A stretch of 64,000 nt of DNA, from contig OY754476.1 in the NCBI GenBank assembly GCA_963575645.1, forward strand, positions 7,998,001-8,062,000, written 5' to 3'. Position numbers and translations under genes: made by a program. This document shows positions 1 through 64,000 of the stretch, one piece after another; position 1 is the first letter of the stretch; every line of letters starts with the position of its first letter. The notes beneath the pieces were generated by a model. The model was given only the letters and a program-made list of their open reading frames with translations. It was not told where the DNA came from and did no database searches. This DNA is from Xanthostigma xanthostigma. Taxonomy: Eukaryota; Arthropoda; Insecta; Raphidioptera; Raphidiidae.

Positions 1-280
1 TTACACTAATCAGCTATGCCTGGTGTATAGTAAACCTTCCGTTTCTTCAAAACCATCGTTTTCTGATAATTTTTTTGCTCTACTCTGCGAGAGTATAAGG
101 GTAACGTGATAACAATTGAGAGGTAACAGCAGGTAAGAGTCTTACCGTAAGACCGTTGCTGCTCTCGACTATATGCTATAGCTTTGTAAATATTTAATAT
201 TGCGGTCTAAAATTTTTACAGTATTTTCTCAATATATTATACTTACTAAAAATGTTCAAAAAATAAATTCGTTAAGCCAC

Positions 281-403
281 AAAACAATGCAAAGTCAACG
301 CATGCGCACAAAACCGATACAAAACAGTTTCGTTTTAGCTACTGCGCATGACTCTGACGATAACATTACCGTTCGCAGAGAGGTTGGGACATAGCTATAA
401 CTA
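281..403. mobile_element. Remnant of the TTCCAAGCAGCC fold-back family
   Basis: The stretch contains a TAGCTACTGCGCATGAC block and a GATAACATTACCGTTCGCAG block. These resemble the interior and right end of the fold-back elements at 11897, 20550 and 35770. No matching left terminus was found, so this is a weak, partial copy in the intron of the CACHD1-like gene. Confidence 0.3.
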
Positions 404-417
404 AAACAAATACATAC

Positions 418-1480
418 CAACTGATTTAGCTAAATACAACTGGTGACTGCTAAGTGAATTACCATGATCTAGCAATATTAATATATTTTTTTGACCATAA
501 TTTATTCTAGATATGTATTCGTGCCTAAAAAAAAAAAAAACAGTTTTTGAACTAGATTTAAAACATATGAAATAACAAATGACATACCACATAACTGTGT
601 TGTCATAGATTGTACAGTCAGCTTCGTGTGAGGGCACGCTAGAAGCAACATCAAAGGAAGACAAATAATACATTTGTTTTATACCTGCACCTCCCTGGGA
701 AGCACTCGTTATGTACTTAGAAAATACTAAAAAAAAAAACAATTAATATCAGTACATATAGTCTTCCACACATATTCTCATTTACAATTATTATGCACTA
801 CCTTGTGACAAATTAAATGACGGATTTTCATTTGTAAGCAACGATGAATAACTAACAAAAGCTTTACTATTATTGTTATTATACAATTTATTATATGCAT
901 TCCACAAATAAGTAGAAGGCACATGTGGGCATGGATACAGTGTAGAAAGTATTTTGTCACTCTGAGCTACATCACCACTGTGTTGTTCAATTACTTCTTT
1001 ACTTTTATATAAAATTTCAAGGGCTTCTGTTAATTTCATTGAGAGTTTGTTGACAATGTCTGATATTTTTTTCTTATTGTCTTCAACAGTAGGTGTATAC
1101 TTCAAAGAATCATAGATTTCCTGAAATAAAATACTGTTTTTTAAGTGGCCAAAAAAGAATAGATTTTTATAAGTCGACATTCAAAATCGATTGATTGTTA
1201 AATTCTATCCGTTCCATACCTGCATGACAGGTACTCCGAGTTCTCGATTGCTGACATCCCTAAGTGTAGTTCCAACACAAATAGCAAAGTCTTTCAAGTA
1301 TAATCCTTGTACAATTGATTCAATAGGCACTTGATTTTGAGCATTTTTGTTTTTTACAAGCGTTGTTTTATACGTATTTTGAAAAGACACGTGCGTATTA
1401 TTGAAAGAAAAGCCGCTTATAAAAATAACACACCAAATAAAATTAAAATAGATGGATAAACAAATTTTGACAGAAAGCAT
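418..1480 (-). CDS. CACHD1-like VWA and Cache domain protein, 5' part (partial)
   Basis: Four exons can be joined on the minus strand: 1220-1480, 802-1120, 588-684 and 418-524, all with GT/AG ends and compatible phases (0, 1, 2, 1). They give 261 residues before the gene leaves the window. The start ATG at 1480 opens a hydrophobic signal peptide (first ~26 residues). The segment with RELGVPVMQ followed by EIYDSLKY matches the conserved N-terminal stretch of CACHD1 (an alpha2delta-related calcium-channel modulator). The block around ILILLDHGNSLSSHQLYLAK is the start of its von Willebrand factor A domain. The family is a single-pass surface protein of over 1000 residues, so most of the gene lies beyond the left edge. 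The alternative, a true alpha2delta subunit, is less likely because the pre-VWA sequence fits CACHD1 better. Exon joins are inferred. Confidence 0.82.
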
Positions 1481-1863
1481 TTCTAGAGATTTTTACAAAG
1501 GTTAGTAAATAATAAACAAACAACAAAACCATCGTAAGTTGACGATACTTCACAATTATTGTTTAATTAAACAAACATTTAAGCAATTAACAGTTTCACG
1601 TATTAATTTACAAATTTAAAATATAATAAAACACTGTAATATAAACAAATCACGGCCATATTTCCAATTTTTTATACCATTCTATGTCTGCGGCCCATGG
1701 ACATAATGCTGCGGCCAAATCATAGATGGGGTAAATGGTAACTATCAAATGTTAATGCTTTGTGCGCTAGAGAGAGATAACCTAAAAACTATCACAAGTT
1801 GGCTGAAATTTGATTTTATACGAATGAAATTTGGCATCTGATGTAACCGCAACCTAAATGTTA

Positions 1864-2070
1864 GGCCTAGTTTATATGGGAGGCGTTCAACGCGCGTTGG
1901 CCCAACGCGCGTTTACAGTTTCTATACAATTGTATAGAACTGTTTATATAACGCGCGTTCAACGCGCCACCAACGCGCGTTATCATATAAACAGTTCTAT
2001 ACAATTGTATAGAAACTGTAAACGCGCGTTGAGTCAACGCGCGTTGAACGCCTCTCATATAAACTAGGCC
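1864..2070. mobile_element. 207-bp palindromic MITE with CGCG subterminal repeats
   Basis: The ends GGCCTAGTTTATAT and ATATAAACTAGGCC are exact inverted copies, and pairing continues almost to the centre. Inside are about seven copies of an AACGCGCGTT-like motif and an inverted pair of CTATACAATTGTATAG. Flanks are TTA on the left and TAA on the right, so a TA duplication is possible but cannot be told from extension of the palindrome. Apparent ORFs on both strands are by-products of the symmetry. A shortened relative is at 55035. Confidence 0.85.
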
Positions 2071-2197
2071 TAAGCGCTATCGTTCATATCTGTGCTTAGT
2101 GCTAATTGTGTAAAATTCAGATGACATTAATAAGCACAGAAATAAAACTTTTGAAAAAGGTCAAATAAATTACAAACAATCTTTTCAAAATACTGCT

Positions 2198-2203
2198 TTT
2201 ATT
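2198..2203 (-). promoter_or_regulatory. Candidate poly(A) signal of the LAP gene
   Basis: AATAAA on the minus strand, about 185 nt past the LAP stop codon. It is the best placed hexamer, but many AT-rich hexamers exist here. Confidence 0.45.
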
Positions 2204-2387
2204 ACATAATAATAATAAATAAATGTTATCGGTAAAAAATGCATAAAAATATACATGTAAATTTAACATACAAAAGTAAAAAATATTTTAGTTAGTAACT
2301 TTTTTTGAGACAATGGAAAAAACCATTTGAAATTATTTTTTATTTTAGTCCAGATCAAATATTCTTCAATGAAATACGTTTTCATGG

Positions 2388-5300
2388 TCAACTACTTCTT
2401 GAAATCATCATATTTACAATTGGTCCCGTATTTTGAAGTATTTCTAACACTTCTCCGAGTTTTAATTTATTTAAACTGAAGTTATCGACTTCTAATATTT
2501 TATCATTTATTCGAAGATGACTACTTGCTGGTCCAGTTGCTTCCACACCACTGACAAAAAATCCCTGAAAATATACGGCATATTTACACTACGATGTAGA
2601 ATATTTTGATACTTTTTCTGCATAATACATTTTTTTTTAAAGTTATATCCAATAATGGGGGGTTGTTGCTCCACCGTACGGTATCTGGCCAGTATCAATA
2701 AATATCAAACCTGGGCCTAAGCAATATCATACACTATCCACGAACAAAAGTGGGATTTGACTCAACAATTGTCTGACCCAAAGGCCAACACCTGCCTAAT
2801 AATTTTTTGTTTATGAAATATTATAAACAATTAACCGTTAGCTTTAAGCATAGTACAACGAATAAATATAACCTAAACCGTATTTACAAATAAGCTTATC
2901 TATTACCCAACGCAACGCAATAGTAGCATAAAAAAACATGCTTTTAATACACCTGTAACACTACAGGCAATCGAACGACAATTATCGCCTACATCAAACA
3001 CGATTGCGATTGGCTGTCTCAAGGTCAAAGAAATTGCTGACCGAACGTCAAAGTGCCAACAGAGAACTGGTTCGACTAGACATATTAATTCTACTACAGC
3101 TTTAAGCACGTATACCAACTATGACTCTATAATACTTACATAATTAGGCTTCTCCACGATGGTAAATCCTAATGTGTGAGTTTTCTGGATTTTCACCTGT
3201 ACTACAGTCGCATTTTTATGCTGGCCAAACATCCACTTCAATTGTCCTTTCCGAAATGAAGGTTTATAACAATTTGTTACTGCGTTTTCTACTGCATTAT
3301 AATTATTCCTATTCGCAGTCATATTATAATTATTATCTGATTGTGGCTGTTCGTTTGTAACTGGCATTTTATTTATTATGTTATTTTTAAACGAATTTAA
3401 TGTATCGTTCACATTTTCATCAACTTTATTTGTTCTACTATACTCACAGTTATAATCTGTTTGTGGCATATCTTGTTGAATTTTACTAGTCATTTCTGTA
3501 AACCCTAATCGGTGAGGTTTTTTAAATTCATTTAATTTTAAAGGCACGTTTTTTGTGGGCGATCTATCGGTGTATTTTTCACTTTGTACACTCGATCTGA
3601 TTTGATCACGGGTATAATTTACGTTCTGGATTTGATCGTTATATTTTGCCGATTGACCTTGCAAACTATGTGTTGGTGAATAATGATTTTGAGAACTTTT
3701 AATGTTCCGATCGACGTGATTCATGGGAGAATAACTATCGTTAGATTCGTCCTGATTTATATTTTGTAGGGCCGGTCGTTGAGGAGTCGGTGCTAAAATG
3801 TTTTGACCGACAGACGGTATATCGGTTATAAACGTCGGAGGTGTTTCTAAATTCCGTATATCTGACGAAGCGTCGGGATTGTTGATTTCTTTTATACGTT
3901 CATCGATATCTTTCTCGTCATCTTTTACACTCAATCTATTATCGTAGTCACAAATTTTAGGCTGATCGTTTGTGGGAATATCTATCGACACCGTATCACT
4001 CGTAATCTGAGATAATTCCGACGGCACTCTCATAGTTAATAATTTTTTATCGTTGCTAAAAGTATCCGATTTTATGTTATTAAAATATTTTGCTTGCAAT
4101 GAATAAGCAGCTGCTATATGATAAGGTGGCGGTTGTGATGGAACTGTCTGTATTTCAGTGCTCGAACAAATACTCGATCTTTGACAGCTATCGACAGCAG
4201 GTCCGGGTCCTACATATTGCACATCGCTCAAACGTGATGAATACGGCTCATTATTTATTGTCTTTTCTGGAGCATTATAAGTTCTGATATATTTTGCTTC
4301 TCTAATGGCCGGTGATGATTTATAAGCTATTACTGGTTTTTGTGAAATGGTATTTTGTTCTTCACTTTTTTCATAATGAGATCCGTCTATTTCGTCTGAC
4401 ATGTTGTTATGAATTGAATTGGAAAATTCGCCACTGACTCTTTCACAAGGTGTTGTTTTATTCCAATATAGAAAAGAAGCATTGCCTTCTTTGTCATATG
4501 TACCATTCTTATCAGAATATATTTCTGACTGATTGTCGAATAATGTCTGCAAAACAGAGTCATCATCAAATTGGCTTATATTTTGATAATGGTAATCAAC
4601 TCCACCAGAACCGATACTGGGCTTTTGAGTAACTTTAGCTTCTTTTATTTGAATTGGATTTTGAGGCGACTGTAAAGATGATTCAGTTTGTCGATATTCC
4701 TAAACACAAAATATTGTCTTTTTTAACAGCTAGCTACTTTTTTACATTTAATTTCTTGATGGATTTCATACAAACAATAAGTACCTGATCTGAGCACGAC
4801 AAAGAAACGCCTCGTTGTAGAGAGCGTGCATGTTTAGCCAGCGCTCTGAGCTCTTTTGGGTAAGGAGTAGGAGCTCGCGATAACCTATGAGGACGATCTA
4901 AAGCACCTTCGTCGGGTGCAAAATAAATATGTCTTCGGCATCCTCTCAAAAAACTCTCTTCGCCATTCGGTTGTGTTCGATCGTTGTTTGAATAAACTGT
5001 CAAAAATTGAATGTTAATTTTTTAATAATAAAAAGAAATAATTTTATACTTTTTCCATATTCTATAGCTTAATAATTGTAAATTACCAGGTCTAACTTTC
5101 TGACCGATCTGCGGTAACATGAAACATGTTAGGAACATTCGACCTGCTTCCAAATGATATTCTTGCTGAAGTGGTACAAGAGGTTGACTTTGATTGTCGG
5201 ACAGCCACAGCGCAGCAAGCTGTCCCAATTTCAACAGTGACACTGGCAATTCTTGTAGTTTATTTCCAACGAGATTCAACACTCTTAAATTGCTTAAATG

Positions 5301-7780
5301 ACCTATTTCAGCCGGAACGGATGTTAAGTTGTTTCCACGTAAACTTAAAATACACAATGAAGTGCAACTACCCAATTCTGAAAAACAACAATACATTTAA
5401 AAATTGACCGTATTATAAATATTGTCAATTATCGGAAATATTGCAGTTTGCACATTCCAAACCCAAAATGGAGATAAGTTTGACATACCTACAATGTACC
5501 CAACTTCACTCTAGTCTGTATTGTCTCTACTCTGATTTGATATTTATCAAAAATTAGATTCTGGCATAATGATTTTTATATGACGTTTGGAAAAATAATG
5601 TATTATCTATATAACTATCGCATTCTTACTGAATCGAGGTACTGCCATGCGAATGTCCGGTGGCAGTAGCTGTCCACGGTCACGACAGCAGCTCGCACTA
5701 TGTAACCGAGTGTTCAGAGTGAAGAGACGCAGATTACATTAGAGTGAAGTTGACTAGATTGTAGATATGTTAAACTTATCGCCATTTCGGTCTCGGGACA
5801 TGTAAACTGCAGGATTGCACAATTATCTACCTGATGGCACACTCGTTAAAAAATTTTCATCCACTGATAATATTTGCAATTTCCTGAGAAGTCCGATGGA
5901 TTCTGGTAATTGTCTAATATCATTATGTGTTAACATCAATTCCTCTAAATTAACTAATTTCCCGATACCGTCTGGCAAACTCTGTATTTGATTTTCCTCT
6001 AATTTTAAACCTATTAAATTTTTCATATTACCAATAGTTGACGGGATTTCTGTCAACTCATTATTTGACAGACAAAATTCAACAACTTTCGTCCAGTAGC
6101 CAATATCACGCGGAAGATATTCTAAATTATTATTACTTGCATCAAAATGAACTAGTTTACGCAACTGTCCAATGTCTGGGGACAGTCTTCTAATTCGATT
6201 TGTATCAATCCAGAGTTCTGTTAAATTTTGAAGACTCGTCACCACCTCTGGCTGCAATAAAGAAAAACCAACAATATACAGTGTGTTCACCGATAGTGGT
6301 AACAGCGAATAATTCATATATCCTACTAAATACAAAAAAAGTTTGAATAATTTTTCATTCAACTCAAAACTTACTATTGGAAACAGCCGAGGTATATTTT
6401 TTTATACTTCAAACTCAACTGGATGTATAAATGCATTTTTTTTTTTCAAATAGTAACACGTACTTTTTTACATTTTCGAAATCAACGTAGTTTGAAAAAC
6501 GTGGTTGTTCTCTATAAATTCATATAAAATTTCCATAAGATTGCATAAGAAAATATTCGAGAAAAACGTTATCAATTTAATAATGAAACACACAGTAATA
6601 ATTATTTTTCACAGCACTCCACACATTGTAAATATTATTAATAATTATTACTGTTCGTTTAATTAATAAATCGATAACGTTTCTTTCGAATATTCTCTTA
6701 TGTCACCTTATTAATTATAGAAAACTTGAAAATGTAAAAAAAGTATGTTGCCATTTGAAAAAAAATGCATGCATACTTCTGGTTGAGTTTGACATACAAA
6801 AAAAAATCTCAGCAGTTTCCGAGTTGGATAAAAAGCTATTCAAACTTTTCATTGCATCTAGTAGTATACAAGAATTATTCACTGTTGCTACTATCGAAGA
6901 GCACGCTACATTTATTTCAGCTAAATTTTTTTGTTCGAAATATTATATCTTTTTAACTACCTGTGAAGTAATTTCCACAAATACAGCTGCTTTTAATAAA
7001 AAATAGCATAAAAATCAATTGAATAAAGACAAATCATTTTCAGAAATAAAATCAGTAAACCTTACCAATTCTGTAAAATCATTTTGACCAATATCAAGTC
7101 GTGTAAGATTTACTAATCGTGACATAGATTTTGGTAAAGTGATCAAATTATTTTCTCGTAATTCTAAAATTTTCAAATTAACCAATCGACCAAAATTTGC
7201 AGGCAAAAATTCCAAATAAACATCATTTAAATGTAGTTCGACGAGTGATAAAATGTTGGTCACAGGATCTGGCAATTTTTCCAATGGATTTAAACTTAAA
7301 TTCAAATGTGTTAGCCGGGTGCAACTTTTTATTGTGTCAGGAAGAGTTGATATAGCTGAAAAAAAGTATATATTAACAACTATACAATATAAATATTTTG
7401 TTATTGGCAAACAAATCTTACAGTTTTTACTGATATCCAAAATTTGTAAGCTTTCATAACTGGATACGGCCGGTGGTATGAAGCTAATTTCATTATCACT
7501 TAAATTAAGACTTTTCAGTCCATGACAATGAAAAAGTTGACGAGGTAGCTCCGAAATCTATAATTTAAAAATTGAAAGTAGTACAACGATAATTTAAAAA
7601 CAGTTTAAAATACAGTGAGACAAAATATACCCTATTCGAGTCAAGATACAGGTCTTCAAGAGTCCGTTCAAACATAAAAACTTCTGTTGGTACATCCGTC
7701 AAAAGAGAATGATTATAATCGAGGCATATTATTTCTTCTGTATTTGATTCTTTGCACTGACCACAAACCCACCACGGCAT
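2388..7780 (-). CDS. Lap1: LAP-family LRR and PDZ scaffold protein (Erbin/Lap1/densin-like)
   Basis: Eight exons join in frame: 7631-7780, 7422-7557, 7066-7355, 5831-6251, 5087-5377, 4785-4996, 3140-4699 and 2388-2564, totalling 3237 nt or 1078 residues. Residues ~40-410 are about sixteen leucine-rich repeats starting after the LAP-typical MPWWVCGQC opening. A post-LRR block (NQSQPLVPLQ, then LTCFMLPQ) and a TPYPKELRALAK motif near residue 480 are LAP-specific. Residues ~500-995 are a low-complexity polar linker in one 1.56-kb exon. Residues ~998-1078 form one PDZ domain, whose carboxylate loop reads TLGF and whose second half (GFFVSGVEATGPAS) is on the last exon. LAP proteins organise basolateral or synaptic membrane complexes through LRR and PDZ contacts. 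The single PDZ suits Lap1/Erbin rather than Scribble, which has four. The start is the only ATG giving the family N-terminus. Confidence 0.93.
2643..2805 (-). mobile_element. Decayed tRNA-derived SINE copy
   Basis: It shares GGTATCTGGCCAGTAT and the following AATATCAAA/GGGTCTAA-like blocks with the better preserved SINE at 11355-11579, in the same orientation. The tRNA-like head is degraded. It lies in intron 7 of the LAP gene. Confidence 0.6.
5442..5811. mobile_element. MITE with ~75-bp terminal inverted repeats in LAP intron 4
   Basis: The left end (TTTGCACATTCC, GATAAGTTTGACATAC, CAACTTCACTCTA) reappears inverted at the right end with a few substitutions. No transposase or clear target duplication was seen. 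The element ends only about 20 nt from the exon 4 splice donor, whose last coding base is 5831. Confidence 0.75.
6279..6906. mobile_element. Mariner-like MITE in LAP intron 3
   Basis: The left terminus CAGTGTGTTCACCGATAGTG is preceded by TA, and a degenerate inverted copy ends near 6906 followed by TA. The interior holds a second inverted pair around GAAAATATTCGAGAAAAACG. A second copy of the family is at 35124-35704. It begins only about 28 nt upstream, in gene orientation, of the exon 4 acceptor. Confidence 0.75.
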
Positions 7781-8916
7781 ACTGTAGTCTTATTATATTC
7801 CGCTACCTTGGTGAACTTCTTACATGTTTTCTTACGAATACACTTAACGTGAATAGACACTAAAAAACCCTTCCTTTCATTTTTGTTTTCAAATTTAATG
7901 AATAGGCTTTAGCATTTTATTCGTATAAATTTGAACACAATTTCCATAAATATCTTATTGACGAATTCCGTGAAAGTGGGCTCCCAAATATATAACACTT
8001 TTTAATTACATACTCTCAAGTTAACACAAACAAAGTGACGACTGTAAACAACATCAACAACTTTAAAGGCTGTGTTTCATTAAATTAAAGTAAAAAACAT
8101 CAGCTACTACCTAAATATTATACAAAATTTTTATAAATTCTACGCCTTTCCGTCATCACTCACAACCTAAACAGTAAACCAGAGACAAATCAGTAAACAC
8201 TGATGGTGATGGACGTCGCTTCAACGAACTCAGAGACAATACAAACGAACTAATTAAATTAACTTATAAATCGTTCGTCAATGAAGTTTCTGTTTTTAGA
8301 TTTATCACTTCCAGGAGTGCTTTTGAACTGTGGAATTACCTAGTTGGCGATACCTAATAGGTAATTCATCTGTCATTAACAAAACGCAAAGCACTCCTTC
8401 AACTAATAGCTGATAGATCAATTATTTTTGCCTTCAACGAACGAAACGAAGTCGACACTATACACGAACCACAGCGACAGTTGTTAATTCAGGACATATG
8501 TCAAATAATACCAAGGAAAAATGTTAATTCATACAAACGACTAGCAATCTGATATGATTATTATTGAAAAGTAACGAAATACAAACACTTTTTCGCAACA
8601 GTTGCGTCTTGCGTTCTTTATAGTAAAACAAACTGATTTTTCAACTAGTTGACGTGGCACAGTAAATAATTGTTAACAGTTCGTTTCATTAATGCTACAA
8701 TCATTAACGACCCACCACTAATAAATATCAACTCTCCAAAGTAAAAGCTCTATGGTGCCAGGACGTTCGATTTTGAATCGAGTAGTGCTTAATCTGTTAA
8801 AGCGTATGCCAACCTATCAAATATTAAAAACAAATTGGCAGAACTGAATGAGTTGTAGGCAACACTTGTACAATAATTTGCTCGTAAGAAGTTGAAGGAA
8901 TGGATAACTACAGAAA
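7781..8916. promoter_or_regulatory. Head-to-head intergenic interval, presumed promoters of LAP and RLF-like genes
   Basis: The two start codons face away from each other across 1136 bp with no coding exon between them. The interval must hold the 5' UTRs and promoters of both genes, or a shared one. No TATA box or initiator could be singled out. A short inverted pair around TAGGTAATTC and GAATTACCTA lies near 8332-8366. Confidence 0.5.
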
Positions 8917-11900
8917 ATGTCTACGAAGTTAGAAGATTTTATTAACAAACCCAATGATTCGTGTGTTTTGGCACTCGTTGAGGTGAGTGGTGAATGTTTG
9001 CATAGTTGCTTTGTGTATTTTGCTTTTTGAAATGTCCTAGTGCTTTAAAATGTACAACCTGCGCGTTATTAAATCCCGTAGCATTTATGTGTACTAGGCG
9101 CCATGTTTTCATTTTATCTGACAAATCGTAAATAGTTATAAGTTTCAAAAGTGATTCTGTGTATAATAAATCTCAAAAATTTAAAATGCTTCGTCTTATA
9201 TACAGTATGTATTTATTCTATTTATTGTCATTCATAGTTAATTGCAATTTTTTTTTAATGACAGTTGTCAACTGTTTAAAGTGCTACTTACTGAGAGTTT
9301 TAATACTACAAATTATTTGTTTATATTTCTGTGTAATTTTGTGCCCGTTAAGCACTTGTCAAATTTTGTGTTAATAAATCTAAATGGGCGTTCCAAACGT
9401 CAGATTTCAATTGTTTGCTAACATTTATTGAATTACCTTCATTTTTATTTCATTATTATTATTATTATTATTATGTATTTTGTAAACAATAAATGAAGTA
9501 CATGATAAACTGTATATGATTAATGTTTCATATAAGAAACTTTATAATTCTACTATAAAATTTTAAAATCGTTCAATTTTGTTATATTATCAACGTGTAA
9601 AGATTAAAATTGTATATTGCCATATTAACAAGAACAATGTAAAGCTGATTATTGATGTATAGTAATAAACAACATTTATTAATTTAAATTGACATAAAAT
9701 TGTAAACTTAAATCATTTTCTTTCTTAGAAAACATCGTATTTTTACATATTTGTTGTCAGCGTAAATTCGCGATTTTTTTTAAGTGATCCAGTTTCTTGT
9801 TGATTAAATTTTATGCATGTAAATTTTTTAAAGTATTCTCTTAATGTTGCAATGAAGTAATGTTACAAATCGTCGGTCTAATTTTAAAACCCCGTAAGTC
9901 AATTTTGGTTATTTTTTACGAGGTTTTACAGAAGTGTAGGTACTAAAATCCTAAAGCACTATAGCCTAAAATCATAATTTCATAAAATTTTTACTTACGA
10001 GGTTTTAAAATTAGACCGACGAAATATAAATTCAAGCTATCCGGTGTTTTGTTTTCTCATATTATATAACTTTTTTAATAATGGCCATGTTTAGACTCTT
10101 GACATCGGTGTCAGGAGTTGTTTTAAATTTTTTCGAACGGGTTACTTAGTTCATTATCAATTGTTTAATGTCAAAACACTTTTGTGCACGCCGTTCTAAT
10201 AATAAATCAGTGAATAATCCAGTTTCTAAACTTCGTTTTGGCTAGTGTCATCAAAGAAATTAATTCAGTCCTTACTTACGACATTCAGTAAGTAAAACAG
10301 GAAAACTTAACTACGGTCGTATAGACAGATATAGGCACTAGTGATAGAAGTGTCAATATCAATATATATGCATATGTTACCGGATAAGTCCGTTATGAAG
10401 TCATTCCTAGGTTTGCCTAGGCAAAGTCCGCATTGTCGGGCCACTTTAGGCAAAGTCAGAAATTATTCGATATTTCGGATTTTGCCTACACTGTGGTACG
10501 ACAATCTTAGGTTTGCTAGATGTGTAGCAGGCAAACTACGAAATAAGTTGATATTCCGATTCCAGGCGACGTCACTGAATTCTCATTCTGCATAGCAAAA
10601 AACGTCAGGAAAAGTTAACAGACTGTGTTTGGAATAAATTAATTAGGTGAAATTTGGCTCTTTTCTTTCTTCCCTCCATATAACGAAAAAAAATGCTCGG
10701 TCCCTTGAGTATCGTTATAAAGAGGTTGCACTGTACCTTGTCTTGGATTTTTGAAGTAAAACTTCTTGAGGTGCGACTTGAAAGTAAATCAGATCGTTTT
10801 TCGCACGGGAGTAATGTGTTTACGCAGTTTCTGCTATTTAAAGGCATCGACTGACAGATGACGGCATCAAAACGAATGAACGAATGGCCAAACATAGCTA
10901 CGGACACCAATTTTGTGATCGATTTCCGCTATTTTAAGGCATCCATTGACAGATGGCGTCATCAAATTGCATCTGTAGGAACCATATTGAACTAAAGGTG
11001 AAACATAGCTACGGGCTCAAACAAATTTTGCGTTTGGCCGAAACGCTAGCGCAGGCTGACGAAACACATAATTATATTTATAAAAATTAATATTTACTAT
11101 ATCGACCAATATCGGTTATCGGCCTTTGGGCCGATATATGTACTGCAATATCGGTATATCGGCCTGATAATAATACAACTTTCTTAATACTTAGTTTAAG
11201 TAAATAGAACACCAAACAAGTTTTTTTGAGATTGTTAAAAAGCGTCATCGAATTTTGATATAAACTGCCTCAGAAGAAAGTCAGCCATAACTTTTAGAGG
11301 TTAATTTCGACGCCATTTCACAATGCTTACGGTATGGTTCCAATCATTTTTTTAAAGGTATATCCAATTGTATATATCCACATATATAGAGCATATGCAC
11401 ATATACAAGAGAATATCACTTGGGGATGGCACTACCTCTTGGTATCTGGCCAGTATATTTAAATATCAAAGCTGGGTCTAAACGACAAACACAAAATATC
11501 CATGAGCAGAGGAGGGATTCGAACCCACGACAGTACGATCCAAAGACCAGCACGCTGATCATTACACCACGCTGTCCTCAATTATATTTTTAATTGTTAG
11601 GTCGTTTTTAAGTGACTTTAAAAAAGACGTATAATTCATATATTATGTTACCTCATGATATCTCCAGCGTTTGTGAACCGATTTTGATTATTCTTTTTCT
11701 ATTGAATAGGAATTACCTTCAGGGAGCTTCCACATAAATTATACTTTAATCGATTCAGTAGTTTTTTTTTTCAGTTTGGTAATCAAAATTAAGGATGAAA
11801 GGGATAATACAAACTGTATTGTAAAGCAACGTAATGTAAAACTATTTTTTTATACCACTCTGTATTATGGGTTACATGAATATTTATTCAGCTATAAAAG

Positions 11901-14900
11901 GTATGTTCCAAGCAGCCAGAGAACAGATACAGAACCGCCACCGTCTTGCGCAGTAGCTAAAACGAAACTGCTTGTATCGGTTTTTGAGCTACTGTGCAAG
12001 ATATGACATTTCTGTTATCGTTCTCAGGCTGCTTGGAACTAGAGATGGGTAGATCCGGATGGATGCAGGTCTGGACCTGTATCAACTGTGTGAGTTGGAT
12101 AGATGCACATCCGACACGAAGTCGGATGTGCATCCTTAGAACTGTTACGTACATGGACCTGTTAGGTAGACGAACCTGGTTGTAAACGTGCAGATCACAG
12201 CCGAAGTCGGAACTGTGACCGGAGTTGATATGAAAATTATTCGAGCGGCAGTTGTACAGAGAGACAATTGAATATTATGTACGCAGTATGTACATTCTAC
12301 AGGTCCAACGTACAGTACATATTACTTGGTAGGTGAGCTGGACCCATACAGGTCCGGCGGACACGTAACAAGGATGCAGATCTGAAGGATTGGATGCACA
12401 TCCCGACCTGCATACTCAAAAATCTCGGACCTGCCCATCTCTACTTGGAACAGAGCTTTTGTTTTGATTTGCCGTTACTAATGGCGTTTTCGACATCGAG
12501 AACTGCCCCGGGGCAGGGCAGGCCGAATGAGTAACTATTGGTTAAATAATTATATGTAAACAATAAACAAATTTCTTTAACCAATAGTTACGAAAACGTC
12601 ATTAGTTCTTCAGTAAGCATCCTTCTACCAAAGTTCCAAAGCTAACCGTTTTTTTTTTTTTACATCACCTAACAGTAGAGTGTTAGAGACTAAGGTTGGG
12701 CAAATGAAAAAAGTATATCGATATTTTTAAAGAATATCGATATAGGTATGTAGAGTAATATATACATATCGATATTTTTTCCCCAAGGATTGGTTATCTA
12801 AAACATACGAACACCATGATCACCACCCATAGTCACTTTTTTTTGGGTTGCGTTCAAGGCGAATCAAACTCATAGATATATATATATTAAATATATCTAT
12901 GATCAAACTGCCTTCGTAGGGACCGTGCTTCAAAAATAGAGGTAGTACCGGTAGTACTTACGTCGAAACTCGCGCGTCCTGGTGTTAAATTCATGCGTGA
13001 TACGGGCAAAAATGTTATGAGCACTGAGCCACAGAGTATGACGTATGTGACTGAGCAGTACGCGCGCATCGGTCATGTAGAGAGATCTTAAAAAATATCG
13101 AATTTGATACTCGGAAATAAATATCGATTTTATTTACCCATGGCTAATCACGTAACAGTAAAGAAAACTGAAAAGGTAAATAAATATTTCTGAAGATTTT
13201 TTTTTTAATAAAAATCTGACATTTTACATTATCGCGTAGCAATAGATTTATTAACCTTAAATGTGTTTGTTGTAATGCGTTTTTAAATTTCAATTGTCAG
13301 AAGGTACATTATTGAATAAATAATATTTGCTTAGTTTATTCCACGATGATTAACAGATTAAAGTTTGCAACGAACTGTTAGCGTTAATGCAAGAAATTTT
13401 GACAATGATTGCTACTGTCAAAAAAGAAAAATCAAGATTTCGTATGCTCCTTATTCGCGGGGGATACGTTCCGAAAATGTACCATGAATAGGGAATGGTA
13501 TTTTGTATGGAAATATAGGGGATACTTTCCAATATTGCAAAATAATGACAAAATATAAATGTAAAAAATAAATTTTAACAATATGAATTATTACTATCAG
13601 GTTTAAGGAACTTAGTAATTTTTTCTTGTTTTGCGGCTAATAAAAGACCTTTTAATTCGTGACGCATGCGGCTTTTATCAAAAACCATAGCGGCGCCTGT
13701 AAGCGGGCGGCTTTTGTCAAAGTACTTTCGGCTTCACGACACTAAGATTTGTTTGTTTATAAATATTTTGATGCCTATTGTTTATTTTGACAAATAAATA
13801 CACATTATTCTATCGTTAGATTTGGATTTGCGAATACAGAATTTTTTTCCCGTGAATGCAGAACATGATCACAATTTTTTGGTCCGCGAATAAGGAGCTT
13901 TGACTTTATCTGAATGTATCATATTTAGTAACAAAAATAACGGGGACGAATTGACGCTTTTTAACACTCTTATTAACTTCATCTGTGTGCAGGTATCTAT
14001 GTATGTGTGTATCTATTTAATGGAATCTTTCAATTCAATTTTCTCTTAATGTTGTAATGAAGCAATGTTACAAATCTTCGTTAGTTCTGTAATAGCTCTT
14101 ACGTGCATAATTGGCAGATTTTACGTTTTTTAAATAAAAAGATTCAGGAAACGGAGCTCTATACACTAGTAATACCTTCAAATTAATTTTACAGTAACCA
14201 ACAAGAGGAAGTAACTCTTATGTGAAAAGTTGTATCAAATAATTCCTCCCATGTGCCAATAAATCCGAAATTAACGTTAAATATTTTTTAAGAAAATACT
14301 TCGTCTTAATTAAACACGTATTAGTAAAGATAAGTATGAATTAGTAATATACCTCTGAAATTGCTAGTTCTTACCATCCGTTGCTGAAATAACCACTTGG
14401 GGCTTTTCCTGCAAATTTTACTTTTTGCACATAAGAGGTATTACAGAACCAACGACGAAATATAAAACCAGGTTAATTGATGATTTGTTTTCTAATGTTA
14501 TACCTATAACTTTTTTTTAACAATGACCATTTTTAGACTCTTAACATCCAAGTCTAGTAGTTTTAAGATTTTTCGAACAGGTTAGTTCGTTATCAATTGT
14601 TTAATGCCATAACACATTTGACGTTTGTGATATACGCCGTTCTAATAATAAATAAATAAGTAAATAATTCGGTTTGGATAATTTCATTTTGGCTTGGGTC
14701 ATCGAAGAAGAAATTGGTTTAGTTCAATAGGTTTTTTTTTTCAGTTTGGTAATCAAATATTAAAGAAGAAAGGGGATAATAAAGTGCAAATTGCGTATTG
14801 CAAAGCCAGAAAAAATAAAAATTTTTAATAACAGAAATAAATATTATAAAAGTTTTGTTCAACCGCGCGTGAAGATTACACGCACTCACTTTTTTTTTTT

Positions 14901-17900
14901 TTTTTTTATTACTTTGTTTTGATTTGCCGTCACTAAGTTTTGACTTCAGTAAGCATCCTCCCACCAAAGTTACAAAGCTAACCGTTTTTTTTCTACATCA
15001 CCCCGCACCCGACACATTTCTTCTTTATGAGGTAAAACTAAAGTGTAGACACTACTGGTTGCCGGAAGTACAATGTCGGCATATAATAAAGTAGTAAGTA
15101 AAAAGTTTCAGTTAGTAAAAGTGTTAAACACAATGAAAACTGACAAGGTAAATGAATATTTCTGAAAATATTATTTTTAAACAAAAATGTGATTAGGTAT
15201 TTGTCATTATCGCGTAGTAATAGATTTATTAACCTTAAATGTGTTTGTTGTAATGCGAATTTATATTTTCTTTGTCAAAACGTGCATTATTAAAAAAATA
15301 ATATTTGCTTTGACACGATGCTTAACTCTGAGATCCTTACATTTATAATTTCCAAATGTATGTCTGTCTTTCCATGCCCTTGAGAAGGAAGCTGAAACTA
15401 ACTAAAATCGGCAAGGAACAGTTAGCGTTAATACAAGAAATTTTTAACAATGATTGCTACTTTTCGAAATAAAAAACCAAGATTCTGTATATCTCATTGT
15501 ATTATATTCAGAGAAAAATGAGGGAAATTGGCGTTTTTTAACACTTTTATTAACTTCTTTTGCATATATGTATGATTGTATATCTATGTATATTTGTATT
15601 TATCTAAAGCTATCTTTCGATTTAATTTTCACCCATTGCCAGACGCCTGAATAATTTGAAATTTTGGACACGTATTAGGAACCCGTGACAATACAATAAT
15701 TTATAGATAGATATACTTAACACAATATGATAGTACAATACGACCATGTGGATGTCAAATTTACATATTAAAATTTATAGTTAAAAAAAATTCTTCAGCA
15801 GTATAAAAACAGTTATTGGATAAAAAGATCCTTAATGTTTTTTAAAAGTTTCCAGTTGCAACATTTTGATCTCTTTAGGAAATTTGTTGTACAGGTTGAG
15901 ATTCTTATGTGAAATTTTTTTCAACAGTGGCTAATCTATATAGTGACAACGTAATCACGTAATTCTGAATGATATATAAATATTTTGTATGTTATATAAA
16001 AATAGTCATTTGAATGTTGATTTTTAGGATTATTATAATTAAAATTAGAGTTAGACAAGAGTCAGGCCACAAACTATTAAAAAAAAAATTAGAGTTTAAA
16101 AAAAAAATGAAGGAAAAAAACCACTTTTATAGCAGTGTGGACTAAAAAGGAAATAATAATTTTTAAATATAAATATTTTGTTCAACAGCGATAGGAAACC
16201 CCCCAACTCGTCATAGGGACCTTACTATCGCTGTTGAACAGTCTTATTAAAAGAGAATAATCAATAAATAAAATTATCGACTAATTTTTCAGATAATATA
16301 TTAACAAAAAATATAATTAATACATTAACGTTTCGATCCGGATTTGGGCCTTCTTCAGAACTGATCTAAAAAATATAAAAAATAATTAATATTTTACTAC
16401 TTAATAATTTTGAAAGAATTTTATATAAAGCGAATTAGTTATTAAATATTAATTATTTTTTAGATCAGTTCTGAAGAAGCTCCAAATCCGGATCGAAACG
16501 TTAATGTATTAATTAGTGTTGGGCACAATCGATATATTTCAATAATCGAATGAATCGAAATAATCGGTTTTTATAATCGAATGATCATTCGAATTATCGA
16601 TTATGAATGATTCGAATTATCGATTATGAATGATTCGAATGATCATTCGAATTATCGATTATGAATGATGGGCAAACTTGGAAATTATTAATTTCGTTTT
16701 ATTTACTTTTACAGTATAAGCGAATGATCATTCAAAATATCGATTATGAATTATGTTCAAACTTTGCAATTTCGATTTGTTAATATTACTTAACACAATA
16801 TTAATAATGGAATCGCTGCTATGATCGAATAGAAATAGAAATATATTTGTTATGCCCTAGATAAATACATCGTCAATTTACATAATGAGTTAAACATTAA
16901 AATTTAAAAAATCCTTAATGTCATAAAAACAATTTTTTAGAAATTTGATTTAATGCAGAAACCGAATGATATATCGATATATCACATTAATATCGACAGT
17001 GGACATAGCAATAGTACTGTGTCGGGATTTAATATTCATTCATATTTCATAATCGATTCAAGCGAATGATATCTCGGTTGCCATAATCGAATGATCGATT
17101 AAGTTAACACTAAGTACAACAAACTACAAAGTATGTACAATCGAAACACCTCCACTCTCCAGTGCTAGCAAAGACTTCCCATCCCAGTGCATGTAGATGC
17201 AGAAACCGAATGATATATCGATATATCACATTAATATCGACAGTGGACATAGCAATAGTACTGTGTCGGGATTTAATATTCATTTGATATTTCATAATCG
17301 ATTTAAGCGAATGATATCTCGGTTGCCATAATCGAATGATCGATTATTCGGCCATAATCGAAATATTTCGATTATATCATTCATAATCGCCCAACACTAG
17401 TATTAATTATATTTTTTGTTAATATATTGTCTGAAAAATTGGTCGATAATTTTATTTTTTAAAGAGTTCTAATCAGACTTAAATTAAAGATTTTAAAAGA
17501 GAATCTTTTATTAATGACTTAAGTGAGGAAAAATATACTAATTATTTTCGAATGGACAGAACATATTTTTAACTTCATGAATAAAGTGGCCAGTGACTAG
17601 AGCGACTAGCAATTACTTTAAAGTAATCATATCAGTGTTTTGAAATAGGAAAATAGGTATTATTAAAAAAAAAATTAGCAAGTCTTACAGTGGTCGCCAA
17701 TGATGTGTACCCAACTAAATTTCAGAAATGAATTCGTATAATGAACTGTAATCTAGTTATTTAATTTAATATTGTAAATGTTTATTTTATAAGTGCACGG
17801 TTGACAACTGTCTTCTTTTTCCTTTTTTTCTCTGTAGGCCGCACCAAAGAATCATATTATAATAAATTGAATAGCGCGCGCTTCTCTCACTTCCTTAACG

Positions 17901-20900
17901 CATTTCCGCTGTATTCACAAAATTACTGCCCTACCGAGAGCTAAGATGTTAGGTCCACATCAAAAATGGAAATATAGAGAACAAAGGAATCGGTGGCGGC
18001 TTGTCATCTGCTGGTGACAAGGCGCAAGAGGAGGATGCAAAATATCGCTCCGAAAGAATATTCGCAGCGATATATCACCTAATGCAAAATATCACTCGGA
18101 TATAGATATATATTATAGCGCCAGTGCGTGGCGTTTTGTTCTCTTTAATCACAAGCGATTGTTTTGTAATGTGTAAGATATCTATTTTGTTATCGCTCAC
18201 CGCCCGTTACCGACTTTATAGTAAAGTATACGGGAAAGACCGTAACGAAGCCGGATTTTCGATTTTCTCCCTGGGGAACTTTTGAAAAGAACTTGCATAT
18301 TATATGTAACAACTAGCGGTCCGTCCCGGTTTCACCTGAGGGCGATAGATATAATTCTGAAAAATGTATTGCGTTTACGGCCCGGCGTCTGAGCACAAAT
18401 TCTACCAGAATTGCTTTTGAACCAATAGATTTTAGACCAACGAACATTTTTATTTATATAGATTTTGATCATCGTCTACGGTCTACACAAAAGTGCTTCA
18501 TCAATTACGACAGTTTCTTAAAACTTCATATTTTTTTTGTTGTAATGACAGAAACAGTCCCATTTATTGTAACCGTATGCGTTTTTTAATAAATATATAT
18601 TTTTTTTCAGGGTAGCGAAAAAACCTTCACCCAACACAAATCATACCATGATTGCGTCAACCAATTATTGCATTGGTGGAAAACTCTCAACTGCACCATT
18701 CAAAAAGGAGACACCACATCTACTTTAAACAAGTTTTTCGAATGGCTTTACCGTTTCTCGATGGAGCTTATTCTAGACGCAAAATGGTCTCGTATTAAAA
18801 GATCGATCAAAACCGAAATATTAAAAGAAGTCGAACGTAGCAAAGAGATGTATAATGACGTCGAAGACAAAATAAAATACATTATACGGATTATTCTACA
18901 TCCGTGGAAATTTACCACACTGAAAAAAATATTTAGTAAACTTAACACGTCTCTTGCTGAAAGTAAGTAACTAGACCGTTGAAAATTTGTTATGCGATGG
19001 TATTATTCATTCACGATTACAATTGAACTCGTGTATTTTCAACAGCGTCTATTCTCAGCTGTTTTTTTTTCACGTATTTCGAAGTTTTTGACCCTACTTT
19101 CCACGCAGTCTTTCGTATGCTACTCAGCCAATGAGAAAATGTGTTTGCTGTTGTCGAGATGAATTGTGATTGTAATTTATATTTTTTTTTTTTGTAGGTT
19201 TAGATTTTTTTGAGTCCGAAGGCGCATTTTTGACCATAATGCGCTTAAAAAAACTGCTACAGAACGACTGTTCTGACCTCGCATTACAGCTAGCAGATTG
19301 CATAGTCAAATGTCTTATGCTTAAAAATGCTACAAAATTGCACAAAATGATATGTGGAGAAGATAAAGATTATGTGCTCGATGTAAATGTGCTAACATTA
19401 TATGACTTTAATAAAACTAAAGAAATAACTGAATTGGTAAATATCTATAATTTAACTAAATACAGTAGAAGTTCTTTAAGTCGAACCTCGATAAGTCAAA
19501 ACCCTCCAAAACTCGAAAAAATGTTGTGTTCCCTTCCCTTCAAGCCCCCGAAACCTCCATTACTCGAAATAACCATCTATAGGTCGAAATAATCAGAGTC
19601 GGTACATATTTTCCCTCCATAACTCGAATAAATAAATTTAACCTCTGTATCTCGAACATAGCAGCGGATGGGGACCCATTCAAAAACGAAAGAAAGATAC
19701 AAATAGGTGTCCACCTACTGCATGCTGAGATTTTGCGACTTGTTTTTCTTTTTTTTAGTTATAATTTTTTATTGTGGAGTCGGACGTCTTGTTTTTTAAA
19801 TTATTAAATTATGTTATTTTATGTTGTAGATAAAAGTTATTGGCACGCAAGAATCAATTTCAATAGCGGAAAGATTTCTCAAAAATACTATTCGTCCTAC
19901 GCCGTTGAATAAACATAGGCTTCCCGTCTCGGAACATATTATACAAGCTGTATTAGCAAGCGCGATGGTAGAAAATACAGTTAGCGATGAAAAGTTGAAT
20001 CATCTTTTGAAAATGTTCTTCGACATACACATTGAACAATCAGTTGTCTCAGATATACCGGATAAACTACGGAAGCTTACCCAGTTTGCAGTTTCGTCTA
20101 CCCACTTTTACATATGTGGCCGATACACGCTGAAAAAGGTAAGATAAACGTGTTCTTAACACGATTTTATTAACTTCATCTATATCTATGATTGTATCTA
20201 AATAATGGATTCTTTCAAATTAATTCTCACCCATTTCCAAACGTCTGAATTATTTGAAATTTTGCATACATATTAAGAACTCATGATTTATAAATTTATT
20301 TATATAAATTAATTACTTAACTGGAAAAATTACTGTAAGCAGGCTAACGATCGTACAGCAGCGTGTATTCTGCGTTGACTGCCCGTAGGTATTCATTCCC
20401 TAGACCGGTGACGGGGAACCTTTCTACATCTGCATGCCAATTTCTTCAAAAGCATTTAATGTAGCCATGACGTGCAGACAAGCAACCAAAGAAATTTAAT
20501 TGTTACAAAAAGATGAATAAAACATACATGAAAAGAATAACTTCGATAATAGCCCTGTTCCAAGCTGTCTGAGAACGGCAACAGAACCGGCACAGTCTTG
20601 TGCAGTAACTCAAAAATCGATACACTTTCAGTTTAGCTATTGCGCAAGACGATGACGGTTCCATTGCCATTCTCAGACAACTATAGGAGCAGAGCTAATA
20701 CATTAAGCGCCATGAAACTTTTGTATTTGTTATTTGGTGATAGTGAATTTTTTTCGACATCTAATATTTTAAATTATTTCGATTTTGCACTTCAGTCTAT
20801 ACCGCGCCAACAATAATGTGTTGGTACGTATGCCATAGGTTCGCCATCCCTGCCCTAAGCAAATGAAGCGTGTTTTTTTTTAGCGATACAATTAAAGTTA

Positions 20901-23900
20901 TAGTTTAAAAATCCAAATAAACACGTATTTGTAGCGATGTGAACTAAAAAATAAAATATAATTTTTAAGTTTATAGATATAGTTCAACAGCGATAGGTAG
21001 ATCCCCCCAACTCAATGCCTAATAATAATTTTTTTTTTTTATTTCTTTTTGCGTTATTACAACGATACAGTGAGTAGTTTGAAATATTTTTCCCCTCACT
21101 GCATAACCATATTACCTGTACCGAGGGAATATAATTTAATTTTTTTAATAAGGTTAAAATGAGAATAGCTTATTAAAAAAATTAAATCAAATAAATAAAA
21201 CTGTCGACCAATTCTTCTCAGACCATATATTGACAAAAAATAATAAAAATACAAATCAATATAACAAAAGATGACGTTTCGATCCGGATTTGGATCTTCT
21301 TCAGAAATAACTAAAAAATATAAAAATTAATTAGTAATAAGTTACTTATTATCTAATAGATTGCACGCCAGATTGAAAGTTTGAATTATTAAAAAAATAA
21401 TGAAAAATTAATTCAAACTTTCAATCTGGCGTGCAATCTATTAGATAATAAATAACTTATTACTAATTAATTTTTATATTTTTTAGTTATTTCTGAAGAA
21501 GATCCAAATCCGGATCGAAACGTCATCTTTTGTTATATTGATTTGTATTTTTATTATTTTTTGTCAATATATGGTCTGAGAAAAATTGGTCGACAATTTC
21601 ATTTATTTGAACAGTTCTATTCAGACGTTAATCAAAGATTTTAAAAAATTAAATTATATTGAGTTGGGGAACATCCTATTGCTGTGGAACTTTATCTTTA
21701 AATTGTTAGTAGAAGTTTTGTTCCAAAAATATGTATTGAAGGAGATTTATTTGGTTGAGGAACAATTAAAAAATACGCTGTACCAGAGTATCGCTTGTAG
21801 CCAACGTTTCGAAAAATATATTTTCATCATCAGGGCCTCGGTGCAAGTTGAGATGATAAATTGTGCAAATTATTGTAATATACATGATCATTTATTAAGA
21901 ATTTCAACAGTTTCAACAAATAAATATTGTACTGTACAGTACAATATTTATTTTCACATTGGACAGAACAGTTTTATTAAAAAACTGTTTTATGATATGT
22001 TCAAATTTAAAAATTTATTTTTTTTTTTTAATTTTTTACTTTTTAGTTCACGTTGCTATAGTGTGTTGGGGGGGGGGGGGGGGGGTAAACTATAATTTTT
22101 GTGCATTAACTTAACAATAATATGTTTTTATTTACAGTTTGGAGATCAATTTCGAACATTTGTGATAGAATTATTCTTAAGAGGTTTAACAACCGATTTG
22201 AACGAATACGATAAACAGAAACAAAAAGGAGACTATTCGGTTTTCAAAATAATGGGAAAACGTCTTGCCAAAGCGTATTTGGAAATGGCAGATTTGTTCG
22301 AACTACACGTGGGTGTGAAGAGGGAGTTCATACTGACTGCTTTTAGTGTCGACCCCACGGAACAGCATTTAAAGTTAATTATAGAAGTGGCGAAGGCGTG
22401 CGGAAAACTTAAAGAAGAGCCCGAACAATCGGAAGAAGACACATCGGAAGGAGCTGCGTGCAAACTTCATAACGACGAGCCAGGTGACAATCTATGTCCC
22501 GATTGTGGAGATTGGGTAGCTTCCTTAAATATACCGGAGCCGTTCGATGCCGGTGCACGGACGCTAGATGCGCTGATCTTAATCAAAGGGGATGCCGTTA
22601 CCGAATCGACAAATTACGATGTCTTGTCAGCACCCAGTCTAGTATTAGATTCGGAAGTTCTCTGTCTCACGTCTCAGATTTGCGACGATTTAGCTGTTGT
22701 TCTCTCGAGTCCGAGGTATCATTTACTGAGCTGGGTGCTCGATTGGGTCGAATTGAAAAATGCATGCGAGCAATATTTATGCGGATCGAGCAACAGTTCG
22801 ATGTTAAATATGGAATTGAAATATCTTAAAATCGATTACGATCAATTTAAACATAGTCGTACCGAAGCGGACACGGATCCGTATTTCGGTATAGAAAGAG
22901 GTTACGAAAAATGGCTAGAACTAGACTCCGAAACGGACAGCGAATTGGGTGCGCTGTCGTCGGAACAAAAACCGGACAGCGATCGTGACGAAGACGACGA
23001 TAGTGACCCTGCGGAAATTTGTGTCAGGAACACAATTAAAACGTTAAGCAAAGACTCACAAAGCTATGCGATGAACGCGTGTGTGAGAAATAGAACGAAG
23101 GTACTGAGTACCGACTCTGAAAGTGAAAATAAGATTCGAGCGCGATCTATTCTCTACAGTGGCGGTCGTATATCCGAGGTGGAGACCGCTTCGATAGATT
23201 CCCGCGCAGACAGTTTGGGAAGTGACGGAACGCAAAACAAGAAAGACATGTTTTTTGTATCGAGACCTTTCGCTTCAATTTCGAGTACTAAAACTAACAA
23301 TTTCATTTCACGAGAAAAAAATACGACAGATTATTTGACGTCTTTAAATAGACTTCCTGACAATAAAAGTGCTCGTGATCCGTCTCTTTTAAAATCGTTG
23401 AGAATGTTTAGGCCGTCTCCTTTGAAACGTAAACAAAACGAGTGTCCGAACAGTGAACAAGTTCGAAAAAAGTTAAATGTCGCCAACAGTACATTTCCGA
23501 CCGAAATACCCATAATTGAAATTTCTGACTCCGATTCGGATATTCCGAGTGTCGAGGACACGATATGTGGGGAGTCGGTTTTTGATGAAACGATTAAATC
23601 GAACGTAGAAAATACCGTCAGTGTTAATACGAACACGGACGACGCAACAAACATTTCAGTATTAAATCCGCTCTCCGTCGTCGATAACGAAAACAATAGG
23701 TGTAAGGAGATAAAAAACGATATTTGTAAATTAGAAACCGTTAAAACCGAAAACAACAACATTATAGATAAAGATGTTCTTTTAGCGAAACCGATGATAC
23801 AAGTGGAAAAAATAACAAAGACTGACGACACTTTATTTGAAAGGAACGAAGAAAATTACAACTCCGAGAAAGGACGAAAACAAACACGTAAAAGATTTGC

Positions 23901-26900
23901 GCGGAGGATATCTGACAGCAAAAAGAGGCATCCGTGTTGCGATGAAAACCAGTTAACGGCACAAAAGAAAGTAAATAAAAAATTTGAACCGAGCCCTCGT
24001 ATTACGGTATCGAAAATGAACTCGAATTTAATTCCTAGAGTTCTACTGACAAGATTAGACCAAGACAAGAAAACATTTAGCGTAAGTAACAAAAAAGAGG
24101 ATAAAAGACTTCTGGCTAACGTGCCTGGATTAAACAGTCTAGATATGGTAAGACCTGCATTGGCACAGCCGGTCGTTCGCGTCGTACAATTGGTGCATCC
24201 GCCGGATCAGCGTACGTCGACGCAAGAGACGAGCGGTAGCGTAAGCACACCGGTAACCGCGCACATACAGCGCGTAGGTCAACCTTCAGCGGCCGTGAAA
24301 AGCTGTGCAGGACCTACGGCCACGACGACTTCAATGTCCGTAGTGACTTCTATGAGCGGACAAACGCCGCAACCTATTTCCGTCAGTCCGGCAATCACGA
24401 CGACCACATCGCCGGTCAACACGATTGCAGCCAGTTCTTCCGTATCGATCACTTCCACTTCTACCGCGGCGTCTTACTCGACTTCGTCGAACAATTCCGC
24501 TCTGATAAGTTACTGTCAAGTGTTGCAACCTACTGACTTGATTCGCGGAGTGGTGCGCCCTACCGACATGGTTCAGGGATTAGTGAGTAACATTCGTACC
24601 GGTCGTCCCGTCGTCAACATAATATCACAACAAATATTGAGACCTCCGTTCGCTCACCATTTGACGACCGCAACGAACACCGGAGTCTTAACCGGTACCA
24701 TAACTTCCGCTATGAATTCGACAGCTGCGGCTACGATTCCGATCGGCACGACGATTAATTCGTTTCCGATCACCACGACGATTAATTCATTGTGCACGAC
24801 TACTAGCGGCTCCGATGTTACAAATTTATTGAGTACGGGATCTGAATTAACAAACGTAAGCACCGTTAGGACTGTGACATCTATCGGCGTTTCAAATATA
24901 GTGCCGCCTACGGGCGTAGTTAAAAGCGTCACTGAAAACAAAACTGCGACGTCGGAGCAGCAGCAAGATGATGTAACAACTCAAGTTTCCACCGTCCGAG
25001 TGGAATCGACAAATCCGGTTCATACCGTTTTCGCACAAAATAAGACGGTGAAAACAAACGTGAGCTCAGAAGCGGGTACTATAAAAGCGATACGGCTATT
25101 AGGTAAAGTGATACCGCTTGCGTCGATTCCATCGATGGGGAGTAACGTACGTCTACAGGCCGCGCCGAGTTCAGAAAACACGGTGCTCGAAACGACCGCA
25201 AGCAAGAACGTAAAAACTACAAAAATCATCAAGACTACGGCGAACGTAAGCGGTGCCTCGCCGAGATCGGTGTACGAAGAAAATTATGCTAAATTTATTC
25301 AGACGGGAGGTAACGGCGCTCAAAATAAAACCGATAATGAAGATTCCGCCGTCGCTAACAATTCAGTTCTACCGAAATTCCAACAAGCGTTCGGCAAGTC
25401 GGTTTATCGCAACGCTACAGACATGGACGAGGACTCGACAGTCGATGCGGACGCTTCGCGTAACGATGACGTACCCTTGACGACAACCGCGACAACAGTA
25501 ACGAGTACTCTAGTGACAGTTACTAACAGCGGTAGTAATGCGACGATGCATGTGTCGACGCCGCCGTTGCTAGTTAAACGCGCTGTCGATCAGAGGACTG
25601 TTATAACGACGACGCCGTCATCTTTGTCGACAGCCCAGAAAGTGCCGTTGGTCGTCGGTCCAATGTCTCCACTTAATGTCCAGACGATTCAAGGAGGGAG
25701 CGTGATATACGCGCGTCATGTCACAGGGACGGCAGGTAATCAGGAAATAAATTTAATCCCAACTATCACGCAATCCAATCCTAATCGGAATCCTATATTA
25801 AAATTGACGTCTGTCTGTACAAGCCAAGATCAGTCTACGAGTAGACCTTTAATGTTGTCGATATCGACGGCGCCGATTATGGTTAAGGATACGATTGTAA
25901 GAAATAATGTCACGGCAATTTTAGCTACCTTTAATTCGGGAGGAACGTTAAAGCAAACGCCGATCAGAAATAGTGCAATAGTTTCGGCAGCTAGAGCGAT
26001 CGCTTCCGTGTCGAATAGTGCTTCGTCAAAAGACTCCAATGCGTCCGGCGCAGAATCGGACGACAAAGAAACCGGCGGCGCGAGCTCTTCTCAAACGATT
26101 ACTCCGATGCGAATCGTTCCGGTTGTGCAGAGAGCGGCGGGTTCCAATTTAATATCGACGGGTCAAATGAAGCCGGTTTTATTGAGGTCGCCGGTCGTTT
26201 TGTCAGCAGGCACTTCGGCCGGTACAGTTAGACTGCCGATAAGATCGAGGAACATATCCGAAAATGTAATAGCATCGAACTCGATAGAACCTCCCGTGAG
26301 TTCGACTACGCTCGAGCAATTACGAGAGTTCGATAAAGTCATGGAACAAGTGAAAGAGAGAAGCACCGTGCAACCTGGAAGTCAGCCAAATACAGCTCAA
26401 GCATCGGGAGAAGAATTCACAAATACTCATAATCAGAATTCATCGGAGGCGGTGTTTCAGACTGAAAGTTTCTCGCCGACTGTTTGTTTTCCACAACGTG
26501 TCAGCGTTGCTTATATCACCCAAGCCCCGTTAAATCAGAAAGCAACGACTTGTCCTCCTGTAGTCGTGGTGACTACTTACTGTAATTTACAACCGGCACC
26601 TTCGCCGGCATTAAGCGTGACGTCACAGAGTAGTTCGAGTCCTTGCGTAACTCCGTCGCCTATATCGGGCAATAATAGACCTGCAATTAAATCATCGAGC
26701 TCGAAAAGCTCAAAAGGTAAGTCGGTAAAAACGAGCACGAGTTCTACATCAAAATCTCCAATACCTAAACCACAGCAAAAGCCTCAAGAGGATGAAGAAA
26801 CAGCTCAAAGAATTTATGATATTTTAGCCGAATATGCAGAACAACTTCAAAACTCGCCCGATTTGAATAATAAGCCGGCACCGAGGCGAAGATCAAATCC

Positions 26901-29900
26901 CCCGACGAACCCTAATCAAACGTCGAAACGAAAAAAATCGTCCGGATCGAAAAAGACAGTTGGCCCGGCGGTACTCGCTTCGTCCGATACGAGTCCGAGT
27001 ACAGAAGATCATCGCACAATGGGTAGTGAAGATAGTTCTTCGGGCGTGATGCACACGTCGATTCAAGATTCACCGTCGCAAGGTTTGCTCAGCGTCGACG
27101 ATACTCAATCGACACACTCTTCCGACGTCCGTAACCTTCAAACTGAATCTAACGATGCCTCGACCCCGATCGAAATCAAACCGCAGTGTTCTACCCGGCA
27201 GATTATACTGACCGAAACGAACTCCAATAGACGAGGAAATGTCATTTTCACAGATACGTCTGTTTCCGAAGCTCTCGCACAAGTTGGAAAAGTCGGAAAT
27301 ACAGCGATAATCGTTCCGGGAAATTATATACTTCCTGTTAGCGTAATGAAAGGCGGTCAGCAAATAACTGTAGTTTCCGGAGGAAGCAAAATTTATTCGA
27401 TGAAACCTCTTAAGCTTCCTTCTGTTACAGCATCACAGTCTATGACGGCTACGCGCATAACATTGCCAAGTAGTCGGCCTCTAGATCGTGATCAATCTAT
27501 AGCTGCCCTTACCGAAACTGACGAAGGATTTACTATCAATTTTGCCAATAATGAAATTACATCGGATCTTGCATCGTCTGAAATTAACAACAGCTCTGAA
27601 CAAAAATTAGACGAAATAGATGATGGCGAATGTACATCATCTGCCAAAATAGCACTTTTAGATGATAACAAAACAGAAACGTCAGCAGATGAACCAAACG
27701 GCAGTGATTCTGTACCTGTGGGTCATGCCAGTTGTGGTAAGTTATATTTTTTTTGTTACCCACCTGAACTATCGATGTAACGAATATTCACGTATTTTTT
27801 TATATTCGCATTCTCAAAATTTAATATCAGAAAAAAATCATATTTTTTTTAAATATGAAAATAAAAAAAATTGGTTGTCTGTAAAGTCGGTTTACGGACG
27901 ATAGTTTTACGTGATAACGTATTCCGCTCGAATATCATATTTAATAATACATTACTGCGCTCTCGCTTGCACGCACAGGGTCAGGCGGAACGTTACACTT
28001 TTTCGCGCGTGCAGCTGGTGTTTCATCAATTTATAAGACGTTATCACGTCAAAAACTTAGTCCGCCATCTTTTAGAAGTCCGCCATATTGGATTTAAACT
28101 AAAGTAACTTTATTTTTCGAGTTATTCTCAGCAAGCCCTTTCATTTGATACCCATATTGTAGGAAAGCATAATAAAATTAGTCCGCCATCTTTAGAAGTC
28201 CGCCATATTGGATTTAGAGTGACGTCACACAGCTAACCATGCATTGTCATTCAAACTAAACCTGTATACAAATTTTCATCTCAATCGGTTGATGATATCT
28301 GCTTCAAAATTACCGAAGGCATTTCCGCCATCTTTAGAAGTCCGCCATATTGGATTTAGAGTGACGTCACACAGCTAACCATGCATTGTCGTTCAAACTA
28401 AACGTGTATACAAATTTTCATCTCAATCGGTTGATGATATCTGCCGCTCGAATATCATATTTAAGTCAGGCGGAACGTGACACATTCGGAACGGGACAGA
28501 TTTCGGAACGGGACAGATTTCGGAACGTGACACTTTTTCGTACATGCAGCCGGTGTTTTATCAATTTATAAGATTGGTGTTTCATCAATTTATAAGATTG
28601 GTGTTTCATCAATTTATAAGACGTTATCACGTCAACAAGACAAAAAATATTAATTTTAAAAATTTAAGTATTTTCGATAAAATAACCTTGCAATTATATC
28701 TTTTATCAGCCTTTACTAAACATTAGTTTATAAAGCTTTAGATTTAGTATTAACAATATTCAGCCTAGTACCCAGAACCACTACAAATGTGTTCGTGCGG
28801 CCAATCAGCTGTTAAATTTTATCTTTGCGAAAATGACGTCAGATTTGAAAACTAAATATTCACATTCGCGTATGTCTAAAAATTGACATTCGTTACATCC
28901 CTAATCTGAACTAAATTGGACGGAGTAACAATTTCTGGTATTTTTGCAAATTCAGATACAACATCAATTGCGACAACCAACGGTCCGATGCTTGGTCAGC
29001 TGTTATCCGATCAAAGTACCAGCTGTTTAGCTTTGGGTGACAGTTCTGATGGCTGCGAACAGGATTGTATTCCATCATCACAAGACGGTGTTTCAACTTG
29101 TGCACAGCAAGAGCAGCAATCGCCTAAACAATTTCTATCAAGAAAAGTTTGGCAGTTGAAAACATCGATGTCATCTGCCAACAGTGAAGCACAAAGAACG
29201 TCGGAAACATTGTTCAGGCCTAGTACGGGTATGCAGTATGGTTCTGAAGTTGACGGTTCAAAAAAACGGTTTGTCGGATCCAGTTCAAATTGTGCAAATG
29301 TCAACGTGTTGGTAAGTAAATCTGACAAAGCCCGTCAGAATGCTGTTAATCTTCAGGCTCAAAGGAAACAGGCAGCTATGGAACGGGAGTTGAGATTGCA
29401 AAAGTCTTTGTCGGAAGAATGTGAAGATTTGGGAGTCGATGAACCGAGTACGAGTGATCTTTTTCCGGAAGCCGATTTACTGTTCGATTCACAATCTCCG
29501 ACGTTCGATCATATGACTCAAGATGCCACTTGCAGTTTGAATTCTGTAAAACGATACACGATTTCTGATTATCGCAGTATTGACAGTTCGTCGAACAGTC
29601 ACGATGCCGGCTTCAACAAAGAAATATTGGAAAAAACTCAGAAGCAAGGGAAGAGCCAAAACACTATCAATTATCTTATCGAACCGCATTCGAATAAAAC
29701 CGAATTGAGCGATGCGTATTATCAAGACACCGCTACTCTTAGATCGCCGAGCAACTTTGAAACTTTGAGCGTAGATATCGATATCCACGACGACAATTCA
29801 AACAACATGCACAATAACGATTTTAGTTCGGCGAGTGCGAAACAGAAAACTTCCGGAGGCGTCAACAACGGCGCGAACAGATCTACAACACAGAGCTCGC

Positions 29901-30661
29901 CGAGCAACTATTCGGACTCGTCGTACGACGATAACACAACTTTAATCACCACGTGTACGTTAATCTCTGACGTAACAATACCATCTCCTTTGCCTCCTTC
30001 AACATCTTATTGCTTACCTTCGCCTTATCGCCCAGATTCGCCCTTACCGCCGGCTACACACAGCCACTTATATACATACTCTAAAAGGAAGGACAAGCGC
30101 CGTAGTGAAAGCAAAAAAAGATCGGGGTATTCCCTGTACGAATCAGATTCTGAACTCTCGTCGAGTGAAATCGAAACCGATTCGCGCGGGAGTGAAACTA
30201 GCTCGTCGTCTAAAAAGGATAACGATGCAGTTGAAGCCGATTCTGTTTCAGATACAGCGTCTGATCCGCATTCAGACATTACTAGAAATTATAGTCGCCA
30301 GAAAAAATTAAAACTTTTTTTATGTGAAAAAAATTTTGTAGGTGCGTTTGGAGGAGACACAGAACAAACTTCTCAGACGACAAGTAATGAACGAGCCGAG
30401 CTGCCGGCTATGGTTAAAGATTTGGCAAGATCGGAAGTAGATTTGGACACGTCGACTTCGTCTCCTTTATCGCTTACGTCGGATACTGAACCTGCCGTTA
30501 GCAGTAGGCGTGCATCGCAACGGGGACATATTAAGAAGGGATGCCCTTGCTGTGTAGGATCGCCGCCTCCCGCTAAGAAAATGAAGAAAATGACTTCGCA
30601 TGCAAAAATAAAACGTAGCTCTCAGCCTACCGGCAAGAAAATTACAGGTAAGAAAAGGTAG
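8917..30661 (+). CDS. Large Ser/Thr-rich protein with RLF/ZNF292-like N-terminal region
   Basis: Six exons join in frame: 8917-8982, 18611-18962, 19198-19436, 19830-20138, 22138-27736 and 28956-30661, giving 8271 nt or 2756 residues. Residues 1 to ~560 are helical and resemble the N-terminal region of RLF, ZNF292 and ZNF654. Landmarks are YHDCVNQLLHWW, FFESEGAFLTIMRLKKLL (compare the EGP..DMRIKHLI block of ZNF292) and VLDWVELKNACEQYLCG (compare the WDWKTLKRQCLALMG block). The rest is Ser/Thr/Val-rich low complexity with acidic patches and a basic C-terminus containing GHIKKGCPCC and several KKMKK-type clusters, suggesting a nuclear protein. Unlike RLF and ZNF292, no C2H2 finger array is visible; only CPDCGDW near residue 440. 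The family match rests on recalled sequence patterns and needs a profile search. Confidence 0.8.
9871..10021. repeat. Hairpin with 26-bp arms inside duplication copy 1
   Basis: GTCGGTCTAATTTTAAAACC at the left is matched by its exact inverse at the right, then CCGTAAG/CTTACG. It occupies the same relative position as a different hairpin in copy 2 (about 14077-14455). Confidence 0.75.
11355..11579 (-). mobile_element. tRNA-derived SINE
   Basis: Read on the minus strand, positions 11579-11503 form a tRNA-like head. It begins GAGGACAGCGTGG, has a GTGTAATGATCAGCG A-box region and a perfect B box GGTTCGAATCC at 11515-11525. A body follows towards 11355. The head is most like tRNA-Gln or tRNA-Glu. 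It is followed by an unrelated body and has a second diverged copy at 2643, so it is a SINE and not a tRNA gene. Confidence 0.78.
11897..12460. mobile_element. Fold-back MITE (TTCCAAGCAGCC family), split by a hAT MITE
   Basis: Left end TGTTCCAAGCAGCC, right end GGCTGCTTGGAACA once the nested element at 12040-12443 is removed. The inner part has inverted GTCTTGCGCAGTAGCT / AGCTACTGTGCAAG blocks. Relatives are at 20550 and 35770. Confidence 0.75.
12040..12443. mobile_element. hAT-type MITE nested in the fold-back element
   Basis: Starts TAGAGATGGGTAG and ends CTGCCCATCTCTA. It is flanked on both sides by CTTGGAAC (12032-12039 and 12444-12451), a perfect 8-bp target duplication typical of hAT transposons. 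The interior is rich in GGATGTGCATCC-like repeats. No transposase is present. Confidence 0.88.
12692..13144. mobile_element. Probable hAT-like MITE with ATCGATAT-rich ends
   Basis: The left end reads TAAGGTTGGGCAAAT followed by ATATCGATATTT. The right end is a degenerate inverse (AATATCGATTTTATTTACCC). The target duplication is not clear. Confidence 0.45.
14041..15690 (+). repeat. Copy 2 of the tandem duplication in RLF-like intron 1
   Basis: It starts directly where copy 1 ends, with CTCTTAATGTTGTAATGAAG, and repeats the copy 1 blocks in the same order through GTTAGCGTTAATACAAGAAA (15421) to the TTAACACTTTTATTAACTTC block (15539). It continues with CACCCATTGCCAGACG, a block found again near 20230, so a third fragment of the unit exists in intron 4. 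Confidence 0.7.
16259..17492 (+). mobile_element. Palindromic hammerhead-like element, copy A (interrupted)
   Basis: Target duplication TTAAAAGAGAAT at 16247-16258 and 17493-17504. The body is an inverted pair whose arms each contain a CTGAAGAAG ... CCAAATCCGGATCGAAAC motif: right arm 16471-16498 on plus, left arm about 16330-16358 on minus. The right arm is split by the hAT MITE at 16514-17399 and resumes at 17408. It ends in a single-copy tail that starts near AATCAGACTT. Confidence 0.8.
16514..17399. mobile_element. hAT-type MITE nested in copy A
   Basis: Ends TAGTGTTGGGC and GCCCAACACTA. The perfect 8-bp duplication GTATTAAT lies at 16506-16513 and 17400-17407. Rejoining the flanks restores the host element seen in copy D. 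The interior is dominated by AATCGAATGAT-like units, and a ~150-bp segment (about 16950-17100) is repeated directly at about 17200-17350. Confidence 0.92.
19470..19660. mobile_element. Pogo/Tigger-like remnant in RLF-like intron 3
   Basis: Several GTCGAACCTCGATAAGTC, CCATTACTCGAAATAA and ATAACTCGAATAAAT units resemble the ends and interior of Tigger-type MITEs such as 51105-51521. No complete terminal repeats were found. Confidence 0.4.
20550..20698. mobile_element. Fold-back MITE, TTCCAAGC family, in RLF-like intron 4
   Basis: The left end TAGCCCTGTTCCAAGCTGTC is matched by a degraded inverse at the right. The centre carries inverted CAGTCTTGTGCAGTAACTC / TAGCTATTGCGCAAGAC blocks. Confidence 0.65.
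20885..22065. mobile_element. MITE with AGCGATAGG subterminal motif, split by copy B
   Basis: Left end around GTAGCGATGTGAACTAAAAA and right end around TTTTTAGTTCACGTTGCTAT are inverted copies. The motif CAACAGCGATAGG with CCCCCCAACTC on the left mirrors GAGTTGGGGAACATCCTATTG on the right. Partial relatives occur near 16125-16245 and 38070-38270. Copy B sits between the two halves. Confidence 0.6.
21187..21640 (+). mobile_element. Palindromic hammerhead-like element, copy B
   Basis: Arms of about 200 bp (21187 to ~21395 and ~21410 to 21610) are nearly exact inverses around a ~20-nt loop. A single-copy tail follows (TCAGACGTTAATCAAAGATT). An imperfect 13-14 bp duplication (TTAAAAAAATTAAA against TTAAAAAATTAAA) flanks it. 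In the right arm the hammerhead-like core runs 21493-21524: CTGAAGA, a GATCC/GGATC stem with loop AAATCC, then GAAACGTC. Confidence 0.82.
22068..22085 (+). repeat. G18 homopolymer in RLF-like intron 4
   Basis: Eighteen consecutive G, about 50 nt upstream of the exon 5 acceptor. The true length may differ because such runs are prone to sequencing error. Confidence 0.9.
27737..28955 (+). repeat. RLF-like intron 5: composite repeat insertion
   Basis: The intron contains two direct copies of a ~145-bp unit starting at the CCGCCATCTTTAGAAGTCCG block (about 28182 and 28327). It also has paired TAT/GGATTTAGAGTGACGTCACA blocks and three copies of a 29-bp unit with GGTGTTTCATCAATTTATAA (28551-28620, with a related copy at 28018). 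A repeated GGAACGGGACAGATTTC pair lies at about 28486-28520. An inverted TAACGTGATAACG-type pair is also present. No coding exon is supported. Confidence 0.65.
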
Positions 30662-32839
30662 TTGAAGTTACAGTAAGATTTCTTAAACGCCCTAACATTA
30701 CTGTGTAATTGTAATAAAAAAGAGTGTAATAAATCATTATGTGAATTTTTAGTGTTTAAAAAGGACGTGTGATAAAATGAGACTAAATATAATCTGCTCT
30801 GCAGACATTTGTGCAACTTTGAAAAAGTAATCGGTGTGGAGATGTACAGAAGTAATACTTATTTTGAAATTTAAAGTTTGATTTCGATTGCCGATAATAT
30901 AATATATGGTAATTTGAAAAAAGAAAACAAAAAAAATAGAATTGTTAATTTTTTCGTATAGATATACATAAAGAATTAAAAATATTAGTTGAGTCGAACA
31001 ATTAAATTTTTGTAAATTGACATAAGATGTCGTATATTTTGTCTTACAAGGCACAAAAATAATTTGTATTTTGTATATATATTGACCTATTTAATGAGAT
31101 ATATTTGAAAATTTACTTTCGTTTATATAACTTACTAGAGTTATTATATATAAAAATCATAGAACAATAAACAAATTTACTTCTAGGTATTGAAAAACAA
31201 TGATGGGGAAAGTCGCCATCAAATCTAGTCAATCTATGTAGTATAATATACTAATTATGCACCTAGTACAAACGTGTTATAAAATATTAATTAGTATTTA
31301 ATAAAAAGTATCAGATAAAAATACTACGATAATATTGTAAACATTAATTATATTTTCAATGTGTATAAAGATAATTGTGGCTTTTGATAATATCAATAAT
31401 CGTTATTATAATTCGTGAACAAAAATATGTAGTTTGGATATGTATTATAACTGTAAATAATTGAAAATGTTTATATAGCATTTCAAGTGCTATGTAATAT
31501 GCTGTTAATGCTTAAAACATTTCATGTATATAGTTTTTTTTATTATTTTTTGTTTTATATGACAAAATTACTCATAAAAAATATGAAATTTACAATTTTC
31601 GATTTGTACTATGTGTAATATTTACTATGCAAAGTAAAAAATGGATTTTTTACCCAGTGCTAATATGTTTTGTCCAACAAACAAAAAATTTTCAATTATA
31701 ATCCAGACTTTGATAAACGTTTTCTTTATCACAATTCAGCGATACATATTTTAATATAATGCTGAAAAATGTTCATTTTGCTTAAATATCAGAATCTCGG
31801 CTTGCTTTTTGTTCTTACAGTTTCCGATTTACAAATTAATGAATGCACTCGTATCGTCTCGAATAATTAACAATATTTAGTTCATTTATAAACAAACGTT
31901 TTCTTCATAAAATAGAAAAAACATATTAGCCTTTTAATTCAAAGATAAATAGATTGTTTGTAAAAAAATGATCGTCAATTTAAAAAACGAACTTAAAAAG
32001 AACACTGGATGCAGAATAATTTCATATTAATTCAAATAATGAACTTAAAAAACTTCCAATATGAACCAGTGTAAAGGAAATGAGTTAAATAGCAAGCCTT
32101 TTTAATACACAGTGTGTGTTGTACGTGTTACATTTTATTATGTAACTAGTTACTGTTATAGTACAACACGCCCTGTATATAACCACAAATGTTAACGAAT
32201 AATTTAAGATACAACGTGTAAATTACTTTTTTGCATTACTATTCGGTTACCGTATTTTCACACCGAGCAGTTTATACCGTGACCGGACTATTCCCTAAGC
32301 TTAATTTGTAGTCGCCGATATTTTCCTCGTCACCCAAAAGGTTCAGGCTTTGTCCGTTCACCGTGGAAGAATTGAAATCTTCAATATGTGTATTGCGCAA
32401 ATCCAATAAAATAATTATCCTAGTTTCGCGAATTCACTGAGCGCATACTAAACTTTCTTGTTCTGTTTTATTTTTTATTCAATAGTGCCTAATGGCATTG
32501 AAGATAAATCTTTAGTTTAAAATAATAGTGTACAGGTGTCCCAGATCTCCAGGCCTAAAGGTCACATGTGAGAGGATTTCCCCCTTGTATAGGAATATGA
32601 TATACAAATTTTATATTATGTAGATTTCTATGGACACACTATAGGCTTTAATGGAGTCATCTTTTGTTTTAACAGAATGGACCTTTGCTTTAACAAGTAG
32701 TTAGCAAATATTTTTTAACAGAATGGTTTTCATTTTAACAAGTAATTAGGCAGGGGGGGGTATCTTAAAATCAATCGAGAAATAGACTTGGGACAGTCTA
32801 CATAGAAATTCAGACAAGATAAGAACGCAACCTTCTATA
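30662..32839. other. 3' flank of RLF-like gene, AT-rich intergenic
   Basis: AT-rich, no coding exon seen. Around 32520-32830 are GGTGTCCCAGATCTCC and GACTTGGGACAGTC blocks that look like a decayed inverted-repeat element. Confidence 0.4.
30713..30733 (+). promoter_or_regulatory. Two candidate poly(A) signals of the RLF-like gene
   Basis: AATAAA at 30713-30718 and 30728-30733, about 50-70 nt after the stop codon. Confidence 0.5.
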
Positions 32840-33829
32840 TACAGAGTGGGCCATATGTAATGAATAAATTCATTTTCTCAGTTAATATTTGTAGAAATAA
32901 GGAACCCTTAAACAAGTCGTTTTTTTTTTTTAATTACACTTAGTAGCGTAAAAAAATCATCCCTAGCTTCAGCCCCCTCAGCATGACACCACCCATAAAT
33001 TTTCAAATTGTAATGGTAGGCTTGTGACAACTCATTTCAAAGGTATATTAAATTTCCGTTCGAATGTGTGAATTATTTTTTATTGTATTGCCTAGTTACG
33101 GAGGTAATGACATCTGGAATTTAACATGAATATTTTGTGGGAAAATTACAAAATGGATGAAAAATAAAGCAAAGTGCTTCGTTTGCAAGACGGTCCCAAG
33201 ATTCGAATTTATTTGTCAATAATAATTTTTTTTTTTTTTTTTCAAATAAATAAAATTGTCGACCAATTTTTCTCAGACCAATATATTGACAAAAAATAAA
33301 AAAAATAACAAATCAATATAACACAAGATGACGTTTCGATCCGGATTTGGATCTTATTCAGAAAAATCTAAAAAATATAAAAATTCTTAGTATTAGTTAT
33401 TTAATATAGAATGCACGATGATTGAATATTTTTGAAAATATTAAATAACTAATACTAATAATTTGTTATTTTTTTATTTTTTGTCAATATATTGGTCTGA
33501 GAAAAATTGGTCGACAATTTTATTTTTTTGAAGAATTGTATTCAGACGTTAATCAAAGATTTGAATAATTTTTTTTCTTACTCAATCTCTGTAAGGCAAC
33601 AGAATCAAAAATAATGCCTTTTAGGTTTTAGGTTTCAGAAATCTACCGTCCCAATTTGAAAATTCTATGGGTGGTTAGTGTCCTATTGCGGAGAGGTTTA
33701 AACGAGAGGTGAACTTATTCTACTAAGTGTAATTTAGAAATTAAAAATCGACCTGTTTCAGGGTTTCTTAATTCTACAAATATTAACTGAGAAAATGAAT
33801 TTTTTCATTACATATGGTCCAAATGTATA
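32840..33829. mobile_element. MITE with long inverted ends, split by copy C
   Basis: The left end contains CCATATGTAATGAATAAATT, followed by CATTTTCTCAGTTAATATTTG. The right end is the inverse, closing at GTCCAAATGTA. TA flanks both ends. Copy C of the palindromic family lies inside. Confidence 0.72.
33242..33563 (+). mobile_element. Palindromic hammerhead-like element, copy C
   Basis: Outer arms (TCAAATAAATAAAATTGTCG ... and CGACAATTTTATTTTTTTGA) are inverted. The right arm lacks the ribozyme-like core; the left arm carries it on the minus strand at 33328-33360 with CTGAATA in place of CTGAAGA. The tail ends TTAATCAAAGATTTG. A duplication of about 12 bp (AATAATTTTTTT) flanks it, with the length blurred by T-runs. 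Confidence 0.75.
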
Positions 33830-35123
33830 AATGAACTTTTATTTTCTTTAGTGTTATTTTTTTATTTTTTTCGTGTTCTAAAGACCAATAAATGTAAAGC
33901 AAATCAGTATTACGTTTAATGGTTACGAAAAACATTGTTTTCGAACCTATTGAAACAATGTTATTTCTTATCTATGAGGTACAAACTGTTCCGTGCTAAA
34001 CGCAAAAATAAACATATATGTATTTACGTTTTTGTTCCGTGTGGCGCAATTTAAAATAAAAAAATCACCCTCTCTAATATTATGAACGATTGTATACAAG
34101 GCTTATCAAACTGATATTTTTTACAAAAATGCAGAAAAAAATAACTTATGAATCTTTCTGTGAACCTGAAAACATTAAATAGTGTTTTTATGTCATTTTA
34201 CATTGTGTCATAAGTATGGTTTTGACAATTTCCGTTTCATATGTTTGGTCGCTGTAGCAGATTAGAATTGCTGATTATTTTTATCTTGTTTTGTTTTATG
34301 TAATATTTTTAAATCCTAATTAATAGCAATAAAAATGTGCTACTTCAGTTTTTAATACTACAACAAATAGTCCAGGTGAAATCACTGCCCTCATTTGTTT
34401 AATAATTCATATACGATTTTTTTTGTTGTAGAACTGTTCATGATAAAGCGTTGATAAAAATTTGTGTTGCCTGTTGGTAACCCGATACGATAGAAATCAG
34501 CAGCATTGATTACAAGAGCAGCTCAAATAACTTTTATTATCGAGTCAGTGTAGTTTTCGAGTAACACATTTTTTAAAATTTGAAACAACAGTCCTTTGAT
34601 CAATGTCGATTCAAACACTACCGCACCAGACTACTGACTGGTACTTTTTTAATGAATATTTTATCTTGAACACAATTCTGCAAAAAAAATTAGTGCGGGC
34701 GATTTTTCAACCAACAGCGGTTTTTTTTAATACTCGAGAATTTGAGTTTTATGTGGAGACGAAAGATTTAAGTTGAATTTTAAAGAAGCTTGAGAGCAAC
34801 TTTTGTTTAGCATTGTGCAATAATTAAGTAATATGCACCGTATACTTTAATTAAGAAATCGTAACCTTATGCTCGTATGACAATTTAATCAATTTGCAAA
34901 TTTCAATAGTTTTGTACTAAATAACGCACATTCTGACATACAAGCTCATAAACTTGAGAACAGTATGGTCAGCTTGAATTTTTGATCTCGCACATCTTTC
35001 AGCCAAAGATGACTATTTTTTACAATTTGCTGGAATGTGTGGATTAAATCATTCCTTTTCGGGAATAATTCGTAAACAAAAAAAATAGAAGTATTTGCTT
35101 TTTATAAATTTTAAATTGATATA

Positions 35124-35704
35124 CAGTGTGTTCAGTGATAATGGCAACTGAATAATTCTTGTATCCTACTAGGTACAAAACATATTGAGTTTTTTATTCA
35201 ACTCGAAAATTACTATCGGAGACAGCTGAGGTATATTTTTTTGTACTTTAACGTATTTTTTTCATTAAATTTTCAAAATCTCTATTTGTTCTCTATGAAT
35301 TCATTTAAAATTGTCATAAGGCTACATAAGAAAATATTCGAGAAAAACGTTATCGATTTATTAATTAAGCAGACAGTAAGCATTATTTTTCATAACACAT
35401 GTGTAAATTAACTAATAATTATTACTATTTGTTTGATTAATAAATCAATAACCTTTCCCTCGAATATGTAACCTTATGAAAATTTTATCTGAATTTATAG
35501 AGAAAAATAGATTTCGAATAGGTAAAAAAATATACTTTGCCATTTGAAAAAAAATGTACACTTTCGATTGAGTTTGAACTATAAAAAAATATACCTCGGC
35601 AGTTTCTGATAGTAAATATCGAGTTGAATAAAAAACTTCCAAAAAATATTTGGTATCTTGTAGGATACAAGAATTATTCACTGTTACCACTATCGGTGAC
35701 ACTA
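35124..35704. mobile_element. Mariner-like MITE, second copy
   Basis: The left end CAGTGTGTTCAGTGATAATG is preceded by TA. The right end reads TTACCACTATCGGTGACACT. The interior matches 6279-6906, including the GAAAATATTCGAGAAAAACG block and its inverse. Confidence 0.75.
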
Positions 35705-35769
35705 TATGTATAAGCAAAACTTTTAACTGTTTAACAGTTCTAAAGACGATCACTCACATGTTTTATAAT

Positions 35770-35938
35770 AAGTTCGTTCCAAGCAGCCGTGAACGGTAAC
35801 AAAACTGTACACAGTCTTGTTACTGCGCAAGACTGTCTTGCGCAGAATCGATTTTTGAGCTAGTGCGCAAATTAGTCTTGCGCAGTGACAAGACTGTGTA
35901 CGGTTTCATTACCGTTCGAGGCTGCTTGGAACGAACCT
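35770..35938. mobile_element. Fold-back MITE, TTCCAAGCAGCC family, intact
   Basis: The ends GTTCGTTCCAAGCAGCC and GGCTGCTTGGAACGAAC are exact inverses. The centre has repeated inverted AGTCTTGCGCAG units. This is the best preserved copy of the family in the window. Confidence 0.8.
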
Positions 35939-38900
35939 AATAAATTATAAGCTTTCTTTTATAATTTTAATATACATAAAAAATCCATTTTTTTTCTTTA
36001 AAAAATGTTTTACAAGGTGTTTTCTGTTTTTATTTTTTTTAAATATACTTCTTTAATAATTAATTGGAGTTTTTTTTTTTTTACCAATTTTATAATTAAA
36101 TAGTATTTTTTTGTTAAACAATAAAATAATATACTTTGATAAAACTTAATCAGAAGTAAAATATCAAAATATTCAGATAAACTGTATTAAGAAAATTATC
36201 AATATAGAAATGTATCTATTATTTTTATACCTAATGAAAAGAATCATTTGCAATTTTTCTTTCCTTAACAACAGGACTTGTATAAAAAAATATTAATTCT
36301 GTTGCACATTTTTACAGACGCGATTATTTATGCTAAACAATTATACAAAAAATAATTTTGTTCAGAAAAACGATGCATTAAATACATAATTTGGTCTTGA
36401 AACTAAATTTTAAAATATTTATATTTTATTAATCATTCTATGACGACATTTTCCAGTTTTCTGCAAAGCATTTTTAATTACACCTTTTGTAGCATTAAAC
36501 AATAAGCTGAATTAAAAAAAAATATTGCGCATTCTCATCATCGAAATTTAATTTTTTTACTGTTCTCGCCGCTTATTGGCGACTGACATTCATCAATTAA
36601 GCCAATGTTGGAACTTATGTTCACTAATTTAAAGGTGTTAACTCGCAGCAAAGGCAACGACCTACTTACTTTTGCGGTTCATATATTAATATTGGACGGT
36701 GTGTTTAAAGAATTTGTGCCCAAAGTCGTGTTAACCTAATTTTAGCACTCTAGGTAGATAATTGCCTTCCCCAAGAATTATCCTTTATTGGGATTTTACC
36801 TGGAGGCAGAGCTCATTACATAATATTCAATATGGCCGCCCTATGCGAAGCGTCTACATCGACAATATACAAGGTTCCGATGTTTTATTTAAAATGTATA
36901 TTTCCGAGGAAAAAAATTGTCGTTGGAGTGATACTAATTCATCAAAACGTAATTATATTGAAGGAAAAAAATCGCGAGTACTGGTCACATCGTAAAATGT
37001 GGCAGAATCATTGATGCCAGACGGAGGTTAACTTTGCCGCTTTTTTCAAATTTGAAAGAAACCGCACGAATTCAACGGTGCATAATCAGCTGACAGCTGT
37101 TTTTTTTTTTCAATTTAATAATATCAACATTCAGAAAACCGCTTTCCTGTTAATGAATTGTTTTGAAAACAATCAGTATTGCCTCGAATATTGTGTAATT
37201 TGATTATAAACATTAATAATTACAGCAGAGTTTAAACACTACAAGATTATTTTCTGCACAAATTGCAATATTATTATACTATTTTTTTAAGTGGAAGTAG
37301 GTGCCAAATCAAATATAATTTATCTGAATTTTTACACTTTTTGTATTATTTTTGAAAACATGTTAATAAGAAATGTGTATATTGTAATGTAATTTGAAGA
37401 GATGAAATCTTTTTTAAAATAAAAAATAATACAGTGCCGTCTGTTACACATTTTAAATTAATGTTTTTATTATAAATGTACATTTTTCTGTTACAGGCAA
37501 ACCGATATTGTGTCAAAAATATTGTAAATCGCCCCAGCTGTCGAGCATCTATAATTTACCTCAATCTATAATTTCGTTTTCGTGCGGTTTTCAGGTATTT
37601 TGTAATTTACATCGATCTGTATCGATGATTGTTAATTTTAAAACAATGTTTATTATCGACATTTTATAAAATTTGCCTGTTAATTTCAAAATGTCATACG
37701 CGTAGGCAATCGATTATAATTTGGCCATGTGCTATGAAAAACGTTCTACGTAGGTACCCCTTGCGGCCACGCGAAAAAAAATTACCCTGTTTTAATATGC
37801 TATGGAAAACGTTTCGCCTTGACGCTATGCGATATAAAACTAATATAGGTACGGGTGTTGAAAAAGTCCCGGTATCCCGGAATAACTCTTTCTTTACCTC
37901 GAATAAAAAAATGTTTGAGACAAAAGTTGTTCGGATTTGAAGGAAGGGTCGTTTGCATACAAAACCACCCTTCACCCCCTCGCGGGGGCTGTCGATAACT
38001 TGAAAATTTCAAATGGCAACCCCTATTTCTTATTAGCTTAATGACTTCTCCGATTAAAAATAATCACCTTTTGTCCGAAACTTTTTTTTGTTGTTCCCCA
38101 ACTCTATATAATTAAATTAATGAATAAGCTTAAAATGAGAATGACTTGGTATTCAAAAAATTAAATTATATCGAGTTAGGCGACATCCTATCGCTGTGGA
38201 CAGCACAAAAATCATTATATTTAAAAATTATTTTTTACTTTTTAGTGTACATTTCTATAAAAGCGTGTTTCTTTAGTATTTTACTAATTTCCATTTCCAA
38301 ACTAAACAATGACACCCTGTATACGTATCTACATTCATAACGGTAATATTGTTCAAATGGCACCACTTGCCTGGGGACATTTTAAATATTATTTGAATTC
38401 CGGGTTATTTCTTAAGTTTATAACTACTTAGATAGTACCAGTGGCGGCGGATGTAAAGGGCACAAAAAGCGCGCTCTGAAGGCCTCATTATCACACGAGC
38501 AAAATTAGGTGCGGCTTGGGAATTTCCAAACGCTATTACATTCGTGTTTTTTATGATAGGTACTCCTTTTCGGTTACTGAATATGAAATAAAGTTAATAA
38601 GGCTTTTAATTTTGTTCGATATTTTGGTATAATATAAGTACGTATTAAATCTACACCTGACCAAGTGCTATAACTAGGGCGGTGAATTGCAAGTTACTGC
38701 AAGACGTGTGTACAACTAAGTAACTAACAATCGAAATAATACCTAATGTCTATTGACCACTTTTTTCAACATAAGTATTATAGTATAAGCAATAGATATT
38801 TGCAATAGTTTCCTTTTCTAATTAACTTTTAATTGCACTGTCTAAAGCATCACTCAATTAATCAATTGTAAATTAAATAGATAAAAATGTAATTAATTAA

Positions 38901-41118
38901 TCTTTATGTACATAATATGCAGTATTTTTATATTATTATCAATTTAATTTACAAGAAATGATAATGTTTTGATAATTAAATTTTTGTGTTCCTATTATAT
39001 CAATATTATTCCAAAATGTTGACATTTTAAGTTACATAATAATCTATAGGTATTATGGGTGTCTGAAGAACTGACATTTAGTTTTATGTCACTGACTGAT
39101 CTAATCAAGTCCTGATATTATTTTATAATATTTTCATCTGAATATAAATACGAAAACAAAATTAGCTACTGAAGACTGAAAAAACAAAATAAATGAATAA
39201 TGTAAGCCAAATTGAATGATCTAATTTTTAGCGAAAATAATTATAGTTCTATAAACATTGAGGATAAATTTTTTCATAATTATTTTAAATGTACAACTTT
39301 TAAGTGCATACATATTCTTTGAAACGTTGTATCCATAACCATGAATTTAATTGTAACGCTCTGTTAAATTGGTAATAGTTATTGTAAATTCATTTCCTAT
39401 CTTTTTAAATAAGCAAAAATTTGTGTAAGAAATTTGACAGAAAATATTATTAACAATACCTAATCAGATTGACTTTCACTTCGTTGTTAATAATGTAACG
39501 TTTAGATATACCTACATGTTTGCCTTTTACCTATATGTGCATAGCAGTAATTCTATAAACTTTTTATATTGAAAATGAAAGTATTTATAGTTTCTGTCCT
39601 TTTATGTTCGTTCTTTACATTTACATACTGACATTAGTAAAACTAGCTTCAATACTTGTTTTGTAAAATAATATGACGTTAAACCACGATTTTCAATATT
39701 TTTCTCACTTTGACTACCGAAGTCTTTTCAAAACTTTTACAATTTTAATTTGAGTAAAAAAAAACTATACAATGTCGAGGGGTGCAGGTTGCAGGCGTTT
39801 TGTTTTTTGTAGAGTTTGCATGCAAGGTTTTTTTGTGGGGTGTTCATGCAGAATTTTTTGTCGTGGTGTATGCGTGTAGTTTTTTGACATGAAAACGTCT
39901 ATTTGCTCATTGTCGAACTTTCTAGTGTTACAAAATACCGTCAGATTTGAATCGCTAATAACTAATAATGCGTTAACAACGATTGAACCCACAACGGATA
40001 GAGCATGAATGTACGAGTTCGTCGCGCAGGATTGTTTTGTCTGTGACGTTACCGTACGAGTGTAGACGTGATAGCCACGAATTAGCTTTGTGTAAAGTTA
40101 TAAATTAATGAAGTGGGGAAATGCGTTTAGCGAAAGTTTCGGGTGCATTACTAGGACATAAAATGGGACAATAAAAATAGTCGCTGGAATTTAAATAAAA
40201 AATGGGAATTGACTCAAAAATTACACAATAATTAAAGATGTCGTCTCATATGCACAGAATTATAGAAACGCAAGTCAGCGGAAAACTCATCAAAAAGAAT
40301 GCAATAAGCCTAAAAAGTTCAGTGCCGAGCAAATGCGAGAGCTACGGCAGCTTCTAAAAGGAAACGAAAAAACCAAACGTCTACGTATCATGTGCAGGCG
40401 TTATTGGATTGGAAGGCGATACCACTTATGATTTTATTCCGACGTTATTACGAAAAATCTAAGGCGCGGACCCGAACTGCGCCTTTAACTTTTGTCTAGG
40501 GGTGCAAGGTCTGGCTGAAAAAAATAAAATTTTAATTTTGGGGCAATTCATATTGCAGACGGAACTGGCATATTTGCCATTGAATTTATTTTTGTAAAAT
40601 ATAGATATTTCTGAAACAGTTCAAGTAAAAACTGGGCTACCTGACACTTGTTCATTTATTCTTAAAAATCTGGTAACACTGGTTTGACTACATTGACCGT
40701 ATTACGTTGGCAATAAATTCGGTAATCGCGGTTGGTTTTGACATTTGTAGCTGCATCCCTATTTACATGTTATGCATATGAAATATGTTGTGCCTGAAAA
40801 AATAATTTCGCTGCAGGTACGACGTAGGAATGTATCCTTAATATAGACAAAAGTCGTTTATATGTTAATCTATAAGCACAGCAATGATTAAATTCGAATG
40901 GGCGGTGCTACATTCCAGTTCTTGGCTGTGCTTACGCTACGTGTGCTGTCAAACGTGGAATTTCAAATGTCACGTCTGTATACCGTAAGGCACGGCTTTA
41001 CACAACGGAGGGAGTGCATGTATTACTTTCCTTTTTCAAGTACAACATCTGTTTCAAAACGGGCACCTACTATCGCAGTATTATAATAGTTCTGGTAATC
41101 TTAAGGTGTCTTGAAAAA
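35939..41118. other. Intergenic DNA upstream of UAP
   Basis: Mostly AT-rich repeats. A partial AGCGATAGG-family MITE lies near 38070-38270, and a CAGTGGCGGCGG hAT-like end near 38434. A possible alternative exon of the RLF-like gene is at 37497-37591, and a short open frame lies at 40238-40432. The UAP promoter and 5' UTR should lie within the last few hundred bases. Confidence 0.4.
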
Positions 41119-42567
41119 ATGTCTGAATATGAAAATTTGTACAATGAATTGGACCAATATGGTCAAACACACTTACTTCAGTTCTGGGAAGAATTGTCGG
41201 CCGAGCAAAGATTTAAACTGGCAGAAGAAATACGCAACATCAATCTCAAAGAGGTAGTGAAGTTTTTCAAAACTGCCACCGACTCCTTGCATGAAGATGT
41301 GGAAAAATTGGACGATCGTATAAAGCCTATTCCTTCTGAACAATACGAATCTGTTGCGAGGAGTTCTAAAGAGCAACTTAGTTTTTATGAAGAGGAAGGA
41401 TTTCGTCAGATATCGGAGGGACACGTCGGAGTTCTTCTGATGGCTGGCGGACAGGGGACGCGATTAGGTGTGCCGTATCCAAAAGGTATGTACAATGTTG
41501 GCTTACCGTCAGGGAAATCGTTATTTCAAATCCAAGCTGAACGTATTGTAAGGCTGCAAAAACTAGCTAAAGAAAAAACCGGCTCGTCAGGAATAATTCC
41601 ATGGTACATAATGACAAGCGAGCACACAATGCAGTCTACGGAAGAGTACTTTGAGAGCCGTAACTACTTCGGCTTGAAAAAGGAAAATGTTATTTTGTTT
41701 GAGCAAGGCATGCTACCGTGTTTTGATTTCGATGGGAAAATTATCTTAGATAGTAAACACCATGTCAGCTTGGCGCCAGATGGAAACGGAGGTATATATA
41801 GAGCTTTGCGCGATCGAGGTATTTTAGACGACATGGAAAAACGCGATGTGAAATATTTGCATGCTCATAGTGTTGATAATATTTTGGTGAAAGTAGCAGA
41901 TCCTGTATTTATTGGTTATTGTGTACTAAAAAATGCAGACTGTGCTGCAAAAGTTGTTCAAAAAGCGTCTCCTACGGAAGCTGTCGGAGTCGTATGCAAA
42001 GTGGATGGTCATTTTCAAGTCGTTGAGTATAGTGAAATAACAAATAAAACCGCTCAACTGAGAAACGAAGATGGCTCATTAACCTTTAGTGCCGGTAACA
42101 TTTGCAATCATCTTTTCACAACGAAATTCTTACAGAAAATCGGAAAAGAACATGAAATAAATTTAAAACTTCATGTGGCAAAAAAGAAAATACCGTACGT
42201 CAACAAAGTCGGTCAACGTATAAAACCCGAAGCAACTAATGGTATTAAAATTGAAAAATTTGTCTTCGATGTATTTCAGTTTGCCAATAAATTTGTTACA
42301 TTAGAAGTTCGTAGAGAAGACGAATTTAGTGCTTTAAAAAATGCTAATTCGGCTGGGAAAGATTGTCCAGATACAGCGAGGTCAGATTTGTTTAGACTTC
42401 ATAAACAATTTATCACCGATGCTGAAGGTATCGTGCAAGGTGAAGAATGTGAAATATCTCCGCTGTTATCATATGCCGGAGAAAATCTTAACTCTTTTGT
42501 TCGCGGTAAAGTTTTCAATGCTCCCATCATATTAAAATCTCCCGAAGAACTCGTCGACAACTGTTAA
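41119..42567 (+). CDS. UAP1: UDP-N-acetylhexosamine pyrophosphorylase, single exon
   Basis: The 482-residue protein converts UTP and GlcNAc-1-P to UDP-GlcNAc in the cytosol, the last step before chitin, glycan and GPI synthesis (mummy in Drosophila). The nucleotide-binding motif [11 protein letters not shown] is at residues 107-117, followed by [59 protein letters not shown] and KFVFDVFQF are the expected family blocks. The C-terminus ([15 protein letters not shown]) is complete. The ATG at 41119 gives the usual N-terminus; the frame is open further upstream to 41014 but that part shows no family similarity. Vertebrate UAP1 has about 505-522 residues. There is no intron, unlike every other complete gene here. 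Confidence 0.96.
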
Positions 42568-43035
42568 ATTTTTTGTGCAATTAGTTCATGTTGTGGATAT
42601 ATTTTATATTTTCCTAACAAAAATTGTTATTTGATAAAAAAAAACAAGAAATTACTATTTTAAAAATGACAAGTGACCGTTCGGTTAGTATGTATATTGT
42701 ATACATTATTATTATATTTTAATTGGTATTTAAAACAGTATTAAGAGAATAATTTTTTTTATCAAATAATTTTTGTGTTATATATATATATTATATATAT
42801 ATGTATATTAAATTCTGTGATTAAAAATTCTATTCGTTTACAATGTTGATATGAAGGTTTTATTTCAAGATAAATTATTTTTTTATACTTCAAGTAATTC
42901 AATGATAATTATTTTCCTTATCACTTAAGTGATGGAACCAATTTAATATAAGTAAATATGTATTATTTAAATTTCTAATTGCAGAAATACTGCAAACATT
43001 ATAACTGAATCTGAATATTGAAACCATACATAATA

Positions 43036-43729
43036 GCAGTGGCGGCGCGTGAACACTTTAAATGAGAGTTCTGCAATGTCAGTCAGAGGTACTTCCTAAC
43101 GCGGGTTAATAATGAGAGGAATAATAAAATTTGAATAGCATCCATGCTTATGATGCTTTAATTTTTAACTTTTCTTAAAATATACACCAGTGGTTCCCAA
43201 ACTTATTTGGCCTACCACCCCCTTTCCAGAAAAAATATTACTCAGCGCCCCCTGAAAATATATTTTTTTTTAATTTTAATAGAAATTAAACAAAGCTATA
43301 TGTATTCCTGTTCGTAAAATATAGTAAAGAAAGGTGTAAATTAGAAACATTGAAGTTTGAAATTATGAAACTATTTATTGAACTCAAAATTCATCGCCCC
43401 CAAATGCACCTGTGGCCATCACCGCCTCCCTGGATCGCTACAGCACCCACCAGGAGGCGGTAGCGCTCACTTTGGGACTCACTGATACACTAGTTACAAC
43501 TGGCATAAGCCGTTTATCAGAACTGCACCTGAACGCAAGAAAGTCTGTCACACAAAACACACGAAATTTGTAGTGTTCCAGTGGCTTTAGCGTTGTTTGT
43601 GTAAATAATGCATTGTTTCCTATAGCATTAAATATTGGTTAAATATTATAGAAAATATAATTCATTCCCAAATTTTGAAGTACTTAAAATTTTGGTTGTT
43701 CTGCAGCACTCGTAGAGGAACTGCCACTG
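43036..43729. mobile_element. hAT-type MITE (CAGTGGCGGC ends) with a nested element
   Basis: Begins CAGTGGCGGCGCGTGAACAC and ends GAGGAACTGCCACTG. Flanks CATAATAG and CCTAATAG form an 8-bp duplication with one mismatch. A relative lies in the SCP-x gene at 54039. Confidence 0.8.
43188..43484. mobile_element. hAT-type MITE nested in 43036-43729
   Basis: The left end CAGTGGTTCCCAAACTT is matched by a degraded inverse ending TTTGGGACTCACTG. ATACAC flanks both sides. The interior has CCACCCCCTTTCC / CGCCCCCTGAAAA blocks. Confidence 0.7.
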
Positions 43730-44132
43730 CCTAATAGTTTTAGTGATTTATCTATATATGTATACAAAGTTTTGTTTGCATTGCACCTTAGACTAATTTA
43801 GATTACATTATATTTTCCCTTTGATTATATGAATGAAAACAGAGTAGATAAAACCATATGCCACTTAGTACTCAGTTTTATTAAGAATAAAGACCGCGTT
43901 TAAACCGCGACAAATATACATGTCCATCGCGGTGTTATGCAAACAAAATTATTTGTAAAATTGAAAAATCTTGCCAATTTTTTTGTACGCATTTCATTGT
44001 ACTTAGTATTAATAACTAGGTGAAGGGGCCTGCACACACTGCAATTGTATTCAAAATAAAAAAAAAATGTATTTAACGTCTTTTATTTTTCCTGTACATT
44101 TTAAAATGGTATGTCACAATATTAAGTACATA

Positions 44133-44535
44133 CAGTGTAAACTCCATTTAACTCCTTAAAACGTCGAAATTACTTAACTCTAGTTGGTTTACCTTGTTGC
44201 TCATACAATGATACACTCTAAATAACGACAGTAATGCGTCATCATTAAGTAATAAACAGTATTTGTTTGTTAGTTTGTTGCTTTGTTGTCGGCATCATCC
44301 GTACCTATACCATTTGTTGGGATTATATTTCATATGTTTAGCTCAGCTGTTTTGTGATAGTATGAATGTTTGTTGGTCAGTTGTAAATTTTATATATTAT
44401 GAGTAAATACTAGTATAATATAGTCAAAAAATATTTATGGATTATTTCTTCTCTCCGTTTAACGACAACTCTCAATAACGCCACAAAGTGCACAGTACCT
44501 TGAGTGTTGCTATATACTATATAGAGTTTACACTG
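44133..44535. mobile_element. Tigger/pogo-like MITE with TA duplication
   Basis: Ends CAGTGTAAACTCCATTTA and TATAGAGTTTACACTG, flanked by TA on both sides (44131-44132, 44536-44537). The interior has AACTCTAGTTGG and AACGACAACTCTCAATAACG blocks. No transposase. Confidence 0.75.
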
Positions 44536-45092
44536 TATTTAAAAAAAAAAACTGTCCAGTGCGAGCCAAACTCGGGTGATTTGATTTTCCGTGAAAACTT
44601 TAAGACAGGATTTTCGTTTAGTTTTCCTGTAACCTAAGATTGAGGCCCTATATTCCCTATTTTTTTTCAATAGTCAGAGATAAGCATGGGAAATGCTCAA
44701 TTTTGGTATATTTTGTTTTATATCTTTTAAACTATGCGTTTTAAAATTATAAAGAAAATATATTTGTATTTCTCATAACGACCCCTTTCATTATGTCACA
44801 TGATGCATTTGATAAATATTTTTTTCTTAATTTCTAATTCTCCTTCAAAATCGGAATTCGTTTATTTATATATGTACCAAAATTCAACCGTTTTCGTCCA
44901 GTGGAATCAGAGAAAATGAACTGGGACACAAGAGTGATCCTATAAGGGTCCCGTTTTTTCATCGGATGTACCCCAAAAATTATAACTCGAAAGATCCATA
45001 ATAACCAATTTTGGAAAAATATTTAAATTTGTTATAGAATAGGATATTACGAGTTTTTTCTACTCAAAAGGAAAAACTATTTTACAACACAT

Positions 45093-45098
45093 TTTATT
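45093..45098 (-). promoter_or_regulatory. Candidate poly(A) signal of WASHC1
   Basis: AATAAA on the minus strand about 80 nt after the stop codon. Confidence 0.5.
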
Positions 45099-45176
45099 AG
45101 AAATTTACATTTTTTATATATGCATATAAAATTATATCACTTGTGAACAAAATTAAGATATTTGAATTTTCTTCAG

Positions 45177-46703
45177 TTAGTCCCATTCTCCGTCATCGGT
45201 ATTTGTAGCTTCTTTATCCGATTTTAATGGAGGTGGAATCATTGCTGATATTCGTGTCATAGCATCGCTTACTCCTTGGGGAGCATTTTGGTTATTTGCG
45301 ATTGCATTTTCTTTGCTACCTGATATGCCTTTCCTTCGTAAATGTAATTTTGCATGTAAATCATCCATGAAACTACCTTCATTGACGGACTAAAATATAA
45401 ATATAAAATATTAGATATCCACTCGAAAATGTATTATTTGATATTTGAACAGTACCTTTTTATTAGTTTTCGTCTTTTCGATTCTAGGAGCAGCTGCTCT
45501 TAATTTGGCTTTACCAGCACCGCCAGCATTCCGTATTGCTTCCATAAGATTAGCTCGCATATTCGTTTCAACCGGTTTTACATTGGAGCTTTGATGCGGG
45601 ACGGTGTCAATAGATTTGTTTTTGTTGGCGTTATTTACGATTGTATTGTCTGAAGTAACACCTTCACTGGCCTTAGATTTGAAATCTGTTATTAGGGGCG
45701 GCGGAGGAGGAGGAGGCGGAGGTGGTGGAACCGGTACAGTTGGTGCTATTACAACGGGTGGCGAAATTGGAGTTTCAATTTTTTTAACTGTTTGTACAAT
45801 TTCTTTGATTTCAGTGACTTCTATATTTTTTATGACTGGCTCATTGGTTATCAAAGCTGAAATGTTTGGTAAATCTGGCAAAATCGGTGTCGTTGTCACA
45901 GAAGGTGCTATACCTGGACCTGATTCCAAGCTGTATCTTAAATCATCCGCTATGCCCGGCAAATCAGGTAAATCTAACGGAACGTCTATTGAAGGCACAT
46001 CACCTATTCCTGGTGAATAGAAGTAATTTTCACCTTCATGTCGTTCTAAAACATCGCGCTGTGATATTGACAAAGGCGCGGCTTCCATTTGCACCCCGTT
46101 GTTTGAAATTGTATCTACCGATTCTACATTTCGTTGCGACAATGTTAGAGGATCCAGCTGCACGTAGCTTTTATAAGGATTTTTCGAAGAATTGAATAGT
46201 AACAAATCACATATTGAATTAGTTTTCTTGGGCAGTTGACCCAGTCCCTCATCGGGTATTACAATCGATTCACATTTATTTTTTTGCGAAGTTTTGACAT
46301 GATAGAACTGTAATTTTTCATTCAAAGCATGTTCTGTCAATTCAGGATATTTATTTTGTATCTTAACATTCAAATACTGGATCTGCTGTTTCGGTTGACA
46401 AGAGGCAGTATCAAATACAGATATATAGTTTTTATGAACATCGCTAGCTGGATACTTCGTACAAGAAAACACTACTGTGGCTTTTTTTGTTCCCGTCAAT
46501 TTATTCACCTTTTGACTAGAAGCCTCTATCCTTCGTGATAAATTATCTACTCTACATTTATTTTCGTTTATCGTATTGTTAACTCGATCAAAAACATCCG
46601 TAACTACTGTATTCAGATAATTCAAAACACTAGCGATTTGAACTATGGTTTCTTCATGACGAAGATCTTGCGGTATCAGTGGTACTTGAAACTGATCCTG
46701 CAT
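45177..46703 (-). CDS. WASHC1: WASH complex subunit 1 (Arp2/3 activator)
   Basis: Two exons, 45456-46703 and 45177-45389, join in phase 0 to 486 residues (human about 465). WASH drives Arp2/3 actin branching on endosomes within the WASH regulatory complex. The N-terminal WASH homology region opens with VPLIPQDLRHEETIVQIA. It includes GTKKATVVFSCTKYPASD, matching the GSKKA..VFSSAKYPAP block of human WASH. An 11-proline run lies at ~326-336. The WH2 segment RANLMEAIRNAGGAGKAKLR lies at ~383-402, then a connector in exon 2 and an acidic tail ending DDGEWD with the Arp2/3-binding tryptophan. The start was chosen at 46703 because a TTTTTCCAG acceptor-like sequence lies just before it; an in-frame ATG at 46730 would add nine residues. 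Confidence 0.95.
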
Positions 46704-48452
46704 TTTATTTTTCGAATACTGGAAAAACATATGTTTGTCTATAATTTAAAAATTATCTCAGTAGCGTCTATATTCTATAAATAAAAAAAAAAAACAAAAA
46801 CGTTAAATGGTTTATTCAAGAAACTTACATTGATTTAAAATAAAAATCGAAGCAGTAGCACGATTAATAAAATTATTTTTATATATTAGTTATAAACAAC
46901 GCAAAATAATAACCCTTTTCTCCGGTTGACATATTTGACGTTTCATGAATTTGACATTTAGTCTTAACAACTACTGCCAACCTAGAATTATGAAATTATT
47001 ACTACTGATCTCTAAAGAATGGATAGCGGAAACATGCAACGTCAGAAGGTATGTTTTTATAAGGGTGTGTAAATAACAATGTTCAACAAATTGAGAACAA
47101 AATATTTAGAATGTGTTCTTATAGGAGTATATAAATATTACTACATAGTTTGAATTTTGAAAAATATCAAATGTAAAAACCACTCAAGTTTTATTATAGC
47201 ACAGACTTTATAAACGTTCATTATTCGCTATCTATTAATTAAGCTAGGCTCAGAAGTAACGCGTACTGACGGGCGTTGACCCGGGATAGAATTTTGAAGG
47301 TATTCAGAAGACAAGCACTAACGCGTGTAAGTCCCAACAATATACTAGTCGCTTTTCTGTTTCGATTGTGCATAGAAAATGGACGTAGAAGAAGCTATAA
47401 TTCTGTGGCTATATTATAACAAAAAACAGTTGTGTGGTTTTAAGAAACCACGACGCAAGTGAAACTTTTATTGGATTGTAGGCGTTGGATTGTAGACACT
47501 TATCCATCACGATTAATTATAAACAACAATATTCACATGAATATACGAATAAAAACATGTAAACACTGTACAGCACTTGCCCGCATGACAGACTGACTAT
47601 GTGTTATACATACTACACGGTCAGCTGATGCTAACCATGGGCGCCGCCATATTAGCCTTGGCTGCTCTACCGAGCACCTACTCCGAACGCCTTTCACTTT
47701 ACCCCTACTCCGCGGCCGCCTGTAATGCAACATGCAACAGACGGCCAGAAAAATTCGGGGCGATAAAATAAAAGTTTCACTTTAAAAAAAAATAAAAAAT
47801 GGTCACATTGGGCCCATCCAATTTAGACGAATAGACTGATTGAAAGTCGTCTCAATATTTTATTTATATATGATTCCGAAGCTATAATCCAAATCGCTGG
47901 TCTTTTTTCTACTTCGTCAATAAATAGTTAGCTGTCAATATATCCAGATTCACTCATTTTCAAACAGAAAACACGTCTGAATGCGATGGAAACGCACGAT
48001 CAGCTGAATTGTATATGAACGTAACGTTATTTCTAAGCGCGCGTCAACAAGCGTTCGAGTATTTTTACCAATTACCGCAAGTTCGTCGCTTGCATTAGCG
48101 GCATCGATGAACTTTATCTTCGTTGCGTGTACGAGAAAAATACCAAGCTTTGCCCATCCTTAGCCAACATCACAGCCATGAGTGTTGAAAGAACAAATAT
48201 TACGCTATCTCTTTTAACCAATCGGTGATCAGGTGAGTTTAGTGTGTGTGTATGTGTATCGAAGGTTGAGCCGAACTGTCGAACTTCGCACAGCACAAAG
48301 TACATCCGCACTCCGCAGTCGTCGACGAGAACCTGTCAGACTAGTTCATTTTAATTGTTTATCGGAAGAAACCTTGTAATTGTGGTGAAAAACAACATTA
48401 CTTGCATTATTGAAGTTTTAAGTTTATACTTAATTTTTAAAAACATTTTAAA
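46704..48452. other. Head-to-head interval between WASHC1 and SCP-x
   Basis: It must hold both promoters. It also has a possible orphan first exon (47019-47048) followed by a strong GTATGT donor. A 25-codon Harbinger-like open frame begins at 47380. Inverted GTGAAACTTTTATT / AATAAAAGTTTCAC sequences at 47459 and 47766 probably bound an insertion. Confidence 0.45.
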
Positions 48453-51400
48453 ATGGCACGCCGAGTTTTTGTTGTTGGAGTAGGAATGACAAAAGTGAGT
48501 TGTAAAAATTATTTTAAAAAGAAAAACACCGTTAAAGTAGACAGTTGTAAATAATTAATAAACTTTCTCTATCTGTTAGATAATACCCAATGAAATGTTT
48601 TCAGTTTTTGTACACCAAAACATGTATACTCTTCAATAAATAAAATTATCGACCAATTTTTCAGACAATATATTAACAAACAATATAAAATTAATACATT
48701 AACGTTTCAATCCGGATTTGGACCTTCTTCTGAAGAAGGTCCAAATCCGGATTGAAACGTTAATGTATTAATTTTATATTGTTTGTTAATATATTGTCTG
48801 AAAAATTGGTCGATAATTTTATTTATTGAAGAGTTCTAATCAGACGTTAATCAAAGATTTGAACATGTATACTCTGTAGGTAATTTGTAATTGAGAACCA
48901 TACCGATTTAAACTAAATGCTATTAAATCTTTTTGTTAAAATATACAGTCTGGAACTTCTTACCCGTTCCCAGATGAGTTGAAGGGTTCAAATTCAAGAT
49001 ATTTGTAGATTATACAGCCCTTAAACTAATTTGCCAGTTCGACAGTTTGTAAACCGATATCCTGAAGCAAATTTTCATTATAGAAAATCGCCTGAACTGA
49101 AAAGAAAAGAACAAATTTTTTTCTAACTATTCTTTTATTGTAGTTTGAGAAACCTGGTAAACGAGATGATTTTGATTACCCTCAAATGGTTAAAGAATCC
49201 GTAACGAAGGCCCTATCTGATGCCAAGCTACGACATTCCGATATAGAACAAGCAAGCGTCGGATATGTCTATGGTAGGTAAATCTTTCGTAATATTTATT
49301 TTGCAGTACAGTGTTGGATTTAGAAGTTCGCAGAAATTTTCATATTTAATATTTCTGAAAAGGGAACATTTTGAGAAGAGGGAAAACTTTCTCTTTTGCA
49401 CTCGCACCGACGCCCAATACTAGTTATTGTACCTCTTTTATCGCTCGAAGTCGTTTTTTTTACTCAGTTGCTCCAACTCTAAACCTGGCACTACAATGAT
49501 AAATGATTTTATCCTAAGTTGTAACTTCTGTAAATATACTTTTTAGGCGATTCTACGTCTGGACAACGAGCCCTTTATGAAATTGGAATGTCGGGAATTC
49601 CGGTTTATAATGTCAATAATAATTGCTCAACAGGATCGACCGCTCTGTTATTAGCAAAACAATTCATCGAAACCGGAAATAATCATTGCGTCTTGGCTGT
49701 CGGTTTTGAGAAAATGGAACGTGGCTCTCTTCAATCTAAGGTGTAGTAAACTTAATCGTTATTATTTTTTTTATTATATAGCAGAGATGCACAGACTTAT
49801 TGGGACCAAGGGCCACTAGGACAGATTATGAACTAAAGTTTACTAATCAAACATCAAGAAAAAAATAGATTAATAGCGTGAAAACTGTGTAATTGAATTT
49901 TTTTTTATAAAATGTTTTCTGAAATTTAGTTGGCATTTTAGTTTATGGATCGAACAAATCCTATGGATAAACATGTAGAATTAATGGCTGAACTAGCAGG
50001 CATTGACCATACTCCAATTACGGCCCAATTGTTTGGAAACGCTGGCAAAGAACACATGGAACGTTATGGAACAAAACCGGAACATCTCGCAAAAATTGCG
50101 TACAAAAATCACAAACATTCAACCAACAATCCGTTAGTACAAAACATTGTTTGCTATTAGCATTTCTCAATATTAGTATAGCAGCTGTAACCGGCCACGC
50201 GTTGCTGTGGCTCAGTCTGGTTTGCGTGTGTTGCTGTCACGTTCAACAAATGACGTTCCCCTTGCTGTAAACTATTTAGTATAACGTGTGTTGCTTTAAC
50301 GTCCAACAGATGGCGCTGTGTTCACCTCTCACATATAATAGGTATATAAAAACATGCGCGTATTCGAATGCAACGTTGTGTTAAAATTTCAAGAAGAACT
50401 TTCAGAGATTTAAGATTTTGGATAAACGAGCATTTACATTTTTATTTATATAAGTTTTATAAATGTTTTCAGCTACTCACAATTTCGCGATGAATATTCG
50501 TTGGAACAGATACTGAAGTCACCACAAGTATTTGGACCACTTACGAAATTACAGTGTTGTCCAACAAGCGATGGATCAGCTGCAGCTATTTTGGCGTCGG
50601 AAGAATTTGTACGAGCACATGGACTTGAAGCGCAAGCTGTTGAAATCGTGGGAATGGAAATGGCTACAGACTTACCGTCAACATTTAAAGATAGAAGTCA
50701 TATGAAAATTGTATGTATTCTGAAAACATTGTATAGTAAAAACATTTGAATAACATTGCCATTGTTTTTGTTTTCAGGTCGGTTATGATATGACGAAAGC
50801 TGCAGCGGACCGTCTTTTTCATAAAACACCATACAAACCGACAGATGTTGACGTAGTTGAATTACATGATTGTTTTTCTGCTAATGAACTCATAACTTAC
50901 GAAGCTCTAGGACTGTGCCCTCCTGGTAAAGCTGGAGAATTGATTGATTCAGGAGCTAATACGTACGGTGGAAAGTACGTCATCAATCCAAGTGGAGGAC
51001 TTATTTCTAAAGGACATCCATTAGGAGCTACGGGTATGTGAACTTGTTGACTATTTGTTAACCGACTTCAAAAAAAAAAAGGGACTCGAGTTGACTTTCT
51101 AATACAGTAGAACCTCGATAAGTTAAAGTTCAAGGGAAACGTTGAAAAATTTAATTTACCGAGCTTTTTACTTATCGAGAGTTGAAGTTAGAGAGGTTTT
51201 GGAAGTTAATTTTTTAACTTAACGAGGTTCAACTGTTCTAATAAAACGTAAGCGATTTAGTGAAAGACTAAAGTGAAAATTTATAAAGTTCTGGGCAAAG
51301 CCTTTTGTTTGTATACTTATTCACGATGACTCAGTGATAATACATTAAGTTATGGGGGTCACCAAAATATTATGTTAAGTTATCGAGGGCCAATGCTCAA

Positions 51401-54400
51401 AATATTTGTTTAAGTTACCGAGATTTTGTGCTTTAAGTAATGGAGGTTTTAGGCTTTGAGGGGAAGGGAATTCAAAAAATGTTTAAGTTACAGAGATTTT
51501 TAACTTATCCAGGTTCTACTGTATTATTTTATTTATGTTCCATATCTCCCACATTTGTGAAGCGATTTTAATTTATCTTCTTTTATTGATTAATAATAAT
51601 TTTATTTATCTAATAATACATACAAAATGGGATGGACAAGTCAGCATAAAATTTCATAAACAGAATCTTAATTATGATATAAAAGTTTATGAACCAATAG
51701 ACTGGATAGGCTCTTATGATCTCTTGTCGGGCATCTATAATCTACAAAAGACAAATTAGGTTTTTATATAATTTTGCTTAAATCGGTTCAATAGTGTTTT
51801 TTTTCTAGTGTAGTAATTAAATATCAAGAAAGAAATCTGTTAATTCAAAAAAGGAAACTGAAAAGAGGAAAATAACAAATTTTTGAGGTCGGCGTCGATT
51901 TAATTACTAAAACAAAAAATTGGTGGCGACCTAAAAATTTTATTATTATTATTTTCCGTTTTATTTGCAGGGAATTCAATTTTTTTTATATAAAAAGTGT
52001 TTTACATTTAAAACAAATTCGCAATGTTGTTGATACTTTATTTCGAATACATTATCTTATTTTTTTGTTCTAAATTACGTCAACAAAAATGACTAAACTG
52101 TTTTTATTTTTAGAATGTTTTATCTCAATAAGTGTAAAAAATAATGTATTAAGATTACAAATTTTCTAAAAATGATAACAAGTTGATTATGTTTATCAAC
52201 GTCAAAATATGTGTTTATTTCCAAATCAATCATAATATTTTTATCGAAAACTCTTAGGTTTAGCGCAGTGTGCAGAATTGTGCTGGCAATTAAGAGGAGA
52301 AGCTGATAAAAGACAAGTTCAGAATGCCAAACTTGCTCTGCAACATAACATTGGTTTGGGTGGTGCCGTTGTCGTAGCTTTATATAGACTTGGATTCCCA
52401 CAACACCATGCTAGGTAACGATAAACACGATTGATTATTAAACAACGTTGTCTTAAATACAGCGCAATCTCTTTAAGGAGGTTGAGCCGTTTTACGAAGA
52501 TAATGAAAAAAATCTGAAATAAAGCTTTTTTAATAGATTTTTTTATGACAAAATTTTCTGTCAAAAATCCAAAATCCTTAGGAGATTTATAAAGTTAAAA
52601 ATTAAAAAAAACTTTTACATGTAGTCTTGTGGAAAATTACTCAACCTAGCATGCAAACGGTACATTTTAATTTTTTGCAAATAACCAAATAATGTCAGCA
52701 GTTCCGAAAACTATCTATGTAAAGCATCGATGTCTTACGCATATTTTAATATTTTTTCCAATTTAATTAGGAGACTTTTAATCAATAAAAAAAATTATTA
52801 AACCTTAGCACTTTTCGATTATGGACTTTTATTATTGACAGATTTAACAATTTTAACTGAATTTTCAACTTTTTTATGATTTAATTTTAATTCTTATTAC
52901 TTCTAATTTCTTTTTTTAATTATTTACTGCAAAAAATATGTAAAATAGAGATATTTACATAAATTTATTTTTTTTAACCTAACTTTGTACAAAAAATACA
53001 AAAGTTAGTCCATTAAGTATAAAGTACTGAAATAATTAATTAATATTAAAAAAAAATTATTAATTTATGCCTTTATGACAATAATTTATTGGTATCATCG
53101 ACTTATAAACTATAAAAGTTCCCATTTAGAATTCGACTTACTGTTGATTGGGACTGTAACGGATCAACCTCCTTAATCCGAACAATTGTAAGGCTTCGTT
53201 CGAACTGTTAAATTATTGCCTTAAAGCCGCTGCCCCCGAGGCTGGTTTTGTTGCTGAAATCGTTGCTGGGCTCGCGTGATTTCAAAATAGGGCTATTTTT
53301 CATGCTTTTTTTCTGTTTTAAGCAAGAACCAATCAGAAAACAATATGGCGTCATAGTGTTTTCTGTTCAGACCAATAAATGTTCACTTTTATTAACATTC
53401 GAACTGTCACTGTACTTGCACCAGACTCATCTACAAAGCCAGTTTCAAAACACGGATTGTGGGAAGCAAACACATAAAAGCTAAATGTAGCAAGGAATCT
53501 AGCGGCAAAACCAGCCTCGTGTGCAGTAATGTTTACTGGTATTTTATCTATATAAGGCTACACCTAGATTGAATTCGTATTTCTCCCAATCCGATTCTGT
53601 GTTCCGATTTAGTCTGTCGTGAGTGCCTACACTGATTCCGATCAGGAAGTGACAGCGAACTGATATCGTGTCGCCGTCGAATTGCTTTCAGATTGCCTCG
53701 TGTTCGCACTTAGATTACGGAAGTTGTAGTGCTGTTATTGTTTTCAGTAATTTAAATATTATTTTAGAGCTAAACAGCAAAAATCACAGGGATATTCTCT
53801 TCACGCAACATCCGCGGTCGATGGCCCAGACCATTTCAAAGTGACACCGTTTATGTCGATGCTTGAACAAGCTATGCATGATGACGATGACAATTTAATT
53901 GAAAAATTTCGGGGCATTTATGGTTTTAAAGTGAAAAATAGCAAAGGAGAAGAGGCATTCTGGGTTATTAATGCTAAAGTTGGGAAAGGAAAAGTTACTT
54001 TCAATGGAAAAGGTATATTTTTTGTTTATATTTTATAGCAGTGACGGCTCGTAAACATTTTAAATGGGTGTTCTGCAGGGTCAACCAAAGATACCTTCTC
54101 ACATGGGTTCAGAGTGACGGGTAGGGTTGTGAATATCATCCGTGTTTATGATGCTTTAATTTTTAACTTTTTTCAAACACTGTTAACAACAAACTACAAT
54201 ATACACAGCAACACCACAGTCAATATCACGTGTCATGTATGAATCAAAGCCGTCAAAGGTGTTGACTAAATGAGATAGATTCAGTGAACACTTCTAGCAT
54301 ATGACAGTGATAGATGCGTATTTGTAGTAATGTGGTGACTGTAAATGCAGTAAATAACACCATGCAAGTCAGGAGTTAAAAGGTGTACACTGGGGGTATC

Positions 54401-54864
54401 AGATGATGACGTTTCATGTGCTGCTTGGAGTGCAGAACAGCGCTTGAACGCAAGAAAGTCTGCCACACAGAGCATACAAGAGTTTTGTGGTGTGCCAGTG
54501 GCTGATAAACTTTAGCGTTGATTGCACTATTTCCTAATATTAAGTATTGGTTAAATATGGAAAATATAATTCATTCTAAAATTATGAGCTCTGCAGCGCT
54601 TGTAGAGAAACCGCCACTGTTATATAGGAACCATAATTAACTTTTATGTTATTAAAATGTTCTTTTTTTTTAGACAAACCAGAAGTAGTATTTATTGTCA
54701 ACGATGAAGACGTCGTAGATTTAATTACGGGAAAACTGAACCCGCAAAAGGCTTTCTTTCAGGGCAAAATAAAAATTCAAGGTAATATGGGATTGGCTAT
54801 GAAATTAAATGAGCTGCAACGTACTGCGTCAAAGAAAATAGAAATGCTACGTTCAAAATTGTAA
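48453..54864 (+). CDS. SCP2: Sterol carrier protein x (3-ketoacyl-CoA thiolase plus SCP2)
   Basis: Nine exons: 48453-48494, 49144-49273, 49547-49740, 49942-50132, 50473-50710, 50778-51033, 52258-52414, 53768-54012 and 54674-54864. They give exactly 547 residues, the length of human SCP-x. The thiolase domain (1 to ~400) has the nucleophile in [11 protein letters not shown] (Cys84), the [12 protein letters not shown] block and the [11 protein letters not shown] motif (His ~345). The SCP2 domain (~425-547) has the [12 protein letters not shown] and [17 protein letters not shown] blocks. The C-terminus SKL is a peroxisomal PTS1. The enzyme thiolyses branched 3-oxoacyl-CoA in peroxisomal beta-oxidation and SCP2 binds lipids. 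Intron 4 uses the weak donor GTTAGT. Introns 1, 6, 7 and 8 contain transposons. Confidence 0.97.
48633..48861 (+). mobile_element. Palindromic hammerhead-like element, copy D (cleanest)
   Basis: Flanked by a perfect 14-bp duplication AACATGTATACTCT (48619-48632 and 48862-48875). Two arms of about 97 bp are exact inverses with a 1-nt spacer (48633-48829). A single-copy tail follows (CTAATCAGACGTTAATC ... GATTTG). The core motif is CTGAAGAAG ... CCAAATCCGG ... TTGAAACG at 48730-48758, and inverted in the left arm. It sits in SCP-x intron 1. Confidence 0.9.
51105..51521. mobile_element. Tigger/pogo-like MITE in SCP-x intron 6
   Basis: Ends CAGTAGAACCTCGATAAGTT and TATCCAGGTTCTACTG with TA on both sides (51103-51104, 51522-51523). 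The interior repeats GTTAAGTTATCGAGGG-like units. Confidence 0.85.
51522..52257. other. SCP-x intron 6, distal part
   Basis: AT-rich. About 51536-51850 resembles the repeat at 11650-11800 (AAGCGATTTTAATTT, then TCGGTTCAATAGT and a T-run before AGTAATTAAATATCAA), so a decayed dispersed repeat is likely. Confidence 0.4.
52473..53176. mobile_element. Probable MITE with TTAAGGAGGTTGA ends in SCP-x intron 7
   Basis: The left end TTAAGGAGGTTGAGCCG and right end CGGATCAACCTCCTTAA match as inverses at 16 of 17 bases. The interior is very AT-rich. The TTAA at each end may be the target duplication. Confidence 0.6.
53237..53521. mobile_element. Possible MITE with CGAGGCTGGTTTTG ends in SCP-x intron 7
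   Basis: CGAGGCTGGTTTTGTTGC at the left and GGCAAAACCAGCCTCG at the right form an inverted pair about 285 bp apart. No clear target duplication. Confidence 0.45.
54039..54619. mobile_element. hAT-type MITE in SCP-x intron 8
   Basis: Ends CAGTGACGGCTCGTAAACA and GAGAAACCGCCACTG. Flanks TTTTATAG and TTATATAG form an 8-bp duplication with one mismatch. Same family as 43036-43729. Confidence 0.78.
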
Positions 54865-55034
54865 GACAAGCTATTGTATTTTTTAATTGCTTGATAAATT
54901 GGTCATCTTGTTTTATTTTCTGGGGTATAGTAAAACCTTTTTATAATATGAGGCTAAAAAGATTTTCAAAAATTATATTCATAACTTTTTTTTATTGCAC
55001 AAGCTAAAGTCGGACGAAAATTTAACCGGGCTCT

Positions 55035-55100
55035 TAAGGCCTAGTTTATATGAGAGGCGTTCAACGCGCGTTGAACGCCTCTCATATAAACTAGGCCTTA
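55035..55100. mobile_element. Perfect 66-bp palindrome: fused ends of the 207-bp MITE
   Basis: Positions 55038-55097 are an exact palindrome of two 30-base halves, starting GGCCTAGTTTATATGAGAGG, and pairing extends to TAA/TTA on either side. Each half matches the termini of the element at 1864-2070, so this is that element with its whole interior missing. Confidence 0.88.
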
Positions 55101-55870
55101 TTCTTAGTATAATTTATATTCTGATAAAATGATAGAAAACTTTTAATTTTTGAATTTTATAATATGCCCTCCATAGTTTATATAGGCAGTAGATTTTTAT
55201 TAAATGCGGATTATACTGTACTGTGTACCAGTTAGGGCTTGGAATTTTTCAAAATAAAGTAATCAAATGTTTGTTCGAATTTCTATTCGAATAGTGAAAG
55301 ATAAATCGATATTTGGATTGTTTCAAAAATAATTTATATTTTTATTAAAAAAAGCAGAATGGGAATTATTCCGAAAATTAATTTTAATAAAATTATAGAT
55401 CATCAAAAATATTCAAAATTTTAATAAATGTTCTCATCTATACATTTTATGTAATGGTTCAGTTTAGAATGTTGGAATATTTAAATATCTAAACAATCGA
55501 ATAAATTCCTGGCCCCCGACCAATCATTCCTTTGACAGTTTATCTAATACAATAGTTGTTAGTAAATCATAATTAATTTTAAGTCGTCTATTAGTAATAG
55601 AGTGGTGCAATGCATTAATAATTAATTAATATTTCGGTTATATTGGCATTATTGTGTAAATATGAATTTGTGATATTATATATTGTTTTTGTTAAAAAAA
55701 TTAATATTCACAAATTTTTAAAATAGTTGGTTTTTATATTTTTAAATTAATAAACTGTTTTCAAAACGTATTATTTATTTTGTTTACGTAAAATTATAAG
55801 AAATTATCACCAAGCCCATCCGTCATGCTGTCACATAAAAAATTTGTAAAAATTGTAAACATCTTTAAGA

Positions 55871-57153
55871 GGCCACCGACCACAGGGTTGGGCTTCTTTT
55901 TGAACTTGGAGTGTCATTTCCTGTTGGTATAAACCGTCTAGACCTTAAAAGCGAGTTTTTGGAAAATATCTAAAATCGACTAAAAACGCGATTTTTCCCA
56001 TAGTATAGCCTTAGTTTTTTTGTGATTTTTTTAAGACAATTTTGGACAATGTCTCCGATCCGATTCAAATTCGGTAGGCTTATGTAAAATGACACGCTGA
56101 AGTCAGTAAGCCCCTCCGTTGCTTCGTATCACTTACCGTTTCGAAGATAGACCCGTTCGAAGTTGTTTTCTGGAAAGTCTGGAATACGCATCGGATACAA
56201 TTAAAATTCGGTGTACTGATAGAAAACGACACGCTGAATTCAATGAGCGCACCCGGAGTCTGTATCTATAACCGTTTCTGAGATAGAGGCGTTTGAACGT
56301 CGCTTCGGTGTTTAAAAACACTTTAAATGCCCACCGAACCAAAAGTTGAGCTTATTTTTTGATTCGGAGTGTTATTCCCTGTTAGTATAAGCCGTCTGGA
56401 CCTGAAGAGCGAGTTATTGGAAAATCTTGAAAATCGACTAAAAACGCGATTTTTCCCATAGTATAGCCTTAGTTTTTTTGTGATTTTTTTAAGACAATTT
56501 TGGACAATGTCTCCGATCCGATTCAAATTCGGTAGGCTTATGTAAAATGACACGCTGAAGTCAGTAAGCCCCTCCGTTGCTTCGTATCACTTACCGTTTC
56601 GAAGATAGACCCGTTCGAAGTTGTTTTCTGGAAAGTCTGGAATACGCATCGGATGCATTTAAAATTCGGTGTACTGATAGAAAACGACACGCTGAATTCA
56701 ATGAGCGCACCCGGAGTCTGTATCTATAACCGTTTCGGAGATAGAGGCGTTTGAACGTCGCTTCGGTGTTTAAAAACACTTTAAATGCCCACCGAACCAA
56801 AAGTTGAGCTTATTTTTTGATTCGGAGTGTCATTCCTTGTTAGTATAAGCCGTCTGGACCTGAAGAGCGAGTTATTGGAAAATCTTGAAAATCGACTAAA
56901 AACGCGATTTTTCCCATAGTATAGCCTTAGTTTTTTTGTGATTTTTTTAAGACAATTTTGGACAATGTCTCCGATCCAATTCAAATTTGGTAGGCTTATG
57001 TGAAATGGCACGCTGAAGTCAACGAGCCCCTCCGTTGCTTCGTATCACTTACCGTTTCGAAGATAGACCCGTTCGAAGTGTTTTTCTGGAAAGTCTGGAA
57101 TACGCATCGGATACAATTAAAATTCGGTGTACTGATAGAAAACGACACGCTGA
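55871..57153 (+). repeat. Tandem repeat, 458-bp period, about 2.8 copies
   Basis: Units start near 55871, 56328 and 56786, each beginning at a CCACCGA block. Copies 2 and 3 differ at few positions and the last is cut short at about 57153. Within each unit a ~125-bp half is itself duplicated (GACACGCTGAAGTCAGTAAG against GACACGCTGAATTCAATGAG). Minus-strand ORFs of 69 and 76 aa recur only because the DNA repeats. Confidence 0.9.
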
Positions 57154-58141
57154 ATTTAATTCAAATATGCATTTATTTAATTCAAATTAGACATTTATTT
57201 TAAAAGTAATTTTCGAGGATTTTCAGCAAAACGGTTTATGACGTCTCCCAAAATCCAGGGTGTGGCAGCTGCTCCCCTCTGCCCATGCCTGGGCACGCCC
57301 ATGCTTTGGAAGATTTTGTGTAAATTGCTGTTGTCTATAGTGTAAAATTTTACTGAATGGACGATTACGATTTCTATAACACAATAACTCGACTACGATT
57401 TCTATAACACAATAACTCCGTTATTGTGTATTAGAAATCGTAGCCGTCCATTCAGTAAAATTTTACCAGTGTATCTGTATGTTAAGCCTCTCTTCTCTAT
57501 TGTTCTCTGATGTCCAGAGAACATATTACATGATGTCTATCAGAGAACGTGTCTATTCTGTAGAATATTATCCACTTCAAATCCTCAAATAAAAACAACT
57601 AAAGGGCATAAATATCCCAACTAATAGCTTTTTAAAAAATTCGCCAGATGTCGTCAGTTTACACATAGTGTATACTAGGGACACCCGACGGAAAAGAACT
57701 AAAGCGTAAAAATGTCTAAGCTAGTAGCTTTTTTTAAAAAAAAACCTCTGATGTCACTAGTGTGCACTATGTGTTAACTAGCGACATCCGACGGATTTGT
57801 CTGACACTTAGTTGGATTTTTAAACACGACTAAAGCTACAGTCAAAATCTGCACCAATTCTTTTTTACTAATAAAATTTTAGTTGTGTCTGACCTACAAA
57901 GACGATTATTTATAAGTCTTGATATAATTTATAACTTTCTGAGTAATTAGTAAAGAATTAACAAGGTAAAGATGTTTTTTTAATAAGTTCGAATATGTCG
58001 TTTTAAATGAAGTGTGTCAACCTAGCTTAAAAAACATTTTACTCAATTCAAGGAAATATTTTTGACAGGCGTGGCGAAATCGTAATTGGAAATTGTTTTA
58101 CGTTAATATTTTCGTTATTTGGCGAAAAGAAATTTGCCAAA
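57154..58141. other. Intergenic DNA upstream of synaptophysin-family gene
   Basis: Includes an inverted CTACGATTTCTATAACAC / GTGTATTAGAAATCGTAG pair near 57365-57455 and a loosely repeated TAGCTTTTT ... CCGACGGA unit at 57640-57800. No exon seen. The promoter of the next gene should lie near the right end. Confidence 0.4.
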
Positions 58142-60230
58142 ATGAATGTAGATCTATCGGTTTTTCAAGAACCCAGGGGCGTGATGAGAATTTTTCAATT
58201 TGTGAGTAACATTTTTTTACATAAATTTATCTGTAAGCAAAACGATAATGTAGATATTTTGTTTCAGATATTTTCAATATGTGCTTTTTCAACGACTTCG
58301 AGTTTCACTAATACTATGAAATATATATGCAACAACACAACCGTTTCAACTTACACTTATGAATATCCATTTGTACTTAATTTTACACCATTTGCGGACG
58401 CAGTCTGTAACAGCACAGGACGTCCCAAAGCAAATATAGAAATTCTCGCGGATTTCTCTTCCGATTCACAATTTTTTGTTGCTACTGGTGTTCTTTCACT
58501 GCTGTACTGCCTGGTGATAATAGCAGTGTATACAATGTTTGACAGTATTTACAAAAATGATACAAGAGTCCCACTCGGAGTAAGATATTATGTTCCTATA
58601 TTATATTCCCTTAGATTGTAAATACGTTATTATTATTGAAGTGAAAACTTCTTTAGCGGCGTTGTACACTTTTTTTGTAATGGGTAAAAAATGTTAAACT
58701 CGCGTCAGGACACGTGACCTGATTGAAAATTCATAAGACCTGATCGAAAATTCGTAAGACAAAAACTTTTTGTACACTTTTTTTGTAATGGGTAAAAAAT
58801 GTTAAACTCGCGTCAGGACCCGTGCCTGATCGAAAATTCGTAAGACAAAAACTTTTGTACACTTTTTTTGTAATGGGTAAAAAATGTTAAACTCGCGTCA
58901 GGACACGTGCCTGATCGAAAATTCGTAAGACGAAAACTTTTGTACACTTTTTTTGTAATGGGTAAAAAATGTTAAACTCGCGTCAGGACCCGTGCCTGAT
59001 CGAAAATTCGTAAGACGAAAACTTTTGTACACTTTTTTTGTAATGGGTAAAAAATGTTAAACTCGCGTCAGGACACGTGCCTGATCGAAAATTCGTAAGA
59101 CGAAAACTTTTGTACACTTTTTGTAATGGGTAAAAAATGTTAAACTCGCGTCAGGACACGTGCCTGATCGAAAATTCGTAAGACGAAAACTTTTGTACAC
59201 TTTTTGTAATGGGTAAAAAATGTTAAACTCGCGTCAGGACACGTGCCTGATCGAAAATTCGTAAGACGAAAACTTTTGTACACTTTTTGTAATGGGTAAA
59301 AAATGTTAAACTCGCGTCAGGACACGTGCCTGATCGAAAATTCGTAAGACGAAAACTTTTGTACACTTTTTGTAATGGGTAAAAAATGTTAAACTCGCGT
59401 CAGGACACGTGCCTGATCGAAAATTCGTAAGACGTTAATATTCAAGTTTTCACTTCTGCCGGCACTCCCGGAGTGCAACCCGTCTTTTTTATTGAACAAT
59501 TAGAATCAGAACATTGACTTGACAATAATTTAGAGTCCATCCGAAGGTGATTTTTTTAGCCAAAGCTGAACTTTGATTTATTCCACCTTTGGCCAGAGTC
59601 GAAAGGAACTGCATCAGATAAAAAAAAGCAAAATACACTCTTAAATCAAGATGCAGTGTTTATTTTTAATAATTCACATTTTATGTGCCAAAAACAAGTA
59701 TATTTATTTGTGAGTCAAGTATATCAAAATAACACGCAGCGTCTGATATCAGCAGCAAGGGACTTTTGGCTTTGACAAACATTTGGTTTGTTTTTGACCA
59801 AAGCCAAAGACAATTATTCGATGGAACTGTAATAAATGTAAATCATTCTGAATCTGTAAGAGGTATTTTTCTGTTTGCAGGATTTCATTATAACGGTTAT
59901 TTTGGCTGTGTTTTGGATATCCGGTAGTGGAGCTTGGGCTAATGGAGTTTCATGCTTAAAAGATATAACAAGTTCTAAATACAAACCGTATTGCTGCGAT
60001 CTTACAACCGGAACATTTTCCAGTTTAAACATTTCTATTGTATGTCGATAATTTTTTTTTTTTTGGTTTTGTAGCATTTCGAATTGTTAATAGTAACATT
60101 GTTTTTGTTACAGATTCTCGGTTTCTTGAATTTCTTTTTATGGGCATCTGATTTATGGTTTATTTATAAAGAAACAGTTTGGTTTCAACAGAGACAACCG
60201 ACGAGCGATGGAATGTCTCCGGGAATTTAA
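58142..60230 (+). CDS. Synaptophysin-family MARVEL membrane protein
   Basis: Exons 58142-58201, 58268-58579, 59881-60039 and 60114-60230 join in phase 0 to 215 residues. Four membrane segments lie at about 15-31, 96-118, 125-145 and 177-196. The start EPRGVMRIFQF and the block YEYPF are family signatures. The third and fourth segments (WISGSGAWANGV, then ILGFLNFFLWASDLWF and YKETVW) align with synaptophysin AWAKGL and [20 protein letters not shown]. Possible N-glycosylation sites (CNNTT, CNST) lie in the first lumenal loop. The C-terminal tail is only about 18 residues and lacks the Tyr/Gly-rich repeats of neuronal vertebrate synaptophysin, closer to synaptophysin-like proteins. Likely in small vesicles. 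Intron 2 contains the minisatellite. Confidence 0.92.
58634..59442 (+). repeat. Minisatellite, nine copies of an 82-85 bp unit
   Basis: The block GTAATGGGTAAAAAATGTTA followed by AACTCGCGTCAGGA occurs nine times. Spacing is 110, 85, 85, 85, 85, 82, 82, 82 bp. The first copy has an extra internal duplication of the CCTGATCGAAAATTCGTAAGAC part. It lies within intron 2 of the synaptophysin-family gene. Confidence 0.95.
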
Positions 60231-61421
60231 AAAAAATCATATCAATACTGTACCACAAGAGTTCAAAGGCAACAATTATTTTTGTAATTATTGATTTTTT
60301 TATGTGTTTTTGATAACTATGATTTTGTTTAAAATGGTTTTCTATTCCTTATCTCTAATATGTCTATACGGTTAACAAAATATATGGGAATTGGTATTAG
60401 ACATCTCCTCGACTGAGTTGAATAATGAAAGTATAAAATTAAAAGGAAACAGTTTTTTTTGTCACAATGAAGAATTTTTGTTCAGTATTCATCGAGTTAA
60501 TTGTTTGTTTGTTTGCTGTGAACACTGAACATCGATACGAACTAAAATAAAAACTGCAAAGATTTTTAGTAATTGGATCTGCGTCTTTTTTTCTGTGATA
60601 TATTAGCGAACATTTATTATCGAAATAATATTACATACAGTTAAAAATTTGCCAAATTTTGTTAGCTGAAATAATATGCTCAAAAATAAATATTTTGTAA
60701 CTGCTGTTTGCACAGTTCAGCAAATCCTGATATTTTAGAAAAGGTTGATTTGCTTTACAAAAACGTGACAAATATTTTGTTAGATAAAAAAGAAGAGCGT
60801 TTACCGATAACCTAATAATAATCGACATGCTTGGCTAACAACATCTTCAGCTGAAAAATTATTGGATTTTCGTAAATCAGATAAATAAGATAAGTGTGTG
60901 CCATAGTACAAGAATAATTTCAAAACTTCAAAGCTAATCTAAAAACTTGTCTGCGATTTCAAAATGTTGATGTATCGCACATGGGCTTAAATGTAGATAA
61001 TTCAATGTTTTTCTACATAAATCAGATTTCAAGTGGAAATATTGAGGTCCACTGTCTCTACTTTTAGCGAGTCAGTCGTGTTATTATGTGATAATTTGTT
61101 CAATTACGCTATATTTTGCCGAACAGTAATATTTCGAAATTACGTGATAGGTGGGACTGACGAAGACTGCATAAGTAGAATTCGCGTAGTTCGGGATACG
61201 TCTTTACGTATAAATTTTGTTTAATTGGAACCAAGGGTAACCAAAACACTAATGCATAGAAGAAAAGTATGTGACAAACATTGTTTTTTAACAAACTTGC
61301 CTGACGAGACTACGATTTCATGTTGTCGTGAAGAATTTCTTCGTAGTACGATAATAATTTTTCAATTACTTGCTTTGTAGTAGTTTCTCAAAATTTTTAA
61401 CCCTTTTTCAATCGAACTAAG
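60231..61421. other. 3' flank of synaptophysin-family gene
   Basis: 3' UTR followed by AT-rich intergenic DNA. No exon or clear element recognised. Confidence 0.4.
60546..60551 (+). promoter_or_regulatory. Candidate poly(A) signal of the synaptophysin-family gene
   Basis: AATAAA about 315 nt after the stop codon, in a stretch free of other clear signals. Confidence 0.45.
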
Positions 61422-61778
61422 CAGGGCCGGATTTAAAGGTGTGGAGGCCCTGGGGCAACGAAGGAGTGGAGGCCCCTAATTATTTTCCAAACAAGTTAAA
61501 CCATTTTTTTCTTTTAAGTGTTTCAATAATTTATTGCGAAACAAATCAAATTCTTTTCAAAAACATACGTATAGATAATAGTAAAATGTAAAATACAAGA
61601 AATAAACCAAATTAAATTATAGAGTTAACAAATGGAACCTTGCGAGCTTTTTTCGACGAAAAATCATTGATGATTACAGCTCCCGGAGTAAATCACTTTA
61701 ATTTGTTAGAAAATTTTATCTAGAAATTTCTATTGTGGAGGCCCCGGTTGACCCCCCCCCTCCCTAAATCCGGCCCTG
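61422..61778. mobile_element. hAT-type MITE (CAGGGCCGGATTTA ends)
   Basis: Ends CAGGGCCGGATTTAAAGG and CCTAAATCCGGCCCTG. Flanks GAACTAAG and GAACTGAG form an 8-bp duplication with one mismatch. GGAGGCCC occurs near both ends. Confidence 0.85.
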
Positions 61779-62075
61779 GAACTGAGCCCTGTCAAGTCGA
61801 GCTAGCGTAAGTTGGAGTATTACTGTATTTAAATTGAACGATGTCTCGCCGTTTACAAAATAATAATAAGCGACATTGATAAGCGTGAAATGAGAAGCCA
61901 TCGGTAATCGCGTTTTTATCCATTGAGGATTTTAGTAGGGCCCATGAATGTATTGTTATTTATCTTATTTATTCAATAGTTTAATTATGGAATAAAATTC
62001 ACACTAAAAACACACAGTATTAAATAGTTTTTGTCAATTTTATACGAAAAAAATTGAAGTAAATATTCTGTACCA

Positions 62076-62389
62076 CAGTCGAGTCTCGTTAATTCGGACC
62101 CTGGCCGAATCATCGAAGGTCCGGATTAAACGGAATTAGCTTTAAAATGCACATAACGTAAGTTTTAGATGGGTAAAACTAAAAAAGCAATTTCATATAA
62201 TTCCATAAATTTATTTATTTAATTATTCGGGTTTGCTTTGATTAGCTGCCAATAATGATTTGAAGTTTCTTTTTTAGTCTCTAATCAATAATTAGTATTG
62301 AAGCCTGCTTTTTTTTAAATCACGTCCGGATTAATCGGATGTCTGGATCAGCAGGGCCCGGATTAGCGGGACTCTTACAAGTGTTTCCT
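62076..62389. mobile_element. Tigger/pogo-like MITE
   Basis: The left end CAGTCGAGTCTCGTTAATTC and right end GATTAGCGGGACTCTTAC are inverted relatives. Internal TCCGGATTAAACGG / TCCGGATTAATCGG blocks repeat. Exact boundaries are uncertain. Confidence 0.55.
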
Positions 62390-62744
62390 TTGTCTTTGTT
62401 TTAGCTAATAAGCAATATATATTCACTTTAGAGTTTAGAGTGTTGATGTTTTGAATTAAGAATTATTTTTGTTTGTTACTATTTGTATTTCTTTTTTTTT
62501 AACATGTTGACTACCGACTACGAGCTATTGGTAAATGTGAGAATTACGTTAGAGGTTAAATACGAGATTATACAAATTCTAGTATATGGCGCCGGAAACA
62601 AGAATGGAAAAGTAGTCTGGCGTAAAGAAATTTTCTGGAAAAAAGTTATAAAAAATAAAAGTTGAATTAATGGCATATGAGAACCAAATATGTGAAAAGC
62701 TTATAGCAGTCAACGTGTTAAATGACAATAGAAGCAGGTACTGC

Positions 62745-63183
62745 TTAATGCCCGGTTTACATTATTCCAGTCCAGTGATCCAGTCCAGTGCTGGATTACA
62801 ACTGGAATAATGTAAACCCTCACTGGAATGCACTGGATCCAGTAAGCATTCCAGTCCAGTAACTGGATTCGCGGTCTACTTTTGAATCCAGTGCGATCAA
62901 TCCAGTGCAACTGGAATAATGTAGACGGCCAATCCAGTGCCATTCCGTTCCTTTTTTCTTAGTTCATTATCAACCTCATTAATAACTTCTTGTAGCAAGA
63001 GTGATTGAGCACGTTTGAAACATTTTCGAAACTGATCTCTTTTTGAAATCATTGTCACTGTGGTGTTCACAATGAAAACGGCTTCTAAATGACTGGAATA
63101 ATGTAGACAACGAATCCAGTCCAGCGATCCAGTCCAGCACTGGACTGGATCGCTGGACTGGAATAATGTAAACCGGGCATTAT
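62745..63183. mobile_element. MITE with dense CCAGT subterminal repeats
   Basis: The ends ATGCCCGGTTTACATTATTC and GAATAATGTAAACCGGGCAT are exact inverses. Many CCAGT or ACTGG units lie inside, and the GGAATAATGTA block occurs five times. TA (or TTA) flanks both sides. The architecture resembles 1864-2070. Confidence 0.85.
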
Positions 63184-64000
63184 ACTTATTGTTTTTGTAA
63201 AAAACGAAGCATAGCTTTTGCTATAGGTTTAACAAAATAAGTAAAATCGACCAAAACGCTCGTAAATAAATTTTGATTGTAACGTAGCATTAAGGCTTTC
63301 CGCACTCGGGTCGACCATTTTGAAATTTGACTTTCAAATCTGAACACGATGCGATCGTTCCGTGACCTTTTGAACGCCAGAAGGAGGAGCCACTCGTGGG
63401 TCGATAGAAACACGACCGATTTGCAACTAGTTTCGAATTGGTTGTATGCGACCATGTTTGCAAGTCGAAAAGCAATTTCAGCTGCATGGTTGCATGCTAT
63501 AGCGAAGTATTTCTAGTGTAAAGTGGGAACAACCATCTTTAAAAATAGAAATTCGGTCGCGCTCAAAGAACCTTGATTGATTGCAAACCGATTGCATCCA
63601 AATTGCAAAATAGTCAACCCGTTTGCGGAGGGACTAAAACATAATTATCGTAGATCTGAAAAACATAAATACAATTTTATTTGAATCCATTCATATTTAG
63701 TTTCTTTTTTATAGTTCTATTCATTTAGTTAGGCTTAGTTGCGAAAAAATTCAAGGTTGATAAAAAAAATCATTAGTAAGGTTTATATGCACCTATTTTA
63801 GTTTAAAATTTTCAGTGAGGTATTGTCAAGTTCAAGAAGGTTGGCTTTATTAGACTTCTGATAATAAAGACACTTGAAGAGCGTTTTATTCTTTACTGAG
63901 GGAACGAAGGTCTTGAAACTTTATTCTGCAACGGGTCATATACTATTGTGGTCATTATATGAACAAAATTTTAGTTTGCTAAAAATAAGACGCTCAAAAC
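63184..64000. other. Right-edge intergenic DNA
   Basis: No supported exon, RNA gene or complete element. The open frames at 63186-63487 on the minus strand show no family similarity. Confidence 0.4.

What the first reader, a model, noticed from the sequence alone, without database searches (positions are those of the whole stretch)
48633..48861. Four-copy palindromic retroelement family with a hammerhead-ribozyme-like core
Copies A-D (16259, 21187, 33242, 48633) share the same left end (TCAATAAATAAAA type), the same single-copy tail ending CAAAGATT(TG), and 12-14 bp target duplications of variable sequence. Such duplications point to target-primed insertion and not to a DNA transposon. Each arm carries CTGAAGA (hammerhead consensus CUGANGA), then a short potential stem (GATCC/GGATC with loop AAATCC in copies B and C), then GAAAC followed by GTC or GTT. 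Hammerheads are known in Penelope-like elements and in animal retrozymes. Two points are against an active ribozyme: one extra A lies between CUGANGA and stem II, and I see no convincing stem I pairing. The ACGT after GAA is self-complementary, which would allow a dimeric stem III.
Basis: partly seen in the sequence, partly recalled or inferred. Interest (0 to 1): 0.75.

Follow-up and report, generated by a model that had tools for sequence, protein, structure and literature searches.

The report
Palindromic Penelope-type retroelements with hammerhead motif
Four short palindromic repeats in an animal genome look like gene-less passengers of Penelope-type retroelements, inserted as two head-to-head copies, and they carry a small ribozyme-like RNA fold that full-length Penelope elements of the same genome also conserve.

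Summary
Copies A-D belong to a dispersed family with constant ends, target duplications of about 12-14 nt, a tail at one end only and a hammerhead-like block (decayed or missing in copy C). The window's genome (623 Mb, unnamed) is rich in Penelope-like elements (PLEs) with reverse transcriptase and GIY-YIG endonuclease. Of nine two-ended PLE insertions examined, eight share the plan: head-to-head arms, exact 12-14 nt target duplications, one arm ending 67-77 nt after GAAAC (tailless), the other 99-127 nt (tailed); the ninth could not be resolved. Copy D gives 76 and 108. Twelve PLE-locus motifs conserve a 3-bp stem I, stem II, a covarying 3-8 core pair and one extra nucleotide before stem II. 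A model built from them finds copies A, B and D; copy C only at chance level. No ORF-bearing partner with this pLTR was found; cleavage is untested. PLEs and their hammerheads are known; the non-coding palindromic family and the tail asymmetry are the newer parts.

The parts
16247..16258 (.). copy A, left target duplication TTAAAAGAGAAT (right one 17493-17504)
16259..17492 (+). copy A: head-to-head pLTR pair, right arm split by a hAT-like insert; tail at right
16328..16358 (-). hammerhead-like block, copy A left arm (R1 E 7.1e-6)
16471..16501 (+). hammerhead-like block, copy A right arm (R1 E 2.3e-7)
16514..17399 (.). later hAT-like insert inside copy A (TIR TAGTGTTGGGC, TSD GTATTAAT)
21188..21642 (+). 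copy B: 202-nt arms, 98% complementary, around a 20-nt centre, tail at right, TSD AAAAAATTAAAT
21274..21304 (-). hammerhead-like block, copy B left arm (R1 E 7.5e-5, core only)
21493..21523 (+). hammerhead-like block, copy B right arm (R1 E 7.5e-5, core only)
33234..33563 (+). copy C: arms of unequal length, tail at right; left edge blurred by a T-run
33331..33361 (-). decayed hammerhead-like block, copy C left arm (CTGAATA; R1 E 0.035, not above chance)
48619..48632 (.). copy D, left target duplication AACATGTATACTCT (right one 48862-48875)
48633..48861 (+). copy D: arms 100% complementary (103 nt as listed, which takes in a few flanking bases) with 1 nt at the centre, tail at right
48730..48760 (+). 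hammerhead-like block, copy D right arm (R1 E 1.8e-4)
48702..48732 (-). hammerhead-like block, copy D left arm (R1 E 0.03, weak)
48830..48861 (+). single-copy 32-nt tail of copy D, read as the stretch between two reverse-transcription start sites
   Evidence: and PMC11167929
21795..21841 (-). further PLE-type hammerhead motif outside the four copies (R1 E 3.1e-9), with stem I and stem II

Best explanation
Copies A-D are non-coding Penelope-like insertions. Shown: each is two partial copies of one PLE-type pseudo-LTR (pLTR) joined head to head, with about 12-14 nt target duplications and a tail (32 nt in D) at one end only, as in ORF-bearing PLEs of the same genome; seven of eight arms carry the PLE hammerhead motif, one of them decayed. 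Inferred: a PLE protein cuts both target strands 12-14 nt apart and primes reverse transcription from both 3' ends on pLTR RNA, starting at the outer internal site on one strand (tailed end) and at the inner site on the other (tailless end); the two cDNAs are joined where the RNA's 5' side was reached, giving a palindrome whose centre differs from copy to copy. In copy D the centre falls on TTC-T-GAA, which A and B show to be natural, near self-complementary sequence. Inferred: the hammerhead works, if at all, as a dimer through self-complementary ACGU (stem III), probably protein-assisted, and is not needed for insertion.
For: ORF-bearing PLEs abound: 150 of 521 GIY-YIG candidates scored, 150 of 1948 with a PLE GIY-YIG query, open frames up to 888 aa, RT and GIY-YIG in one frame by eye in two examples. 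In the 150 places, neighbours within 10 kb are -/+ 22, -/- 9, +/+ 2, +/- 0. Of 9 two-ended PLE insertions, 8 have an exact 12-14 nt TSD with one tailed and one tailless arm; the ninth (L086/L088) has no flank word over 6 nt. The family is dispersed: copy D 103 matches, 40 of 61 candidates scored; copy B 69 matches, 40 of 2728 scored. In 13 two-armed elements (two are copies B and D) TSDs are 11-15 nt, 11 exact and 2 with one mismatch. PLE motifs: 107 of 108 cells paired, covariation 0.852 against 0.241 shuffled, 0 of 500. Held-out model finds A, B, D. The PAc motif has the same anatomy. A. vaga PLEs: head-to-head inverted pLTRs, junction palindromes, 31-bp tail, 8-10 bp TSDs (PMC3846280, passages and Discussion).
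Against: No copy carries an ORF and no ORF-bearing PLE with this pLTR was found: the arm profile on 60 PLE loci matched well only at the edges of L102 and L105 and weakly in L079/L117, read as separate insertions. L145 is two-armed with both ends tailless and no TSD; L155 is unclear; 6 of 11 later picks are single-armed. A second copy in L070, and L108 and L112, gave no TSD. The Anolis study saw no difference in start site between strands, so the strand rule is not expected from it. 22 of 60 GIY-YIG loci lack an R1 match below E 1e-8, the L089-L106 group among them. Copy C's R1 score is below that of a probable chance match.
Confidence: 0.84

Rival explanations
1. Same PLE origin, but the palindrome comes from one cDNA (or an antisense template) folding back and priming itself, not from two separate priming events.
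For: PMC3846280 proposes self-priming from junction palindromes. Arms within a copy are 90-100% identical. Copy D's centre is a natural TTC-T-GAA.
Against: A fold-back copy of the tailed cDNA would be expected to copy the tail as well, yet the left end is tailless in 15 of 15 copies checked (13 elements plus window A and C), a set chosen with a tailed query. 8 of 9 ORF-bearing insertions show one tailless and one tailed end. Copy C's arms differ in extent.
Confidence: 0.25
2. Animal retrozyme: the hammerhead cuts a tandem transcript, the RNA is circularised and the circle is the reverse-transcription template.
For: A hammerhead-like motif in a short non-coding element; PLEs are proposed to mobilise animal retrozymes (PMC7761336, passages).
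Against: Arms are inverted, not direct tandem repeats. The subfamily with more candidates (B/C) lacks stem I beyond 1 bp. An 82-bp insertion with an exact 13-nt TSD has no R1 match. Retrozymes are described as short tandem repeats (PMC7229834, passages).
Confidence: 0.06
3. Foldback DNA transposon (MITE) moved by a transposase.
For: Long inverted repeats with target duplications.
Against: TSD length varies (11-15 nt), the tail is at one end only, length varies 82-483 bp, and the plan equals that of RT-bearing PLEs.
Confidence: 0.02
4. The conserved block is kept as protein code (PLE N-terminus), not as RNA fold.
For: In PAc the ORF starts inside the motif; copy B has one open frame across it.
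Against: Changes on both sides in stem I, stem II and the 3-8 pair among 12 motifs; in the L132 family a candidate ORF start lies 106 nt after GAAAC.
Confidence: 0.04

Closest known systems
Poseidon PLE of Anolis carolinensis (PAc; PMC11167929, parts 1-3 of 4 read)
   Same: Core CUGAGGA, one extra U, stem II, GAAACGUC, 3-bp stem I. Two internal RT start sites explain the tail; AT-rich target preferred; both strands cut and extended. The four window TSDs are 6 of 51 G+C.
   Different: ORF-bearing, in tandem. There start site did not differ between strands; here two-ended insertions mostly have one tailed and one tailless end. A9 to cut is 29 nt there, 26 here.
Penelope elements of the rotifer Adineta vaga (PMC3846280, passages and Discussion read)
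   Same: Head-to-head inverted pLTRs, palindromic junction, 31-bp tail on one pLTR, short TSD, solo pLTRs and DNA captured between pLTRs.
   Different: Low copy number and TSDs of 8-10 bp there; here a numerous family with no coding part. The word hammerhead does not occur in that text.
Minimal PLE hammerheads thought to cleave as dimers (Cervera and de la Pena 2014; Lunse et al. 2017)
   Same: Reviews (passages) describe minimal type I hammerheads in PLE pLTRs lacking helix III, which may cleave as dimers.
   Different: Neither paper is held, so whether they show the extra nucleotide is unknown to me.
Animal non-LTR retrozymes (PMC7229834, passages read)
   Same: Short, non-autonomous, type I hammerhead, TSDs longer than 4 bp when present.
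   Different: Tandem repeats giving circular RNA; here inverted pairs, and one subfamily without a stem I.

Membership tests
Penelope-like element insertion | RT plus GIY-YIG ORF in the element | tested here: not met
   Copies are too short for it, and no relative with the same pLTR and an ORF was found in the loci held. So: a non-autonomous derivative, not a PLE in the full sense.
Penelope-like element insertion | pLTRs, often head-to-head inverted | tested here: met
   4 of 4 copies; in the PLE list, 22 of 22 opposite-strand neighbours.
Penelope-like element insertion | 30-40 nt tail at the 3' end of one pLTR | tested here: met
   32 nt in copy D; ends 76 and 108 nt from GAAAC, PLEs 67-77 and 99-127 in 8 of 9.
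Penelope-like element insertion | Variable-sequence target duplication | tested here: met
   A, B, D exact 12, 12, 14; C weak; PLEs 12-14 in 8 of 9.
Hammerhead ribozyme, type I minimal (PLE) | Core C3UGANGA9 and G12AA | tested here: met
   6 of 8 arms; copy C decayed or missing.
Hammerhead ribozyme, type I minimal (PLE) | Stem II directly after A9 | tested here: not met
   One extra nucleotide, as in 12 of 12 PLE motifs and in PAc.
Hammerhead ribozyme, type I minimal (PLE) | Stem I | tested here: inconclusive
   3 bp in A and L072, 2 in D, 1 in B/C; 12, 11 and 11 of 12 families paired at the three positions.
Hammerhead ribozyme, type I minimal (PLE) | Match to an Rfam hammerhead model | tested here: not met
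   but 0 of 7 PLE loci match either.
Hammerhead ribozyme, type I minimal (PLE) | Self-cleavage after GUH | not testable with these tools
   Needs bench work.
Retrozyme | Direct tandem hammerhead units | tested here: not met
   Arms inverted in 4 of 4 copies.
Retrozyme | Circular RNA | not testable with these tools
   No RNA data.
DNA transposon (MITE/foldback) | Fixed TSD length and symmetric termini | tested here: not met
   TSD 11-15 nt, tail at one end only in 13 of 13 elements.

The most novel reading that the evidence does not exclude
A non-coding PLE passenger family, the PLE counterpart of a SINE, has spread to many copies with little more than the two RT start sites in common. Its insertions record that PLE integration is a two-strand reaction in which the two target strands use different start sites on the RNA, one outer and one inner, and the hammerhead (with an extra core nucleotide conserved across PLE families) is dispensable for insertion.
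Probability: 0.48. Interest if true: 0.68.

Novelty: new variant of a known kind. Interest (0 to 1): 0.52.

Why it matters
How PLEs integrate is largely unknown. Short palindromic passengers with intact target duplications are simple records of the reaction: they fix both ends, both presumed start sites and the joining point in a few hundred bases. The pattern of one tailed and one tailless end, seen in 8 of 9 ORF-bearing insertions, can be tested with the existing Anolis assay. The covariation shows what PLE hammerheads of this genome keep (3-bp stem I, 3-8 pair, extra nucleotide) and that the Rfam models used here do not see them.

Tried and rejected
Rfam at gathering and relaxed thresholds: no hammerhead; kept as a miss but shown not to discriminate. 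Motif scan of viral and prokaryote collections: 12 and 56 stretches, 7 of 68 matches with a stem of 4 bp or more, taken as chance; these collections are not of eukaryotes. Single-strand folding of four arms: z-scores -0.69 to 0.28, no signal. ORF-bearing partner: nhmmer of the arm profile on 60 PLE loci found none; tblastn of two PLE proteins on 16 copy loci gave no match; L145 has no PLE ORF. An early idea that the A9-to-cut distance equals that of PAc was wrong: 29 there, 26 here. The R1 match at 51124-51151 (E 0.0099, 28 nt) is treated as chance. Literature searches for non-autonomous or solo-pLTR PLE families (15 of 198 and 15 of 46 papers listed) showed none that I recognised, from titles and abstract starts only.

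Rows dropped before counts: four near-duplicates (A_R, copy B, L086, L122) of 16; four of 17 printed hairpins (L093, L104, L121 at 885, L128 at 723) that lack the core, and L121 at 484 was left out of A1 as close to L119. Stem II is circular because chose hairpins; stem I and the 3-8 pair were not criteria of that script, though rows were kept by eye for a UGA core and some had first been seen by a CTGANGA pattern. Of 14 copy loci examined, 12 gave 13 elements with a TSD; L108, L112 and a second copy in L070 did not. These loci were best matches to tailed queries, hence biased towards a tail; the later 11 (L145-L155) were chosen because the listed match lacked one.

Full report
What is there. 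The four copies exist at the places given. Copy D (48633-48861) has fully complementary arms with one base between them; copy B has 202-nt arms, 98% complementary. Aligning the eight arms in sense orientation gives two subfamilies, A/D and B/C. The 31-nt hammerhead-like block is 28-30 of 31 identical between subfamilies where both have it, while the stretch between it and the tail is 57-61% identical counting gaps. The right end carries a single-copy tail; the left end does not. Copy A's right arm is interrupted by an 886-bp hAT-like element. Copy C's right arm lacks the block and its left arm has a core substitution.

Chance. Exact flank repeats of 12, 12 and 14 nt for A, B and D compare with 0.26% of random pairs reaching 12. 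C's repeat is in a T-run and weak. The motif pattern has 4 matches in the window and none in 100 shuffles.

Genome context. The window is part of a 623-Mb assembly. Copy D gives 103 matches, with 40 of 61 candidates scored; copy B 69 matches, with 40 of 2728 scored. Candidates are a first look, not confirmed copies. GIY-YIG (PF01541) gives 150 scored of 521 candidates, a PLE GIY-YIG query 150 of 1948. Two translated examples have reverse transcriptase and GIY-YIG in one frame, by eye. Among the 150 places, neighbours within 10 kb are -/+ 22, -/- 9, +/+ 2 and +/- 0, so every opposite-strand pair in that list is head to head.

Same insertion plan. For nine PLE insertions both arms were in hand, found by protein and not by tail. 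In eight, both flanks share an exact word of 12-14 nt; one arm ends 67-77 nt after GAAAC, the other 99-127 nt. The ninth (L086/L088) has no flank word over 6 nt and was not classified. In copy D the distances are 76 and 108. Elsewhere, 13 two-armed elements of the window's family (two of them copies B and D) have TSDs of 11-15 nt (11 exact, 2 with one mismatch), lengths 82-483 bp, a tailless left and a tailed right end; with window copies A and C that is 15 of 15. These were best matches to tailed queries. Of 11 places chosen because the tail was absent from the listed match, L150, L152 and L154 are two-armed and one-tailed, L145 is two-armed with no tail and no TSD, L155 is unclear and six are single-armed. 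One 82-bp insertion in L076 has an exact 13-nt TSD and no R1 match, so the motif is not needed for insertion.

The RNA motif. In sense orientation, 386-654 nt after the GIY-YIG match, many PLE loci carry [C/U]UGANNA, one further base, a hairpin and GAAAC, nearly always followed by GUU. In 12 such motifs (A1, none from the window) 107 of 108 cells pair; stem I is 3 bp with changes on both sides at all three pairs; the core pair 3-8 is U-A in 7 and C-G in 5; the covariation score is 0.852 against 0.241 in shuffles, and slid registers give at most 0.206. Some rows are close relatives, so cells are not independent events. The fourth stem I position does not pair beyond chance. C3-G8 to U3-A8 covariation is already known in natural hammerheads (PMC3088659, section read). 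Model R1, built from A1, was run on the window with filters off: A right 2.3e-7, A left 7.1e-6, B both arms 7.5e-5 (core only), D right 1.8e-4, and an unpredicted site at 21795-21841 minus, 3.1e-9; D left (0.03) and C left (0.035) score below a probable chance match at 51124 (0.0099), so they are not evidence on their own. In 60 PLE loci R1 matches 38 at E below 1e-8; 12 of these gave A1 and match by construction, others are the same places or near copies. Misses are L080 (looks like a host nuclease gene, by eye), L085, L089-L106, L118 and L127.

The extra A: present in 12 of 12 PLE motifs, and in the Anolis element the published RNA reads CUGAGGA, U, a 6-bp stem II, GAAACGUC, with a stem I of exactly 3 bp. 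That ribozyme cleaved only with its protein, was not needed for insertion in vitro, and no RNA-seq ends were found at its cut site (PMC11167929, parts 1-3 read). Stem I: A/D has GUU/AAU, B/C only one pair; copy D keeps two.

Mechanism. Both ends of each two-armed copy read inward as antisense pLTR, as expected if cDNA was primed from both target strands; the Anolis enzyme cuts and extends both strands and starts at two internal sites that bound the tail. The inferred step is that the two strands use different sites; the Anolis paper reports no strand difference. The alternative, fold-back self-priming, was proposed for A. vaga; it does not easily give a left end without the tail. In copy D the joint lies on TTC-T-GAA, natural sequence in A and B.

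Limits. Cleavage is untested. Cervera 2014, Lunse 2017 and Craig 2021 are not held, so the novelty of the extra nucleotide cannot be judged here.

Noticed in passing
window 21795-21841 (-): A complete PLE-type hammerhead motif (stem I GCC/GGC, CUGAUGA, extra U, stem II GAAAA/UUUUC, GAAACGUU) just 3' of copy B, not part of the four copies.
   Followed up: partly
window 16514-17399: hAT-like element with TIR TAGTGTTGGGC and 8-bp TSD GTATTAAT, inserted in copy A.
   Followed up: partly
window 58678-59436 and 55863-57078: An 83-85 bp tandem array and three copies of a 458-bp tandem unit.
   Followed up: no
window 1861-2073, 35766-35942, 32847-33821: Other inverted-repeat elements; the 84-nt arms of the last flank copy C.
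   Followed up: no
L089-L106 (GIY-YIG loci): A PLE group whose loci show no strong hammerhead match; only weak R1 matches in L091, L093, L094 and L098 (E 0.04-0.07) and L097 (0.92).
   Followed up: no
L070: One copy of the family appears inserted next to another (TSD ACTCTTAAATAAA).
   Followed up: no
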